Of a stretch of DNA of 36,760 nt, positions 1 to 36,760 are shown piece after piece. The notes beneath the pieces are model-generated. The model had not been told where the DNA came from, ran no database searches, and saw only the letters and a program-made list of their open reading frames with translations. The stretch spans positions 1 through 36,760 of the forward strand of contig JAUXAG010000023.1 of NCBI GenBank assembly GCA_030614915.1, read 5' to 3'. How positions within the stretch are numbered: position 1 is the first letter of the stretch; each line of letters opens with the position of its first letter. The DNA is from Actinomycetes bacterium (GTDB lineage: Bacteria; Planctomycetota; Phycisphaerae; JAACET01). Made by a program: the position numbers and the translations under genes.

Positions 1-678
1 CAACACGCTGGCTGTTACATTGCCCGTAGCGAAGTAACCGCTGGCTTGGCCCTGGATAATCCGGTCTTCGATCTGGGCCGCTCGGGACGTTCCCGGCCTG
101 ATACCCAGCCCGGAAAGAAGCTTTTCCGGGTTCTGCTGATATTCAGCCAGCATCTCGGGCAGTTCCACGTGCACCTGGTAAACGCACTTGAGCGAGACCA
201 GCACCGCCGCCGCCAGCACCGCACCCAGCAGCACCCGCCGGTAAGCCGCTCGCCGCAGCAGACCCAGCAACATCAGAAAGGCCAGCCATTGAGTAATCCA
301 GTCCGCTGCCCGAAGGGTCCCAATCTGCTTTTGTCCGGCAAGGGCCGCGGCAATGACAGTGCAGACGCTCATTACCAGCACGCCGAGCACGGGCCACCTC
401 GGCCAACGCACTATTTGCCCCTCACGCACACAGCCGATAAGCCATAGACAAAAGGCCAGCAAAAGCAGCCCGGCAAAGATAAGCGTCGTCAGCGGCCCCG
501 GGCCCGCTTGGTCATAGGCCCAGGCCCCTGTCGGGGCCATCCACCGCCGCAGGCTCTCGGTCGTCAGAAAACGCCCCACAACCACCGAAGCGGTCAGCAG
601 CAGGGCTACACGCCAACAGATATTGTCCAAGCGTTTTCCGACGGAGGTCTCTGGAGCGGGTTTCGACTCTGCAGACAT
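1..678 (-). CDS. O-antigen ligase/polymerase-like membrane protein, N-terminal part (cut by window edge)
   Basis: An open frame starts at ATG 678 and stays open for 226 codons to the left edge, so only the N-terminus is seen. The start lies two bases after the stop of the phosphoglycosyltransferase gene, which argues for translational coupling in one operon. The translation is strongly hydrophobic, with about four predicted membrane segments, for example around LLLTASVVVGRFL, LTTLIFAGLLLLAFCLW, VLGVLVMSVCTVIAAALAG and LVLAAAVLVS-type stretches. The last visible residues, ASGYFATGNVTASVL, resemble the 'G-T-F-x-N-P-N-x-x-A' region of Wzy/WaaL-type (Wzy_C) O-antigen ligases. Together with the WecA-like neighbour this suggests a role in polymerising or ligating lipid-linked glycan at the inner membrane. 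The catalytic loop lies outside the window, so the family call is tentative; an exosortase-type or other polytopic protein is possible. Confidence 0.6.
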   Translation of the reverse strand, partial: MSAESKPAPETSVGKRLDNICWRVALLLTASVVVGRFLTTESLRRWMAPTGAWAYDQAGPGPLTTLIFAGLLLLAFCLWLIGCVREGQIVRWPRWPVLGVLVMSVCTVIAAALAGQKQIGTLRAADWITQWLAFLMLLGLLRRAAYRRVLLGAVLAAAVLVSLKCVYQVHVELPEMLAEYQQNPEKLLSGLGIRPGTSRAAQIEDRIIQGQASGYFATGNVTASVL

Positions 679-680
679 GA

Positions 681-1793
681 TTATCCGGACTTCTTGGAAA
701 GGTTCTTGGCCTTGGACGATTCGAGCATAGCGATGATACACGTAACCGCCAAGGCTTGCAGAAATATCAGCACGGCGCCGACGGCATTCACCTGTGAGAG
801 AAAAGTCGCCGACACAGCCGTAGTGGCCGTGGCCAGGTAGATAGTCAGCACTGCCTTCTTCTCGCTCATGCCCCGCTGGATGAGCCGGTGCGAGAAGTGC
901 CTTCGGTCCCCCAGCCAGGGCGGCTGATGAGCACGCAGACGCAAAAAGACCACGGAAACAAAATCATATAAGGGAATAGCCAGGACCACCAAGGGCGTCA
1001 GGGCGCTGTACCATTGGCCCTGGTGAACGGCCGGGTGATAATAGGTCGTCAGCACCGACACTACCGCCACCAGGTAACCGGCGGGAAGAGAGCCGGCATC
1101 GCCCATGAATATCCGGGCCGGATGGAAGTTGTACAGCAGGAATCCGACCAGCCCGCCCAGCACCACCGTTGCCAGCGTGGGCACGAATATCTGCTGAGAG
1201 GTTCGGCCGACCCAGATAAGCACAATCAGCACGATCGCTGCGATACCAGCCGAGAGGCCATCCATGTTGTCGAGGAAATTGAACACATTCGTCAGCAGGA
1301 CTATCCATATCACCGTCAGGGCCGTTCCCAACTGCCAGGGCAAGAAGGTAAGCAGGCGAATCTCAAAAAAAGCTACCAGGCCAATGGCCACGGCGAACTG
1401 CACGATGAGCTTTACCAGCGGCTTGACTGTAAAGCGGTCATCAATCAGGCCCAGCACGTGCAGGACCGCCGCCCCGGCCAGAACAGCCAAAGCCCCCTTG
1501 GCCCGGCTGAGGATTCCAGGTAAATATTCTTCCAGGCCCGCCGGCAGCCAGAACGGGCGCACATCGTGAGCCACGCAGTACCAGACCGCCCCCAGGCCGG
1601 CCACAATCGGCAAGACCACAGCCCAGAAGATAACCACGCCCCCGCCCTTGGGAACCGCACGGGGGCTGAAACGTTCCTCGCTCGGCTCATCTACGAAGCC
1701 CATCCTGCCAAAGGCCCTGGCCAACAGCGGCGTAGCCACTGCAGCGATGACAAAGGACCCACAAAAAGCCCCGATCAGCAGAGGGATAATCAT
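681..1793 (-). CDS. WecA/MraY-family undecaprenyl-phosphate sugar-1-phosphate transferase
   Basis: A 370-residue polytopic membrane enzyme of the polyprenyl-phosphate N-acetylhexosamine-1-phosphate transferase family. It would move a UDP-activated sugar phosphate onto undecaprenyl phosphate, the first committed step of a lipid-linked glycan. The diagnostic cytoplasmic loops are all present: DD at residues 118-119 (GLIDDRF), NFLDNMDGL at 172-180, the MGDAGS loop near 230-235 and the HFSHRL loop at 299-304. That loop is the His-rich motif that in this superfamily separates WecA/TagO-type enzymes from MraY, and with the absence of a mur/dcw context it favours a WecA/TagO type. The length fits the family. 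The ATG at 1793 overlaps the preceding DUF4416 gene by four bases (ATGA), and the O-antigen-ligase-like gene follows after two bases. The sugar specificity cannot be read from the sequence. Confidence 0.9.
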   Translation of the reverse strand: MIIPLLIGAFCGSFVIAAVATPLLARAFGRMGFVDEPSEERFSPRAVPKGGGVVIFWAVVLPIVAGLGAVWYCVAHDVRPFWLPAGLEEYLPGILSRAKGALAVLAGAAVLHVLGLIDDRFTVKPLVKLIVQFAVAIGLVAFFEIRLLTFLPWQLGTALTVIWIVLLTNVFNFLDNMDGLSAGIAAIVLIVLIWVGRTSQQIFVPTLATVVLGGLVGFLLYNFHPARIFMGDAGSLPAGYLVAVVSVLTTYYHPAVHQGQWYSALTPLVVLAIPLYDFVSVVFLRLRAHQPPWLGDRRHFSHRLIQRGMSEKKAVLTIYLATATTAVSATFLSQVNAVGAVLIFLQALAVTCIIAMLESSKAKNLSKKSG

Positions 1794-2341
1794 TGATTGA
1801 CCTCCTGGTTGCGGAGTTGTTCGAGTAGACGCCAGCGGACCTGGCTAAAGAATCCATGATACCTCGGCTCGGCATAGTCCGGAAAGCTCCAGGGGAAAGA
1901 CCGCCATGAGCCGTGTACATACTGCAGCGTAACCTCGGCATAGATTCCCCGGCCAACATATACGCGGTGCGAATAGTCCTTGGTCGAAGCCAGGACCAGC
2001 TTGGCCGGGGTGATGTAGCCGGGGTCGAGATTAATCGCCCGCCGCTGGCCTCGGCCACGCTGTCGGGCATCGGCCAGCTCCGTCGAGTTACAGGCGAGCT
2101 TGAGCTTGACTATATCAGCCGCGTCCCCGGGTTCAGCCAAACTGACGAACTGCCTCAGGAGCGTTTCTGACATTTCCTTGGCATAGTATTTCGTGCTGCT
2201 GAAGGGCCAGACCTCGCTGTGCGACTCCACGGGCCCGAGCTGTCGGCCGATAAGTTCGCTTGCCTGTGCCAATATATCTTCGCCGATAGCCAGGATTCCC
2301 ACGATGAACTTGACCGGTTCTGGTTCTTGGACTTGACCCAT
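1790..2341 (-). CDS. DUF4416 family protein
   Basis: A 183-residue soluble protein matching the DUF4416 family. Hallmarks visible are the N-terminal VKFIVGILA stretch, TKYYAKEM, the IVKLKLACNSTE segment, INLDPGYITPAKLVLAS, and the very conserved TKDYSHRVYVGRGIYAEVTL followed by WSFPDY near the C-terminus. The family has no established function; it recurs in Planctomycetota and deltaproteobacteria. The frame remains open to 2437, but residues before MGQVQEPEPV do not resemble the family, so the start was placed at ATG 2341. It overlaps the WecA-type gene by four bases, so the three minus-strand genes here probably form one transcript. Co-occurrence with glycan genes is suggestive but not proof of an envelope role. 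Confidence 0.85.
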   Translation of the reverse strand: MGQVQEPEPVKFIVGILAIGEDILAQASELIGRQLGPVESHSEVWPFSSTKYYAKEMSETLLRQFVSLAEPGDAADIVKLKLACNSTELADARQRGRGQRRAINLDPGYITPAKLVLASTKDYSHRVYVGRGIYAEVTLQYVHGSWRSFPWSFPDYAEPRYHGFFSQVRWRLLEQLRNQEVNQ

Positions 2342-2500
2342 ACCGCCAGGCTCACACCCCCACACCTCTTCCCCGGGCCGCCTAAGGTGGACGACGGTTT
2401 TCCAAACCGTCCTTCCAAAACCGTAACATAGTCTCAAGACAGCAATTACCGCAAGTGAAAAAATGATGCTCGCACGCCGGCCTCCACAGCCCAGGTCCGT

Positions 2501-3247
2501 TTACATCTCGTCCAGCTCGACACGGATCGGGGCATCTGCGTGGATGCCGAGCTTCTCTATCGGTATCTTCAGTTCGAAGAATCTTCCTTCGAAGGCCACG
2601 AATTCGGGGTTTTCTATGGACTCGGCCTCGAAGACGTCGTCGTGGGTGTCCGTCTCGGCATTGTAACGTCCCACTTCGAAGCTGGCCATCGGCAGTTGCT
2701 TTGTGGCTTTGCCCGAGACAATGTTATAAGTTGTCGAAACGCCTGTCGGAATCCAGATGGTGAACTCTTCTGCTTCGGTGTAGAGGCTGAGGTATCCAAG
2801 CGCGCCGGAAGTCGGGCGGTGCGGCGGCGTAGCGAGCTGCTCCTCATACCTCTCGCCTATGCCGAGTGATAGCTCAAAGAGTATGTAGAGGTTCGCCTCA
2901 TCGCGGGCGAGCTTGACAGCTTTGCATTTGTAATTCCTGTTACTCCACTTGTCGTGGTGTATTATCAACACAGCAGGCACTTGGGCCCACTCGTCAGCCC
3001 TGCCGTCGATGGTGATGTTTGCCAGCGGGGCTGGCTTGGGAGGTGGTTGCTGGCTTTGTTTAGCCCTTTGAGCGGCACTGCGCTGGGCTTGCTGCATCAT
3101 CCTTTCCAGCGTGGAAGGCGCTCTGGTTTGCCGGAAAGGCTGTTCTGTATCGGTAGGCCCGGACTTGTCCTTCCTGCCGGCCAAATACGTAATCACGCCC
3201 AGCACGACCAGGACACCCACGATGATGGCTATTGTTCTGTTGCTCAT
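2501..3247 (-). CDS. Membrane-anchored protein with CBM9/DOMON-like domain
   Basis: A 248-residue protein with one N-terminal membrane segment (IAIIVGVLVVLGVITYLAG, residues 5-23), a low-complexity Pro/Gln/Ala linker to about residue 75, and a C-terminal beta-rich domain. That domain begins ITIDGRADEWAQVPAV and continues KAVKLARDEANLYILFEL, the signature of family-9 carbohydrate-binding-module-like or DOMON-like sugar/haem-binding domains. It ends with FFELKIPIEKLG...IRVELDEM, the usual final strands of the fold. The predicted topology places the domain outside the inner membrane. It lies upstream of the DUF4416-WecA operon on the same strand with a 159-base gap, so it may be co-transcribed or a separate unit. 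The ligand is unknown. The fold assignment rests on the D-G-x-x-D-E-W pattern. Confidence 0.7.
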   Translation of the reverse strand: MSNRTIAIIVGVLVVLGVITYLAGRKDKSGPTDTEQPFRQTRAPSTLERMMQQAQRSAAQRAKQSQQPPPKPAPLANITIDGRADEWAQVPAVLIIHHDKWSNRNYKCKAVKLARDEANLYILFELSLGIGERYEEQLATPPHRPTSGALGYLSLYTEAEEFTIWIPTGVSTTYNIVSGKATKQLPMASFEVGRYNAETDTHDDVFEAESIENPEFVAFEGRFFELKIPIEKLGIHADAPIRVELDEM

Positions 3248-3515
3248 TTTCGTTCGTCCTCCTTCTATCTACGGCCCGGCTCAGGACCGAGCTACGCCCA
3301 CAGATTATACCGCTAGCTAATCTCGTATTCCATGCCCAGTGTGTTCAAGGTCAGCTAGAAGTGGGAAAGCCTGCTGGAATTAACAAGAAGGGCGTTTTTT
3401 GGCGGATTGAAACGCAATTTTGCTTGTTCAGCCGACAAAACTTGATTAGGATAGAGAAAATTTAGTAAGTGCTGCCTGACAATGGGAAAGTTGAGCCGTC
3501 TCACTCAAGCAGCCA

Positions 3516-3538
3516 TCGAATCCAACGGTTGGATTCGA
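3516..3538. promoter_or_regulatory. Perfect 23-bp palindrome, candidate operator for the sugar gene pair
   Basis: The arms TCGAATCCAAC and GTTGGATTCGA are perfect 11-bp inverted repeats around a single G. The element lies 80 bases before the Gfo/Idh start, in the 370-base gap (3248-3617) between divergent transcription units. Size, symmetry and location fit a dimeric repressor site of LacI or GntR type. No regulator gene is in the window. No other feature was recognised in this gap, apart from the AAGGA ribosome-binding site at 3606-3610. Confidence 0.5.
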
Positions 3539-3617
3539 AAATCATTGTGCAACAGGCTCATCTACGTTTTTTTCTGGATAATTGTCCTTTTGTCAACCTT
3601 TTAGATAAGGAATTATA

Positions 3618-4775
3618 ATGAAGTCAGTTGGAATAGGAATGATCGGCTGCGGCGCCATGGGCCGTGCTGTGGCTAGGGAGGTTCTGAAGCAGAGTGAAAG
3701 AATAAAGTTGCATGGCCTTTTCGACCCCGAAAATAAATCCATCCAGGCCGCACTCGACGAGCTCGAGCCACAGGCAAAAGTCTATGAAGATTATCATTCG
3801 CTCGTGAAATCACCCGAGATTGACTGGGTGATGATTGCCTCGTGGAACTGTTACCATCGCGAACAGGCGATAGCTGCCTTCGAGGCCGGAAAGGATGTAT
3901 TCTGCCAGAAGCCTCTGGCAACGAATATAAATGATTGCCTTGCCATGTGCCGGGCCTGGAAGAAAAGCGGCCGAAAATTCAACATCGGTTTTACGCTCCG
4001 ATACTCCCCCCATTACCGAAAGATCAAGGAACTGCTAAACAATGGTATAGTCGGGGACATTATCAGCATGGAATTCAACGAGACGCTGAGCTTCAACCAC
4101 GGCGGTTACATCATGGGCGACTGGCGTCGGCTGACAAAATACGCCGGCACACACCTACTGGAAAAATGCTGCCATGACATAGACCTGGCCAACTGGATGG
4201 TCCAAAGCCGGGCAGATAAGGTGGGCTCGTTCGGTGGAATGAACTTCTTTACTCCCGAAAACGAAAGGCATATCAAGCGCATCGGCCAAAACGACGAGGG
4301 TAAAGAGGCCTATCGTACTTGGGGTGGGCTTGTTGACTTGAACCCCTTCACTTCAGACAAAGATATTGTTGATAATCAGGTTGCCATTATCGAATACGAG
4401 AATGGCGTGCGGGCGACATTCCATACGAACTGCAACGCGGGAATCCCCGAACGCAGGATGTATATTCTAGGTTCGGAGGGAGCCATACGCGCCGACGTTA
4501 TCGCCGGGACTATCGAGGCTAGGCGAATCGGTTTTGACAGCCATATTGAAAGGTTCGACGCGGGCGTGAACGGCAATCACGGCAGTGGAGATCCAGTGCT
4601 TGCAAGAGAATTAGCCGAAATCATGTTCGAGGGCGCGGAACCGAAAACCGGACTTGTTGACGGACTCAATTCAGCCATAACATGCTTTGCCATCGATAAA
4701 GCCACGGAAACAGGCAAAGTTGTAAAGCTTGCCCCGTCCTGGAAACGTATTGAGAAGGTCTTGCGGGATTTTTGA
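3618..4775 (+). CDS. Gfo/Idh/MocA family oxidoreductase
   Basis: A 385-residue NAD(P)-dependent sugar or polyol dehydrogenase of the Gfo/Idh/MocA family. The N-terminal Rossmann fold opens with VGIGMIGCGAMGRAVA (residues 4-19, GxGxxG-type). The family's EKP motif appears as FCQKPLATN near residue 95, so the Glu is replaced by Gln. The C-terminal alpha/beta domain includes KCCHDIDLANWM, whose His and Asp occupy the usual catalytic positions. An AAGGA ribosome-binding site lies eight bases ahead of the ATG. It is followed after 184 bases by a sugar isomerase on the same strand, a common pairing in inositol and rare-sugar catabolism, where the dehydrogenase makes a keto sugar for the isomerase. 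The substrate is not deducible. A palindrome upstream probably controls it. Confidence 0.9.
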   Translation: MKSVGIGMIGCGAMGRAVAREVLKQSERIKLHGLFDPENKSIQAALDELEPQAKVYEDYHSLVKSPEIDWVMIASWNCYHREQAIAAFEAGKDVFCQKPLATNINDCLAMCRAWKKSGRKFNIGFTLRYSPHYRKIKELLNNGIVGDIISMEFNETLSFNHGGYIMGDWRRLTKYAGTHLLEKCCHDIDLANWMVQSRADKVGSFGGMNFFTPENERHIKRIGQNDEGKEAYRTWGGLVDLNPFTSDKDIVDNQVAIIEYENGVRATFHTNCNAGIPERRMYILGSEGAIRADVIAGTIEARRIGFDSHIERFDAGVNGNHGSGDPVLARELAEIMFEGAEPKTGLVDGLNSAITCFAIDKATETGKVVKLAPSWKRIEKVLRDF

Positions 4776-4959
4776 CTTCTTCCTCCTCGTACGCAATCCT
4801 TTTCATCACCACTCTCTAATTCATCCTTGTCCCAATTTGGCTGAACCGATACAATGCCGGAGGTTTCGAAGCCGACAAGGTGGGACAACGCCCGTTCGGC
4901 ACAGGTGTCGAGCGGAAGTAGTTGTTGCTTTGCTTTGAATCATAAACAGGAGAATGGTC

Positions 4960-5808
4960 ATGATTATTGCTCAACACGGCCTTACGATCATGCACTGTAA
5001 CTGCATGACTGAGGTCCGCATTGCTAAGGATCTCGGCTATGGTGGTATCGAATTTCTGGCTGCCAAGTTACACCGCTACCTTGATATGGGCTACGACATA
5101 AAAATGTTGGCCGAGGCCATGAAGCAAGCCGGCCTTAAAACTGTGTGTATCAACGCCTTGGCTGATGCGGATAGACTGGATACTGTTGAGCATTCCGAAT
5201 TACTAGCGGAGTGCCAAAGGCTTTCCGCCGCCGCCGAAGGCCTCCAATGCCCAACAATACAACTGGTTTTCCGCGAACGCCTTCAGGGCAGGCCCTGGCA
5301 GGAGATCCGCAGGCTGACCGCTGCTAACGCGGCAAAGTTGGCCGACATCGGTAAGACATATGGCATACGTTTCCAACTGGAACCTCTGGCCTGGTCGCCG
5401 ATGCACAGTCTTTCCCAAAGTTTGGAAGTCATTGAAGAAGCTGGACGGGAAAATCTTGGTATGGTGATCGACTTCTGGCACCTCTGGGCAGGTGGGCAGA
5501 CAACGCCCGAAGAGGTGGCGAAGCTGGACAAAAATATGATCTATGGTGTCCATTTCTGCGACGGTAAGCGAAAACCCGATCTAAAAGTAAGCGACGAGGC
5601 TGAGCTGCGTTCTTTCCTTCCCGGAGAGGGTGACATTGACATCAAAGAATGGGTCGATGCGGTGAAGTCGACGGGATATGACGGTTCATGGTCGGCTGAG
5701 ACCTACAGCCCAAAACACTGGGAAGAAGACCTCTACGACCTTGGGAAAAAATGCAAGGAACTAATGGAAAAATACATACTTGGGGAGAACTTAGTTCACC
5801 CTGTTTAG
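4960..5808 (+). CDS. Sugar phosphate isomerase/epimerase, AP-endonuclease-2 TIM barrel
   Basis: A 282-residue TIM-barrel protein of the xylose-isomerase-like (AP endonuclease 2) superfamily. It has GYGGIEFLAAKL near the N-terminus and four putative metal ligands in order: Glu in FQLEPLAW, Asp in MVIDFWHLW, His in GVHFCDGKRK and Glu in WSAETYSP. This is the hydroxypyruvate-isomerase/IolE/IolI pattern, which isomerises or epimerises keto sugars with a divalent metal. An ATG two codons earlier (4954) is possible, but the AGGAG at 4948-4952 is correctly spaced only for the ATG at 4960, so that start was chosen. It pairs with the Gfo/Idh gene upstream and converges with the amidohydrolase gene, leaving a 47-base gap. 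The exact substrate is unknown. Confidence 0.87.
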   Translation: MIIAQHGLTIMHCNCMTEVRIAKDLGYGGIEFLAAKLHRYLDMGYDIKMLAEAMKQAGLKTVCINALADADRLDTVEHSELLAECQRLSAAAEGLQCPTIQLVFRERLQGRPWQEIRRLTAANAAKLADIGKTYGIRFQLEPLAWSPMHSLSQSLEVIEEAGRENLGMVIDFWHLWAGGQTTPEEVAKLDKNMIYGVHFCDGKRKPDLKVSDEAELRSFLPGEGDIDIKEWVDAVKSTGYDGSWSAETYSPKHWEEDLYDLGKKCKELMEKYILGENLVHPV

Positions 5809-5855
5809 AAGACCAAATGGAGTCAAGAATTCATTGAGCCGTAGTTTTTCCCCTA

Positions 5856-6779
5856 CTACAGATCGAATACATTCAGGGCATTACCGCCCATGATCATGGT
5901 TTGTTCCTTCGGACAAAGAAACTGCGTTTGCAACCGTGCGAGACCGATCAGTTGCGGGTATGTGGCGTGAAGTAAAAGGCCGGGAATATCCGTACCCAGC
6001 ATGATTCTGCTCGGGCCAATCCTCTCAATGGCCATTTTTATCCATCTGATTGTCGTAGGATAGGGATACTGTTCATCCGGCAGATAGGCTGGAAGGGCTG
6101 CCGTGTCAAACCAGACATTTTCCAATCGTCCCAGATCGATCTGTTCGTACCATAGCTTCTGTAGCTTTGAATCCTCGTCCATGGCCGGCGTGGGCTGGGC
6201 GAGGTGGGCGATCACCACCTTCAAGCGTGGATGATTCTCTGCTATCCGGCGAACAGCCTGCGTTTGATAAGATGGGCTGCCTACTGCCCCAAGGTCAAGG
6301 ACCAGTACCAAGCCACTCTCTTGGAGCGAAGCCCAAAGCCAAGTCACTTCGGGAGCATCAAGTTTGGCACCCGGATGAAGGCCGCAGAGACCGGTTTCCA
6401 CCGTGAGCTCCAATTTGAGAGCCTTGAAGACGCGCTGTTTCGCAATCGTTTCAAAAGCTGTGCGGGACGTTTCCTGCCATGGGTCCAGATAGGCGGCGGC
6501 TGCGAGTCGGCCAGGGCAACTCTGGACGGCTTGCTGAGCGTATTGATTGCAGTCGCCATAATAAGGCCCCTGCAACATGACGGCCTTGTCCACGCCAGCC
6601 CAGTCCATCTGGGCTATAAGAGCTTCCCAATTGAAAGTTACTTTTTCAGAAAACGGGGGCAAGGCCCAGATCTGGTTGTTACCGACACTGGCCCGGCCCC
6701 AGGCCAAGCCCCGAGTGAGACCGCTGGCAATCCTGCCATTGATTTGCGGAAAAACGTGGGTATGTACGTCAACAATCAC
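5856..6779 (-). CDS. Amidohydrolase family 2 metal-dependent hydrolase
   Basis: About 307 residues of an amidohydrolase-2 (PF04909-type) TIM barrel, the family that includes sugar lactonases and ACMSD-like decarboxylases. The metal-binding HxH is at the very N-terminus (VDVHTHVFPQ), a third His lies in KVVIAHLAQP, and the late Asp is in IMLGTDIPG. The start is uncertain. The frame extends to a TTG at 6827, but the GTG at 6779 puts the HxH strand at the usual position for the family; neither has a good ribosome-binding site. It is the last gene of a minus-strand operon behind the NHL protein. In this setting hydrolysis of a sugar lactone produced by the SDR or dehydrogenase is a reasonable inference, not a demonstrated function. 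Confidence 0.82.
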   Translation of the reverse strand: MIVDVHTHVFPQINGRIASGLTRGLAWGRASVGNNQIWALPPFSEKVTFNWEALIAQMDWAGVDKAVMLQGPYYGDCNQYAQQAVQSCPGRLAAAAYLDPWQETSRTAFETIAKQRVFKALKLELTVETGLCGLHPGAKLDAPEVTWLWASLQESGLVLVLDLGAVGSPSYQTQAVRRIAENHPRLKVVIAHLAQPTPAMDEDSKLQKLWYEQIDLGRLENVWFDTAALPAYLPDEQYPYPTTIRWIKMAIERIGPSRIMLGTDIPGLLLHATYPQLIGLARLQTQFLCPKEQTMIMGGNALNVFDL

Positions 6780-6848
6780 GGCTATTACCAATCTGAAGAT
6801 GCCAAGGCGAACTTCGGTGCTATTCAATCCGCATTTGAGGTTTGAGCT

Positions 6849-7829
6849 TTATAGGCGTACGTATTTGTTCAGTACCGGCTTATCATGCGCTGCCCGGCCC
6901 CGGCTGAACGAGCCAGCCACCTCACCCACGTACAGATTCTTCTGGGAATCCAGGCCCATGCAGTGCGGCGCATAGTACAGCCCAGTCCCCATCGGATCCA
7001 GGGCACCCCATTCAGCCAGGATATCACCACTGAGATTTCGCACCGTTATTCGCCCATGCGGAGCATCCGGGAAGAATTGAGGGTGATCAGCATCACCTTG
7101 CACCACTAGCCCCATCTCTGCAACGTACATGTTCTCCTCGTCGTCAATTACCATCTTATTGGGGCAATACACATCCGTCCACTGGGTGATAAACTCGCCC
7201 TCGGGGCTGAAAACCTGGATACGCTTGTTCTCGCGGTCGGCGACGTAAATCCGGCCTGCTTTGTCAATGCACAGCCCGTGTGGCAGTACAAACTCGCCCG
7301 GTCCATTGCCCGGCTGGCCCCACGACAGAGACAACTTGCCATCCGGTGAATACCTGTGGATGCGGGCATTGCCGTAGCCGTCCGAGACGTATATGTCACC
7401 CCCGGCTGAAAGGGCCAGATCGGTTGGATAGCAGAACGGCGGGCCGGAACGTGCTACGCTGTGGGGATAGCCCGGCTTATATCCGGTCTGGGAAGGTTGG
7501 GCCACAGTGATTGCCGACAGCGGCTTACCATCCAGGGTGAACTGGCGGATGGCGTTGCCTTCGTCGTCAACACAATAGATCGTCTCGTCCGGGCCAATAC
7601 ATAGGCCATGGGGGCGGGTGAACATCCCATCTCCCCACGATCCCAGGAACCGGCCTGTCCGGTCAAAAATGATGACCGGGTACTTGCCTCTGGTGAAAAC
7701 GTACACTCTGTCCTGCGAGTCAAGGGCCAGCCCTGGAATCTGGCCCTCGTATGAGAAGTCCGGGGGCAATTGTCCCCAACCCTCGATAGCCTCGAATACA
7801 AACTTGCCTGAACCTACTACTTTTTTCAT
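6849..7829 (-). CDS. NHL-repeat six-bladed beta-propeller protein
   Basis: A 326-residue protein made of NHL-type repeats, each a strand set around 'P-x-G-L-x-[IL]-D/G...[IV]-Y-V-x-D'. Visible blades include PHGLCIGPDETIYCVDDEGN, PTDLALSAGGDIYVSDGYGN, PHGLCIDKAGRIYVADREN, PNKMVIDDEENMYVAEMG and PHCMGLDSQKNLYVGEVAG, so about six blades fill the chain. There is no signal peptide, so it is probably cytoplasmic. Related propellers act as lyases (peptidyl-hydroxyglycine lyase type), lactonases or binding platforms. Its place between a dehydrogenase remnant and an amidohydrolase suggests a sugar-lactone or binding role, but this is inference. A good AGGAG ribosome-binding site precedes ATG 7829, directly after the truncated Ldh_2 gene (31-base gap). 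Confidence 0.85.
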   Translation of the reverse strand: MKKVVGSGKFVFEAIEGWGQLPPDFSYEGQIPGLALDSQDRVYVFTRGKYPVIIFDRTGRFLGSWGDGMFTRPHGLCIGPDETIYCVDDEGNAIRQFTLDGKPLSAITVAQPSQTGYKPGYPHSVARSGPPFCYPTDLALSAGGDIYVSDGYGNARIHRYSPDGKLSLSWGQPGNGPGEFVLPHGLCIDKAGRIYVADRENKRIQVFSPEGEFITQWTDVYCPNKMVIDDEENMYVAEMGLVVQGDADHPQFFPDAPHGRITVRNLSGDILAEWGALDPMGTGLYYAPHCMGLDSQKNLYVGEVAGSFSRGRAAHDKPVLNKYVRL

Positions 7830-7860
7830 AGCTGTATTTCTCCTGTAATTTACTTCGATT

Positions 7861-8157
7861 CTACTGAACTTGCACTGCGACTTCCTCAGCCACTAGGCCG
7901 AACTGCCACTGAGCGTCCAGCACTGTCGTAGTCGCCGTCTCCTTAGTGACGGACAGCTCTGCATCCGGCACAATCCGGCCGTTTCGCAAATCATTGACAT
8001 ACTGCGCCACCCGTTGAATCCCGTGCGAGCTGAAACCCATCATCTCAGTCCTGACCAAATGATCGGCAACAATCTCGGCGCTGTCGGCGGGAACCCTGCA
8101 GGCCATAAAAACACGTATCACGATTTCTCTCAGTTCGTCCGGCTTTTTCAATACCAT
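7861..8157 (-). pseudogene. Truncated Ldh_2 (malate/lactate dehydrogenase family) N-terminal fragment
   Basis: A 98-codon frame whose sequence matches only the N-terminal part of the Ldh_2 (malate/L-lactate/ureidoglycolate dehydrogenase) family, normally about 330-360 residues. It shows the helix IVADHLVRTEMMG, the catalytic-region SSHGIQRVAQYVNDLRNGRI and the PDAELSVTKET...VLDAQWQFGLV segment. It then stops after VAEEVAVQVQ. The nucleotide-binding core and C-terminal domain are absent, and only 31 bases separate its stop from the NHL gene, so the remainder has been deleted rather than frameshifted. The reading frame, ATG and two-base spacing from the SDR gene are intact. It might still be translated as a leader-like small protein, but dehydrogenase activity is not expected. 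Confidence 0.75.
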
Positions 8158-8159
8158 CT

Positions 8160-8969
8160 TTAGCTTTCCTCGTTGAAGGCACGGATTTCTTCGTCGGTGA
8201 GGATATTCACAGGCTGCAGATGCATACCTCCGTCTACTGCGATGTCGGCGCCAGTTACATAGGAACTCATTACCTCGGACAGTAGAAAGGCAACGGCGCT
8301 GCCTACCTCGACGGGCTTGCCAAAGCGGCGCATCGGAATATATTTATCTCGGAAGAGTTCAGTTTTGGCCCTGTCTATCCGGTCCCAGGACGTCAGCCGT
8401 GTTACATAATGACCGGGTGTAACCATATTGACGCGAATCCCAAACGGGGCCAGTTCCGCGGCCAGGTTTTGCAGCAGGGCCTCGAGCCCAAACTTGGAAA
8501 CACGATACGCGGTTTCGGTGTAACCCACGGTGTACTTGCAGGTTGAGCTGATGATAACAATACCGCCGCCTTTGCCTCGCTTAATCATGTGCCGGGATAC
8601 GGTTTGACAGGCCCACATCGCACCAGTCAGATTTGTGTTCAGCGTGTTGTACCAGGATTCCGAATCAATTTTTGTAACCGGCTGATGCCAAGCCCAAGCG
8701 GCGTTGTTAACATAGAAATCCAGGTGCCCTAATTCTTCTATCGCTTCTTTTACCATGCCGACGGCCTGGGTTTGCTTACTCACATCGGCATGAATTGCTA
8801 CAACCTTTGTTCCATAACGGCGAAGCTCCTGTATAGCCTGAGGGTCTGGATTCCGGCTGGCAATAGCCAGATTGACTCCTTCCTGGGCCAACACCGTGGC
8901 AATTCCCTTTCCAATCCCGCTACTACCACCAGTAATAAGTAGGTTCTTGTCTTTAAGTCCCAGATCCAC
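8160..8969 (-). CDS. SDR family NAD(P)-dependent oxidoreductase
   Basis: A 269-residue classical short-chain dehydrogenase/reductase. The cofactor motif TGGSSGIG sits at residues 13-20, NNAA at 88-91, the active-site Ser in IIISSTCK near 141, and the catalytic Tyr155 and Lys159 in YRVSK. The C-terminal region VTPGHYVTRL and VTGADIAVDGGMHL is typical of 3-ketoacyl-ACP-reductase-like or sugar/polyol dehydrogenases. Residues after TGG, with SRN at the end of the second beta-strand, suggest that NADPH is possible, but the cofactor is not certain. It lies 30 bases after the isomerase-like gene and two bases before the truncated Ldh_2 frame, so it is part of the same operon. In this context it probably oxidises a sugar or sugar alcohol intermediate. 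Confidence 0.9.
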   Translation of the reverse strand: MDLGLKDKNLLITGGSSGIGKGIATVLAQEGVNLAIASRNPDPQAIQELRRYGTKVVAIHADVSKQTQAVGMVKEAIEELGHLDFYVNNAAWAWHQPVTKIDSESWYNTLNTNLTGAMWACQTVSRHMIKRGKGGGIVIISSTCKYTVGYTETAYRVSKFGLEALLQNLAAELAPFGIRVNMVTPGHYVTRLTSWDRIDRAKTELFRDKYIPMRRFGKPVEVGSAVAFLLSEVMSSYVTGADIAVDGGMHLQPVNILTDEEIRAFNEES

Positions 8970-8999
8970 GAGCGCTAAGCTCCTTTAAAAGGTTTAATT

Positions 9000-9881
9000 T
9001 TAGCTTTGTCCGGAAAGCAGGGACTGAATACTGTCCCAACTTATCTTTGCTGCTTCGAGCATGTCTTTTTTCAAGACGTTCTTCCAATAGAAGAACGATT
9101 CGAATTCGACAGAATAAAACCCGGAATAGTCGATGTCCTTCATGGCCGAAAAAAAACCCGGCCAATCGACTTGGCCTTCGCCCAGTACGGGGAAGATGAA
9201 CGTTTCACCATCCTGTCCGGGCAGGCCGATTGAATCTTTCAAATGAGCATGCCGGATCTTCCTGCCCCACTGTTTGATCACCCAAGGAATATCGTTCCGC
9301 AGTAGGTTGCCATGCGACGGGTCCATGTTAATTGCCAAGTACTCGGAATCGTAGCGGATGAACAAAGGAAGGGTGCTGTAGTAATCATGGGCCAGCATCC
9401 CCCAGACTCCCTCGACGGCCAGATAAACCTTGTGGGCTTCTGCCGTGGCTATGATTTTGTCGAAAGCATCAAATATCATCTCCCAAGCGGCACCTTCCGA
9501 CATTTCCTGAGGAACTTTCACGTGGTTCGGCATCCAGCGCTGGGGGCCAGTACTGACATTGACTGTGTTCACCCCGATGTCGGCTGCGGCCTGTATACAC
9601 TCCTGCGTCAACTTAATATTATCCTCCCTAGCGTTGTCATCCTTGACCACATAGTCAAGGGCAACAAAAATCTCGCTGACCTCCATTTCGAAGTCGGAAG
9701 GCACATCAACTAGCCTCTTCAGTTCGGCCGGGGACATTTCGCGCGGTTTAAAGTGATGCCTGCTCCACTCTACCCCTTCGTAGCCTATGGCCGAAAGCTC
9801 CCGACAGATATGCTCCGGCTGCCAATGCTCAAAACCCTCGCGAGGCAAGAACGCGAATTTGAGATCACTCTTTTTAGCCAT
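9000..9881 (-). CDS. Sugar phosphate isomerase/epimerase, AP-endonuclease-2 TIM barrel
   Basis: A 293-residue TIM-barrel protein of the same superfamily as the gene at 4960-5808 but clearly divergent from it. It opens LKFAFLPREGFEHW and has IGYEGVEWSRHHF in the second strand region. The metal ligands are expected at Glu of LAVEGVWG, Asp and His of INMDPSHGNLL, His of RHAHLKDS and Glu of YSVEFESF. It is the first gene of the minus-strand catabolic operon (isomerase, SDR, Ldh_2 fragment, NHL, amidohydrolase), with a 336-base divergent regulatory gap upstream. ATG 9881 gives a normal family length. The natural substrate, such as a keto-inositol, keto-uronate or rare hexose, cannot be told from the sequence. 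Confidence 0.87.
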   Translation of the reverse strand: MAKKSDLKFAFLPREGFEHWQPEHICRELSAIGYEGVEWSRHHFKPREMSPAELKRLVDVPSDFEMEVSEIFVALDYVVKDDNAREDNIKLTQECIQAAADIGVNTVNVSTGPQRWMPNHVKVPQEMSEGAAWEMIFDAFDKIIATAEAHKVYLAVEGVWGMLAHDYYSTLPLFIRYDSEYLAINMDPSHGNLLRNDIPWVIKQWGRKIRHAHLKDSIGLPGQDGETFIFPVLGEGQVDWPGFFSAMKDIDYSGFYSVEFESFFYWKNVLKKDMLEAAKISWDSIQSLLSGQS

Positions 9882-9940
9882 ACCTTAATCCCAGTGAACG
9901 AACGGTCTTGTAACCAACAAGATAACTTCTGATGTTTACC

Positions 9941-9981
9941 CAATACATATCAAAAACAAAATGTATCCTAATTATGTATTG
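9941..9981. promoter_or_regulatory. Inverted repeat in divergent promoter gap, candidate operator
   Basis: CAATACAT at 9941-9948 and ATGTATTG at 9974-9981 form a perfect 8-bp inverted repeat, with another ATGTAT at 9961-9966 between them. The stretch is AT-rich compared with its surroundings and starts 60 bases upstream of the isomerase-operon start. It lies in the 336-base gap (9882-10217) that separates the divergent operon and aldo/keto reductase gene. A regulator site or promoter is the natural reading, but no partner regulator is present. Nothing else was recognised in this gap. Confidence 0.3.
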
Positions 9982-10217
9982 TATGCAGCCGAAGTCATGG
10001 CTGCAAGCCAAATCTAGGAGCCTGTAATGTTTTCCCCTCTTTGAGCTGTTTACCACCTGTAACCATGACACGCGGCCGTTCTGCGGGAAAATACGAAGGC
10101 AGATTTGACAGAGTCTCGAAGGCGGCATAGAATGTAAGGCCTGTCTTGTGGAGCTGATGGCCATCAAAGTCAGATTGAAAATGACGGATTTCCTACGTTA
10201 AGAAGGGACTGGAACAA

Positions 10218-11378
10218 GTGAACATTGTACCGACGCCTAATACCGAACCGCTTGCTCGTAACGAACAGACCATGCGTTACCGGCCCATGGGCAAAACGGG
10301 CCTGATGGTTTCTGCTTTGTCGATGGGCTGTATGCGTTTGACGGAAGATCAGGATCACAACGACAAGCTGATATCGACAGCTCTTGACATGGGGATCAAC
10401 TATTTTGAGACAGCCCGGGGTTACTGCGGTGGCAGCTGCCAGGACTACACTGCCCCAGGGATCAAGACCAGAGATAAGGGCATCATTGTCTCGGGCAAAG
10501 CCGGCGCCGACGTCACGTCGTATTCGTTTTTCAAAGAGATCGAACGGCAACTGGATATTCTGGGCTTGACCCATTTCAAGTTCTTCCAAGTGGGCTGGTT
10601 CGCTTGGCCGAGCATACCCTATCTCCTCAGACGCGGCGGAGTATTGCAGGCGATTAACAAGGCCAAGGATGAAGGTATGATTCAGTATGTTGGCTTTACC
10701 TCGCATGACACGCCGGAGAATTGTATTCGCATTATGGAGACCGGCCTCTTTGATAGCGTCATTCTGCCTTATAATATGCTATATCGCGGCTACGAGAGGT
10801 CCATAACGCGGGCCGGTGAATTGGGTATCGGCGTGGTGGCTATGTGCCCGGTGGGCGGCGGGGCTCTGGCTTACGATTCCCATGAATTGAAAGAAGCTTT
10901 GAATATGGATATGCCCACGGCCGCGATGGCTCTACGCTTTGTGCTGTCTAATCCGGACGTGAGCACAGCCTGTTCGGGCATGACCAAGGTTGAGTTTATC
11001 AACCAGAATGCTCAGACAGTTAAGGAGTTCGATCCCGAAAAGAGTGATATCCGCGAGTTGATGTGCGAGGGTGTGGATCGGATGCGTCTGGCGGTCGGAG
11101 AAAAGATCTGTACCAACTGCGGTTACTGCATGCCCTGCCCGCAGGGGGTAAACATACCTCACCACATGGAATTGTACCGAAACTGGAAGTGCTTTGGCCT
11201 GAATGCTGACCCGGATAGTTGGCCGGGCAACTGGGTCGTCAACGCCATGGCTTTTCTGGGCCCTGAACAAAAGGCCACTAACTGTAATCAGTGCGGAGAT
11301 TGCGAAAAGAAGTGCCCGAACGAACTGCCCATAAGGGATAGCCTGGCTAAATTGGTTCAGAATCACTCAAACGGGTAG
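10218..11378 (+). CDS. Aldo/keto reductase with C-terminal two-cluster ferredoxin domain
   Basis: A 386-residue fusion of an aldo/keto reductase barrel (about residues 18-290) with a C-terminal 4Fe-4S domain. The barrel starts MRYRPMGKTGLMVSALSMG and has NYFETARGYCGG (the usual D-T-A...Y region) and IIVSGKAG carrying the active Lys. The ferredoxin part carries two cysteine sets: C298, C301, C304 and C307 (CTNCGYCMPC) and C356, C359, C362 and C366 (CNQCGDCEKKC), each ending in Cys-Pro. The position that is normally the catalytic His reads FFQVGWFAWP here, so the His appears to be missing. GTG 10218 is supported by AAGGGA at 10203-10208; an ATG at 10272 would give the more usual MRYRP start. 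It may use ferredoxin electrons or have a non-reductase role. It stands alone opposite the sugar operon. Confidence 0.88.
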   Translation: MNIVPTPNTEPLARNEQTMRYRPMGKTGLMVSALSMGCMRLTEDQDHNDKLISTALDMGINYFETARGYCGGSCQDYTAPGIKTRDKGIIVSGKAGADVTSYSFFKEIERQLDILGLTHFKFFQVGWFAWPSIPYLLRRGGVLQAINKAKDEGMIQYVGFTSHDTPENCIRIMETGLFDSVILPYNMLYRGYERSITRAGELGIGVVAMCPVGGGALAYDSHELKEALNMDMPTAAMALRFVLSNPDVSTACSGMTKVEFINQNAQTVKEFDPEKSDIRELMCEGVDRMRLAVGEKICTNCGYCMPCPQGVNIPHHMELYRNWKCFGLNADPDSWPGNWVVNAMAFLGPEQKATNCNQCGDCEKKCPNELPIRDSLAKLVQNHSNG

Positions 11379-11480
11379 TCTCGGTAATGGACCTCTAGCT
11401 CACGAGGCTATCGGCTTTAAAAACTGCTCATTTTCTCAATTTAGAGTGAAAAGGGCTTGTGGAAGTGCTCAGCGGGACAA

Positions 11481-11567
11481 CGGAGAGGGGGGGATTCGAA
11501 CCCCCGGTGCGCTCTCACGCACACACCCTTTCCAAGGGTGCACCTTAAGCCGCTCGGACACCTCTCC
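11481..11567 (-). tRNA. tRNA-Ser (anticodon GGA)
   Basis: On the minus strand the sequence folds as a class II tRNA. A 7-bp acceptor stem GGAGAGG/CCTCTCC joins 11561-11567 and 11482-11488, with G at 11481 as discriminator. The anticodon arm is CACCC-loop-GGGTG with loop TTGGAAA at 11529-11535, giving anticodon GGA at 11531-11533. A long variable arm follows (GTGCGTGAGAGCGCAC), then a T arm GGGGG-TTCGAAT-CCCCC. The long variable arm and GGA anticodon identify tRNA-Ser reading UCC/UCU. The CCA end is not encoded. Confidence 0.96.
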
Positions 11568-11630
11568 AATATCCAGCCCGGCTATGATTGCGGATTTGGC
11601 TTGCAAAGTCAACGATCAGCCGGGCCTTCA

Positions 11631-12347
11631 CTACGGGGGCGGCTTACACACCTTGCAGGGTGTGAATCCCCGCTTCTTGGCCTGGGTCAGGCTGATGGGG
11701 ATTTTGGACTTGGCCAGGAATTGGCACTGGGCCCGATGGTACTTCTTGCCCGACTTGGTTATGTAAACCGTTGTTATTCCGGGCAGCGTTGTTGCCGGAG
11801 TTACCGGCAGCAACTTGCTCCACAGCCCCTTGCCCGCTTGCTGGGCCCGGCGTTGATAAATCTCAAACAGCTTCTGTTCGTCGGCCAAAGCTATCCGGTC
11901 CATCCGGCTGTAGCCCTGCCTGATTAATTCCAGGTTCACATACAAGCCGTCGGGAACCCTGAAGACCTTGACCGGGCTGAGCTCAGCTGCGCCCGATCTG
12001 GCCCCCAGCACATAAACCCGCTCACCGCCGAGCAGATTACCCAGAAACTCCAGCGCCCGAGACTCATAGCCAGACCCGGCCGCTTCATCTGACTCGACCG
12101 CGGCCCCAGCCACACCGATCAGCTTGACCGTCTGCTGTCTTTGACCCTGCCTTATCAGAATCCTGTCCGGGCCCAGCACACTCGCCACGTCCCAGATGGT
12201 AAGGTCGGAAAAGTCCCGCCGTGGATAACCCGGCGCCGCGGTAATGGACCGAGCAACCGGAGCAGCCCAATCGGCTGCTATAGTAACCATCGCCAGGGCC
12301 AACAGGCACATTCCGGCCGCAGCCCACATTCGTCTGCTGGATTTCAT
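11631..12347 (-). CDS. Secreted thermonuclease-like (SNase fold) protein, probably without catalytic residues
   Basis: A 238-residue exported protein with an N-terminal hydrophobic signal segment (MCLLALAMVTIAADWAAPVA). The middle resembles the staphylococcal nuclease OB-fold: RILIRQGQRQQTVKLIGVAG, then GYESRALEFLGNLLGGERVYVLG, then LYVNLELIRQGYSRMD and the closing helix LFEIYQRRAQQAGKGLWS. The loop that normally reads R-L-x-G-I-D-A-P-E is VKLIGVAGAA, and the 'D-x-Y-G-R' Arg is not obvious, so the Ca2+/Arg active site looks lost. A short C-terminal module has KYHRAQCQFLAKSK and FTPCKVCKPP, the Ada-like His/Cys zinc-knuckle seen at the end of many bacterial SNase-like proteins. It lies between tRNA-Ser and the DegT gene, 30 bases after DegT ends, with AAGGAG upstream. 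Confidence 0.8.
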   Translation of the reverse strand: MKSSRRMWAAAGMCLLALAMVTIAADWAAPVARSITAAPGYPRRDFSDLTIWDVASVLGPDRILIRQGQRQQTVKLIGVAGAAVESDEAAGSGYESRALEFLGNLLGGERVYVLGARSGAAELSPVKVFRVPDGLYVNLELIRQGYSRMDRIALADEQKLFEIYQRRAQQAGKGLWSKLLPVTPATTLPGITTVYITKSGKKYHRAQCQFLAKSKIPISLTQAKKRGFTPCKVCKPPP

Positions 12348-12377
12348 GGCTCAACTGCTCCTTTCTCCTGTCTTGAA

Positions 12378-13484
12378 CTATCCGGCCACAGCCTCCAGAA
12401 CCCGCTCAATCACCAGGTCCTTCTGCTCAGCCGTCAGCTCCGGATAAATCGGCAAGGCCAAGACCTCCTTGGCAGCCGTTTCCGCCTGGGGGAAATCCCC
12501 CTGCTTATATCCGAGCTGCCTAAAGCACTCCTGCATGTGCAGAGCCACCGGATAATAAATCATATAGCCCACTCCGTTCTGCCGCAGATACTTGGCCAGC
12601 TCGTCTCGACGCGGTACGCGGATCACGTAGTGGTTGTAAACGCAGACGTTCTCTTTGGCCACTATGGGCCTGGTGATCTGCTCACAGGCGGCAAAAGCCC
12701 CATCGTAATAGGCCGCGTTCTTCTGCCTTTGACTGCTCCACTTATCCAGATGCCCGAGCTTAGCCAGGAGAACGGCCGCCTGCAGCGCATCCAGGCGAAA
12801 GTTGCCACCAACCAGACGGTGCTCATAGGTGCTCTCGTCGCCGTGATTGCGCATCAGCCGCAGCGTGTGGGCCAACTGTTCATCATTGGTAACGATCATT
12901 CCCGCATCACCGGCAGCGCCGAGGTTCTTGGTGGGATAGAAGGAAAAACAACCACAGCTGCCCATGCTGCCGGCCCGCTGGCCCTTGTAGGTAGCCCCGA
13001 TGGATTGGGCCGCGTCTTCAATCACCGCCAGCTTTGCCTCCTGGGCCAGGGCCAGGATCGGCTCCATGTGAGCCATCTGCCCGAACAGGTGCACCGGGAG
13101 AATGGCCTTGGTCTTTTTGCTGAGGGTCTTGGGGATTTTAGCCGGGTCTATGTTGTAGGTAGCCGGATCGATGTCCACAAAGACCGGGCGGGCTCCGGCC
13201 CGCACGATACAGCCGGCCGAGGCAAAAAAAGTAAAAGGCGTAGTGATTACCTCGTCGCCTGAGCCGATTTTCAGGCTCATCAAGGTATTGAGAATCGCAT
13301 CGGTGCCGCTGCTGGCCCCCACTGCGTACTTACAGCCGCAGTAGTCGGCAATGGCCTTTTCCAATTGCTCCACCTTGGGCCCGCCTATGCAGACCTGGCT
13401 GTCCAGCACTTGGTTTACTGCTGAGAGAACTTGCTGCTTAACACTTGCGTACTGCGGTTTCAAATCCAAAAACGGTACATCCAT
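12378..13484 (-). CDS. DegT/DnrJ/EryC1/StrS family PLP-dependent sugar aminotransferase
   Basis: A 368-residue PLP enzyme that would transaminate a nucleotide-linked keto sugar for surface glycan synthesis. The start motif MDVPFLDLKPQY is typical; SSGTDAILNTL holds the cofactor phosphate, VIEDAAQSIGA contains the PLP-stacking Asp157, and FSFYPTKNLGAAGDAG carries the Schiff-base Lys186. RNHGDESTYEHRLVGGNFRLDALQAA is spread over the substrate-binding region. The frame continues to 13511, but ATG 13484 has an AAAGGA ribosome-binding site at the right spacing, so it was chosen. It is likely the first gene of a short transcript with the SNase-like gene. The upstream side is occupied by hairpin repeats. 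Possible products include UDP-linked amino sugars. Confidence 0.93.
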   Translation of the reverse strand: MDVPFLDLKPQYASVKQQVLSAVNQVLDSQVCIGGPKVEQLEKAIADYCGCKYAVGASSGTDAILNTLMSLKIGSGDEVITTPFTFFASAGCIVRAGARPVFVDIDPATYNIDPAKIPKTLSKKTKAILPVHLFGQMAHMEPILALAQEAKLAVIEDAAQSIGATYKGQRAGSMGSCGCFSFYPTKNLGAAGDAGMIVTNDEQLAHTLRLMRNHGDESTYEHRLVGGNFRLDALQAAVLLAKLGHLDKWSSQRQKNAAYYDGAFAACEQITRPIVAKENVCVYNHYVIRVPRRDELAKYLRQNGVGYMIYYPVALHMQECFRQLGYKQGDFPQAETAAKEVLALPIYPELTAEQKDLVIERVLEAVAG

Positions 13485-13621
13485 TTGAGTCCTTTCCTGC
13501 ACTTTAGCCACGCTGACAACTCCGCCGACACATCATAACCAAACGACTCCCCAAAATCAGCCAAAAAACCATGGCCCCCCGGAACATTCGATACTGTCGA
13601 AGGCGATTAGGAAGGCCGAAT

Positions 13622-13805
13622 GGGTGCATTAAGGTTCTGTGGACATCATGGTCTAAGCTAAGAAACCCCCGGTAAAACCGGGGGCTAAATACTAAAGAAA
13701 CCCCCAGGATAAACCTGGGGGCTAAACAAAGGACTTGGCATCCTGATTCGGCGACACGAAGTGTCCTTCCCGTAGGGACCTGTGGTTGGAAACCTTAATG
13801 CACCC
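13622..13805. repeat. 184-bp composite repeat with 15-bp terminal inverted repeats and two CCCCC-GG hairpins
   Basis: The segment begins GGGTGCATTAAGGTT (13622-13636) and ends AACCTTAATGCACCC (13791-13805), a perfect 15-bp inverted repeat. Inside are two GC-rich hairpins: arms CCCCCGGT/ACCGGGGG at 13666-13684 and arms CCCCCAGG/CCTGGGGG at 13701-13721, each preceded by GAAA and followed by CTAAA. Next comes a second repeat type (13743-13802) with hairpins GACAC-GAA-GTGTC and TCCC-GTA-GGGA, ending GTGGTTGGAAACCTTAATG, also found at 32122-32183. The unit carries no reading frame. It occupies most of the 426-base gap between the DUF4838 and DegT genes (13485-13910); nothing was recognised in the rest. 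Confidence 0.8.
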
Positions 13806-13910
13806 CAATAGGATGGTTGTTGAGGGGTGTATGGTCGGTTTGGAGTAGGATGCAGGGCTGGCAGGGCGTTTTGGGCTCTTTGCTGCGGGGAAGAAACTAT
13901 CGCTGGGCGG

Positions 13911-16016
13911 CTATCTGCGTCTGGTTCGTAAAAGAAGCAATCCGCCGATCAGCATCAGGGCTAGGGTGGCTGGCTCGGGGGTGATAGTAAGTTGGCCATA
14001 GGCCGTATCGAAAAGGCCAGTGGTATCCGTCAGTTTCAAACTGATGTTGTAAGGACCTCCCACGCCGAGGCCGAGGGATGTGAGCTGCGCGTAACTGAGA
14101 ACACACAATGCTTGCCCGCCTGCGTCTGTTTCGTAGACACCATTGTCGTCCAGGTCCCACAGGTAGGAGGCGATTTCGCTGTCATCGTTCAGGTCCATCG
14201 ACCAGGAGGCGTCCAAGGTAAGCGCTTCCCCTTCGTCGATGACATACGGGCCGCCCGGGTCAGCCCAAGGCGCACAAGGTGTGCCGGCTGGGTCAACAAC
14301 TGCCTCGGCCCTGCGCCAGGCATCGATTACGTCGGTGAAACGACCTCTCACCTCTGAGGATTCGGCCGCGGCCAGTGCCCAAGCATCATGAAGCTGCCCT
14401 CTGATGGTTGCTACGACCGGTGCTGTATATACGAGTTCTGGGCTCACCAGACCCCACCAGCCAGGGCCGTGAACCGTAGAGTCATCCAGGGCTTTGGCGC
14501 ATTCGAGGTAAAAGTCAAGCATCGGTTCGGAGGCATTTCCAAAAAGCTTTTGGCAGGCCGGCCGTAAAATCTGCTCAGCCGTAAGGTCCGGATTCCACAT
14601 GCCCTTGGACACAACATAGGCCAGCGGCCAGCGGATCGGCGCGTCCTCTATTACCTCAACTGAATAGCCCTCATAATACATATACCTGATGCCCTGATCT
14701 CTGTAAAACTGCAGATCCCGCAATGCCGCATCGCCCGGCACATAGGGGACATTTAGCCATCCGCCCCAGCTGGGCAGATAGTATTCGTAGATACCGCTGA
14801 CGTCTGCGTCAGACATCTGCCACTTCGCAAGGTTGGTCTTCCAGGGCCCCTTGGGGATGACACCATCCCATTGACAGGACGGATCGTCCAGCGAATGGAC
14901 ACCACAAGTGTTGTTAATCAGAAATACCTGCACACCCGGATCGGCCTTCTCGGCGGTCAGCGGCGGCGCCGCAGACGTCCCGGCGTAGGCTATGAAGGCA
15001 ACATCCTTATCAGGGTGAGTCGTACGCAAGCCGGCGACCACGATATTGGAAAAGGACACGGTCTGTGCGGCGGGATTGGCCCCCATTGCGCTGCAGGACG
15101 CGCACTCGCAGAACCCTGCGCCGTCATTCGCGCTCAGGCTGAACATTACCTGGGACGAGTCGGCGTTAAAATGGGCACGAGCAAGGTCGATGGCTCTGGC
15201 CTGAACCTCCGCATTGGAAAAGCATATCTGCCATGCCCCCGTAGACGTTCGCACACCGCCTATCAGGGAGTACCATTCGGGGTGGTCATTGAAGAACTGA
15301 GCCGGTGGGTACATCTGGTAGTAATTATGCGTAATATGAAACGGAGTGCCGCCATTACCCCAAGAAAGTCCATCAAAGTCGGGATGGCTAACGCCGCCGT
15401 AGGGGTGCTGAAAAAAGAAAGTTGAGCGCTTCTCGAAGGCAGGCGAGGTGTCGATGTTAATATTACTTACAACCAGATCGTCATAATGCGCCACAACATG
15501 CCAATCCGGATCCGGGCCATAAGGTTCGGTTCCCAGCTTCTCCAAAAACATGTCTATAGCGTGTCTTGTGCCGGAATAGGCCTGAGCGTCATTGCCTGCA
15601 ATCACAAGATCATTGCCGACTTGTTTCGCCACGACCCGTTCACCCCCCGGGTAGCTCTGGGGAATGTTGATGCCCACGGTTTGAGCTGCTTGCGGTCCGA
15701 CAAGAATGAGCGGGCCTTGTGGGCTTGTCGACAGGTCAACAACGGACAAAGTAACGCCTGTCATCCGGTTGATGTAATCTTGAAGCCTGTTTGCGTCGGC
15801 AATAGCGCCTGGCTCGTCATATGCGATTGTCATTTGCGCCTGATCGTTAATGACAACGTTGACATCCCCCGCTCGAACGACCTGTCCGGCAACAGTCAAA
15901 AACAAGACTTGAGAAAATGCCATTAAGAGCACTGATTGCATGGGTCGCGTTAGCTTCCAATGTCGGCGGCTTGGCATTGATACTTGTAATGGTTCAGGGT
16001 GGATTTTCTGAAGCAT
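13911..16016 (-). CDS. DUF4838 exported protein with PKD-like domain and PEP-CTERM sorting signal
   Basis: A 701-residue exported protein. The signal region is MQSVLLMAFSQVLFLTVAGQ with a likely cleavage site near VVRA. Residues about 55-190 form the alpha-glucuronidase-N-like fold seen before DUF4838 (ANRLQDYINRMTGV, GERVVAKQVGNDLVIAGND, GTRHAIDMFLEKLG). The DUF4838 core follows, with STFFFQHPYGG, HPEWYSL, VMFSLSANDGAGFCECASC and YEYYLPSWGGW. A PKD-like segment (ADPGGPYVIDEGEALTLDAS) precedes the sorting tail ending TPEPATLALMLIGG with a final TRRR. Members are predicted polysaccharide-active surface proteins, but the reaction is not established. AGGAGAGAG precedes ATG 16016. It is paralogous to the gene at 17466-19994. 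Confidence 0.92.
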   Translation of the reverse strand: MLQKIHPEPLQVSMPSRRHWKLTRPMQSVLLMAFSQVLFLTVAGQVVRAGDVNVVINDQAQMTIAYDEPGAIADANRLQDYINRMTGVTLSVVDLSTSPQGPLILVGPQAAQTVGINIPQSYPGGERVVAKQVGNDLVIAGNDAQAYSGTRHAIDMFLEKLGTEPYGPDPDWHVVAHYDDLVVSNINIDTSPAFEKRSTFFFQHPYGGVSHPDFDGLSWGNGGTPFHITHNYYQMYPPAQFFNDHPEWYSLIGGVRTSTGAWQICFSNAEVQARAIDLARAHFNADSSQVMFSLSANDGAGFCECASCSAMGANPAAQTVSFSNIVVAGLRTTHPDKDVAFIAYAGTSAAPPLTAEKADPGVQVFLINNTCGVHSLDDPSCQWDGVIPKGPWKTNLAKWQMSDADVSGIYEYYLPSWGGWLNVPYVPGDAALRDLQFYRDQGIRYMYYEGYSVEVIEDAPIRWPLAYVVSKGMWNPDLTAEQILRPACQKLFGNASEPMLDFYLECAKALDDSTVHGPGWWGLVSPELVYTAPVVATIRGQLHDAWALAAAESSEVRGRFTDVIDAWRRAEAVVDPAGTPCAPWADPGGPYVIDEGEALTLDASWSMDLNDDSEIASYLWDLDDNGVYETDAGGQALCVLSYAQLTSLGLGVGGPYNISLKLTDTTGLFDTAYGQLTITPEPATLALMLIGGLLLLRTRRR

Positions 16017-16055
16017 GGATTCTCTCTCCTAGGTAGCGATGTTGGGCACAACGTA

Positions 16056-16080
16056 TACGTGCAGTACGATTACGCACGTA
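16056..16080. promoter_or_regulatory. Inverted repeat upstream of the DUF4838 gene, possible operator
   Basis: TACGTGC at 16056-16062 and GCACGTA at 16074-16080 form a 7-bp inverted repeat spaced by 11 bases, about 40 bases before the DUF4838 start on the minus strand. A second CGTATACG palindrome lies directly beside it (16052-16059). The dyad fits a regulator-binding site, but it is short and could be chance. The rest of the 264-base gap shows nothing else. Confidence 0.25.
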
Positions 16081-16280
16081 ACAAATTCAAAGGAATCCGC
16101 CGATGTCAGTCCCGCCGAGGGTCAATGTTCCCAGGGCAAAGTTATCGGTAAAGCCGGCTGGCCGGTAGCAAACAACGACTGTGCAGGCCCGTAAAATACC
16201 TTCTGCCAATTTGACGATTCCAGGCTATAGGGCACTGGGCATTACGTTACCCCAGGAACTCAACAACAATAGCAGTACCG

Positions 16281-17300
16281 TCAGCGATTTCTTCTAGAAA
16301 TTGATCTAAGACCTTTTTGTTTCCTTCGTAAAGACACGGCGCCCCAGGTCAGGAAAAACACGACTCCCAAGGTCAGGAAAAGTAGCAAACCCGACGGTTC
16401 GGGGACGTAATACACACCGATGCTATTTCCCACACATCGTTCTGTCGTTAGAGTACTCCAACCCCCACTCCCGCGGGGACTATTGAGAAGCTCACACTTG
16501 TCCGAGCCAGAAGCATCGGGGTCCCACCAGGCCATCGTCGTCGAGCCCCCACCGTCCATGTTGATCCCGTTATAAGCCCCGAAGTATTTCAACCATGATC
16601 CCAGTTCCTGAGTCGTAGACCCTTCGCTGTCCGGCTGCCGCCCGTCGATGGTCGTGAAATACACGTATCGGCTGTTCTGGGAAAGCCCCGTGCCGGTCCG
16701 AGGATGAAGATCGTCCCCGCTAGGCAATGGGTTCCCTTCGCTCAGGCAAAAGCCAAAGCCACTGACCGCCGTCTGCACATTGCTGATATTATAGAGCTCC
16801 GCAGTTATGGCCATACTAATGGTCCCGTTTTTCTCGAAAATCAGAGATGGTCTTAGGGAGCCTCTCGAGACCAGTATGCCTTCCGATACAGCCAAACCGC
16901 CCACATCCACCACGGTTTCCAGGTTCCATTCGCTCGGAATCCACGGATTCCAGAAATCGGCGTTAATGGCCACTACCAACTTCTTATCGGTTGCCTGAGA
17001 TTCACGGATGAAGTCGCGAGTTATCTCCCGCTGGACTTCCGTGCGGGTCGACATCCAGGGCTTGTATCGCGGGGTGGTATAGAAGCTCAGGTCCGGCGTC
17101 GCGGTATCGATCTGCATGGTATTGATGACCATTTTGCGCGGACTGCTAACAGTAACCTCCACATGCTTGATTCCCGGATAAAGCTCTACCGCCCCGCTCC
17201 AATTATGGGTCCCGACCTGGCCGTAAGTAAGGCAAGGCAGGAGCAGGGAAAGAATCAAGGCCCTTACTAATAAAGCAAAGCTGGCTCGTAATGGTCTCAT
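16281..17300 (-). CDS. Phosphodiester glycosidase (NAGPA) domain protein with PEP-CTERM tail
   Basis: A 339-residue exported protein. The signal peptide is FALLVRALILSLLLPCLTYG at residues 8-27. Most of the chain is an NAGPA (PF09992-type) domain, the fold of the enzyme that removes the GlcNAc cap from phosphodiester-linked sugars. The hallmark is FGAYNGINMDGGGSTTMAWW near residue 240-258, along with KKLVVAINADFWNPW. The C-terminus reads VPEPSGLLLFLTLG, then a hydrophobic helix and SLRRKQK, a PEP-CTERM sorting signal. The protein would therefore be anchored or released on the surface by an exosortase/archaeosortase system, which is not in this window. A ribosome-binding site AAAGG precedes ATG 17300. 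It sits between the two DUF4838 paralogues in the same orientation and may act on the same glycan. Confidence 0.92.
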   Translation of the reverse strand: MRPLRASFALLVRALILSLLLPCLTYGQVGTHNWSGAVELYPGIKHVEVTVSSPRKMVINTMQIDTATPDLSFYTTPRYKPWMSTRTEVQREITRDFIRESQATDKKLVVAINADFWNPWIPSEWNLETVVDVGGLAVSEGILVSRGSLRPSLIFEKNGTISMAITAELYNISNVQTAVSGFGFCLSEGNPLPSGDDLHPRTGTGLSQNSRYVYFTTIDGRQPDSEGSTTQELGSWLKYFGAYNGINMDGGGSTTMAWWDPDASGSDKCELLNSPRGSGGWSTLTTERCVGNSIGVYYVPEPSGLLLFLTLGVVFFLTWGAVSLRRKQKGLRSISRRNR

Positions 17301-17347
17301 CGTTGACTACCTTTCATATTCTTCTTAGCCTACATTTCCCATCTATG

Positions 17348-17465
17348 TTGTTTCCTAGACACCATCTAGGAGGCGATTTCATTGTCATCGTTCAGGTCCA
17401 TCGAGCAGGAGGCGTCCAAGGTGCGTTTCCCCTACGTCGATGACATACAGTCCGCCCGGGTCAGC
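17348..17465 (-). pseudogene. Decayed PKD/PEP-CTERM-encoding tail of the distal DUF4838 gene
   Basis: Directly downstream of the stop of the 842-residue DUF4838 gene the DNA still aligns with the PKD-coding region of its paralogue (14140-14270). Compared with the paralogue, the Trp codon TGG after GTPxAP is TGA (17466-17468). Further on, two bases are deleted in the GAAGCGCTTACC region and about 19 bases are lost around the codons for YLWDLDD. A Tyr codon in GVYE is also a TAG. No PEP-CTERM sequence follows. Translation through here is not possible, so this is a relic. The rest of the gap holds only the upstream region of the phosphodiester glycosidase. Confidence 0.85.
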
Positions 17466-19994
17466 TCAAGGCGCGGCAGGCGTGCCAGCCGGGTTAATAA
17501 TTTGCTCCGTCCTACCCCAGCACTCGATTACGTCGTTGACACGACGGATCACCTCTGGGGATTCGGCCGCAGCCATTTGTTTGGCCTTATCAAGCAGCCT
17601 TCTGATCGTTTTTACGACCGGTGCTGTATATACGTTCTGAGCCGACAGCATACCCCACCAGCCAGGGCCGTGATACGGAGAGTCCTCCAAGGCCGTGGCG
17701 CATTCGAGGTAGAAGGAAAGCATCGGTTCGGAGGCATTTCCAAAAAGCCGCTGGGTGGCTGGCCGCAAGATCTGCTCAGCCGTAAGGTCCGGATTCCACA
17801 TGCCCTTGGAGGCGACATAGGCCAGCGGCCAGCGGATCGGCGCGTCCGCCGGTACCTCTGATTGATCGCCCTGATAATACATATATCTGATGCCTTCATC
17901 TCTGTAAAACCGCAGATCACGCAATGCCGCATCGCCCGGCACATAGGGGACATTTACCCATCCGCCGAAGCTGGGCAGATAGTATTCGTAGATACCGCTA
18001 AGGTCCACGCCCGTTGCCTGCCAGCCATCAAGCCACACCTTCCAGCCCGCCTTGCCGGCGGCACCTGCTTGACAGGACGGATCGTCCACCGAATGGACTG
18101 GACAAGTCTGGTCAACCAGCCACACCTCTACGCCGGGATCGGCCTGCACGCCCTGCGGCGGCGTATGCGTACCGAGGTAAGCCAAAAATGCTACGTCCTT
18201 GTCCGGATGGGTCTGACGCAAGCCGGCGGCCACGATATTGGCAAAGGCCAGGTTCTGTCCGCTGATATTGTTCCCCAATTGGCTGCAGGGGACGCACTCG
18301 CAGAACCCCAAGCCGTCATTGGCCGTCAGGCTGAACATTACCTGGGACGAGTCGTTGTCAAAATGGGCACGAGCAAGGTCGATAGCTCTGGCCTGAACCT
18401 CCGCATTGGAAAGGCATATCTGCGAAGTCTGCCGAACACCGTTGACCAGGGCGTACCATTCGGGGTTGCTAGCAAAGAACTGACTCGCTGGGTACATCTG
18501 GTAGTAATTATGATCAAGATGAAACCGTGTGCCGCCGTTGCCCCAAGAAGGTCCGTCAAAGTCGGGATGGCTACCGCCGTGGGGGTGCTGAAAAAAGAAA
18601 GTTGAGCGAGCTTCGAAGGCAGGCGAGGTGTCGATATTAATATTGCCGACAGCCAGCTGGTTATGCTGCGCCACAACATGCCAATTCGGGTCCGGGCCAT
18701 AGAATTCGGTTCCCAGCTCCGCCAGAAACATGTCTATAGCGTATCTTGTGCCTTTATAAGCAGGATGAGGGCCCAACCGAGCATCATTGCCCGCGATCAC
18801 AAGATCATTGCCGACTCTTTTGACCACGACTCGTTGATCCCCCGGGTAGCTCTGGACAATGTCGATGCCCACGGTTTGAGCTGCCTGATACCCGAGCAGA
18901 ATGCGCGGGGAGCCTTCTGGGACTTGCGATAGGTGAGCAATGGGCAAAGAAACGCCTGTCATTCGCTCGAGGTAATCTCGAAGCCTCTTTGCGCCCGCAA
19001 AAGCAGCTGGCTCGTACTCATGTGTGATTGTTATACGGGCCTTGCCGTCACTGACAAGGACGAGCTCATTCGCTAAGGTCATAGTGACCGGCTTGGCCAT
19101 AATGGCTGGCCCGGACGCATACTCCATCTCGAAGTTATCCAGGAGCATCGACGCATCCGTACTGTTTATCGCCATTCCTGCAAAACCGCCGCTCAGCGCA
19201 GGGCCGTTGGGGCCGGGGGTATCGATGGTGCCATCATAGGTATGGGCTAGCCTGCCAAGTACAGGCCCGCCGATCTCCGTGACCGTGAAGGTAACAGTAG
19301 TCTCGTCGTAGGCGGCCTTGTAGTGGGCCTCGAGCAGAAGTTCGTACCAGGTATCTGATTTGAAACCGGGAAGTTTGTTTCCTGGGGCAGCCGTAAGAGA
19401 CATGTGTATACCGGTATTTGAATTGACTATCGCCCCCCGGTACATGTTTTTGCCGCCATGCGAGCTGACATCGGGCACATTCTGAGCATTGAGGAACACA
19501 CCGGCATGCTGAACGTTATGCCAGCTGGTTCCCAGCTTGATAAAATCTGCTTGTACTCTTACGTATGGTTCACCCGCGTGAGCTTTAACACTAGCCCAGG
19601 ACCCATCGTAAGTTGGCTGAACAGCCTTGACCACTTCGTGCGCGACACCCGAAATAGTTACCGTAGTTTTCTCTACAGGACCCCTGCTGGCTTTCACCCA
19701 GTTGAGCTCACCCGCAAAGCTGTCCAGGTCCTGTCCGTCCGTATAACTGTTGAAGTTATCCGTGTAGTCCGCTCCAACGCCCTGTCCGGCAACAGTCAAA
19801 AATAAGACTTGAGAAAATATCATTAACAAGAACATCGTTCGCATGGGTCGCGTTAGTTTCCAACGTCGGCGGCTTACCATTGATACTTGTAATGGTTCAG
19901 CGTGGATTGGGCGCAGGCCCAGTTCCGCTAAACAACTGATTCGTCCGACCGCCGGGGGGTTCTTCGTATTCCGAGCGTGGATTTTCTGAAGCAT
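17466..19994 (-). CDS. DUF4838 exported protein with N-terminal LamG-like domain; C-terminus truncated
   Basis: An 842-residue paralogue of the 13911-16016 product, and longer at the N-terminus. After an extended leader and signal segment (TMFLLMIFSQVLFLTVAG) comes a 190-residue beta-rich domain of concanavalin-like/LamG type (DNFNSYTDGQDLDSF, VRVQADFIKLGTSWHNV, TFTVTEIGGPVLGRLAHTYD, SMLLDNFEMEYASG). It is followed by the glucuronidase-N-like fold (RLRDYLERMTGVSLPIA) and the DUF4838 core (STFFFQHPHGG, VMFSLTANDGLGFCECVPC, YEYYLPSFGGW). The chain ends at INPAGTPAAP with a TGA where the paralogue has Trp, so the PKD-like segment and PEP-CTERM tail are lost. It could be secreted but not sorted by the exosortase system. 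The ribosome-binding sequence AGGAGAGAG before ATG 19994 matches the paralogue's leader. Confidence 0.88.
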   Translation of the reverse strand: MLQKIHARNTKNPPAVGRISCLAELGLRPIHAEPLQVSMVSRRRWKLTRPMRTMFLLMIFSQVLFLTVAGQGVGADYTDNFNSYTDGQDLDSFAGELNWVKASRGPVEKTTVTISGVAHEVVKAVQPTYDGSWASVKAHAGEPYVRVQADFIKLGTSWHNVQHAGVFLNAQNVPDVSSHGGKNMYRGAIVNSNTGIHMSLTAAPGNKLPGFKSDTWYELLLEAHYKAAYDETTVTFTVTEIGGPVLGRLAHTYDGTIDTPGPNGPALSGGFAGMAINSTDASMLLDNFEMEYASGPAIMAKPVTMTLANELVLVSDGKARITITHEYEPAAFAGAKRLRDYLERMTGVSLPIAHLSQVPEGSPRILLGYQAAQTVGIDIVQSYPGDQRVVVKRVGNDLVIAGNDARLGPHPAYKGTRYAIDMFLAELGTEFYGPDPNWHVVAQHNQLAVGNINIDTSPAFEARSTFFFQHPHGGSHPDFDGPSWGNGGTRFHLDHNYYQMYPASQFFASNPEWYALVNGVRQTSQICLSNAEVQARAIDLARAHFDNDSSQVMFSLTANDGLGFCECVPCSQLGNNISGQNLAFANIVAAGLRQTHPDKDVAFLAYLGTHTPPQGVQADPGVEVWLVDQTCPVHSVDDPSCQAGAAGKAGWKVWLDGWQATGVDLSGIYEYYLPSFGGWVNVPYVPGDAALRDLRFYRDEGIRYMYYQGDQSEVPADAPIRWPLAYVASKGMWNPDLTAEQILRPATQRLFGNASEPMLSFYLECATALEDSPYHGPGWWGMLSAQNVYTAPVVKTIRRLLDKAKQMAAAESPEVIRRVNDVIECWGRTEQIINPAGTPAAP

Positions 19995-20165
19995 GGACTC
20001 TCTCTCCTCAGCTTACCCCCAGTCGCTGAATACTCTCCAGTCCAATAAGATAGCAGAAAGGGGGAGGTAAGTCAAGGGTTTTTTTGGAACATTGGAATAA
20101 ATGTCAGAAAATCTGGCCTATACGGGTTTGTAGGCTCAAATTTGGCCAAGCTGCGTCCGGATAAG

Positions 20166-20204
20166 CGCAAAAAGGGGCCAACCTTGATAGCCAGCCCCTT
20201 TGAT
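20166..20204 (-). terminator. Rho-independent terminator of the flavodoxin gene
   Basis: Read on the minus strand, AAAGGGGC and GCCCCTTT form an 8-bp stem (20194-20201 with 20171-20178) followed directly by TTTTT. It starts about 50 bases after the stop at 20252. A second hairpin with near-identical arms is found at 21010-21039, so this looks like a recurring terminator type. Confidence 0.75.
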
Positions 20205-20251
20205 CATCAATAGTAATACTATTCGAACAGTTCAGCCCGCCCGCCTGCGCC

Positions 20252-20737
20252 TCAGCAGGGCCACAGTTCCTGGACTTTTCTCGCCACATTCAGCCCTAAT
20301 TGTTCGCAGCGTTCAGCATCGAAGCCCTCCGGTGCCTTGGCCGAAACCGCTCCGAAATGGGTCGGCACAGGGTTAGTAACACCACCAGTATAGATAATCA
20401 TTCCCCGTATCAACATGCCCGCAATAAGGGTGAACTCAGTGAACTCGTATCCGCCGCCGCCCTTCCAGTTTGCCGACGCAAAGGGGGCCCCCAATTTACC
20501 CTCCAAGTTGACCGAAATAGTATCCATTAGCTTTTTCATCTGCCAACTTGTCGTGCCGTAGTAGGTGGGTGAGCCGAACAGGACAGCCCTGGACTGCTGG
20601 ATGTATTCAGTATTGAGGGCATCGACGGACATTGTCATTGCTTCGCATCCGGCCTTTTTGACTCCCTCAGCCACCAGTTCAGCCATCTTGCTCGTGTTGC
20701 CTGTTTCAGAATGGTAAATTATCGAGACCCTGTTCAT
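20252..20737 (-). CDS. Flavodoxin family protein
   Basis: A 161-residue FMN-binding protein of the flavodoxin/WrbA-like superfamily. The N-terminal RVSIIYHSETGNTSKMAELV is the phosphate-binding loop (S/T-x-T-G-N-T), and AVLFGSPTYYGTTSWQMK and the later FASANWKGGGGYEFTEFTL are the other FMN loops. The pattern resembles the flavodoxin-like NAD(P)H:quinone oxidoreductase subgroup more than classical short electron-carrier flavodoxins. The frame extends upstream to 20854, but ATG 20737 has a GGAGGT ribosome-binding site seven bases away and fits the family, so it was chosen. A strong terminator follows. The leader contains complex inverted repeats. It is probably a single-gene unit for redox transfer in the cytoplasm. 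Confidence 0.9.
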   Translation of the reverse strand: MNRVSIIYHSETGNTSKMAELVAEGVKKAGCEAMTMSVDALNTEYIQQSRAVLFGSPTYYGTTSWQMKKLMDTISVNLEGKLGAPFASANWKGGGGYEFTEFTLIAGMLIRGMIIYTGGVTNPVPTHFGAVSAKAPEGFDAERCEQLGLNVARKVQELWPC

Positions 20738-20851
20738 AGCAGACCTCCGTAAACCGAGATTTCCCGTGTAACTTTCTGCCCACGACCGTGGCGGGCTCTT
20801 TTCTCTGATGTTATCTGATTTTCGGGCTCTGACAAGCTTGATATTCGAAGC

Positions 20852-20938
20852 CATCCCAAAACCCCAATTTCTGCTGTGAACGGCCCTTTCACTAACGTGA
20901 AATTGCTCGTTCTCGCCACGAAAGCAGGTTTTGGGATG
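20852..20938 (-). repeat. 87-bp nested inverted-repeat element in the flavodoxin leader
   Basis: Perfect 12-bp outer arms CATCCCAAAACC (20852-20863) and GGTTTTGGGATG (20927-20938) enclose inner arms CAATTTC (20865-20871) and GAAATTG (20899-20905). Inside, GTGAA (20876-20880) can pair with TTCAC (20888-20892), or TTTCAC (20887-20892) can pair with GTGAAA (20897-20902), so the two inner hairpins compete. It lies 115-200 bases ahead of the flavodoxin start. It may be a small mobile element or a structured leader. No other feature was recognised in the 328-base gap except a terminator-like hairpin at 21010-21039. Confidence 0.55.
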
Positions 20939-21009
20939 ACTTGTAGTGACGCGCCCTGGAATGTACTCATTGCCTCGCCATCTTTGCCAAGATAACGCTG
21001 CCCATAGCG

Positions 21010-21039
21010 AAAGGGCCAGCTATGTAAGCCGGCCCCTTT
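21010..21039 (-). terminator. Terminator-like hairpin behind the orphan PEP-CTERM tail
   Basis: The minus strand reads AAAGGGGCCGGC, a 7-base loop and GCTGGCCCTTT, pairing with one bulged base. It strongly resembles the terminator at 20166-20204 in arm sequence and size but lacks a T run. It follows the stop of the PEP-CTERM relic at 21066 by about 27 bases, so it probably belonged to that gene. Confidence 0.5.
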
Positions 21040-21065
21040 GATGGATAGCAGAGGTTCTAAGCAAC

Positions 21066-21167
21066 TCAGGCAGAACGTCTACGCCTCAGGAAAGCCAAGC
21101 CACCCAGAAGCAGCAGGGCCAGCGTGGCGGGTTCGGGGACTTCGGCGAACGCTAGCTCTCGTCGCCG
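21066..21167 (-). pseudogene. Orphan PEP-CTERM sorting tail (gene relic)
   Basis: On the minus strand, codons 21143-21066 encode FAEVPEPATLALLLLGG, then LAFLRRRRSA and a TGA stop. This is a complete PEP-CTERM signal: Pro-Glu-Pro, a hydrophobic helix and an Arg cluster. Upstream the frame meets a TAA at 21168-ish (ATC GAA TAA), and no protein body of matching size is present, so it is the 3' end of a deleted exported-protein gene. A terminator-like hairpin remains behind it. It may be a recombination remnant from the same expansion that made the DUF4838/NAGPA cluster. Confidence 0.8.
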
Positions 21168-21225
21168 TTATTCGATGATCTTGGCGAAGAGTAATACGGA
21201 AATTAGACGCTGATTCACCCTTCGC

Positions 21226-21302
21226 AGTCCTCCCGAGCAGTAGGGAGGGGCGATGGATTATTGTTGGTTTTCTCGGCCGACGATGCGGTAATTTTGCCTG
21301 AT
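21226..21302 (-). pseudogene. Relic of a diguanylate cyclase 3' end with its hairpin
   Basis: This stretch aligns with the last codons and trailer of the diguanylate cyclase gene (22335-22400). On the minus strand it encodes a GK..IVGRENQQ-like end with a stop at 21258-21260, corresponding to GKNLIYIVGRENHQ and the stop at 22365-22367. The trailer hairpin is also conserved: CCTCCC and GGGAGG at 21229-21234 and 21243-21248 here, against 22336-22341 and 22350-22355. The remainder of the gene is missing. It therefore looks like a partial duplication, or the remains of a second cyclase gene. Confidence 0.7.
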
Positions 21303-21376
21303 TGCAGCAATTTTCTCATGTCATAACGCACGAGTGGAGTTCCTTTCTACAGCCTAACGTTGCCACTGGGGCCAGC

Positions 21377-21979
21377 CTATTGAACGTCGTCTCCGGCAGG
21401 CTTGTTGGGCAACGGTACTTTCCGCCACACGCATTTTCTCTCATTCGATATCGACCCATGGTTGAGGATGTCGATAAGCAGGTTGCTGATTACGACAACA
21501 GAAAGTGCATGAATGGGGCTGAACTTGACATGCTGGTGCATTAAAACATTGCGGAGGCCTTTGAACATGCCGGAGATGAGCAGCCGGATTCCATCTTGCT
21601 CGTTCCTGTCGCTCTGGCTGCTCAGATCGTTTATCTTGATGATGGGCTCTCTTGGATACATCTGTTCCTTTTTGTCGTATTCGAACGATAGCACATCATC
21701 AACAAGTTGGCTGCCGTAGTTTTCAGTCTTTCCGAGTCGTTTCAGCTCCATTTCTATAGATATCAGAGCCGCGCGGGCGGCATCTGGATACGCTGCCTTT
21801 CGGAATAGGGCGAGGGCCTCAGTCAGCCTGCCGTCACCTTCGTAAAGTGACAGTAGAGCATTGCAGAGCTGCTGCCAGTGTGCTCCCAACACACCGCATC
21901 CCGGGCAGTAGTTGAACTCTGCTTGGGTAACTTCAACCTCCATCCCACACTCCTCACATTTGAAGGTACCCTTGCTCAT
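21377..21979 (-). CDS. Zinc-ribbon protein with TIGR02391/HEPN-like C-terminal domain
   Basis: A 200-residue protein in two parts. Residues 8-28 hold a zinc ribbon with Cys8, Cys11, Cys25 and Cys28 (KCEECGMEVEV...NYCPGCG). From about residue 85 the chain resembles the TIGR02391/Ymh family of uncharacterised proteins, with an acidic-helical part, IIKINDLSSQSDRNEQDGIRLLISGMFKGLRN spread over 113-144, and the RNVLMH motif at 143-148. R-N-x3-H is the HEPN-type RNase signature, and this family commonly carries it. The frame continues to a TTG at 22036, but ATG 21979 puts the zinc ribbon at the N-terminus and is preferred; no strong ribosome-binding site is seen for either. A defence or abortive-infection role is possible but unproven. 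It stands as a single gene between relics and the cyclase. Confidence 0.7.
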   Translation of the reverse strand: MSKGTFKCEECGMEVEVTQAEFNYCPGCGVLGAHWQQLCNALLSLYEGDGRLTEALALFRKAAYPDAARAALISIEMELKRLGKTENYGSQLVDDVLSFEYDKKEQMYPREPIIKINDLSSQSDRNEQDGIRLLISGMFKGLRNVLMHQHVKFSPIHALSVVVISNLLIDILNHGSISNERKCVWRKVPLPNKPAGDDVQ

Positions 21980-22335
21980 GGTTATCGATTCGTATCTTTG
22001 CCCAACAATGTTCAGGCCGATCCGCTTTCTGAACAACTGATTCGTCCATATGATGCTGACTGGAATCTAGCCATCCAAATCCCAAAAGAAAAGGAAAAAA
22101 GGTATTTTTAGCCGCATCCCCAAGCCAAGGCCCATCCCTGTCAGACATTTTCACCGGTCCCAATCACCTCGACCTATCTGGCAACAGCAGGCGTAATAGT
22201 CGGGTTCGCGATAATGATGACCCTGGACGTGGCGCTGGGCTAAATAGTCTCGCAAATGGCTCTTAACTCAAGAATTTCTCGATTGTTCGAAGAGGAGAGA
22301 TTACTGCTAAAGCAGTGATAAGCCGCGGTCGTCCT

Positions 22336-22355
22336 CCTCCCGACCAGTAGGGAGG
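22336..22355 (-). terminator. Terminator-like hairpin after the diguanylate cyclase gene
   Basis: CCTCCC and GGGAGG form a perfect 6-bp stem with an 8-base loop, nine bases after the stop at 22365. There is no T run, so it could be a Rho-dependent or RNA-stability element. Its close copy at 21229-21248 is part of the duplicated relic. The remaining 22037-22335 region contains a short CTGCTAAAGCAG palindrome at 22306-22317 and no gene that could be recognised. Confidence 0.4.
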
Positions 22356-22364
22356 GGTGCTGGA

Positions 22365-23714
22365 TTATTGGTGGTTTTCTCGTCCGACGATGTAGATGAG
22401 GTTTTTGCCGCTGGCCTTGGCCTGCAATAGAGCGTCGTCGGCCCGGGCAAAGAGATCGTCCACGCTTGCAGCATCCCAGGGGAAACTGGCCAATCCGCCA
22501 CTGATGGTCAGGGTGCCCCTGGCGTCGGGGCCCAGGCACTTGTAATCGTGGGCGTTGACGGTGCGGCGGAAACGCTCGCTGAGAGAAAAGGCGGTCTCGG
22601 GGTGTCGCGAATTTGGCTGACGCCGCTTTCCGGCGTCCCAGAAGATCATAACGAATTCGTCACCGCCGAAACGGCCCACTAAGTCGTGCTCTCGTGAGCA
22701 GCGTCGCATAAGGTCGGCGGTCTCGCGGAGGACCTCGTCTCCGGTGGCGTGGCCGTAGGTGTCGTTGTAGCGCTTGAAGTCGTCCACGTCAAAGAGCAAA
22801 ACGGTTACTTCAAAACGCTCGTCACGGGCCCTGGCCAAGACCTGCTCGGTGAACTCATAGACGTAACGGCGATTGTAGAGGCCGGTGAGCTCATCAGTGA
22901 CGGCTAACTTCTGCAGGGCTGCAGTTTCTCGAGAGATGTCCAGGAGGGGCGCGAGGAGCTGAGCTATCCGAGGGAGCAGGTGCGGGAGAGTCTGGGAGTC
23001 GGGCTGTCCGGACTTTGGCGGGCCCAGACGAATCAACAACTTTCCACCGTGGGCTAACTGTGCGGTATGCTCGGCCTGGACTTTGGCAGGTGCGCGGGCG
23101 GGGGGCTGTTGATCAATCAATTGTAACTGGACCCACTTGGCGGCGAGTTTTTCGGCCAATAATCCTTCGGCCCGGGTTAGTAGAACTTCGGTTGGTGCTC
23201 GGCCGGCCCGGAGCAACTCCTCGCACAAGTCGTAAGCGTCGGGAACAATCTGCAGGGCCTGATCCGGGGCAGCAGACGGTTGGACTTCTTGAAGGGGGGC
23301 TTGGACGGCCGGGGGAGGCTGTGTCTGAGCAGCGGCGGTCGTGCTGGATAGTTGGCCATTGAGTGCCCGCATGAATTCGTCGCGGGTAATCGGTTCAATA
23401 AGATAATCATCGGCTCCGGCGGCCAGTGCCCGGCGAGCCAAGGGCTCATGTATGGGCTTGCAGGAGAGGATGATCTTGACCTTGGAGTCAGTGGCCCGCA
23501 GGGCGCCGACGGCCAGGCTGCTTTGGTCGGCTGTGCCGGCGATACCGCCGAGGACCAACTGGTACTTATTGGCCGAGGCCTCAGCGATGGCCTCCATCCA
23601 GGTTGGGACGCTCTTGATGCGTCCGGCGAACAGCTCGGCCAGCCAGCCGAGCAGACGGGCATCGGCAGCGACAATTAAAACCGGCAAGGGATTTTTGGAC
23701 TCGTTGGGGCTCAC
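22365..23714 (-). CDS. GGDEF diguanylate cyclase with degenerate receiver domain
   Basis: A 449-residue signalling protein. Residues 10-120 look like a CheY-type receiver (PVLIVAADARLLGWL, IILSCKPIHEP, AAGADDYLIEPITRDEF) but the phosphoacceptor region reads YQLVLGGIAG, without Asp, so it is a pseudo-receiver. A Pro/Gln-rich linker and a poorly defined middle region lead to a GGDEF domain at about 270-440. The active motif GRFGGDEF is intact at 350-354, preceded by REHD at 341-344, five residues before it, which is the canonical RxxD product-inhibition site. It should make cyclic-di-GMP and be feedback inhibited. It overlaps nothing and lies 12 bases after the gene for a smaller receiver-like protein, so the two are probably co-transcribed and may work together. 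Confidence 0.9.
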   Translation of the reverse strand: MSPNESKNPLPVLIVAADARLLGWLAELFAGRIKSVPTWMEAIAEASANKYQLVLGGIAGTADQSSLAVGALRATDSKVKIILSCKPIHEPLARRALAAGADDYLIEPITRDEFMRALNGQLSSTTAAAQTQPPPAVQAPLQEVQPSAAPDQALQIVPDAYDLCEELLRAGRAPTEVLLTRAEGLLAEKLAAKWVQLQLIDQQPPARAPAKVQAEHTAQLAHGGKLLIRLGPPKSGQPDSQTLPHLLPRIAQLLAPLLDISRETAALQKLAVTDELTGLYNRRYVYEFTEQVLARARDERFEVTVLLFDVDDFKRYNDTYGHATGDEVLRETADLMRRCSREHDLVGRFGGDEFVMIFWDAGKRRQPNSRHPETAFSLSERFRRTVNAHDYKCLGPDARGTLTISGGLASFPWDAASVDDLFARADDALLQAKASGKNLIYIVGRENHQ

Positions 23715-23726
23715 TTTTGAGACTCT

Positions 23727-24329
23727 TTATTTATCCGGCTCTTGAGGGTCATCACCGAGGAGCATGCGGAGCTCCTCGGGAGTAACTAGGTCCTGGGTCT
23801 TGAGCTGCTTGGTTTTTGGGGCCTTGAGGGGAGGAGGTTTTCTCCTATTCTTTGCTACGGTCCTGGCGGCCAAGAAGTTCTCCTGCTGCTGAGGCTCGAC
23901 GGCTGGGGCGGGCTGCTTATCGATGGGGCGAGCGGGTTGAGCTCGGGGCTGTTGGCGCAACTGCGAGAGCTTCTGGGGCAACTGTTCGCTGGATAGGGCC
24001 TCGGTGGCTCCGTGCCAAGTGGCGTCAGCCAGGCGAGGATTGCTCAACTCATCGCCCTTGCCGAAGGCCAACAACTGCAGTTGCGGATAACGGCGGCTGA
24101 CGGCTGAAAAGAATGACATCTCGGCTTGGCTGAGTTGGTCGACACCGACGACGACCAGGCGGAGGTGGTTATGCTTGAGCAATAGGGCTATGCCGGCGTA
24201 GGCCTGGGAAGCGCGGAGGGCCTTACCCGGCTGCCAGATGCGGCGGACCGTCAGCCAGGCCTGGTCTGCATCGCCATTGCGACCGATAAAAAGAAGAGTC
24301 GGTAGCTCCTGGGCCACGGTGATCTCCAA
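23727..24329 (-). CDS. Receiver-like protein, partner of the diguanylate cyclase (function unknown)
   Basis: A 200-residue protein without a confident family. The N-terminal 110 residues resemble a receiver fold by pattern: LPTLLFIGRNGDADQAWL at the start, IALLLKHNHLRLVVVGVDQL, then YPQLQLLAFGKGDEL. No phosphoacceptor Asp is clearly placed. The middle is rich in Pro, Gln and Lys (PIDKQPAPAVEPQQQ). The C-terminal 20 residues, DLVTPEELRMLLGDDP, form a short conserved-looking peptide. It stands 12 bases ahead of the diguanylate cyclase gene and carries the same low-complexity style, so a role as adaptor or modulator of the cyclase is suggested. The upstream side is a repeat-rich gap. The ATG at 24329 is the only plausible start. 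Confidence 0.6.
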   Translation of the reverse strand: MEITVAQELPTLLFIGRNGDADQAWLTVRRIWQPGKALRASQAYAGIALLLKHNHLRLVVVGVDQLSQAEMSFFSAVSRRYPQLQLLAFGKGDELSNPRLADATWHGATEALSSEQLPQKLSQLRQQPRAQPARPIDKQPAPAVEPQQQENFLAARTVAKNRRKPPPLKAPKTKQLKTQDLVTPEELRMLLGDDPQEPDK

Positions 24330-24475
24330 ACCCTCTCGTTCGCCAATCTAGCTATACACTGCGCCCATATATAATATAAGATTAAATGCGTGGATAATCA
24401 AGTTTTGGGTGTTTTTTGGGTGCGTTTTGGGGAAATCATAGTCTAAAGAAAGGCACAGAGGCACAAAGTAAGAAA

Positions 24476-24542
24476 AGAAACCCCCAGGATAAACCTGGGG
24501 GCTAAACACTAAAGAAACCCCCAGGATAAACCTGGGGGCTAA
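24476..24542. repeat. Pair of CCCCCAGG hairpin repeats
   Basis: Two units, each with arms CCCCCAGG/CCTGGGGG around ATAAA (24481-24501 and 24518-24538), are separated by CTAAACACTAAAGAAA and preceded by GAAA. The same hairpin appears at 13701-13721 and 32023-32043. Just ahead (24446-24475) is an AGGCACAGAGGCACAAAG stretch, a repeat phrase also met at 31998-32021. These and the element at 24692-24754 occupy the 476-base gap 24330-24805. Right after the pair, 24543-24566 shares ATGGGGCCTGAGAGCCTGATT with 32109-32129. No coding sequence is supported in the gap. Confidence 0.8.
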
Positions 24543-24691
24543 ATATGGGGCCTGAGAGCCTGATTTCACAAAGCACCGGTGTTTTTTGATCGTTGGGCCG
24601 GGGCGGGCTTTTCCCTTGAACAAAGCTGGCCGGTGGGCGTAAAATGGGTGCGTGTTTGGGGCTCAGGGCTACTGGATAGAGGATAACCTCC

Positions 24692-24754
24692 GCGAGGCAG
24701 TAATCTCGATTTTCAAGCGATTGAGATTGCCACGGCCTTTGAAAAAGGCCTCGC
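24692..24754. repeat. Junction-forming inverted-repeat element ahead of dxr
   Basis: Outer arms GCGAGGC (24692-24698) and GCCTCGC (24748-24754) enclose two inner stems: AATCTC/GAGATT (24702-24707 and 24723-24728) and GGCCTTT/AAAGGCC (24734-24740 and 24744-24750). It ends CTCGCAATGACA, a phrase frequent in bacterial dispersed repeats. The folding potential as a three-way junction is seen directly; its origin and any role for dxr are unknown. It lies about 50 bases upstream of the dxr start. Confidence 0.5.
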
Positions 24755-24805
24755 AATGACATAGAAACGCAATTTATACCCCCTGAACGTAGGTGGAGGG
24801 CTGTT

Positions 24806-25963
24806 TTGGCGGGTGAGTCCGGAGTAGTTGTTCTCGGTTCAACCGGCTCGGTGGGCAGCAATGCCCTAGACGTGATCGGCAGGCTTCCGGAGCGTCTGCG
24901 GCTGGTGGGTCTGGCGGCCTGCTCAAGTTGGCAGCGCTTGGCCGAGCAGGTGAAGCGGTTTAGTCCGGCCGCGGTGAGCCTCTATGACAGCTCTTTGGTG
25001 GAGAAGCTCAGCGAGGCCCTGAACGGGGCAAGGGCACAAATCCTCAGCGGGCAGCAGGGCCTGCTGGAACTAGCGACGCATCCGGAGTGCCAGACGGTTG
25101 TGGCGGCCAGCTCTGGGACGGCGACCCTGCCGGCGGTACTGGCAGCCATCGAAGCGGGTAAGACCATAGCCTTGGCCAACAAGGAATTACTGGTCATGGC
25201 GGGGTCGATCGCCATGCCGCTGGCCAAGGCTCGGCAGGCGACGATCATTCCGGTGGATTCGGAGCACTCGGCGATTTTTCAGGCTGCTCGCAGCGGCAAA
25301 GGTTCTGAGATTGAAAAGGTCTTTATCACGGCTTCGGGGGGTCCGTTTAGAGACAGCTCGGCCGAGCAGATGGCCGAAGCGAGCGTTGAAGAGGCCCTGG
25401 CCCATCCGACCTGGTCGATGGGCCCAAAGGTAAGTATCGACTCGGCCACGATGATGAACAAGGCCCTGGAAATCATCGAGGCCCACTGGCTGTTCGATCT
25501 GCCGGCGGAGATGATCGAGGTGGTGATCCATCCCGAATCGATTATCCATTCGATGGTGGAGTTTCGGGACGGCTCAGTGGTGGCCCAGATGTCGCCGCCG
25601 GATATGCGCAGTCCCATACAGTATGCTTTGACCTTCCCGGAACGACTTGTCGGCTGTACGCCGCGATTGAGTGTGGGGCATCTGGCGAGCATGAGTTTTT
25701 ATCGTCCAGATGTGGAGCGTTTCGGGGCTATCGAGCTGGGCTATCGGGTGGTGCGAACGGGTGGCAGCTCCGGAGCGGTGCTCAACGCGGCGAACGAGGC
25801 CCTGGTGGAAGCCTTCCTTCAGCGGCGTATCCGACTTACCGATATACCTGTATTGGCCAAAACCGTGCTTGACCGTCATGAGTTGATTTCTGAGCCCGAT
25901 TTGGCGGACATCCTGGCCGCTGCCGACTGGGCTGTGAATGAGGTGCGTAAATGCATTGCCTGA
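24806..25963 (+). CDS. dxr: 1-deoxy-D-xylulose 5-phosphate reductoisomerase
   Basis: A 385-residue enzyme that converts DXP to 2-C-methyl-D-erythritol 4-phosphate with NADPH, the first committed step of the MEP isoprenoid pathway in the cytoplasm. The NADPH motif is VLGSTGSVGSNALDV (residues 10-24). LANKELLVMAG, the metal-binding IIPVDSEHSAIFQ, TASGGPFRD and HPTWSMGPKVSIDSATMMNK are all present, as is the substrate loop VEVVIHPESIIHSMV-type segment. Length is normal. Translation starts at TTG 24806, supported by GGAGGG at 24795-24800; no better in-frame start is near. Its end overlaps rseP by 13 bases, so the pair is translationally coupled, a gene order often seen in bacteria. Confidence 0.96.
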   Translation: MAGESGVVVLGSTGSVGSNALDVIGRLPERLRLVGLAACSSWQRLAEQVKRFSPAAVSLYDSSLVEKLSEALNGARAQILSGQQGLLELATHPECQTVVAASSGTATLPAVLAAIEAGKTIALANKELLVMAGSIAMPLAKARQATIIPVDSEHSAIFQAARSGKGSEIEKVFITASGGPFRDSSAEQMAEASVEEALAHPTWSMGPKVSIDSATMMNKALEIIEAHWLFDLPAEMIEVVIHPESIIHSMVEFRDGSVVAQMSPPDMRSPIQYALTFPERLVGCTPRLSVGHLASMSFYRPDVERFGAIELGYRVVRTGGSSGAVLNAANEALVEAFLQRRIRLTDIPVLAKTVLDRHELISEPDLADILAAADWAVNEVRKCIA

Positions 25964-27936
25964 GCGACTGTTTGACGTTGGCTGAAGGCGGCTTGATCCT
26001 GGCGGAGCTGCCCAACTGGCTGGGCCCGGTTGTTGATTGGGTCTGGGCCGTTCTGCTGTTTGCCTTCGGCATCGGGCTGCTGATCTTCGTTCATGAACTC
26101 GGACACTTTTTGGCAGCCAAAGCCGTAGGCATCAAGGTCGAAGCCTTCCGTGTGGGACTTGGGCCGAAACTGTTCGGCTTCAAACGTGGTGAGACCGATT
26201 ACCGCGTTTCGCTCATACTCTTTGGCGGCTATATCAAGATGCTCGGGCAGGATGATCTGCATCCGGATAAGCGCGTGGATGATGAGCGGGCCTTTTGCGC
26301 TAAGTCCGTCGGGCAGCGGTTTTTGGTCATCTTCGCCGGGGTGGTCATGAATGTGATTTGTGCCTTGGCCCTTTTCATTATTCTGTTTCGCTTTACGGGA
26401 GTGGATTTTCAGCGAGCGGAGGTGGGTACAGTTTTCCCGGATACGGCGGCCTACAAGGCGGGCATTTTACCGGGCGATACTATCCTGGCCGTCGATGGAA
26501 AGGGCGTCCGGGACTTCGGGGAGCTGCGCATGCACATCGCCCTGGCCCGCGAGGGCCAGGACGTCCTTCTGCGAATCCAAAGGGCCGGTCAAGCGGAGCC
26601 TTTAGAGTTAACTGTCCTGCCGGAGTATCCGAAGTATTTGGGTTCCAAGGCCAAAGTCCGTGGCATAGGTATTACCAGCCCGGCTAGTCTGACGGTTTAT
26701 GAGACTAGGGACTATGCCGGGGCGGATGGTCTGGAAGAGGACGACACTATCGTCGGTTTGGAATTTGACGGTGAAAAACACTATTACGATAAGTACTATA
26801 AGTTTTCCGAGGCGGTGAATGAACGGCGTGATAGGCCCACGGCTATTATTGCTGTTCGGGATGGAAAAGAGCTGGGGCCTATTATGCTTCGGCCGCATTT
26901 AGGAGCCGGCTCAAAGATTCTGGGCCTGATTCCTCCGGCAAAGATTAGCTACGTGACAAAAAACAGTCCGGCCGAAAAAGCGGGTCTAAAACCCGGGGAC
27001 GTAATCAGCTCTTTTAATAATCGCCCCTGGCCCAGCAGCGCAGGTGTGTCCAACATAATTGCCGAGGTTGAGGGTCGGGAAGTAGCGGTCAGTGTCCTGC
27101 GAGCAGGCAAACTCCTGAATCTGCAGGTTACTCTGCGATCAAAGAATCATAAAGAGGGGGCCTTGGGAATACTTCAGGAGGCGGATTACCAGAACCTGAT
27201 CGTGGCCAATAATTACGCCAAGCCCGACAAGAATGAGCAGGGCAAGGCTGGAGAGGATAACTCGGGGGCCAAGCTCAGTGTCGATATCCCTGCCGGAGCA
27301 AAGCTGCTGAAACTCAATGGTAAGCGTTTGGTGAACTGGTCGGATTTGATCGGGCGACTCCAGGAGCAGGCTGGCTCACGCGCCGAGCTGAGCTACTCTT
27401 TTGAAGGAAAGACGAAATCGGTGTGGCTAACCGTGCCTCCGGCGGATAGTCCTGTCTGGCAGCATAATTGGCTGTTCTATGCGGACGTGGACACCAAAGC
27501 AGACCTGATAACGGTCAAGACCGATTCTCTGCTGGAGGCGGGCTATATCGGCCTGCACAAGACCTGGTTTTTTATGCAGAGCATCTTTCTGACTCTCACT
27601 CGTCTGGCTCAGGGCAGTGTTAAGACCGACGCTCTGCACGGGCCGGTAGGGATCACACAGCTGAGCTTTATGGTAATCAAGCATGGCGGGATTACCTATT
27701 TTCTCTATTTCATGGGTATGATTGGTGTAAACCTGGCTATAATCAATTTCTTGCCTATACCTTTCCTGGACGGTGGTCATGCCTTATTCCTGCTGCTGGA
27801 AAAGATAAAGGGTTCACCGGTTTCGGTACGCGTGCAGACTATCGCCACTACGGTAGGTATGGCAGCCCTTGGGGTATTGTTCATCTTTATTACCTATAAT
27901 GATATATTAAGAATTTGGCGAGGTCTGTTCGGCTGA
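25951..27936 (+). CDS. rseP: RseP-type site-2 zinc metalloprotease with two PDZ domains
   Basis: A 661-residue intramembrane protease of the S2P/RseP family, which releases membrane-tethered anti-sigma factors by regulated proteolysis. The zinc site HELGH is at residues 48-52 in the first membrane helix (GIGLLIFVHELGHFLAAKA), and the second catalytic element NFLPIPFLDGGHALF begins at residue 599 with Asp607. Two PDZ domains lie between them: one near 150-235 (VFPDTAAYKAGILPGDTILA) and one near 325-400 (NSPAEKAGLKPGDVISSF). There is extra sequence of about 200 residues compared with the 450-residue E. coli protein, which is usual in planctomycetes. ATG 25951 lies inside the dxr end (13-base overlap). 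Its stop lies four bases from the convergent mnmE-like gene. Confidence 0.94.
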   Translation: MHCLSDCLTLAEGGLILAELPNWLGPVVDWVWAVLLFAFGIGLLIFVHELGHFLAAKAVGIKVEAFRVGLGPKLFGFKRGETDYRVSLILFGGYIKMLGQDDLHPDKRVDDERAFCAKSVGQRFLVIFAGVVMNVICALALFIILFRFTGVDFQRAEVGTVFPDTAAYKAGILPGDTILAVDGKGVRDFGELRMHIALAREGQDVLLRIQRAGQAEPLELTVLPEYPKYLGSKAKVRGIGITSPASLTVYETRDYAGADGLEEDDTIVGLEFDGEKHYYDKYYKFSEAVNERRDRPTAIIAVRDGKELGPIMLRPHLGAGSKILGLIPPAKISYVTKNSPAEKAGLKPGDVISSFNNRPWPSSAGVSNIIAEVEGREVAVSVLRAGKLLNLQVTLRSKNHKEGALGILQEADYQNLIVANNYAKPDKNEQGKAGEDNSGAKLSVDIPAGAKLLKLNGKRLVNWSDLIGRLQEQAGSRAELSYSFEGKTKSVWLTVPPADSPVWQHNWLFYADVDTKADLITVKTDSLLEAGYIGLHKTWFFMQSIFLTLTRLAQGSVKTDALHGPVGITQLSFMVIKHGGITYFLYFMGMIGVNLAIINFLPIPFLDGGHALFLLLEKIKGSPVSVRVQTIATTVGMAALGVLFIFITYNDILRIWRGLFG

Positions 27937-27940
27937 CGCC

Positions 27941-29158
27941 CTAATCATCCAGACATTCGCGCAGCGCGGTCCGGGCTGGGCCCGAGAGCGTTTGATCATC
28001 TTCCTTCAGGGCCCTTGCTGCTTTTTCCAAACATTTTTTCTGTCGCTCGGTGAAGAGCAGCGGTCCGCCATCGCGGAGCTTTTCGCAATTCAGAGCTTTC
28101 AGGAGGGCGGCGGTGAGTTCTTTGCGGCCTTGGCCGGTAAGGGCGGAGGTCTTGACGCAAGGCCAACGAACCAATTCGGCAGGGACGGCCTTAGCCGAGA
28201 AGCCTTTCAAGTCAGCCTTGTTGAGAGCTACGACGGTTTGTATGCGGTCGGAAAGTTGGGGCAGGGTCTGGGGCGGGCTGGTGCCGTCAATGACCAGTAA
28301 GCGCAGGTCTGCCCGTCGGCTCTGCTGGTCGGCCCGGCGAATGGCTTCAATTTCCAGGGCATCGACAGGGTCCCGATGGCCGGCGGTATCTATCAGGACT
28401 ACTGAAAGTCCGTCCAGGGAGGTTTGATGTGTAACCCAATCGCGGGTGGTTCCGGGGTGGGGAGTTACGATGCTGGCCGGGCGTGAGCTGAGGAGGTTGG
28501 CCAAGGAACTCTTACCGGCGTTGGCTGGGCCGATGATTGCCACCGTCGGCGGGGTTGTAAGGCGTCTGCCCCAATTCCAGGTGGCCAACAGGCGGTCGAT
28601 TGGCTGGCGCATCTGTTTGGCCGACAATTCTTCATTCAATAGTCGCAGCAGCTCGGCCGTGAGCCCGCCGGTGAGTTGCTCGAGGAGGATGCGGACGGTC
28701 AGGTCCGTGTGGGCCCGGCAAAGCTCGCCCAATACTTCGGCGGCTAGGCCCTGACAGCTGCCGCCTGCAATATCGACAAACTGGGCCAATCCCGCGCCCG
28801 GCAAGTCCTGGGCTTGGACAGGAGATGCTCCGGCTGCGGCGAGCACTTCCATTATCTTCTGGGCGGGGCGGACTCCGCCATGGCAGCAAATGTCAACGGC
28901 CTGACGGCCTTGCTGGGTGAGCCGGCTCACGCAGAGGACCACTTCATCCACCCGCTGGCCGTCGGCCTCAACGATGTAGCCATGATGTATCTTGCCCGCC
29001 TTGCCCCGCAGATTTATTGGCTGGCCCTTGCCATCCCGCAAGACAGCCCGCAGCAAATCCGCAGCCCCGCGGCCGACGACCTGCACCACGGTAATGCCAG
29101 CCGGTCCCAGCGGGGTGAGCAGAGCCGCTTGTATGCCTGCCGAGGCCAGCGCGCTCAT
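27941..29158 (-). CDS. MnmE/TrmE-like GTPase lacking the C-terminal Cys motif
   Basis: A 405-residue protein with MnmE domain order. Residues 1-120 are TrmE-N-like (ALLTPLGPAGITVVQVVG, LTQQGRQAVDICCHGG), then a helical domain carries an inserted G domain. The GTPase motifs are G1 GPANAGKS (210-217), G2 HPGTTRD (234-240), G3 LIDTAGHRD and G4 ALNKADL. True MnmE modifies U34 of tRNA with MnmG and ends in FCIGK, whose Cys is needed. Here the chain ends ARTALRECLDD and lacks that tail, and it is about 50 residues shorter than E. coli MnmE. The start at ATG 29158 overlaps coaX by four bases; the frame extends to 29245 without family match. Either a divergent paralogue or an MnmE with lost activity is possible. 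Confidence 0.85.
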   Translation of the reverse strand: MSALASAGIQAALLTPLGPAGITVVQVVGRGAADLLRAVLRDGKGQPINLRGKAGKIHHGYIVEADGQRVDEVVLCVSRLTQQGRQAVDICCHGGVRPAQKIMEVLAAAGASPVQAQDLPGAGLAQFVDIAGGSCQGLAAEVLGELCRAHTDLTVRILLEQLTGGLTAELLRLLNEELSAKQMRQPIDRLLATWNWGRRLTTPPTVAIIGPANAGKSSLANLLSSRPASIVTPHPGTTRDWVTHQTSLDGLSVVLIDTAGHRDPVDALEIEAIRRADQQSRRADLRLLVIDGTSPPQTLPQLSDRIQTVVALNKADLKGFSAKAVPAELVRWPCVKTSALTGQGRKELTAALLKALNCEKLRDGGPLLFTERQKKCLEKAARALKEDDQTLSGPARTALRECLDD

Positions 29159-29922
29159 TCCTTGGTCCCCCGCTGCATCTGCCGCAGCGAAAGCTCGATG
29201 CCCATCAGGGTCAGGTCCGGCACGTAAGCCTGGATGAAACCGCATTCGGCGCAGATGAGTTCGCCGTCGCCGCCGGTAACAATGGTTGTCGGCCAGGCCC
29301 TGAGCTCGGTGGCGTAGCGCTCGACGAGCTCGCGGATGGCCCCCACGGCCCCGTAGTATATGCCGGCTAGGATGGCCTGGGAGGTATCCTTGCCGTAGAC
29401 CCAGTCCGGACGGTCTATTTTCACCTCGGGCAGCAGTGTGGTCTGCTCATGAAGAATGCGGGCCGAGAGCGCCAAGCCGGGCAGTATGGCCCCGCCGAGA
29501 AAGACCCCCTCGGGTGAGACACAATCAACAGTAATGGCCGTGCCGGCGTCAACTACGGCTACGGCGTCGGCGATTCGCTCGTAAGCAGCAGCGGCATTGA
29601 GGATGCGGTCCACGCCGACCTTTTCCGGGGCCGGCAGGTCCACTTTCATGGGCAAAGGTACCTCCTGGCCCACGGTCAGGACCTTCATGCCCACGTCCTG
29701 GGCCAATACCTCTTGCAGCAGGCGGTAGACGGGTGGATTGACACTGGCCAAAACGGCGGGGTTATTCCCGCCGGCGGCCATCTCGCCCCATACCTGGGCC
29801 GTCTCGATCAGCTCAGCCTGATTGTTGCTGAGCTGATGACGCTCGCCGCGGGTGAGTCGGCCATTCTCAAATATGCCGAAGGCCACTCGCGAATTGCCCA
29901 CATTTACCACCAGCATTTTCAT
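29155..29922 (-). CDS. coaX: Type III pantothenate kinase
   Basis: A 255-residue kinase of the CoaX family (ASKHA fold), catalysing the first step of coenzyme A synthesis. Visible family motifs are the N-terminal nucleotide loop VVNVGNSRVAFG, the GVDRILNAAAAYE loop, the central DAGTAITVDCV and GGAILPGLALSARIL, and the later VTGGDGEL. The N-terminal motif is usually D-x-G-N-T, and here the Asp is Asn (residue 7), while the second Asp in DAGT is kept. ATG 29922 overlaps the Obg stop by one base (TGATG); a TTG at 29925 would add one residue. It overlaps mnmE-like by four bases, so the three genes form one operon. Confidence 0.93.
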   Translation of the reverse strand: MKMLVVNVGNSRVAFGIFENGRLTRGERHQLSNNQAELIETAQVWGEMAAGGNNPAVLASVNPPVYRLLQEVLAQDVGMKVLTVGQEVPLPMKVDLPAPEKVGVDRILNAAAAYERIADAVAVVDAGTAITVDCVSPEGVFLGGAILPGLALSARILHEQTTLLPEVKIDRPDWVYGKDTSQAILAGIYYGAVGAIRELVERYATELRAWPTTIVTGGDGELICAECGFIQAYVPDLTLMGIELSLRQMQRGTKE

Positions 29923-30935
29923 CAAGCGTCTCCCAGGTCTTCATCCGGCAATTGGGCGAGCTTGGCCCACAAGGCCTCGGTCAACTCTCGTAGATTGGTG
30001 CCGACCACGGCTGAGATGCCGATCACCTCGGTCTTGAGATTGTCCCGCAGCTTGGTCAAGGCCTCCTCAGAGCCGGTCAGGTCCATCTTGTTGGCTACGA
30101 TCAGTTCCGGCTTGGCGGCGAGCTTGGGGCTGTAGGCGGTGAGCTCCTGACGAATGGTCCGATAATTCTCGGCTGGGTCCGCTTCTCCCGGCGGACAGAT
30201 ATCCAGCAGCTGTACGATTATCCTCGTCCGCTCGATGTGTCGCAAGAAGGCTTCGCCCAGGCCCAGTCCCTCATGGGCGCCTTCAATCAGGCCCGGCAAG
30301 TCGGCCATGACCATCCGACGGTAATCGCTCAGCTCCACGATCCCCAACTGGGGATTCAAGGTGGTAAAGGCGTAGGCGGCGATCTTCGGGCGGGCGGCTG
30401 ACAGTCGACTCAAGAGTGTGCTCTTGCCGGCGTTGGGCATGCCCACCAGGCCGATATCGGCGATGAGCTTGAGCTCCAATTTCAACCAGCGCCGGCGGCC
30501 CTCGGTTCCCGGCTGAGTGATACGCGGGGCCTGCTCGGTGGCTGTAGCAAATGCAGCGTTGCCCTTGCCTCCCTTGCCGCCTTCGGCTACGCAAATCCGC
30601 TGTCCGGGCTTGGTCAAATCCTGTAAGAGCAGGCCCAGGTCTCGGTCATATACCAACGTTCCAGCGGGTACGCGGATAACGATGTCCTTGCCCTTTTTGC
30701 CGGTCATGTTTTTGCCCTTGCCGTGACCGCCGCCCTTGGCCCGCCAGTGATGTCTGCCGGCTATGTCCGAAAGGGTATCCAGACCTTCGACGGCTTCGAG
30801 GTAAACGCTGCCACCGTGGCCACCGTCGCCGCCGTCGGGACCACCGCGAGGGACGAAGCGCTCCCTCCGGAAGCTCAGGCATCCATGGCCTCCGTCACCG
30901 CCCTGTACGAATATTTCGACTTCATCGACAAACAT
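29922..30935 (-). CDS. obg: Obg GTPase (CgtA/ObgE)
   Basis: A 337-residue GTPase that acts in ribosome large-subunit maturation and stress signalling. The Obg fold is recognised by its Gly-rich repeats: VQGGDGGHGCLSFRRERFVP, GGPDGGDGGHGGSVYL, and GGGHGKGKNMTGKKGKD. The G domain follows with G1 GMPNAGKST at residues 165-173, G2 YAFTTLNPQ, G3 ADLPGLIEGA and G4 IVANKMDLTG. The C-terminal TGS-like extension of some Obg proteins is absent; the chain ends soon after the G domain, which is normal for many species. The start at ATG 30935 gives the canonical MFVDEVEIFV. Normally obg follows rpmA directly, but here a two-gene module and repeats intervene. It is co-transcribed with coaX and mnmE-like. 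Confidence 0.96.
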   Translation of the reverse strand: MFVDEVEIFVQGGDGGHGCLSFRRERFVPRGGPDGGDGGHGGSVYLEAVEGLDTLSDIAGRHHWRAKGGGHGKGKNMTGKKGKDIVIRVPAGTLVYDRDLGLLLQDLTKPGQRICVAEGGKGGKGNAAFATATEQAPRITQPGTEGRRRWLKLELKLIADIGLVGMPNAGKSTLLSRLSAARPKIAAYAFTTLNPQLGIVELSDYRRMVMADLPGLIEGAHEGLGLGEAFLRHIERTRIIVQLLDICPPGEADPAENYRTIRQELTAYSPKLAAKPELIVANKMDLTGSEEALTKLRDNLKTEVIGISAVVGTNLRELTEALWAKLAQLPDEDLGDA

Positions 30936-31011
30936 TGCCCAGTCCCATCGGGGATAGTACCGGCGGTCTTCATCAATTATTTCTGCCGTGTGCGGATTTT
31001 TTGCGGCTGAG

Positions 31012-31575
31012 CTACTGTTCCAAACGGTCCGAAATGGCCTTCCATATGGACTCCAATCCCAGTTTTACGGCCCAGTCGGTAATGTAGTCCCTATCAACCT
31101 TCGAGCCGCTGATTTTCAATACGCCGCTGATATCGCGGAGGTGCTTTTCTGAACCACCCTCACGGTAATACTCCATTTTTTTGATGATCACATCCTCGGC
31201 AGATGCAAACGAGGCCTCATAATCCTCTGCCGGTCTAAAGCGCTCGGCCCGAGCAAAACGGCAGCGATTGAAAGGTGTATCTTGCGGGATTATGACATCA
31301 ATTTTCAAACCAGACGAAGGATGAATGATGTTGAACTGAGCTTGCTGTTGCACAGCCACTCGAACAGCTTCTTCGCTGAGGTAGAAATCCGGGGCTGGAA
31401 ATGCTCGGCAAAACTCGGCAATTTGCTCCGTCCCCAGATCAATGACTATGTCAATGTCATTAGTGAATCTGGGCTCGCCAAAGAAAATTGTGGCTACCGA
31501 CCCGGTCACCATATAGCTCAGCCCCAGCCTCTCGATTGCTGCTACCACATAGCGTAGCAGCTCAGAGTGCTCCAT
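31012..31575 (-). CDS. Nucleotidyltransferase-fold protein
   Basis: A 187-residue protein of the DNA-polymerase-beta-like nucleotidyltransferase superfamily. The motif YMVTGSVATIFFGEPRFTND carries Gly25-Ser26 and is followed by IDIVIDL, giving the first two catalytic acids Asp40 and Asp42; a third Asp93 is in LKIDVIIP. The arrangement suits a nucleotide-transferring enzyme. Similar small proteins (MNT/AbiEii-like) serve in toxin-antitoxin or phage-defence pairs, while others modify small molecules. The start ATG 31575 has GGAGG seven bases upstream and lies inside the 3' end of the preceding small gene (14-base overlap), so the two are translationally coupled. It interrupts the usual rpmA-obg linkage. 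Confidence 0.8.
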   Translation of the reverse strand: MEHSELLRYVVAAIERLGLSYMVTGSVATIFFGEPRFTNDIDIVIDLGTEQIAEFCRAFPAPDFYLSEEAVRVAVQQQAQFNIIHPSSGLKIDVIIPQDTPFNRCRFARAERFRPAEDYEASFASAEDVIIKKMEYYREGGSEKHLRDISGVLKISGSKVDRDYITDWAVKLGLESIWKAISDRLEQ

Positions 31576-31777
31576 GGGATAACCTCCGGGCAGTTTCTGC
31601 GTTGACTTTTTGCTCGTTCCAGTCGGGGTGTTGGCTGCGGAGCATATTGATAATCATTTGCCGGGCAGAGGAAAACATTTCACTGGCGATCTGCAAGCGC
31701 TCAGCTCCAGTTTTGAGCCGAAGCACTTGAGCCATTTTATCGTCTACGACCTCAATCTGTTGCTTATCCAAGTGCAT
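31562..31777 (-). CDS. Small conserved-type protein paired with the nucleotidyltransferase
   Basis: A 71-residue, mostly helical, charged protein that ends with the coupled start of the nucleotidyltransferase gene. The middle reads KTGAERLQIASEMFSSARQM and the end HPDWNEQKVNAETARRLSHG, a pattern (AR-x-M...HPDW...V-x-x-E-x-A-R-R-x-S-H-G) that recurs in small planctomycete proteins next to nucleotidyltransferases, as far as can be recalled. No established function is known. The RBS AGGG lies six bases before ATG 31777. Together the two genes resemble a two-component module such as a toxin-antitoxin pair, in which this small protein would be the partner, but it is not recognisably HEPN. Confidence 0.62.
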   Translation of the reverse strand: MHLDKQQIEVVDDKMAQVLRLKTGAERLQIASEMFSSARQMIINMLRSQHPDWNEQKVNAETARRLSHGAL

Positions 31778-31918
31778 CGTGCCCTCATAGTCACTTTCAC
31801 ATCCGCTTGGTTGATTATATCAACAACGTGTTTTCGGAGCAATCCATCTTGCTGCTGGGGATGCATTAATACTACAACGCCACTTAAGGTGTTTTTGCCA
31901 AATTCGCGTGTTCGAAGG

Positions 31919-32185
31919 CCCCCCAGGACGCTCGTGCTTCGCAGCGCTTCGCAGAGTAGTACAGCCTGGGGGCGTTGAAAGAAAGCCACAGGGTGAAGGA
32001 AGGCACAAAGTAAGAAAAGAAACCCCCAGGATAAACCTGGGGGCTAAATATAAGATGGATCCGGAGCCTGCGCGGGGATGACAACAAGGATAAAGCCGGG
32101 GACTAAATATGGGGCCTGAGAGCCTGATTCGGCGACACGAAGTGTCCTTCCTGTAGGGACCTGTGGTTGGAAACCTTAATGCAGC
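31919..32185. repeat. Composite repeat array behind rpmA
   Basis: In order: a loose CCCCCCAGG...CCTGGGGG pair (31919-31927 and 31965-31972) with about 37 bases between the arms; the phrase GAAGGAAGGCACAAAG; a CCCCCAGG hairpin at 32023-32043; then CTAAATATAAGATGGATCC and a 58-base-type unit; the ATGGGGCCTGAGAGCCTGATT phrase; and the hairpin pair GACAC-GAA-GTGTC and TCC-TGTA-GGA-type repeat (32122-32183), near identical to 13743-13802. It fills the 425-base gap 31778-32202 together with a 140-base stretch in which nothing reliable was recognised. No gene is supported. Confidence 0.7.
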
Positions 32186-32202
32186 GTGCTGCTGGTTGGT
32201 TG

Positions 32203-32436
32203 TTACTCTACGCAGACCCGGCGTCCGCGGAACTGGACCGTGCCGGCTGCCATGGCGAAGAGAGTATTATCCCGGCCAATACCGACGTTGGCCCCGGGGT
32301 GAAACTTGGTGCCCCGCTGGCGGATGATGATACAGCCAGGGGTAACTTTCTGGCCACCATAAATCTTCACGCCCAAAAACTGGGCATTGCTGTCGCGCCC
32401 GTTGCGAGTCGAGCCTTGTCCTTTTTTATGTGCCAT
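32203..32436 (-). CDS. rpmA: 50S ribosomal protein L27
   Basis: A 77-residue ribosomal protein with the complete L27 signature: [20 protein letters not shown], then [14 protein letters not shown] and [33 protein letters not shown]. The ending GRRVCVE is a few residues shorter than the usual 84-87-residue protein. The mature N-terminus reaches the peptidyl-transferase centre; there is no processing leader. RBS GAGGGA lies just before ATG 32436. It follows an unrelated secreted-protein gene by 22 bases rather than rplU (L21), which is not in this window, and it is separated from obg by 1.3 kb of repeat and module DNA. Confidence 0.95.
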
Positions 32437-32458
32437 TTGCCGTGTCCCTCGGAATAAT

Positions 32459-33073
32459 CTAACGCATGATCCATTCTTCGTCTTTTAGCTCGGCAGTCAG
32501 CTCGGCGCTGCTGAAACGATCGCCTCCCAGGGCGTAAGTCAACTGGAGGGTTTTGACCAAAGGGTGCTTCTGAGAGGTCATGGGATCCGTGGCCCAGGCG
32601 GTTTCGCCACTGAGGCCCGAAATAAACAACTTGAAGGATATGGCCCTGGGGTCGAAATCCCTTAGTATTATAACACTTTCGCGGGCGTTTTCCTCACCTT
32701 GGAGAAGTCTGCCGCGGACGAAGAGTTCCTCTTCGAGTAGTTCTCGGCCGAGGAGCTCGGCGATATCGGGATAGGCCAAGGGGTCCACGCCCTGGGGGGC
32801 CTGGAAAAGTTGGCCGGTATCGGTGAACAGATGACAGCGAGGGTAGAAATCCACATCCCGTCCGGTATTGTTGGTTACCGTATAAGGCAAGTACCAGAAG
32901 GTTTGAATCTTATCAGCTGGCCTGGATAAGCGGACCATCTTGAGGGGCCCGAATTTGAAATCCAACTGCCAGTTCCGCGGGGAAGGACCCGGGCGAGGAT
33001 AGCCCCAAGCCGCCACCGAGGCCAGCATAGCCAGCCCAGCCACCGCTGTGAGTATTGCAGCTCTTTTAGTCAT
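32459..33073 (-). CDS. Exported protein of unknown function
   Basis: A 204-residue protein with a signal peptide ([21 protein letters not shown], likely cut near AWG). No known family was recognised. The body has a beta-rich pattern: [75 protein letters not shown] and a final [15 protein letters not shown]. This resembles planctomycete periplasmic proteins with a single beta-sandwich, which remain uncharacterised. The frame runs upstream to 33136, but ATG 33073 has GGAGAG as ribosome-binding site and begins the signal peptide, so it was chosen. rpmA follows after 22 bases on the same strand, suggesting co-transcription. Confidence 0.75.
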
Positions 33074-33248
33074 AGTTGGCTCTCCGTCGGCTAATTCCGC
33101 TGGGCTCCGGGGCCTACAATCAACTGAGTTTATCATCGGCTAACTTGGCTGTCAAGGGCCAATCCAGGCGAGAGCGGGCAAAAAACCGTACGTATCTATT
33201 GTCGAAGCAGAAGTTTACCCTTGATAGGCCAGCAAAAAACAGATACTT

Positions 33249-33410
33249 ATTCACCACGAAGACACGAAGAAAGAACAGAAACCCCCGGTGGGCCCCCCAA
33301 TCGCGAAATATCGCGATTGGGGACCCCTAAAACCGGGGGCTAAATATAAGATGGATTACCGCCAAAGCGGTGATAAGCCCGTGTCAAGCACGGAATGACA
33401 GCGTTGTGGC
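33249..33410. repeat. Dispersed repeats with a nested palindrome in a CCCCCGGT hairpin
   Basis: The segment begins TTCACCACGAAGACACGAAG (33249-33268), a phrase commonly seen in unrelated bacterial repeats. The CCCCCGGT arm at 33282-33289 and ACCGGGGG at 33332-33339 are the same hairpin as at 13666-13684 and 36622-36640, but a 39-base insert (33290-33328) splits the loop. The insert is itself a perfect palindrome with arms CCCCAATCGCGA and TCGCGATTGGGG. It is followed by CTAAATATAAGATGGATTACC, CGCCAAAGCGG and GTCAAGCACGGAATGACA. The remaining bases of the gap 33074-33459 show nothing else. Confidence 0.75.
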
Positions 33411-33459
33411 TCCTTGGCCCAGGTTCTGTTGCAGGGCCTTAGAACCCCGGAAGCCGTGA

Positions 33460-35349
33460 ATGCCCAAAGAACGGAACTGTCCAGTAGATCAGATTGAGCC
33501 CTCGGAGGACTTCGAGGTGGCTCTGCCGCCGGGGGGACTCCTGCCTGAACATTACGTGCATAGAAAGCTGAGCATCGAGAAGCCCTGGCTGGTGCTGTTG
33601 CTGGGGTTTGTTAGCGGATTGGCCTTGACGCTGTGCTTTAATGTTGCGGGTATGGGCTGGCTGGGTTTTTTCGCCCTGGTGCCCTGGGTGGTGGCGGTGG
33701 TTACCTGCAGCCGGACCGGGTGGGCGATGCTGGGCAGCTTCGGGCTGGGCTTGGCCTTCTGGATGGTCAACGTCCACTGGGTTATGCCCATCACCATAGC
33801 AGGCTATCTGGCCACGTGCGTGTATCTGTCGAGCTATTTTCTGCTGGGCGGCTGGCTGCTGCGGCACTGCTACCAGGGGCGTCGCCTGCCGTTTTTCATA
33901 CTTCTGCCGATCATCTGGGTAGGACTGGAGCTGCTGCGAGGGCATGTAATCACGGGGTTCAGCTGGCTTCTGCTGGGCCACTCCCAGTACCGCTGGATCA
34001 GGCTTATTCAGATTGCCGACCTGGTCGGTGCCTACGGGGTGAGCTTTCTGGTGGCCATGGTCAACGGGCTGATAGTGGACCTGCTCGTTCAGCCTCTGTT
34101 CGTGCGGAGCAAGCAGGGGGCGAAACCTTCGGTGGTCCTGGCCGTGGGAGTCGTAAGCCTGATCGGCCTGGGGGTATTTGCCCTGGTTTACGGCACGGTG
34201 CAGATGTATTCCGGCCAGCTTCGGCCGGGGCCTAAGGTGGCGGTAATCCAGGAGAACTTTCCAATCAGCGTAACCCGGGCTGCACACAACGACCGGCAAA
34301 TTTTCGATGCTCACCGGAAGCTGAGTCAGGAAGCGGGCGAAACTTACAAACCCGATCTGATAGTTTGGCCGGAGAGCATGGCTCAGCCATTTCTCTATCC
34401 CAAGGTCACAGAGCTTGCCAGCGAGAGAGGCTCCTTCAAAATGCTTGTCGATGGCAAGTCAGACGTTTTGAGACCAATGAACTGGTCTGTAACCGACTTC
34501 CGCAATGCTGAATACGCCCAAACAGAACTGTCCAAGTTAGCCAGGCAAGTTAACGCTCACCTTTTGGTCGGCTCGTCAGCCCGAACGTACAGCTGGCAAG
34601 GCAACGAGCTGTACATTCTAGCGTTTCGCAATTCCACCTTCCTCTGTCGCTCCGATGGACTGATTCTGCATCAACGCTACGACAAGATGCACCCAGTGCC
34701 ATTTTCGGAGTATATACCGCTACGCAAGAGCGTTCCGCTTTTCCGCAAGCTTGTGATTGCCTGTAGCCCGTATGACTCTGACTATTCGATGGAGCACGGG
34801 CCGGGGCCGGAAATCTTCGCGTTCACTACAAACGACGGCAAATCGAGTTTTAGATTTGCTACGCCGATCTGCTACGAAGGCACGGTGCCGGACCTTTGTC
34901 GAGAGTTTGTCCTGCCGGAAAATGAGCCCAAAATTGATTTTCTGGTCAATGTTTCCAACGACGGCTGGTTCAATGGTTCCTGGGAGCTGAGCCAACACCT
35001 GGTATGCTACGTTTTCAGGGCGGTGGAGAATCGCATTGCCATTGCCCGGGCAGTCAACACCGGCATCAGCGGCTTTGTGGATTCGGCCGGACGGCTGCAC
35101 GATCTGGTTAGCGAAAACGGTCGGAGACGTGGAGTAAAAGGCGTCGCCTGCGCCCGGCTGCAAATCGACTCGCGGATAAGTGTTTACAGTCGCACGGGCG
35201 ACTGGTTCGCCCTGCTTTGCGGCCTTTGTGGGTTGGCGGTTTTCGTCGATTCACTGCGTGGGCCCTGGAGACGCCGACGAGCTAAATTGTTGCTGGTCTT
35301 GATGACAGCTGTTATGCTGGCTGATGCAGTTGGTCGCTGGTTGTTTTGA
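33460..35349 (+). CDS. lnt: Apolipoprotein N-acyltransferase
   Basis: A 629-residue inner-membrane enzyme that N-acylates the diacylglyceryl-Cys of lipoproteins. The first half has six to eight membrane segments (LVLLLGFVSGLALTLCF, GFFALVPWVVAVVTC, LATCVYLSSYFLLGGWLL and FSWLLLGHSQY among them). The second half is a carbon-nitrogen hydrolase domain from GPKVAVIQENFPI. The catalytic triad is present: Glu305 (IVWPESM), Lys409 (YDKMHP) and Cys471 (TPICYEGTVPD). VNVSNDGWFNGSWELSQHL and NTGISGFVDSAGR support Lnt. The length exceeds E. coli's 512 residues mainly in the linker. The ATG 33460 has only a weak GGAAG ahead; repeats fill the upstream side. The gene just downstream encodes a lipoprotein. 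Confidence 0.94.
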   Translation: MPKERNCPVDQIEPSEDFEVALPPGGLLPEHYVHRKLSIEKPWLVLLLGFVSGLALTLCFNVAGMGWLGFFALVPWVVAVVTCSRTGWAMLGSFGLGLAFWMVNVHWVMPITIAGYLATCVYLSSYFLLGGWLLRHCYQGRRLPFFILLPIIWVGLELLRGHVITGFSWLLLGHSQYRWIRLIQIADLVGAYGVSFLVAMVNGLIVDLLVQPLFVRSKQGAKPSVVLAVGVVSLIGLGVFALVYGTVQMYSGQLRPGPKVAVIQENFPISVTRAAHNDRQIFDAHRKLSQEAGETYKPDLIVWPESMAQPFLYPKVTELASERGSFKMLVDGKSDVLRPMNWSVTDFRNAEYAQTELSKLARQVNAHLLVGSSARTYSWQGNELYILAFRNSTFLCRSDGLILHQRYDKMHPVPFSEYIPLRKSVPLFRKLVIACSPYDSDYSMEHGPGPEIFAFTTNDGKSSFRFATPICYEGTVPDLCREFVLPENEPKIDFLVNVSNDGWFNGSWELSQHLVCYVFRAVENRIAIARAVNTGISGFVDSAGRLHDLVSENGRRRGVKGVACARLQIDSRISVYSRTGDWFALLCGLCGLAVFVDSLRGPWRRRRAKLLLVLMTAVMLADAVGRWLF

Positions 35350-35383
35350 ACTAAGGCGAAAGTCTATACGTAGGGGAATTAGA

Positions 35384-36406
35384 ATGAACCGACTACTCAA
35401 GCCAATCCTGGCCCTGCTGCTGGCCGTTCCCTTTGTCTCGGGCTGTAATGGCTTTTCCGGGCTACAGCCACGGACACTGGAAACGCAGGCCCTTGAACGT
35501 CTGCGGCACAGTGTTAACTCTGCCGAGCCTCTGGTAAAGATGCGGGCCATCGAGTCCTGCGTGGATCTGCGTCTGCCCAACGCAGGGGACATTTGCAGTA
35601 AGGCAATCTCCTCGCCTGCGCCGGCACTGCAGTTCGCCGGGGCTATGGGCCTGATGGAAATGCCGAGCCGCGATGCAGAGCCGGCCCTGAAGAAGCTGCT
35701 TTCCAGCTCGGATGCTTCGGTGCGTCTGGCAGCCATCGGCGCCCTGCACCGGCTGGGCCAGAGGCGGCACAGCGCCGAATTAATCGGGGCCCTGGAGAGT
35801 CCCAGCTCCAAAATACGGGGCGACGCCTTGATGATCCTGGGGCGAGTGGGTGATGAATCGGCCATGCCGGCTATACGGCGGGTGTTCGACAAGGAGAACG
35901 TCGAACGAGTCCGCCTGCAGGCGGCTGAGGCCCTGGTGCTGCTGGGAGACGAAAAGGTCCTGCCTCGCCTGCAGCTCTGGCAGTATTCGCGGAACTGGCA
36001 AGAGCGGATATTCGCTGTGGAACTGATGTGTCAGGTGCGGGATAAGGAGCAGTTTGTGGCCGATCTGCTGGGGGCCCTGGGGGATCGCAACCAACTGGTG
36101 CAGCTTCAAGCGGCGCGGAGCCTGGGACGACTGGACCAAGAGGATGGTTTCGGGCAGGCGATGAGATATCTCCATCCAACGGCCGGGGACCAAAGAGCCA
36201 TTGCCAGGGAAATGGGTGTGGGGATGGGCGAGCGGCAATTGGCAGAGCGGATAGTCCAAATACGTTCTCTGGCGGCCCTGGCGCTGGGGGAGATAGGCAA
36301 TTGGGACGCGGCCGCGGCCCTGGACAAGGCTGTCGATGACAAAGATCCTCAAGTGGCCCTGGCGGCCGCCCACGCCTCGCTACGCCTGGTGCAAAAACAG
36401 CGCTAA
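35384..36406 (+). CDS. HEAT-repeat lipoprotein
   Basis: A 340-residue protein with a lipoprotein signal: LLALLLAVPFVSGC with lipobox V-S-G-C and Cys21 as the likely lipidated residue. The rest is a chain of about eight HEAT/PBS-lyase-type helical repeats, such as LVKMRAIESCVDLRL, ALQFAGAMGLMEM, SVRLAAIGALHRLGQ, KIRGDALMILGRVGDESA, RVRLQAAEALVLLGDEKV, LVQLQAARSLGRLDQ, IRSLAALALGEIGN and QVALAAAHASLRL. Such solenoids bind other proteins, but no partner is known here. The frame extends to 35324, yet ATG 35384 has AGGGGA at the right spacing and begins the signal, so it was chosen. It follows lnt after 34 bases on the same strand, so both are probably co-transcribed. Confidence 0.88.
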   Translation: MNRLLKPILALLLAVPFVSGCNGFSGLQPRTLETQALERLRHSVNSAEPLVKMRAIESCVDLRLPNAGDICSKAISSPAPALQFAGAMGLMEMPSRDAEPALKKLLSSSDASVRLAAIGALHRLGQRRHSAELIGALESPSSKIRGDALMILGRVGDESAMPAIRRVFDKENVERVRLQAAEALVLLGDEKVLPRLQLWQYSRNWQERIFAVELMCQVRDKEQFVADLLGALGDRNQLVQLQAARSLGRLDQEDGFGQAMRYLHPTAGDQRAIAREMGVGMGERQLAERIVQIRSLAALALGEIGNWDAAAALDKAVDDKDPQVALAAAHASLRLVQKQR

Positions 36407-36479
36407 GGTTCAATTTTCAAGTGAACCCCGGGGGTAAAGAAAGCTTGAGGCCTGAGGCGGATAATACAGAAAGAAATAC

Positions 36480-36760
36480 AGAAATTAGCCACAGATGAAC
36501 ACAGATTACACAGATAAGAAAACAAAGAGATTTAGCCTCAGATGAAGAAAGGGAAAGAGGGGCAACGCATAGCGTCCTTCCCGTAGGGACCTGTGGTCGG
36601 AAACCCGGGGAAGCAAAGAAACCCCCGGTAAAACCGGGGGCTAAATATAAGATGGATCCCTGCCTGCGCAGGGATGACAGCAAGGATAAACCTGGGGGCT
36701 AAATATAAGATGGATCCGGAGCCTGCGCAGGGATGACAGCAAGGATAAACCTGGGGGCTA
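36480..36760. repeat. Repeat array at the window's right end with 58-59-bp tandem units
   Basis: Starts with GCCACAGATGAACACAGATT (36488-36507) and ACACAGAT, a widespread repeat phrase. Then CGTCCTTCCCGTAGGGACC (36571-36589, as in the repeat at 13743-13802). A CCCCCGGT/ACCGGGGG hairpin follows at 36622-36640. From 36641 two tandem units follow (36641-36698 and 36699-36757), each starting CTAAATATAAGATGGATCC, including CTGCGCAGGGATGACAGC and ending AAACCTGGGGG. A third unit begins at 36758 and runs off the edge. The gap 36407-36479 between the lipoprotein gene and this array shows a GGTTCA/TGAACC stem at 36409-36429 and nothing more. Confidence 0.8.

Follow-up and report, generated by a model that had tools for sequence, protein, structure and literature searches.

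Two neighboring genes in a 36,760-nt window (the whole stretch of DNA analyzed here) encode DUF4838 proteins, and one of them, gene B, has probably lost the PKD/PEP-CTERM tail that the other, gene A, retains. The best explanation, in which we have good confidence, is that both belong to a set of exported, recombining DUF4838 copies, that a TGA stop shared by three of them severed the tail, and that the tail decayed afterwards. On this reading, gene B is an ordinary case of tail decay within a gene family whose members recombine.

Gene B and the remnant of its tail

The initial annotation proposed that the product of gene B ends at a TGA where its paralog encodes Trp. Codon comparison on the minus strand confirms this: B reads GCG CCT TGA GCT GAC CCG, and A reads GCG CCT TGG GCT GAC CCG (Table 1). 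The B protein ends in ...TPAAP; the A protein has ...TPCAP at the same point, then the TGG codon and ADPGGPYVIDEG..., followed by the PKD region and a PEP-CTERM end. Past its stop, B continues to match the PKD coding DNA of A for approximately 115 nt, down to about position 17349, after which no similarity is found. The match is 88% identical over 123 nt spanning the stop (E = 1e-38 in a genome search), far beyond chance. Nucleotide alignment and profile searches also bear out the decay described for this remnant: relative to A, 2 nt are missing between 17423 and 17422 and 19 nt between 17367 and 17366, and a TAC codon has become TAG (Tyr to stop) at 17357-17355. With 21 nt missing in all, the reading frame recovers beyond the second deletion, yet it contains additional stops. 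A profile search found no PEP-CTERM in the B protein or in the DNA between B and the NAGPA gene, and the C-terminus of B does not feature the PEP motif, hydrophobic stretch and basic end that characterize the signal. Loss of the tail should take B out of exosortase processing.

Table 1. Positions of the DUF4838 genes, their tails and the aligned stop codons (window coordinates unless a locus is named)
Feature	Position	Strand	Remarks
Gene A, 701-aa DUF4838 protein, PKD + PEP-CTERM tail intact	13911-16016	-	TIGR02595 above cut-off
Intact PKD/PEP-CTERM tail of A, ...PEPATLALMLIGGLLLLRTRRR	13911-14267	-	TGG at 14267-14265
NAGPA (phosphodiester glycosidase) protein with PEP-CTERM	16281-17300	-	Between A and B; ATG at 17300
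Decayed PKD remnant of B tail	17349-17465	-	DNA alignment to A; PEP-CTERM part gone
TGA stop of gene B	17468-17466	-	TGG in A, C17, C36; TGA also in C15, C1
Gene B, 842-aa DUF4838 protein	17466-19994	-	PF16126 1.4e-38; ends at TGA
TGA of C15	L010 1644-1646		Separate contig from B
TGA of C1	On L013		Separate contig from B

Both genes match the DUF4838 profile PF16126 (scores of 133.3 and 118.3 bits; cut-off 26.6). The tail of A scores 20.2 bits against TIGR02595 (cut-off 16) and possesses the PEP motif, hydrophobic stretch and basic end. With one exosortase gene (PF09721 on C12, 182.9 bits) and 42 PEP-CTERM matches, the genome encodes the corresponding sorting system. By eye, B begins with a hydrophobic, signal-like N-terminal segment (MRTMFLLMIFSQVLFLTVAGQ), and it features an extra LamG-like segment N-terminal to the body.

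The changes in B had been read as stepwise loss of the tail in one gene, with the body kept open. Loss through point changes and indels holds, as does the kept body: among 83 residues invariant in six outside relatives, B retains 71, A 69, C15 70 and C1 75, such that the body of B is kept as well as that of A. The restriction to one gene does not stand, since three of the six copies that bear or bore the tail have this TGA, which sits within a recombined stretch.

Elsewhere in the window, the NAGPA/PEP-CTERM gene is present as a single copy in the genome and itself stops at TGA. An orphan PEP-CTERM, VPEPATLALLLLGGLAFLRRRRSA*, lies at 21075-21140 (minus strand; PF07589, 29.2 bits) in a short open frame (33 codons) that lacks any preceding body; a further broken gene probably ended here. 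A Hypoth_Ymh (PF09509) gene at 21377-22036 (minus strand) is flanked by two direct copies of a 58-nt repeat (91% identical; 21228-21285 and 22335-22392). A genome search with the repeat stretch reported no third copy, and the arrangement looks like an insertion or local duplication.

DUF4838 copies and the origin of the tail

The initial annotation considered two paralogs, a frame that proved too narrow. The genome from which the window derives (G000, a draft of 2.56 Mb in 36 contigs, 96% complete) yields 18 matches to A, which correspond to about 11 DUF4838 copies: A, B, C17, C36, C15, C1, C6, C28, C27, C11 and a frameshifted C22. Further 5' fragments of DUF4838 genes lie at contig ends on C18 and C25. 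The PKD/PEP-CTERM tail is present, or was formerly present, in six copies (A, C17, C36, B, C15 and C1). In C28, C27 and C11, the body is followed by different LamG-like C-terminal segments, with no PEP-CTERM, and C6 passes into LamG-like repeats before leaving the contig end. C15, C17 and C36 begin inside the gene at contig ends. The frameshift of C22 (L017 2392-4162) falls near 3374-3408, and its 3' end has diverged. One LamG-like segment (DYTDNFNSYTDGQDLDSF...) stands before the body in B and after it in C6 and C11, which points to module shuffling among the copies. By eye, the 3' flanks past the stop are alike in C1 (L013, after about 4860) and C17 (L009, after about 1780), which suggests a duplication including the flank; those of A, C15 and C36 differ.

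Pairwise dN/dS is 0.5-1.0 among the close copies and about 0.3 towards the C28 group, so the young copies are diverging fast, yet are not dead. Compared with the close copies, A and B, the body of C6 (L012 1220-2788) gives a dN/dS near 1 (0.90-0.98) at moderate dS, reflecting either unusually rapid protein divergence or a dS reduced by conversion.

Of 18 DUF4838 proteins encoded by genomes of the same genus and the same class, none has a PEP-CTERM end, and the PKD/PEP-CTERM tail is also absent from the other DUF4838 relatives examined. The nearest outside relative, from a Pirellulaceae MAG (46%), has a tail-less architecture like that of C11. The initial annotation had envisaged related strains with an intact tail at this locus; none was found among the relatives examined, where same-genus genomes encode a DUF4838 of only ~32% identity or none at all, and matches across the genome collection reach at most 46%. 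One same-genus genome, G002, retains the neighboring DegT and nuclease-like genes, and a search of it returned no DUF4838 match. As its relatives are tail-less, the tail was probably gained in this lineage, then lost again in three copies.

A shared stop on a recombined tract

At the site of the B stop, TGG followed by an intact tail is found in A, C17 and C36, and TGA in B, C15 and C1. The 5' ends of C36 and C15 are 99% identical, and their identity falls to 65-73% over positions 1399-1549; that between B and C15 climbs to 90-95% from position 1549 onward. Eleven sites have a state common only to C15, B and C1, ten of which fall at body positions 1380-1623, with the TGA at 1608. AU tests on the 5' part (190-1300) group C36 with C15 and reject a grouping of the TGA copies (p 0.004); on the 3' part (1350-1735), they group C15, B and C1 and reject C36 with C15 (p 0.009). 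The mosaic identity and the AU tests thus suggest that the TGA did not originate three times, and that conversion or chimeric duplication passed its tract between copies. Past the TGA, affinities conflict, as B has GTA in common with C1 and TGC in common with C15, and the exact path of the tract is ambiguous. Broken as they are within the gene, C15, C17 and C36 may alternatively represent an assembly chimera of similar copies.

Behind the common TGA, the three tails are found in different states. C15 continues for 118 open codons to a PEP-CTERM above the Pfam cut-off. In C1, a further TAG stands three codons ahead of the TGA, and a deletion between GGCGG-like repeats, which keeps the frame, fuses DAGG to LALLRHRRVG and removes the PEP motif. 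Decay is heaviest in B, with its two deletions, TAG and vanished PEP-CTERM. Three decay states behind one stop suggest an order of events, in which the TGA most likely came first and separate decay followed in each copy.

We propose that an exported DUF4838 family, with a predicted fold like that of alpha-glucuronidases and hexosaminidases and with B as one member, underwent recent expansion with mutual recombination, and that the ancestor of some copies acquired a PKD and PEP-CTERM tail. A TGG-to-TGA nonsense mutation where the PKD module begins would then have severed the tail in one copy, and the tract carrying it would have reached B, C15 and C1 through duplication and gene conversion. The tail behind the stop would be free to decay, which it has done not visibly in C15, to an intermediate degree in C1 and furthest in B, while the bodies would be kept and still exported, without the exosortase signal.

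Alternatively, tail loss may have been adaptive, selected for a soluble or differently placed form of the enzyme. The conserved body of B after loss would fit such a relocation, as would a loss common to three copies and the existence of other tail-less copies with different C-terminal domains (C28, C27 and C11). However, recombination accounts for the sharing, the PEP-CTERM is itself linked to export (PMC10957091), and there is no sign that location or activity differs; we therefore consider selection for relocation unlikely. Nor is the change from a sorted to a released form, suggested by the initial annotation, supported, because the PEP-CTERM itself marks proteins for export (PMC10957091). 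After tail loss, the B protein could equally stay in the periplasm.

The stop is most likely the derived state, as it lies within the PKD module; at the aligned point, unrelated PKD/PEP-CTERM proteins of the class have no interruption (TAPTANAGGVY, PTAVAGGPY). The opposite direction, in which TGA was the ancestral end of the body and A, C17 and C36 acquired the tail by a TGA-to-TGG change, would accord with the tail-less state that is the rule among DUF4838 relatives. Yet the TPxAP preceding the codon aligns with the PKD start of the unrelated proteins, the bodies of relatives end elsewhere, and an in-frame tail would be needed behind the stop in all copies, which makes gain by stop loss distinctly unlikely. 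It is also quite improbable that recombination acts as a switch, moving the TGA tract between copies and each time turning the sorting tail of one copy off (or back on). Were this true, the exosortase-routed share of DUF4838 enzymes would be altered and the enzymes themselves kept.

The perfectly open 118-codon tail of C15, with its good PEP-CTERM, raises the question of leaky or programmed readthrough, whereby C15, and formerly B and C1, would yield a short exported protein for the most part, with small amounts of the tailed one. However, the changes private to the C15 tail have a neutral look (6 nonsynonymous to 3 synonymous, only 9 in all, versus a neutral 2.46:1), 9 substitutions would leave the frame open by chance with a probability of 0.80, and neither B nor C1 has kept its tail intact. 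The C15 data neither show nor need readthrough, which we regard as highly doubtful. Reassignment of TGA to Trp was considered and rejected, as prfB is present and seven other genes in the window stop at TGA. The one internal TGA seen in a same-genus relative of the neighboring DegT gene was likewise rejected as a code change, as the site lies upstream of the likely true start. Finally, the draft genome has contig breaks within the DUF4838 family, but it is barely credible that sequencing or assembly errors produced the TGA and the deletions: the same TGA and flanking diagnostic sites occur on three contigs, B decays far from contig ends, and the sequencing error that the initial annotation allowed for at the TGA is very unlikely because C15 and C1, on other contigs, carry the same codon.

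Comparison with known enzymes and sorting systems

A structural model of A was built from eight sequences (mean pLDDT 64; the body usable, the tail not). Foldseek (E 2e-9) matches it to alpha-glucuronidases of families GH67 and GH115 and to GH20/GH84 enzymes, with a VIA Z of about 15 over 450 residues at 4.5 Å. At the sequence level, solved structures gave no match. The shared GH67/GH115-like fold, as predicted by a model of mean pLDDT only 64, suggests that a glycosidase role is likely for DUF4838 proteins. The copies described here share their body domain with other DUF4838 (PF16126) proteins, the predicted fold being like GH67/GH115/GH20/GH84; they differ from the relatives examined in that some carry a PKD/PEP-CTERM tail, in this lineage only.

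Our analysis thus offers an ordered, single-genome example of how exosortase-sorted proteins may lose their tail, by a stop and then decay, with the enzyme body surviving. It also suggests that a sorting tail can be gained and then lost again within a single gene family specific to this lineage. Should bodies with and without the tail differ in behavior, A, C17 and C36 versus B, C15 and C1 would provide a natural comparison for the poorly known function of PEP-CTERM.

Exosortase reads the PEP-CTERM as an export/sorting signal, and at least one protein that carries it is a true exoprotein (PMC10957091). As in the PEP-CTERM/exosortase (EpsH) system (TIGR02595/PF07589), A features the motif, a transmembrane-like stretch and a basic end, in a genome with an exosortase. 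Homologous pairs in which one member has the tail and the other lacks it were described in 2006, as were the rapid paralogous expansion and the frequent duplication and loss of PEP-CTERM proteins (Haft et al. 2006, PMC1569441), so the phenomenon is already known. Unlike those cases, a single genome here contains three copies from which the steps of loss can be followed, with a stop that recombination has made common to them. The family also resembles known gene-conversion mosaics among paralogs and 3'-truncated genes, in that the nearest relative changes along the gene; it adds nothing to these except that the part switched off is a sorting tail. To the known phenomenon, our analysis adds the order in which the steps occurred and a stop that lies on a recombined tract.

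Follow-up and report, generated by a model that had tools for sequence, protein, structure and literature searches.

What kind of system occupies the interval between rpmA and obg in the window, the whole 36,760-nucleotide stretch of DNA from an uncultured planctomycete analysed here? Pfam matches place rpmA (32203-32436, minus strand; PF01016, Ribosomal_L27) and obg (29922-30935, minus strand; PF01018) on either side of two minus-strand genes, both with ATG starts, that encode a 71-residue helical protein (31562-31777) and a 187-residue nucleotidyltransferase (31012-31575). The two genes overlap by 14 bases (31562-31575), and the open reading frames, flanking Pfam matches and structural model agree with the first-pass annotation in each of these respects. 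That annotation considered the pair a possible undescribed two-gene system with an MNT-type enzyme. We conclude that it is very probably a chromosomal toxin-antitoxin operon of the MenAT1 type, in which the nucleotidyltransferase is the predicted toxin and its helical partner the predicted antitoxin, because the small protein matches PF18993, the nucleotidyltransferase matches MenT1 structurally and a broad profile of the small partners matches MenA1.

In the window, about 1270 bases separate rpmA from obg, against 196 and 87 bases in two same-genus genomes, whose Obg proteins are 91% and 80% identical to that of the window; the pair is absent between rpmA and obg in both. Alignment with locus L057 delimits an inserted segment at approximately 30942-32186, taking as reference the rpmA-obg junction in the sister genome G392, and the flanks of the segment are 93% and 89% identical to sequence without the pair; a repeat-like block inside the segment (32052-32083) also matches G392. 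The wider junction in the window and the empty junction in two same-genus genomes indicate that the cassette was probably inserted, and recently, in the window's lineage; loss of the pair from both sister genomes would be a less simple alternative. The pair is single-copy in its own genome. In a tree of the nucleotidyltransferases, the window's protein groups with Phycisphaerae sequences (support 98/96), so that the sequences give no sign of a recent transfer from another phylum. A search for a viral or phage origin or homologue of the pair found none, and identity to six plasmid homologues is no higher than about 35%. On the other side of rpmA, an adjoining 225-residue open reading frame (32459-33136, minus strand) matches no Pfam model and has what looks like a signal region at its N terminus.

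A short palindrome about 33 nt before the antitoxin ATG, GTTGATATAATCAAC (31810-31824, minus strand), contains a perfect TATAAT and is a possible promoter or operator; a two-hexamer promoter scan did not report it, and we dropped it as a family operator since it is not conserved in other loci. The repeats that had been counted as part of the locus are real, and lie upstream of the pair at 31918-32160, but they match about 80 places in the genome and stand outside the module; as genome-wide elements, they were also discarded as recombination arms. Their matches to Rfam are weak and below threshold (anti-hemB, 28.6 bits against a gathering value of 49.5). At least two dispersed repeat families occur, at 31918-31977, 32012-32160 and 36631-36760, with CCCCCAGG...CCTGGGGG hairpins, and they partly form 59-bp tandem arrays. 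Such arrays end the window's contig (C30) and begin another (C7), and so they probably break the assembly.

The identity of the small protein follows from its family. It matches the Pfam model PF18993, 'Rv0078B-related antitoxin', at 43.6 bits (cut-off 27.1, E 2.9e-11), and the same model is matched by the small protein in 23 of 23 relatives. PF18993 is named after MenA1 (Rv0078B) of the Mycobacterium tuberculosis MenAT1 system, and the partner therefore belongs to a recognised antitoxin family and not to an undescribed one. A PDB search with a narrow profile of the small protein missed MenA1, and the antitoxin link consequently rests on PF18993 together with the broader profile, built from small partners that were picked by PF18993 and sampled across that family, the window's included, which matches MenA1 (8an5_C) with an E-value of 6.3e-08. 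The predicted structure (mean pLDDT 88) has three helices (residues 13-20, 24-49 and 55-66) and superposes on 8an5_C over 46 columns (rmsd 2.0, TM 0.73 by target); the corresponding Foldseek E-value of 2.3 is uninformative by itself. With 71 residues, three helices and PF18993 as its sole match, the protein has no winged helix-turn-helix domain. NCBIfam and PADLOC return no match for either protein of the pair.

The contacts that MenA1 makes with its toxin are largely replaced. The MenA1 residues L14, V19, R27 and W47 correspond to S32, S37, M45 and R65 and are not conserved, while L12 corresponds to I30 and is the sole one of the five kept hydrophobic; these residues are one member's contacts and not a defining trait of the PF18993 family. 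The antitoxins of the window's clade also carry about 20 extra N-terminal residues that MenA1 lacks. From these replacements and the added residues, we infer that the details of antitoxin-toxin contact probably differ from those of MenAT1. On the toxin side, E34 and F37 keep the MenT1 interface residues E35 and F38, and the contact made by MenT1 F28 is not conserved (V27).

The nucleotidyltransferase is homologous to MenT1, although its full-length identity is about 18%. With its AlphaFold model (mean pLDDT 91) as query, the top five Foldseek matches in the PDB are all MenT1 or MenAT1 entries (E 6.7e-08 to 1.6e-06, TM at most 0.66), and a family profile also finds MenT1 first (8an4, E 2.4e-06). 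Profile alignment to the MenT1-like nucleotidyltransferases of planctomycetes gives 2.3e-09 in hhalign, with T38, D40, D42, D93 and K133 aligned to T39, D41, D43, D98 and K137 of MenT1. The active-site motif E34-P-R-F-T-N-D-I-D42 (31450-31476, minus strand; family alignment, 8an4 and hhalign) has EPRFTRDVD as its MenT1 counterpart, in which the phospho-acceptor T39 matches T38 and the DxD residues D41 and D43 match D40 and D42. The Gly-Ser (G25-S26) and three catalytic aspartates (D40, D42, D93) reported at first pass are intact; D93, D42, T38, G25 and K132/K133 are invariant across 23 homologues, and D40 nearly so. D148, also invariant in the 23, lies 15 residues from K133, as D152 does in MenT1, a match of spacing that falls outside the scored alignment. 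MenT1 toxicity requires D41, K137 and D152, and the antitoxin controls phosphorylation of T39 (PMC10435456, PMC11375011).

The same fold could act on something other than tRNA, such as a different RNA, a protein or, in the manner of ANT or Lnu enzymes, a small molecule, perhaps in an AbiE-like phage defence. The enzymes ANT(2'') and LnuA are also among the Foldseek neighbours, among Pfam models AbiEii (PF08843) fits the toxin best, though weakly (AbiEii and its relatives all score under their cut-offs), and the clade's substrate-side residues (QFNIIHP, EKHLRDI) are unlike those of MenT1-type nucleotidyltransferases. We consider this reading unlikely, while giving it real weight, as the closest structure is MenT1 itself and neither the PADLOC search nor that for viral and phage homologues points to defence.

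The two genes also keep together in related genomes. In the GTDB genome collection, a scan turned up 23 relatives of 53-72% identity in about ten phyla (Planctomycetota, Nitrospirota, Myxococcota, Thermodesulfobacteriota, Pseudomonadota, Acidobacteriota, Bacillota, Elusimicrobiota and others). Wherever the 5' end is complete, the small gene lies directly upstream with an overlap of exactly 14 bases (22/22), which bears out the proposal of a conserved, translationally coupled, toxin-antitoxin-like module; where loci were checked, the stops reported within some relatives are terminal ones. A profile of the nucleotidyltransferase finds it in 94 of 392 planctomycete genomes, and among the best 29 new planctomycete loci the partner is adjacent in all 29 (27 upstream, two downstream), 16 of them with the same 14-base overlap. 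More distant nucleotidyltransferases have an adjacent partner by profile in 17 of 20 cases (E <= 0.01, computed against a small local set of open reading frames). Collecting homologous pairs, as the first-pass annotation had suggested, thus yielded decisively the opposite of homologues that always occur alone, and there is no lone nucleotidyltransferase among the best-scoring ones. The two proteins have correlated distance matrices, as is usual for linked genes (r=0.83; 0/2000 permutations), and this correlation and the shared overlap in 22/22 relatives indicate that the pairing exceeds chance.

The converse case does occur. PF18993 proteins without an adjacent nucleotidyltransferase, for example at L032, L038, L044 and L048, are possible orphan antitoxins, two of them ending in a RLSHGAT or RLSHGTT tail, and a small protein that occurs without its enzyme is the pattern expected of antitoxins. 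Well past the PF18993 cut-off, MenA1-like small partners adjoin further nucleotidyltransferases (L119-L138), suggesting a larger toxin-antitoxin superfamily; the gene order is reversed at L123, L134, L115 and L117.

How is the second gene translated? The antitoxin ends in RRLSHGA(L/V)-stop (RRLSHGAL in the window), and its Arg-Arg codons, CGG AGG, double as the toxin's Shine-Dalgarno sequence, CGGAGG (31583-31588, minus strand), 7 nt before a toxin ATG that lies within the His-Gly codons. In the 39 loci that share the 14-base overlap, the arginine at the Shine-Dalgarno position is an AGR codon in 33 of 38 instances, against 34 of 223 elsewhere in the same reading frames; the Fisher p-value of 4e-18 is optimistic since the loci are related, and the synonymous bias is large. 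Translational coupling of antitoxin and toxin is well supported, and the overlap, judged by its codon usage, is under codon-level selection. Given the synonymous bias at the embedded site, conservation of the tail may owe more to constraint on its nucleotides than to protein function; the C-terminal part of MenA1 is dispensable under overexpression (PMC10435456). The consulted parts of PMC10435456 and PMC11375011 make no mention of a constant 14-base overlap, and what is new here is a clade that combines this overlap with the antitoxin's N-terminal extension.

These features also bear on whether the pair has decayed or been domesticated, its toxicity lost and the genes kept as a neutral insertion. 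It was inserted into a housekeeping operon, and relatives exist in which the first catalytic aspartate, D40, is replaced by Ala (TNAID in L010, 1006-1587) or Gly (TNGVD in L102); these toxins may be inactive, although an antitoxin still accompanies them. In the window, however, both frames are open, the active site is intact and the overlap and Shine-Dalgarno sequence are preserved, which makes decay improbable. In HEPN-MNT systems the nucleotidyltransferase is the antitoxin, and in MenAT systems it is the toxin. The first-pass lead of a HEPN-MNT-like type VII system, also an operon of a nucleotidyltransferase and a small helical partner, in which the enzyme would nucleotidylate a toxic small protein, is highly improbable: the partner matches PF18993, has no HEPN match in Pfam (as had been noted) and, on inspection, no R-x4-6-H motif (R47-x2-H50 and R64-x3-H68 only), the enzyme is nearest to MenT1 by fold and of MenT and not MNT type, with the roles reversed, and the planctomycete orphans are small proteins without an adjacent nucleotidyltransferase, as for an antitoxin.

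For a MenAT1-type operon, a mechanism can be proposed by analogy, with the MenAT1 biochemistry (PMC10435456, PMC11375011) as comparison. The helical protein would be made first, from the same message as the nucleotidyltransferase. Toxin translation would begin at the ribosome binding site buried in the last antitoxin codons, and because of that position the toxin should need ongoing antitoxin translation and be made only while it lasts. The nucleotidyltransferase would add nucleotides, cytidines in the case of MenT1, to the 3' CCA end of tRNA, and translation would stop and growth be blocked. The antitoxin's long helix (residues 24-49) would bind the toxin and occlude its active site, and the antitoxin may also promote phosphorylation of T38.

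MenAT1 (Rv0078B-Rv0078A; PDB 8AN4, 8AN5, 8RR5) is the closest known system. It shares the order of antitoxin then toxin, the nucleotidyltransferase fold with its EPRFT-x-D-x-D motif, lysine and third aspartate, and an antitoxin that is likewise small and helical, belongs to the same Pfam family and lacks a DNA-binding domain. It differs in toxin length (about 196 residues), in several interface residues and in an antitoxin that lacks the extra N-terminal residues and the RRLSHGA(L/V) terminus; in several MenT1-like loci from planctomycetes, the overlap is 4 bases, against 14 here. The AbiE, MenAT3 and MenAT4 systems likewise have a toxin of the DUF1814/AbiEii nucleotidyltransferase superfamily, but pair it with larger COG5340-type antitoxins that carry a winged helix-turn-helix DNA-binding domain.

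More tentatively, and as a joint proposal that we regard as possible though doubtful, a very large group of small nucleotidyltransferases in some ten phyla, most of them unannotated, may have MenA1-like helices as their standard partner, and the window's clade may neutralise its toxin in another way than MenAT1 does, through the antitoxin's own N-terminal segment (residues 1-22), with the dose set by the overlap-embedded ribosome binding site instead of by transcriptional control. For specialists, these loci are a useful extension of MenAT1 and no surprise. They carry an experimentally characterised system far past the mycobacteria, into Planctomycetota, Nitrospirota, Myxococcota, Elusimicrobiota and others, and their divergent pairs form a natural set in which to ask whether antitoxin-induced autophosphorylation is general.
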